Source: Candidatus Desantisbacteria bacterium CG1_02_38_46 (lineage in GTDB: Bacteria; Desantisbacteria; UBA1551; UBA1559). Taken from it: a DNA stretch of 11,244 nt. The position numbers and the translations under genes were made by a program. Shown here one piece after another: positions 1 through 11,244 of this stretch. The notes beneath the pieces are model-generated. The model was given only the letters and a program-made list of their open reading frames with translations, searched no databases and was not told the origin of the DNA. The stretch's first letter is position 1. Each line of letters begins with the position of its first letter. The stretch covers positions 1 to 11,244 of the forward strand of contig MNUO01000104.1 of assembly GCA_001871015.1 (NCBI GenBank), written 5' to 3'.

Positions 1-33
1 TCCAGGCAAGGATAACTCTGCATCTTTTCCCAT
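1..33 (-). CDS. 5' end of a divergent gene, product unknown (partial)
   Basis: Only the first 11 codons lie in the window. On the minus strand an ATG at 33-31 opens a frame reading MGKDAELSLPG that runs off the left edge without a stop. Support comes from signals rather than protein similarity: a strong Shine-Dalgarno (GGGGGTG, minus strand, about 41-48) lies 7-8 bases before the ATG, and a near-consensus minus-strand promoter lies at 58-86. The gene is divergent from the aminotransferase operon, so a shared intergenic control region of about 260 bases is possible. The fragment is too short to name a family; a regulator of the operon is a guess only from its position. Confidence 0.5.
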   Translation of the reverse strand, partial: MGKDAELSLPG

Positions 34-57
34 ATTAATGCACCCCCTTCAGGACGC

Positions 58-86
58 ATTATACCACAAAATTAAAGAACTGTCTA
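58..86 (-). promoter_or_regulatory. sigma-70-type promoter for the divergent left-edge gene
   Basis: On the minus strand, TAGACA (81-86, 5 of 6 to TTGACA) is followed after 17 bases by a perfect TATAAT (58-63), preceded by a TGG extended -10. Transcription would begin about 51, roughly 18 bases before the ATG at 33, which leaves just enough room for the Shine-Dalgarno. Confidence 0.6.
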
Positions 87-215
87 CTAAAAAGTATTAT
101 TTTTGAACCTGCAAGAAATTTTTAGAAATTTTCTACTCTAGAAAAATTTTACCTGATTATTTGCTCAGATGTCTGTTGGTACTATTGGGAGAAGTTAAAA
201 TCGTAAGAAATTCTA

Positions 216-250
216 TTGACATATATTGAATATGCTATATCCTATATAAT
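216..250 (+). promoter_or_regulatory. probable promoter of the aminotransferase operon
   Basis: A perfect TTGACA lies at 216-221 and a perfect TATAAT at 245-250, but they are 23 bases apart, too far for a standard sigma-70 promoter. A weaker -10, TATCCT at 238-243, gives a 16-base spacer. Either pairing would start transcription near 250-258, inside or just before the small hairpin at 255-275 and about 35-45 bases upstream of the ATG at 293. The perfect hexamers may be used with help from an activator, or the pairing may be TTGACA with TATCCT. Confidence 0.5.
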
Positions 251-254
251 AAAG

Positions 255-275
255 GGTGTCAGGTCTGGCACCTGA
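255..275 (+). repeat. short hairpin in the operon leader sharing a 12-mer with the element at 2688
   Basis: The leader contains ggtgtcaggtct followed directly by ggcacctga. CAGGT (260-264) can pair with ACCTG (270-274), or GGTG (255-258) with CACC (269-272), so two competing small stems are possible. The 12-mer ggtgtcaggtct at 255-266 recurs exactly at 2688-2699, where it forms one arm of a longer inverted-repeat element, and the arrangement resembles dispersed REP-like sequences. The hairpin lies at or just after the predicted transcription start and only a few bases before the Shine-Dalgarno AAGGAGG (280-286). It could be a repeat remnant or an operator. Confidence 0.4.
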
Positions 276-292
276 ATACAAGGAGGCAGAAG

Positions 293-1606
293 ATGGGAAA
301 GAAAAAAGCAGCGGATTTCCGGTATAGTACAGGAGAGACAAAAGTTCCATGGGCGGCGGTAGGAGAAAGTGTCAACAAAGAAGATATTATGGAGGTGATA
401 AAGTTCCTTATTCCTGAAGGAGATAAGGAAAAGGAATCTTATGAAAAGCAATTAAAAGGGGTGGAAGAGGAAATTAAAAAATTAATTGAAAAGGGAAAAT
501 TGCAGACAAAATTAACCTTAGGTCCAAATGTCGCCGCAGTAGAAGAAAAAGCAAAGAAATTTTTAAGGTCTAAATATGCTTGTTTTCTTCCCTGTGCAAC
601 CCATGGATTTGAGCTTGCTTATAAATTTGCAGGTCTGAAACCAGGAGATGAAGTAATTGTACCAGCAATTACTTTCCTTTCCACAGTTAATTATCCTTTA
701 TCAATCGGTGCAAAAGTTGTTCTTGCTGATGTTGACCCCGGAACAATAAATATTGATCCCAAAGATATAGAAAGAAAAATTACAAAAAAGACAAAAATGA
801 TTGTCCCTGTCCATATAGGTGGCTATCCCTGTGATATGGAACCGATTATGAAACTTGCAAAAAAACATAATCTTGTTGTTTTAGAAGATGCTGCGCATGC
901 TTTCGGTGCTTCTTATAAAGGAAAAATGATTGGAACAATCGGAGATTTTGGTGCTTACAGTTTTCACGAAGTAAAAAATATCAATTCTGCTGGAGAAGGC
1001 GGGATTCTTACCACCAATCACTCCTGTGGAAAAGACTTCCAGATTGCCAGGTTTGGGGGGTTTGACTTATCCAACCCAATTAAATTATGGCTTTATGATG
1101 TCGTTGCCTTAAAATGGAAGGGAGATTACTTTATTCCAGGGAATTATTCTGTTACAGAAATCCAGGCAGTTGTCTTTTTAAGCCAGTTGACAAGAATAAA
1201 GAAAATTATTGAAAGAAGAAGAAAAGCAGCAGAATATCTTGATTCCCGATTCAAGGGCATACCCGGGATTATTCCGCAGGTATTAGATACAAAAGACATA
1301 AAAAGCACCTATCATTTATATCTTTTCCAGATTGACCCTTCTGTTCTTAAAGGGGACATTCAGTTATTTAAAGAAAAAATTACTGCAAAAGGAGTGACCC
1401 AGATTTTCCATTTCGCTCCTTTGTATAAATTTATAAGGATGAAACAAATGGGGTACGATGTTAAAAAAATTGAAAAAAGTTGTCCGAATGCTGAAGAAGC
1501 GTTCAGACATCGCGCAACCCATTTACCGCTTTATCCTCTGACTGATGAGCAGTTAAAATACATGGCAGATGCAATAATTGAAACAATAAAGGAGATGAGA
1601 AAATGA
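293..1606 (+). CDS. DegT/DnrJ/EryC1/StrS-family PLP aminotransferase
   Basis: This is a 437-residue protein of the fold-type I, PLP-dependent DegT/StrS family, whose members transfer an amino group to a keto or keto-sugar substrate. The family signature is clear: the cofactor-binding aspartate lies in LEDAAHAFGA (D199), and the Schiff-base lysine is K228 in SFHEVKNINSAGEGG, just before the conserved GEGG. The N-terminus has an added charged helical stretch (about residues 43-72, rich in K and E) that most sugar aminotransferases lack, making this member longer than the usual 370-400. The ATG has a perfect AAGGAGG 6 bases upstream. The stop overlaps the next gene's start (ATGA at 1603-1606), so it is the first gene of an operon with alanine dehydrogenase. 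No nucleotide-sugar pathway genes are nearby, so an amino-acid-related substrate is more likely than a surface sugar, but this is inference. Confidence 0.88.
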   Translation: MGKKKAADFRYSTGETKVPWAAVGESVNKEDIMEVIKFLIPEGDKEKESYEKQLKGVEEEIKKLIEKGKLQTKLTLGPNVAAVEEKAKKFLRSKYACFLPCATHGFELAYKFAGLKPGDEVIVPAITFLSTVNYPLSIGAKVVLADVDPGTINIDPKDIERKITKKTKMIVPVHIGGYPCDMEPIMKLAKKHNLVVLEDAAHAFGASYKGKMIGTIGDFGAYSFHEVKNINSAGEGGILTTNHSCGKDFQIARFGGFDLSNPIKLWLYDVVALKWKGDYFIPGNYSVTEIQAVVFLSQLTRIKKIIERRRKAAEYLDSRFKGIPGIIPQVLDTKDIKSTYHLYLFQIDPSVLKGDIQLFKEKITAKGVTQIFHFAPLYKFIRMKQMGYDVKKIEKSCPNAEEAFRHRATHLPLYPLTDEQLKYMADAIIETIKEMRK

Positions 1607-2709
1607 TTATTGGAATTCCAAAAGAAATAAAGACTGATGAGTACAGGGCTGGCATTGTTCCTGTTGGCGTTGAGACACTGGTAAGAAATGGCCATAAAGT
1701 TCTTGTTGAGGCAAAGGCAGGCATGGGAAGTGGAATTTCTGATGATGATTATGAAAAAAGCGGGGCAAAAATTCTTCCTTCTGCAAAAGAAGTTTATGAA
1801 AAAGCAGAGATGATTATTAAGGTAAAAGAGCCGATTTCTCAGGAGTATTCCTTGATAAAAGCCGGTCAGATTGTTTTCACCTATTTTCACTTCGCAAGCA
1901 GTGAAGAATTGACGAAAGCAATGATGGAAAGAAAAGCAGTCTGCATTGCTTACGAAACAATTCAGACCCCGGATGGAAAATTGCCTTTGCTTGTTCCTAT
2001 GAGTGAGATAGCAGGAAGAATGAGTGCCCAGGAAGGAGCTAAATACTTAGAAAAACCGATGGAGGGAAAAGGAATATTATTAAGCGGTATTCCTGGCGTA
2101 GCGAGAGCAAATGTTCTTATTTTAGGAGCAGGAGTGGTGGGGACAAATGCAGCAAAAATTGCTGCAGGGTTAGGTGCAAATGTGACAATTATGGATATTA
2201 ATTTAGACAGGTTAAGATATTTAGATGATGTGATGCCTTCTAATGTGAGCACTTTAATGTGCAACTCTTATAATATAAAGGAAAGACTTCCCTATACTGA
2301 TTTACTTATCGGTGCTGTGCTTATTCCTGGTGCAAAAACACCGCGTCTGGTGACTAAAGATATGATTCCACTGATGACCCATGGCTCAGTAATAGTTGAT
2401 GTTTCTATTGACCAGGGAGGATGCATTGAAACTTCCCATCCAACCACCCATAAAAATCCAACCTATATTGTTGATGGAGTTGTTCATTATTGTGTCACAA
2501 ATATGCCCGGAGCAGTGGGAAGAACTTCTACATACGGATTGGCCAATGCTACTCTTCCTTATGCTCTGGAAATTGCAAATAAAGGTTATAAAAAAGCGAG
2601 CAAGGAAAATAAGGCTATTAAATGGGGATTGAATATTGTGGAGGGGGAAGTAACTTACAAAGCTGTTGCCGATGCTTTTGGTTTGAAGGTGTCAGGTCTT
2701 GACATATGA
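1603..2709 (+). CDS. ald: alanine dehydrogenase
   Basis: Alanine dehydrogenase reversibly oxidises L-alanine to pyruvate and ammonia with NAD+ in the cytoplasm. The catalytic residues are all present: R15 in the N-terminal IPKEIKTDEYR motif, K75 in KVKEP, H96 in TYFHFA, and the later aspartate in VDVSIDQGGC (about residue 270). The NAD-binding glycine motif is GAGVVG (residues 175-180), and the conserved VPMSEIAGRMS and MPGAVGRTST blocks are intact. At 368 residues it is normal length. GGAG at 1591-1594 is the Shine-Dalgarno; the start overlaps the preceding stop by 4 bases, implying translational coupling. The last codons (…KVSGLDI) are encoded by the left arm of the repeat element at 2689-2770, which seems to have replaced the original 3' end without harming the enzyme core. 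In this operon it could recycle alanine as amino donor or feed pyruvate and ammonia to metabolism. Confidence 0.95.
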   Translation: MIIGIPKEIKTDEYRAGIVPVGVETLVRNGHKVLVEAKAGMGSGISDDDYEKSGAKILPSAKEVYEKAEMIIKVKEPISQEYSLIKAGQIVFTYFHFASSEELTKAMMERKAVCIAYETIQTPDGKLPLLVPMSEIAGRMSAQEGAKYLEKPMEGKGILLSGIPGVARANVLILGAGVVGTNAAKIAAGLGANVTIMDINLDRLRYLDDVMPSNVSTLMCNSYNIKERLPYTDLLIGAVLIPGAKTPRLVTKDMIPLMTHGSVIVDVSIDQGGCIETSHPTTHKNPTYIVDGVVHYCVTNMPGAVGRTSTYGLANATLPYALEIANKGYKKASKENKAIKWGLNIVEGEVTYKAVADAFGLKVSGLDI

Positions 2710-2770
2710 CAAATAAGTTTGATGCGAAGGAGTGGAACTCTGAATTGTGAAATGTGTAGGTCTGACCCCC
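2689..2770. repeat. short imperfect inverted-repeat element (REP/MITE-like)
   Basis: The left arm, beginning gtgtcaggtcttgacat (2690 on), and the right arm, ending atgtgtaggtctgacccc (about 2752-2769), are imperfect inverted repeats: about 20 of 29 positions match when one arm is reverse-complemented. Roughly 25 unpaired bases separate them. The left arm overlaps the 3' end of the alanine dehydrogenase gene and contributes its stop; the right arm ends immediately before the Shine-Dalgarno of the next gene. From memory, arms of this type (GTCAGGTCTTGACAT / GTAGGTCTGACCCC) occur as dispersed repeats near RAYT/Y1-type transposases in diverse bacteria. No transposase is present here, so it would be a non-autonomous copy or relic. 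Confidence 0.55.
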
Positions 2771-2781
2771 GAGGAGGAAAA

Positions 2782-3735
2782 ATGGAAAAAGTAAAAGTGG
2801 GAATTATTGGAGCTGGTGGAAGGGCAAATTTTCAAGCAAAGTCAATCAGGGATAGTGGAAAAGGAGAGCCGCTAATTGTTTGTTCCCCGGTGGAAGAAGA
2901 AGCAAAAAAATTTGCCCAGAATTATCAAATTGAATATACTTTGGACTGGAAAAAAGTAATTGAGAATCCGCAAATTGATGCGGTAACTGTTTCTGTGCCA
3001 AATATTTTTCATTACGAAATAGTGAGTGCTGCATTAAAAGCAGGAAAACATGCCCTTGTGGAATATCCGATGACTTTAAGCAAAAAAGACGCAGAAGAAA
3101 TGATTAAGATTGCTCAAAAGAAAAACCTGGTTCTCTGGGTAAGTCTTACAGAAAGATTGGAAAATCCTCATTTGACAATTAAAAGCCAGTTAAGTGCGAT
3201 TGGAAAACCGCTTTTTGCTTTTGCCAGTTATATTGCAGCGGGTCTTAGAGGCTGGTATGTAGACCTTTCTCTTCGCGGAGACCCTTTTTCTGCTATTTAA
3301 TTTCATTTTATTGACCAGTTCAGAGTTTTGTTCGGAGAAGTAGAAGAGGTCAATGCAGCAGTAAATGAAAAAAAGAATGAAGAGGGGAAATTAATTTATA
3401 CTGCTTCTAATTTAATGATGACTTTTAAAAATGGATGTAATGCTTTTGTGGAATTCGGGATGGGAATTCCACCCGGGCAAGATTTTAAGGAAAAGATTGT
3501 GGGGACAGAAGGATATTTTGATTTTGTAGGAGGAAAACTTACTAAGGGAACCAAAGAGAAAAAAGAAGAAATTACTATGCTTTCTTCAAGTTTATCTGAG
3601 GATACAGCCCAATATCTCGATGCAATTCTTTCTGGAAAAGGAGATATTTCAACTGCAATTGAAGGGAAAAATTCATTACTTGTGGCGCTTATAGCAAAAG
3701 AATCAGCAGAAAAAGGAAAAAGGGTAAAGATGTGA
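2782..3735 (+). pseudogene. Gfo/Idh/MocA-family oxidoreductase interrupted by an in-frame TAA
   Basis: The frame encodes a protein of about 317 residues of the NAD(P)-dependent Gfo/Idh/MocA family, interrupted at codon 173 (TAA, 3298-3300). The N-terminal Rossmann motif GIIGAGGRA (residues 7-15) and EYPMTLS (94-100, in the place of the usual EKP) are intact. Immediately after the stop, in the same frame, come FHFID (174-178, the family's HxxD catalytic block) and FGEVEEVNA, so no bases are lost or shifted. TAA is a true stop in other genes of this window (7910, 8992, 9491), so codon reassignment is unlikely. The EYP variant recalls biliverdin reductase-like members. The start is the ATG at 2782, which has GAGGAGG 5-6 bases upstream; the longer frame from 2719 runs through the repeat element and is not used. 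It is probably a recent nonsense mutation, a readthrough site or a sequence error; translation could restart at TTG 3328. Confidence 0.8.
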
Positions 3736-4938
3736 ATGAATTTTCCAAAGTCAACTGATGTTATAATTATCGGGGGAGGATTGGTAGGTTGTTCTGTCGG
3801 TTACCAGTTAGCAAAAAGAGGAAGAGATGTGATTATTTTAGAAATGCGCAACCTCGCTTCCGGCGCCTCAGGCAGAAATGGCGGGATGGTTACCCAGCTT
3901 GATGGAAGAGACAAAAATAAAGAAGCAATTTTAAACCGGCTGAATTACACGAGAGAAAATAATAAAATGCTTGCTGGTTTAGCAGAGGAATTAAGTTATG
4001 ATTTTGAATACAACCGCTGCGGAGGAATAGATATTGCCTGCTCTGAAGAAGAATGGGAGTACTTTAAAAAATTGGTTCCTTTTCAAAAAGAAGTAGGGGA
4101 TGAAGAGGTAATTCTGGTGGATAAACAGCAATTAAAAGACCTCTGTTCCCTTCTTTCTGATATTGTCTGGGGAGCAAGGTATCGGCCTACTGATGGAACA
4201 CTAAACCCTTTTAAATTAAATATCGGTTTTGCTCTGGCTGCAAAAAAATATAAGGCAAAAGTTTTTACTGAAACAAAAATAGAAAAAATTGTGATTAAGC
4301 ACGGCACTGCAATCGGCGTTGAAACAAATAATGGTTATATCCAGGCAAATTTAATTATAAATGCTGCCAATGCCTGGGCTCCTCTTTTAATTCCGGAAAT
4401 TGATATTCTTCCTTTACGCCAGGTAGCTGTTGTAACAGAGAGAATACCTGAACTTCCTGTATATTCTTTTGAGGCAATAATCGACCGCCAGGTTATTTTT
4501 GGTTCTACACAGCAAAAGAGCGGGAATCTTCTTGTTGGTGGGTTAGGAACTCAGGCGCGTAAAAGAGAAGACCATTACAAAGAAGATTTAAGTCCTTATG
4601 AAATAGAGGGCAGCACCGCTATTTTTAATATTCTTTTTAAAGGATTAGGAGATGTAAATATTATTCGTTCCTGGGCAGGGACAATGGCTTTTACTGCTGA
4701 CGGTTTGCCCTGCATTGGCCCAATCCCGCAAATACAGGGACTTTACATCGTTGCCGGTTTTTCTAATGGAATGGCTTTTGCTCCGATTATCGGGAAATTA
4801 GTTGCTGAAGATTTGACACAGGGGAAGCCCTCAATAACTCTCAAACCTTTTAACCCAGAGCGTTTTTATAATAAAAAAATCAGCTGGCCTGATTCTTATA
4901 ATTATACTGTTCTTGCTGAGTTTTTAGAGAGGAAATGA
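3736..4938 (+). CDS. FAD-dependent amino acid/amine dehydrogenase, DAO (DadA/glycine oxidase-like) family; probable beta subunit
   Basis: This 400-residue flavoprotein belongs to the DAO family (glycine oxidase, sarcosine oxidase beta, D-amino acid dehydrogenase, L-proline dehydrogenase beta). The N-terminus has the FAD-binding GGGLVG (residues 13-18) followed by the ribose-binding glutamate E36 and the ASGASGRNGG loop (41-50). Other family blocks are RPTDGTLNPF, the NAANAWAP strand, and the C-terminal GLYIVAGFSNGMAFAPIIGKLVAED that closes the FAD site. No signal peptide or membrane segment is seen, so it should be cytoplasmic. The ATG directly follows the stop of the MocA-like gene, indicating coupled expression. 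The electron-transfer partners expected for such a beta subunit lie 2.7 kb downstream (7592-9762), separated by the ATPase and URO-D genes. The substrate may be proline, hydroxyproline, sarcosine or another secondary amine; the sequence does not say which. Confidence 0.85.
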   Translation: MNFPKSTDVIIIGGGLVGCSVGYQLAKRGRDVIILEMRNLASGASGRNGGMVTQLDGRDKNKEAILNRLNYTRENNKMLAGLAEELSYDFEYNRCGGIDIACSEEEWEYFKKLVPFQKEVGDEEVILVDKQQLKDLCSLLSDIVWGARYRPTDGTLNPFKLNIGFALAAKKYKAKVFTETKIEKIVIKHGTAIGVETNNGYIQANLIINAANAWAPLLIPEIDILPLRQVAVVTERIPELPVYSFEAIIDRQVIFGSTQQKSGNLLVGGLGTQARKREDHYKEDLSPYEIEGSTAIFNILFKGLGDVNIIRSWAGTMAFTADGLPCIGPIPQIQGLYIVAGFSNGMAFAPIIGKLVAEDLTQGKPSITLKPFNPERFYNKKISWPDSYNYTVLAEFLERK

Positions 4939-4981
4939 GACAGAATAAACTAAAAATAAGAGGAACATTTTGGGGAATTTC

Positions 4982-5009
4982 TGAAAACTGATGAAAACTG
5001 ATGAAAAAC
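4982..5009 (+). repeat. tandem 10-bp direct repeat upstream of the ATPase promoter
   Basis: The unit tgaaaactga occurs twice end to end (4982-4991, 4992-5001) and again in part as tgaaaaact (5002-5010), running into the -35 box. A 10-base period places the copies on one face of the helix, as expected for a binding site of a regulator or for upstream A-tract bending. It could also be a simple slippage product. Confidence 0.45.
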
Positions 5010-5038
5010 TTGACAAAGTTGGAGTTTTGTGCTATAAT
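5010..5038 (+). promoter_or_regulatory. consensus sigma-70 promoter of the AAA+/DUF4143 gene
   Basis: A perfect TTGACA (5010-5015) and perfect TATAAT (5033-5038) are separated by exactly 17 bases, and the -10 has a TGC extension. Transcription should begin around 5045. It is the strongest promoter in the window and shows that the following gene is its own transcription unit, even though it sits inside an operon. Confidence 0.85.
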
Positions 5039-5039
5039 T

Positions 5040-5090
5040 TAAGCATAGAACTGCTCAAAAAGGTATCAGATTTGAGCAGAATAATGCTTA
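5040..5090 (+). promoter_or_regulatory. leader hairpin / dyad in front of the AAA+/DUF4143 gene
   Basis: Two nested perfect stems occur between the -10 box and the Shine-Dalgarno. The outer arms are taagcat (5040-5046) and atgctta (5084-5090); the inner arms are ctgctcaaa (5051-5059) and tttgagcag (5071-5079). A symmetric 4-base internal loop (agaa/aata) lies between them, with an 11-base terminal loop. The 5' arm covers the expected start point of transcription, so the sequence could act on DNA as an operator dyad or on RNA as a stabilising or regulatory hairpin. It ends one base before cggaggt, the ribosome binding site (5092-5097). Confidence 0.65.
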
Positions 5091-5102
5091 CGGAGGTACT
5101 AA

Positions 5103-6524
5103 GTGGAGCAATGGGAACTTATAGAACAAAACCCTTGGTGGGAAAATCCCGAGAAAATTAATGAAGATAGCAAGATTAAAGAATTCAGTCATAGTAGATT
5201 ACAATGGTTCCCTCGAATTTTTAATGAGTTTGATTTTTCCTCCTTCAAAATTTACACCATCCGAGGAATGAGACAAGTTGGAAAAACAACCCTTCTAAAA
5301 CTGCTTATAAGAAAACTCCTTCATGAAAACTATCCTTCAAAAAGTATTTTTTATTATTCATTGGACTTTACCCATTCATATAAAGAGATAACTGAAATCT
5401 ATCGCAAATTCAAATTATATGCAGAGGGCAATGGAATAAAAAAGACATTTGTTTTTCTTGATGAAATTACTTCTGTTCTAAACTGGCAAAGGGCGATTAA
5501 GCATTTAGTGGATATTGGGCTGGCACAGAACTCTGTTTTTATCCTGACAGGTTCTTCTGCAATTGACATAAAAAAAGGTTCTGAAAGAATGCCTGGCAGA
5601 AGAGGGGGAGGAATGGAACTAGATAAAGTTCTTTTACCGCTTTCTTTCCGTGAGTATATGGAGAATAAAATTTCACTGCCAGAGAATTTTAAAATTCTCT
5701 TGAACCTGGAAGATTTCCTGGCACTATCTGAGCAGAGTCTTACTACATATCTTATGCATTATCCCCAAATTCAAAATTTATTTGAAGAATATGTTCAGGT
5801 GGGTGGGTTGCCAATGGCAGTTAATGAATTGTGGCAAAAAGGTTCCATTTCAAAAGAAACCTATGATATTTTCCTCTCCGTGATTATTAGTGATATAGAA
5901 AAATGGAGATTAAAAAGGACCATATTAAAACAAGTAATGAAAAGGGTCTATGAAATTTTTGGTTCGCGCTGGAGCTGGCAGGGCCTTGCCAAAGGTATAG
6001 ATGTAGGTTCCTTCCACACTGTCACCCAGTATGTAGAGACGCTGGCAGATTCCTATATACTCTCAATCCTTTATTTTTTCGACCCTTCCAGAAGGAAAAT
6101 CCTTCCCAAAAAAGAAAAAAAGATTTATTTTTTAGATCCTCTTATATTCCGGCTTTTTGCATCCAGTTATGGCATATCCCCTGCTTCCTATGGCGAACCC
6201 ATTGTTTTTAGTAAGTTGATTGAAGGAGTGGTGTTCTCTCATCTCTTAAGAATTTCCGGGGAAAATTTAAGTGAAGGATTGTCATATTTAGAAAACCTTC
6301 ACTATTGGTATTCAAAAAGAGGTTCTGAGATAGATTTTGTCATTCAACGGGAGAAGTCTCTTCTACCGGTTGAAGTCAAATATCAAGAAAAAATTTCTCC
6401 ATCTGATTACATCACTCTTAGCAGAGTTTTTGGAAAAGGTCTTGTTCTGACAAAAAAAGAATGTTTTAAAAGAGAAGAGATAATCGGTATCCCCGTATCT
6501 CTATTCCTCGCCCTATCTCGATAG
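5103..6524 (+). CDS. AAA+ ATPase with C-terminal DUF4143 / nuclease-like domain
   Basis: This 473-residue protein belongs to the large ATPase family with a C-terminal DUF4143 domain. The N-terminal P-loop is GMRQVGKTT (Walker A, residues 55-63) and Walker B is FVFLDEI with D120 and E121; LTGSSA (about 150) fits sensor 1. The C-terminal part has the typical YFLDPLIFRLF stretch and a PD-(D/E)XK-like pattern: E409 and D411 in SEIDFVI, then E424 and K426 in PVEVKY. The role of the family is not established; links to mobile elements, DNA transactions and defence have been proposed. The start is GTG at 5103, with GGAGGT 5 bases upstream. It has its own promoter and leader hairpin and separates the beta subunit gene from the rest of its apparent complex, so it looks like an inserted independent unit. 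No frame damage is seen. Confidence 0.87.
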   Translation: MEQWELIEQNPWWENPEKINEDSKIKEFSHSRLQWFPRIFNEFDFSSFKIYTIRGMRQVGKTTLLKLLIRKLLHENYPSKSIFYYSLDFTHSYKEITEIYRKFKLYAEGNGIKKTFVFLDEITSVLNWQRAIKHLVDIGLAQNSVFILTGSSAIDIKKGSERMPGRRGGGMELDKVLLPLSFREYMENKISLPENFKILLNLEDFLALSEQSLTTYLMHYPQIQNLFEEYVQVGGLPMAVNELWQKGSISKETYDIFLSVIISDIEKWRLKRTILKQVMKRVYEIFGSRWSWQGLAKGIDVGSFHTVTQYVETLADSYILSILYFFDPSRRKILPKKEKKIYFLDPLIFRLFASSYGISPASYGEPIVFSKLIEGVVFSHLLRISGENLSEGLSYLENLHYWYSKRGSEIDFVIQREKSLLPVEVKYQEKISPSDYITLSRVFGKGLVLTKKECFKREEIIGIPVSLFLALSR

Positions 6525-6554
6525 TTAAAATGGAATATGTGAGATGTGACCTGC

Positions 6555-7595
6555 ATGAATCATATTGAAAGAGTAAAAAGAGCAATTGAATTCAATAAAC
6601 CTGATTTTTTACCTATGGAACTTGTAGATGTTCCCAAAATTTACAATGCTTACGGTACTCTGGACCCAGAAAAAGTAAAATTTATTCCCGGAACAGAAGA
6701 TTTTGACTCTGCCTGGGCAACCTATCACTGGACCTTTGAATACTCAGGGAAAACAGAAAAAGGAGAGGTTTTAAGAAGAGACGAATGGGGATGTTTGCAA
6801 AAAGTTCCGCTGGATGAGAATTCTACTTATGTTATTTTAGAAAATCCCCTGCGTGGAAAGAACAATCTGGAAGATTATAAATTTCCAAGTCCTGAAATTA
6901 CTGCTCCTTTTTTTGAAAAAACGGAAAAAACAATTAAAGAAAATTATGCAGACCGTTTTATATGCGGCTATATTGACCCAGCTGCTTTTTTAATTGCTTT
7001 TAATATTTTAGGATATGAGCACCTTTTTATAAAAATTGCAGAAGACCCTGAATTTGTTGCAAAAATCGTCGGTAGTATTTTTGAATACCACCATCAGCTT
7101 GTGGCAAAATGGAAAAAAATTGGTGCCCATATGGTAAATCTTATTGATGAGTTTGCCGGCACATCTGGAATGATGTTCAGCCCGAGTCTGTGGCGTAAAT
7201 ACTTTAAAAATTTTTATCAGGATTTATTTAAACACATCCATCAGGAAGGGATGTATACCGGAATTCTTCTGGACGGAGACATAAAACCAATTCTCGATGA
7301 TTTATTAGAAATGGAAATAGATGTACTGCAGTTTGCTGAACTCCACTCAGTAGGAATGGAGGCATTGCAAAACAGGGTTAAAGGAAAGAAATGTCTCAAA
7401 TGCATGGTTGATATGAAATGTGTACTTGCCACAGGAACACCAGAAGATGTGGAAAAGGAAGCAAGAAGAATGGTGGGAACACTTAATACGCCACAAGGCG
7501 GTTTTATATGTAATGTTTTGCGCTGGTATCGTCCTCAGTATCCAGAGGAAAATGTCTTGTCTCAGGTGCGCACATTTAATCAATATAGAAGATGA
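6555..7595 (+). CDS. uroporphyrinogen decarboxylase-fold (URO-D) protein, probable methyltransferase-type
   Basis: This 346-residue protein of the URO-D superfamily starts with the family-like MNHIERVKRAIEFNKPDFLPME and keeps the later block ATGTPEDVEKEARRMV, close to the GTPEEV signature. The superfamily includes haem-pathway HemE and corrinoid:CoM methyltransferases (MtaA/MtbA-like). No haem genes are nearby and sequence near the N-terminus differs from HemE, so a corrinoid- or methyl-transfer-related role is preferred. No corrinoid protein gene lies in the window. Cysteines in CLKCMVDMKC could bind metal. I choose ATG 6555 because the family usually starts M(N)xRERV; a GTG at 6546 would add three residues, and neither has a convincing Shine-Dalgarno. 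The stop overlaps the next start (ATGA, 7592-7595), tying the gene to the dehydrogenase subunits and suggesting that the two activities share a substrate such as a methylated amine. Confidence 0.82.
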   Translation: MNHIERVKRAIEFNKPDFLPMELVDVPKIYNAYGTLDPEKVKFIPGTEDFDSAWATYHWTFEYSGKTEKGEVLRRDEWGCLQKVPLDENSTYVILENPLRGKNNLEDYKFPSPEITAPFFEKTEKTIKENYADRFICGYIDPAAFLIAFNILGYEHLFIKIAEDPEFVAKIVGSIFEYHHQLVAKWKKIGAHMVNLIDEFAGTSGMMFSPSLWRKYFKNFYQDLFKHIHQEGMYTGILLDGDIKPILDDLLEMEIDVLQFAELHSVGMEALQNRVKGKKCLKCMVDMKCVLATGTPEDVEKEARRMVGTLNTPQGGFICNVLRWYRPQYPEENVLSQVRTFNQYRR

Positions 7596-7912
7596 AAGAC
7601 TTAAGAATAAAAAAACATCCTATTTTAGGTGAAGCAAAATTTGGTAAAAAGATAACCATTTTTGTTGATGGGAAAAAATTTTCTGCTTATGAAGGAGAAA
7701 TGATTGCTTCCGCTCTTTATGCAAAAGGAATTAGAAAATTAAGAGCTACTTCTAAGTTTAAAGAGCCACGGGGAATTTTTTGTGCAATTGGTCGTTGCAC
7801 AGACTGTGTGATGACGGTTAATGGTGTTCCAAATATAAGAACCTGTATTACTCCTGTCCAATCAGGAATGAGAGTTAAAACACAGAAAGGACTTGGCAAA
7901 TGGAAGAAGTAA
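7592..7912 (+). CDS. [2Fe-2S] subunit of a proline/sarcosine/hydroxyproline dehydrogenase-like complex (HcnA-like)
   Basis: This small 106-residue protein carries a plant-type [2Fe-2S] motif, C64-x4-C69-x2-C72-x12-C85, in the characteristic context EPRGIFCAIGRCTDC…RTCITPVQSGM. The same module forms the N-terminus of sarcosine oxidase alpha, and is a separate gene as HcnA or the gamma subunit of bacterial D-hydroxyproline dehydrogenase. It would pass electrons between flavin sites in the complex. The start overlaps the URO-D stop by 4 bases, and the 3' end overlaps the following FAD gene by 13 bases, so all three are coupled. In archaeal four-subunit L-proline dehydrogenase this domain is fused to the alpha subunit; here it is split off. 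Confidence 0.88.
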   Translation: MKDLRIKKHPILGEAKFGKKITIFVDGKKFSAYEGEMIASALYAKGIRKLRATSKFKEPRGIFCAIGRCTDCVMTVNGVPNIRTCITPVQSGMRVKTQKGLGKWKK

Positions 7913-8994
7913 TGGTTGTTGGTGGAGGTCCTGCCGGTCTATGTGCGGCAATCGAATCTGCACGCTATGGGGTAAAAGTTATTCTTATTGATGAAAATGA
8001 CATGCCCGGGGGTCAACTTTTCAAACAAATTCATCGTTTCTTTGGTTCAGCTCAACACAGAGCAGGAATAAGGGGCTATGACATAGGAAATTCTTTGCTT
8101 TCTGAGAGTGAAAAATTAGGAGTGCGAGTCCTTCTTAACACGGTTGTCTGGGGTATTTTCCAGGATAATTTTTTAGGAATAAAAACAGAGAAAGAGACTA
8201 AAATCCTGCAGGCAAAAAAAATTGTGGTTGGTACTGGCGCACTTGAGAATCCTTTAGCTTTTCCTGGATGGACTCTGCCAGGCGTAATGGGAGCAGGAGC
8301 AGCACAGACAATGATGAATATTCAGCGCGTTTTACCAGGAAAAAGAATTTTAATGATTGGTTCTGGCAACGTCGGCTTGATTGTTTCCTATCAACTTCTT
8401 CAGGCAGGAGCAAAAGTAGTTGCTTTAGTAGAAGCATTACCAAAGATTTCTGGCTATCTGGTACATGCGGCAAAGATTTCTCGTGCAGGGGTTCAGATTC
8501 TCACCTCCCATACAATTGTAAAGGCAGATGGTAAAGGGGAAGTAAAAAAGGCGGTAATAGCTAAAATTGATGAAAATTTTAAAATGATTAAAGGAACAGA
8601 AAAAGAGATTAAGGTGGACCTTGTCTGCATTGCAGTGGGATTAAGACCACTGGATGAACTCTGCTGGATGGCTGGTTGTCAATTTACCTACATTCCTTCT
8701 CTGGGTGGGTTTATTCCATTGCATAGCAGAGATATGGAAACAACAGTTTCCGGAATTTATGTTGCCGGCGATGTTTCGGGAATAGAAGAAGCTTCTACAG
8801 CAATAGAAGAAGGAAAATTAGCAGGAATTGCCATTGCTGAATCTCTTGGTTATATCTCTAAAAAAGAGGCAGAAGAGAAAAAAGAGTTATCATGGGAAAG
8901 TTTAAGAGAGTTACGATTAGGTTCCTTTGGAGAAGGACGCCAGAAGACCAAAGATTTAATTTTAAAGCAATATAATTCTTTGCATAAAATGTAA
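7900..8994 (+). CDS. FAD/NAD(P)-type oxidoreductase, alpha subunit (HcnB-like) of the dehydrogenase complex
   Basis: This 364-residue pyridine-nucleotide-disulphide-type flavoprotein is related to HcnB, D-hydroxyproline dehydrogenase alpha and the central part of sarcosine oxidase alpha. GGGPAG (residues 8-13) binds FAD; a second Rossmann motif, GSGNVG, lies near residues 153-160; and the C-terminal YVAGDVSGIEEASTAIEEG (about 287-305, D291) closes the FAD site. HcnB-like subunits are often about 460-480 residues because they carry a C-terminal BFD-type [2Fe-2S] domain. That domain is missing here and is instead encoded by the gene at 9472, so the complex is distributed over more genes. AAGGA at 7887-7891 supports the ATG at 7900; ATG 7912 is an alternative that would remove four residues. 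The stop is followed after one base by the ferredoxin start. Confidence 0.9.
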   Translation: MEEVMVVGGGPAGLCAAIESARYGVKVILIDENDMPGGQLFKQIHRFFGSAQHRAGIRGYDIGNSLLSESEKLGVRVLLNTVVWGIFQDNFLGIKTEKETKILQAKKIVVGTGALENPLAFPGWTLPGVMGAGAAQTMMNIQRVLPGKRILMIGSGNVGLIVSYQLLQAGAKVVALVEALPKISGYLVHAAKISRAGVQILTSHTIVKADGKGEVKKAVIAKIDENFKMIKGTEKEIKVDLVCIAVGLRPLDELCWMAGCQFTYIPSLGGFIPLHSRDMETTVSGIYVAGDVSGIEEASTAIEEGKLAGIAIAESLGYISKKEAEEKKELSWESLRELRLGSFGEGRQKTKDLILKQYNSLHKM

Positions 8995-8995
8995 A

Positions 8996-9493
8996 ATGAA
9001 AAAAAAGATTTTTACGCAAGACTATTATAAAAATTTTCCTGGCTATCCTTCAAAAGAAAGATTGGCAAAAGCAAGGGTAGTTGTGATTGAATGTGTGCAG
9101 GATATTCCCTGTAATCCCTGTGAAACAATTTGTCCAAGAAAAGCAATTGTTGTTGGCAAACCAATTACAAATCTTCCCAGGTTAATTGAAGAAAATTGTA
9201 CGGGCTGTGGCAGATGCATCCCAATCTGTCCGGGATTGGCAGTTTTTGTTGTAAATAATAATTATAATGATAAGGAATCAACCATATCTCTTCCTTATGA
9301 ATTTTTACCTTTGCCAGAAAAGGGTGAGGAAGTAATCGCTCTCAATCGTGAAGGGGAAAAAGTGTGTAGAGCAAAAGTAATTAGCGTTCTTGACCCAGAA
9401 AAAAATAATCGGACAGCAGTAATCACGATTGCTGTTCCTAAAGAATATTCAGGGGAAGTCAGGGGGATAAGATTAATAAGAAAGAATCCTTAA
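8996..9493 (+). CDS. ferredoxin-like subunit with two [4Fe-4S] sites
   Basis: This 165-residue iron-sulfur protein has two cysteine clusters: C33-x5-C39-x2-C42-x3-C46P and C68-x2-C71-x2-C74-x3-C78P. The second is a standard [4Fe-4S] motif and the first is a wider-spaced variant. A C-terminal domain of about 80 residues without cysteine motifs follows. Length and layout match the gamma subunit (about 19 kDa) of archaeal L-proline dehydrogenase complexes, which moves electrons out of the flavin core. The ATG lies one base after the stop of the alpha subunit gene, with no good Shine-Dalgarno, so translation is probably coupled. The last 22 bases overlap the BFD gene in another frame. Confidence 0.88.
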   Translation: MKKKIFTQDYYKNFPGYPSKERLAKARVVVIECVQDIPCNPCETICPRKAIVVGKPITNLPRLIEENCTGCGRCIPICPGLAVFVVNNNYNDKESTISLPYEFLPLPEKGEEVIALNREGEKVCRAKVISVLDPEKNNRTAVITIAVPKEYSGEVRGIRLIRKNP

Positions 9494-9762
9494 TTATCTG
9501 TCGTTGTGAGGAAATAACCGAAGAGGAAATCCACGAGGCAATTAGAAAAGGAGCAACAAACATAGATGCGGTTAAGCGGATGACCAGGGCTGGAATGGGT
9601 TTGTGTGGGGGGAAAAGCTGCAGTAAACTTGTTGCGCGGATTATCAGTGAAGAAACAGGTAAATCTATCTCAGAAATTATACCTTTCACATCCCGTCCCC
9701 CTGTTAGGCCAATTCCGATTAAATTATTAGGACACCAAGGAGAAGAGAATGAGAATTGTTGA
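9472..9762 (+). CDS. BFD-type [2Fe-2S] protein without a standard start codon (delta subunit)
   Basis: The frame open from 9442 to the TGA at 9760 encodes a complete bacterioferritin-associated-ferredoxin-like domain. Counting from 9472, the motif is C10-x-C12 (IICRCEEITEEE) and C45-x4-C50 (GMGLCGGKSC), followed by PFTSRPPVRPIPI, the proline-rich tail usual at the C-terminus of HcnB-type subunits. No ATG, GTG or TTG precedes the CxC pair. The only in-frame ATG upstream of the second cysteine pair (9580) would delete the first pair and cannot be the true start. An ATT at 9472, 5 bases after AGGGGG, is the best candidate and gives a 96-residue protein of about 10.5 kDa, the size of the delta subunit in archaeal L-proline dehydrogenase. 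The alternative is a -1 frameshift from the overlapping ferredoxin gene, but no clear slippery heptamer is seen. It overlaps the cyclase gene by 14 bases. Confidence 0.78.
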   Translation: MNKKESLIICRCEEITEEEIHEAIRKGATNIDAVKRMTRAGMGLCGGKSCSKLVARIISEETGKSISEIIPFTSRPPVRPIPIKLLGHQGEENENC

Positions 9763-10402
9763 GATTTCAGGGATGATTGAAAATGATATGTGGGATTATG
9801 GAGAGCCGTTTCCCCCTGCAAAAATTGAAGAAATTGCGCGCGTTGAGAAAGATGGATTCAGTGCACATAAATTCCTTCTTTCTACTCTTTCTGGAACCTA
9901 TCTTGAGACAGGAGCGCATTTATTTAGCGGAATTCGAACAGTTGATGAATTGAAACCAGAAGAACTTGTCAGGGAAGCAGTAGTAATCAAGACACCAAAA
10001 AGTGGGACAGAAACAATTACTGTAGAAGATTTAGAAAGGGCAGGAGCAAAACTTAAAAAATGGGATACGCTTCTTGTTTATACCGGTTGGTATAAAATGT
10101 GGAATAAAAAAGAATTTGTCGAAAAGAGCCCTTATTTTACCCATGAAGCAATGGACTGGATTATTGATAAAAAAATAAAATTTCTTGGTGGAGATTTTCC
10201 CTGTTTTGATAATCATTTGCACCCCGTAGAAGGAAAAGACTTGCCTCTTTTGAAAAAATTTTATAAAAAAAGTGGGAGGATAATCTTAGCTCCTATAATT
10301 AACGGTGATAAAATAAGAAAGAAAAGAGTAAAACTCTTTGTCTTTCCTTTGAGAATAAAGGGAGCGAGTGCTGTTCCTTCCCGTGCAATTGTTATTGAAT
10401 AG
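9749..10402 (+). CDS. cyclase-family protein (PF04199, kynurenine formamidase-like) with altered metal motif
   Basis: This 217-residue protein matches the cyclase/metal-dependent hydrolase family, which includes bacterial kynurenine formamidase and isatin hydrolase. Typical blocks are the N-terminal RIVEISGMIENDM, VVIKTPKSGTETITVEDLE, the strand TLLVYTGWYKMWN and the late LGGDFPCFDN. The canonical HxGTHxDxPxH metal-binding motif appears here as LSGTYLETGAH (residues 47-57): the first two histidines are L47 and Y51, the aspartate is E53 and only the last histidine (H57) is kept. It may bind metal differently, or it may be a non-hydrolytic member. AAGGAGA at 9737-9743 gives a strong ribosome binding site. 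The overlap with the BFD gene makes it the last gene of the dehydrogenase operon, and it may act on the product or precursor, for example by opening a ring or amide. Confidence 0.82.
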   Translation: MRIVEISGMIENDMWDYGEPFPPAKIEEIARVEKDGFSAHKFLLSTLSGTYLETGAHLFSGIRTVDELKPEELVREAVVIKTPKSGTETITVEDLERAGAKLKKWDTLLVYTGWYKMWNKKEFVEKSPYFTHEAMDWIIDKKIKFLGGDFPCFDNHLHPVEGKDLPLLKKFYKKSGRIILAPIINGDKIRKKRVKLFVFPLRIKGASAVPSRAIVIE

Positions 10403-10409
10403 TTTCTTC

Positions 10410-10438
10410 TTTACTTTTTTCCATTTTTATGGTATAAT
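10410..10438 (+). promoter_or_regulatory. promoter of the MNT/HEPN pair
   Basis: TTTACT (10410-10415, 4 of 6) and a perfect TATAAT (10433-10438) are 17 bases apart, with a TGG extended -10. The start of transcription would be near 10445, about 30 bases before the ATG at 10476. The T-rich run at 10403-10427 has no stem beside it, so it is not counted as a terminator. Confidence 0.65.
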
Positions 10439-10475
10439 ACAACAACAATAGGTTGAAAAAGGGGGTTGATGGGGC

Positions 10476-10817
10476 ATGGAAAAGATTATTGATTGTTTAA
10501 GGAAAAAAGATAAGGAGAGTTTGAACGAGTTTAAAGAGAAAGTGAGAAAGAAATTTCCTGAAGCAAGTTTTATCCTTTTTGGTTCAAAAGTAAGAGGCAA
10601 AGACACAATTTTCTCAGATATAGATATTCTTGTGATATTAGATAGGGAAATAACTACTTCTATTGAAGAGGAAGTTTTTGAAGTTGGATTTGAGGTAGGA
10701 TTGAAATATGAAGTGGTGTTTGGAATAGTAGTAGAGGAAAGAAAATTCTGGGATTTTTCTTTATATAAGGAAATGCCTTTTTACCAGAATATAGATAGAG
10801 AAGGAGTAAAAATATGA
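10476..10817 (+). CDS. MNT-type minimal nucleotidyltransferase (antitoxin-like)
   Basis: This 113-residue minimal nucleotidyltransferase has the motif GSKVRGKDTIFSDID (GS-x10-DxD), the signature of MntA-type proteins. In MNT/HEPN toxin-antitoxin systems this protein is the antitoxin and modifies the HEPN toxin by adding AMP. A strong promoter lies upstream, and GGGGG at 10461-10465 serves as a rather distant Shine-Dalgarno. Its stop overlaps the next start (ATGA, 10814-10817), the standard arrangement for such pairs. The pair is unrelated to the upstream metabolic operon and is a typical accessory module. The catalytic residues look intact even though its partner is truncated. Confidence 0.88.
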   Translation: MEKIIDCLRKKDKESLNEFKEKVRKKFPEASFILFGSKVRGKDTIFSDIDILVILDREITTSIEEEVFEVGFEVGLKYEVVFGIVVEERKFWDFSLYKEMPFYQNIDREGVKI

Positions 10818-11029
10818 ATGAAGAGAGAAAAACTTTAATTGAATATAGATTATTAAGAGCACATGAAACCTTAGAAGATGCTAAGATTCTTTTTGATAAA
10901 AGAAAATTATTTTCTACGGTGAACAGAATTTATTATGCTATGTTTTATGCGGTAAATGCATTATTATTGTCCAAAAATTTGGTAGCGTATAGAAAACGGT
11001 TGCTAATGAAGCCATTTCTTGGTCTTTGA
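10814..11029 (+). pseudogene. HEPN-domain protein, truncated (toxin-like partner of the MNT gene)
   Basis: The 71-residue product begins as a normal HEPN protein: RLLRAHETLEDAKILFDK and then NRIYYAMFYAVNALLLSK, which is the conserved (S/N)RxYYAMFYAxxALL helix of the family. HEPN partners are usually about 120-135 residues. After residue 53 or so family resemblance ends, and the frame stops at 11027-11029 in sequence that does not look like HEPN. The later helices, including the usual H-containing segment of the RNase site, are missing, so toxin activity is unlikely. AAGGAG at 10801-10806 is the ribosome binding site. The break coincides with the start of the unusual structured region downstream, suggesting that an insertion cut the gene. 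Confidence 0.75.
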
Positions 11030-11044
11030 AAAATATTGAAAAAC

Positions 11045-11181
11045 AGTCGCCGTGCTTAGTGGATAATGTGGGGTCGCCTCGGGCGACTCCAAGCGATGTG
11101 GAAATTGTGGGTAACACTCTTACTTGCCTTACTCTCTATCGTTATCCATCAATTTCCACAGAGCGTCATTATCCACAAGCA
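11045..11181 (+). other. strongly structured region: three-way junction of nested inverted repeats (possible ncRNA or mobile-element end)
   Basis: Three stems fit together. The outer stem pairs 11053-11068 with 11167-11181 (15 pairs, one bulged A at 11058). Helix 1 pairs 11070-11078 with 11082-11090 (gtcgcc/ggcgac core, very short loop). Helix 2 pairs 11097-11115 with 11141-11160 (19 pairs, one bulged base at 11149, one G-U pair, 25-base loop). An extra copy of agtcgcc (11045-11051) could compete for ggcgact (11082-11088), so an alternative fold is possible. The region is richer in G and C than its surroundings. It also contains one perfect DnaA-box-like nonamer, TTATCCACA (11169-11177), and near copies at 11058-11066, 11106-11114 and 11142-11150, in opposite orientations. 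No convincing protein is encoded. A structured RNA of a transposon, subterminal repeats of an insertion element, or an origin-like site would all fit. Confidence 0.5.
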
Positions 11182-11244
11182 GTATTTCAAAATTCTAATA
11201 GCGATAATAGGTTTTTAGGTTGAGAAGATCGTTGACTAAATTTG

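What the first reader, a model, noticed from the sequence alone, without database searches (positions are those of the whole stretch)
11030..11244. Three-way-junction structure of unknown identity that follows and probably interrupted the HEPN gene
The sequence at 11053-11181 folds into an outer stem of 15 pairs and two internal hairpins, one with 19 near-perfect pairs, with almost no unpaired bases at the junction. Such nested, near-perfect arms do not arise by chance in AT-rich intergenic DNA. It begins where HEPN similarity ends. Candidates are a transposon-linked RNA (for example of the TnpB/IscB omega-RNA kind), subterminal repeats of an insertion sequence, or a new ncRNA. An alternative pairing (11045-11051 with 11082-11088) hints at switching.
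Basis: partly seen in the sequence, partly recalled or inferred. Interest (0 to 1): 0.72.

Follow-up and report, generated by a model that had tools for sequence, protein, structure and literature searches.

The report
Shared hairpin module in jumping genes
The structure is real and lies just inside one end of an insertion sequence that cut a HEPN gene in two; the same three-armed fold, apparently undescribed, sits at the ends of several unrelated kinds of insertion sequence in other bacteria, so it looks like a shared accessory part that these jumping genes exchange.

Summary
The fold is real (11053-11181, -62.6 kcal/mol, z -9.5). It belongs to an insertion sequence (IS) whose end lies at 10981, 70 nt before the fold, inside the HEPN gene. 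Seven copies of this IS end exist in the genome, with matching terminal repeats and 8-bp target duplications at two insertions. The transposase, a zinc-ribbon DDE protein weakly IS256/MULE-like, lies to the right on the minus strand.

The fold is not specific to this IS. A covariance model finds it in an unrelated IS of the same genome (65/67 framework identity) and, at E 1e-7 or better, in eight of 385 other genomes. There it lies at one end of IS256, IS21, IS110 and ISNCY elements, or a transposase remnant. Across seven genomes 15 of 33 pairs show double compensatory changes (0/500 shuffles reach this). No Rfam family matches. A relative of the window's IS (69% identity) lacks it, so it is an optional cassette.

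DnaA-box-like sequences (TTATCCACA) close most helices, and one strand folds better in 18 of 19 copies. My preferred mechanism, unproven, is a strand-specific DnaA-box hairpin that engages host DnaA or a DnaA-like protein. An RNA insulator is the main rival. TnpB/IscB omega-RNA is not supported.

The parts
10476..10817 (+). MNT-type nucleotidyltransferase gene, partner of the HEPN gene
   Evidence: PF01909 42.8 bits
10814..10980 (+). 5' remnant of the HEPN gene, cut by the IS; the ORF to 11029 after 10980 is IS sequence
   Evidence: PF05168 31.4 bits, only profile positions 2-50 matched, 2-60; repeat homology starts at about 10981
10973..10980 (.). expected 8-bp target-site duplication AAAAATTT; the partner side was not found in the assembly
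   Evidence: inferred from two insertions with both sides present: C15/C108 AAGGATTT and C51/C101 CAATATTT
10981..11010 (.). IS terminal inverted repeat, type B: (G)GTAGCGTATAGAAAACGGTTGCTAAT
   Evidence: same repeat on the 5' (transposase-start) end at C108; type A copies carry a matching different variant at both ends
11045..11052 (+). 5' tag AGTCGCCG, member of the AG(YMG)n motif that precedes the fold in most IS families
   Evidence: read from the upstream sequences of the copies
11053..11068 (+). outer stem, 5' arm
   Evidence: covariation
11069..11091 (+). hairpin A, with tip GTCGCCTCGGGCGAC at 11073-11087 that is swapped wholesale between otherwise near-identical IS copies
11092..11096 (+). 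junction strand AGCGA (consensus AGYGA)
   Evidence: aligned across IS families
11097..11160 (+). arm B, 19 pairs, one bulge, 25-nt loop
11161..11166 (+). junction strand GAGCGT (GAACGG in most other genomes); its C/G or T/A partner at AGY co-varies
   Evidence: columns 47-117 of A2: UA 4, CG 2
11167..11181 (+). outer stem, 3' arm
11169..11177 (+). exact DnaA-box consensus TTATCCACA in the outer stem
11187..11244 (-). C-terminal codons of the transposase gene, which runs off the contig
   Evidence: same frame as C38; C114 and C63 copies give ...NGKSPLELAGVDTSHLNWVRFSQRS

Best explanation
Identity (about 0.9): this is the transposase-distal end of an insertion sequence carrying an accessory structural cassette, a tagged three-way junction that unrelated IS families share and exchange. 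Mechanism (about 0.4, inferred): the cassette acts on the single plus strand as a host-factor docking site. DnaA-box-like sequences lie at the bases of its helices, so when the IS end becomes single-stranded the strand folds and presents these boxes to DnaA (or a DnaA-domain protein), much as the single-stranded A-site hairpin loads the DnaA-dependent ABC primosome. This would help any IS, whatever its transposase, to be repaired, copied or timed by the host replication machinery. Shown: fold, covariation, strand asymmetry, DnaA-box enrichment, IS linkage, sharing across families. Inferred: DnaA binding, the single-stranded state, any benefit.
For: IS end: multi-copy repeat, matching TIR variants at both ends, 8-bp duplications at two insertions. 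Sharing: model R1 finds 8 copies in the genome, 7 in this IS and 1 in the leader of an unrelated transposase, and copies in other genomes at IS256, IS21, IS110, ISNCY and ISNCY-like elements. Two elements (L190, L197) have perfect 23-bp TIRs with the fold between TIR and ORF. Covariation 0.386 against 0.136 shuffled and at most 0.085 slid. Optional: the IS of G058 with a 69% identical transposase has no such fold. DnaA boxes: 8 exact and 37 with up to one mismatch in 12 copies, shuffles 0.005 and 0.45, lying at helix bases. The weakest model hits in G128/G264 are arrays of TGTGGATAAC repeats, as in an origin. Strand: plus-strand RNA folds better in 18 of 19 copies. Precedent: ABC primosome at a DnaA-box hairpin (PMC6127211).
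Against: No binding or expression data. DnaA-box enrichment partly reflects shared descent of the copies. Some copies have few boxes (L179 and L180: one each). G-T pairs and GA/GA mismatches are equally compatible with RNA. Most DDE ISs are not known to pass through single-stranded DNA. Model-selected copies favour plus-strand folding, although the copies of the window's genome, found by plain BLASTN, show the same bias.
Confidence: 0.45

Rival explanations
1. RNA insulator: transcripts crossing the IS end fold into the three-way junction, which terminates or processes them and so shields the transposase from read-through in either sense.
For: Plus strand favoured, with G-U pairs and a tandem GA/GA internal loop. 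It lies between IS end and transposase, reading inward in most IS types. Leader types (L178, L181) also carry an apparent RBS-hiding hairpin. IS transposase control by UTR structure and small RNAs is known (ISPpu9, PMC8450116).
Against: No terminator-like site and no U-tract. Two copies read outward (L189, L200). It does not explain DnaA boxes at the helix bases.
Confidence: 0.25
2. REP-like element mobilised or bound by Y1 tyrosine transposases (RAYT/TnpA-REP), in particular Y1 proteins with a DnaA-type helix-turn-helix domain; it entered IS ends as a passenger.
For: The 5' tag resembles REP tags GTAG/CGTC (PMC3733652). The genome encodes Y1 proteins, one fused to Bac_DnaA_C. Other REP-like families are abundant here.
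Against: Only 1-8 copies per genome, nearly all at IS ends; REPs are high-copy, intergenic and species-specific. No copy was seen beside the Y1 genes.
Confidence: 0.15
3. Selfish or neutral palindrome: hairpins accumulate in IS noncoding ends by template switching and hitchhike, with no function.
For: Tips are swapped wholesale and match hairpins dispersed elsewhere in the genome; modules nest within modules (C63, L178, L185).
Against: Framework and junction strands are conserved across genomes and IS families, with compensatory changes.
Confidence: 0.12
4. Guide RNA of an RNA-guided mobile system (TnpB/IscB omega-RNA or IS110 bridge RNA).
Against: No Rfam match; the partners are mostly DDE transposases with TIRs; the same fold serves unrelated enzymes.
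Confidence: 0.02

Closest known systems
DnaA-box single-strand hairpin (A-site) of the ABC primosome
   Same: Hairpin stem carrying a DnaA box, acting on one DNA strand (PMC6127211)
   Different: A-site is one hairpin with one box; this is a three-way junction with several boxes, a conserved junction sequence and a tag, located inside ISs; binding untested
REP / REPIN elements and RAYT (TnpA-REP)
   Same: Unpaired GTAG- or CGTC-like tag 5' of a palindrome; variable stems
   Different: Low copy, confined to IS ends, shared across genomes and IS families, three-way junction, no RAYT neighbour seen
Subterminal hairpins of IS200/IS605 elements
   Same: Secondary structure just inside IS ends
   Different: Those are cognate to one HUH transposase; these ISs carry DDE or DEDD enzymes of different families
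Repetitive hairpin-forming elements, GC clusters and double-hairpin elements of mitochondria
   Same: Small hairpins that spread, also into rRNA (PMC2800124); resembles the tip swapping seen here
   Different: Bacterial; tips sit on a conserved framework inside ISs
Structured 5' UTR and small RNAs of ISPpu9
   Same: IS noncoding structure that controls the transposase (PMC8450116)
   Different: Specific to one IS; no shared cassette

Membership tests
Rfam RNA families | Match at gathering score or with a credible E-value | tested here: not met
   Window: none at gathering, best E 1.2; nine homologous loci: only a tRNA at E up to 0.5
Insertion sequence end (the element carrying the fold) | Multi-copy element with matching terminal inverted repeats | tested here: met
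Insertion sequence end (the element carrying the fold) | Target-site duplication | tested here: met
   8 bp in two insertions, C15/C108 and C51/C101; the window copy lacks its partner contig
IS256 family (transposase) | Score over NCBIfam cut-off 150 | tested here: not met
   25.1 bits for the C114 fragment, 12.7 for the G058 homologue
REP/REPIN | High-copy dispersed extragenic palindrome | tested here: not met
   8 copies in the genome, all beside IS ends or transposase genes; 1-2 in others
REP/REPIN | Unpaired GTAG or CGTC tag at one foot of the palindrome | tested here: inconclusive
   AG(YMG)n tag in most copies, absent in the G086/G226 group
REP/REPIN | Cognate RAYT gene nearby | tested here: not met
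   The Y1 genes lie on C60, C109 and C53; the fold copies are on other contigs
Intrinsic terminator | Stem followed at once by a T-run | tested here: not met
TnpB/IscB omega-RNA | Adjacent TnpB or IscB gene | tested here: not met
   Neighbours are DDE/DEDD transposases or IstB
ABC-primosome A-site | DnaA box inside a hairpin stem | tested here: met
ABC-primosome A-site | DnaA binds and loads the helicase on single-stranded DNA | not testable with these tools
   Needs biochemistry

The most novel reading that the evidence does not exclude
A transposase-independent accessory module of insertion sequences: one structured cassette, recognised through DnaA-box helices and a conserved three-way junction, that unrelated IS families acquire from each other to plug into a host replication factor.
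Probability: 0.4. Interest if true: 0.9.

Novelty: categorically new. Interest (0 to 1): 0.78.

Why it matters
ISs are classed by transposase and are thought to carry little beyond it and cognate ends. A structured part shared by at least five unrelated IS types implies a common host interface that ISs evolve or trade, and points to a testable link between transposition and DnaA. It also supplies a marker for a new Rfam-type family.

Tried and rejected
Rfam at gathering and lenient thresholds: nothing. Exact 16-mer in viral contigs: 12 matches, none with the fold, so chance. A gapped pattern in 85k species genomes gave one hit, inside a protein gene, not the fold; a looser consensus in viral contigs gave none. 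Plasmid search by DNA: none; a 24-nt match in Pasteurellaceae plasmids is a different hairpin. Intrinsic terminator: none. Conserved switching: rejected. A strict rule that the fold always reads inward: rejected, two exceptions (L189, L200). Weak model hits in G128/G264: DnaA-box arrays, not the fold. The hit in G025 (L186) is not beside an IS and is left out of the claims.

Full report
CHECK. The plus strand at 11053-11181 folds into an outer stem (15 pairs), hairpin A (10 pairs) and arm B (19 pairs), -62.6 kcal/mol, z -9.54, none of 200 shuffles as good. Rfam has no match.

THE ELEMENT. The window is a whole contig (C133) of a 1.73-Mb, 133-contig genome. The last bases recur at the ends of other contigs: C51 and C126 stop at the same base, C15 and C38 carry the same sequence near their starts, C63 and C114 are diverged copies. 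Homology begins at about 10981, inside the HEPN ORF. There the sequence (G)GTAGCGTATAGAAAA... is a terminal repeat. It also caps the opposite, transposase-start ends at C7, C86, C101 and C108. Two variants of the inner repeat (TTGGGTCTAAT and CGGTTGCTAAT) each occur at both kinds of end. C15/C108 and C51/C101 are two sides of single insertions with 8-bp duplications AAGGATTT and CAATATTT. The transposase reads in from the right on the minus strand and ends at 11187. A full homologue in G058 (69% identity over the C-terminal part) has an N-terminal zinc ribbon and DDE-type signature but passes no family cut-off. The HEPN gene keeps only the first half of its domain, so the IS interrupted it. 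Its other half was not seen.

THE FOLD IS AN OPTIONAL CASSETTE. In G058 the same kind of IS has only a few dozen bases between stop codon and terminal repeat, and no fold. In the window's genome a covariance model (R1) finds eight copies: seven in this IS and one, at C59, upstream of a different gene whose homologue in G116 is followed by an rve_3-type DDE domain. The framework of the C59 copy is 65/67 identical to the window copy although the two ISs are unrelated, which suggests recent exchange of the cassette between ISs.

IT IS SHARED BY UNRELATED IS FAMILIES. R1 in 386 genomes gave hits in 12 others. Those at E 1e-7 or better, in eight genomes, are all at transposase genes or remnants: G262 and G217:C12 in ISNCY-like elements with perfect 23-bp terminal repeats, fold between repeat and ORF; G086 at the 3' end of an ISNCY gene; G172 and G217:C1 at the 3' end of IS256/Mutator genes; G312 and G265 (two copies) in IS21; G226 (two copies) in IS110 elements; G339 beside a remnant of the C59-type gene. 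Weak hits in G128/G264 are arrays of DnaA boxes and the weak G025 hit has no IS next to it; neither is claimed.

COVARIATION. In eight sequences from seven genomes (A2) 93.9% of cells pair (shuffled 80.9%), 15 of 33 pairs change on both sides (shuffled 6.7) and the covariation score is 0.386 (shuffled 0.136; slid structures at most 0.085); no shuffle reaches any of these. Ten sequences from all IS types give the same structure. Conserved unpaired features are AGYGA and GA(A/G)CG at the junction, with a co-varying Y/R pair and a tandem GA/GA next to arm B, and an AG(YMG)n tag just upstream in most copies. Shuffles do not remove relatedness, but here the carriers are unrelated elements.

STRAND AND DNAA BOXES. 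The plus strand folds better than the minus strand in 18 of 19 copies, including copies of the window's genome that were found by plain BLASTN, so one single strand (RNA or DNA) is probably the active form rather than a symmetric cruciform. TTATCCACA occurs exactly 8 times and with up to one mismatch 37 times in 12 representative copies (shuffles 0.005 and 0.45), at the bases of the helices. The copies share descent, so this is not 12 independent observations.

VARIABLE TIPS. Copies that are otherwise near-identical carry different tips: hairpin A is GTCGCCTCGGGCGAC in C133 and TAACTCAAAGAGTTA in C15. Several tips match hairpins dispersed elsewhere in the genome. In C63, L178 and L185 a second module is nested in arm B. 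Framework is kept, tips are free.

MECHANISM. Any explanation must serve many transposases, favour one strand, tolerate any tip and explain DnaA boxes at helix bases. A single-strand DnaA-box docking site, as in the ABC primosome (PMC6127211), fits all four but is unproven. An RNA insulator fits the first three; it lacks a terminator signature. A Y1-DnaA_C protein, present in this genome, is a further candidate reader.

LIMITS. One window genome and a few hundred other genomes were searched with a model trained on this genome; literature search covered open papers only and found no description. No functional data exist.

Noticed in passing
window 11073-11087; C5:1141, C49:14718 and 14784, C75:304, C77:317, 2450, 2556, 8319, C95:7633, C97:14929 and others: GTCGCCNNNGGCGAC occurs 22 times in a roughly 37-39% GC genome (reversed control 0), including inside 16S and 23S rRNA genes and apparently in frame in a methionine aminopeptidase gene. 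It looks like a dispersed mini-hairpin.
   Followed up: partly
C48, C3, C123, C82, C59 (loci L147, L148, L113, L158, L115, L031): A 33-35 nt hairpin CCCCC-GCTTGTCTGCG-CAAGCAGAC-GGGGG sits at the tip of unrelated palindromes in several contexts, as if hairpin tips were transferable.
   Followed up: partly
loci L104-L123: Abundant REP-like families: GTAACTCAGGACTTTAGTCCTG (33 hairpins in 350 kb), GTAGTGGCAGAGTTTACTCTGC, GTAGTGGTCGAGTTTACTCGAC and others, often in tandem.
   Followed up: partly
L125 (C109:6925-7248): Y1 (IS200-like) transposase fused to a DnaA-type helix-turn-helix.
   Followed up: partly
L056, L061 (C7, C86): The 5' leader of the IS can form a hairpin that would hide the transposase ribosome-binding site (TTAGCCTTTTTGTGA / TCACAAGGAGGCTAA), a classic guard against read-through (sequence).
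   Followed up: no
L167 about 1359-1382 and 2642-2665: In G058 the related IS sits inside an inverted repeat TTCTATCATTTT...AAAATGATAGAA, perhaps a terminator used as target.
   Followed up: no
L185, L193, L194 (G265): Module nested within a module, giving a branched 177-nt fold of about -93 to -104 kcal/mol.
   Followed up: partly
L201, L202 (G128, G264): Arrays of TGTGGATAACTC repeats that can fold back, probably an origin region.
   Followed up: no
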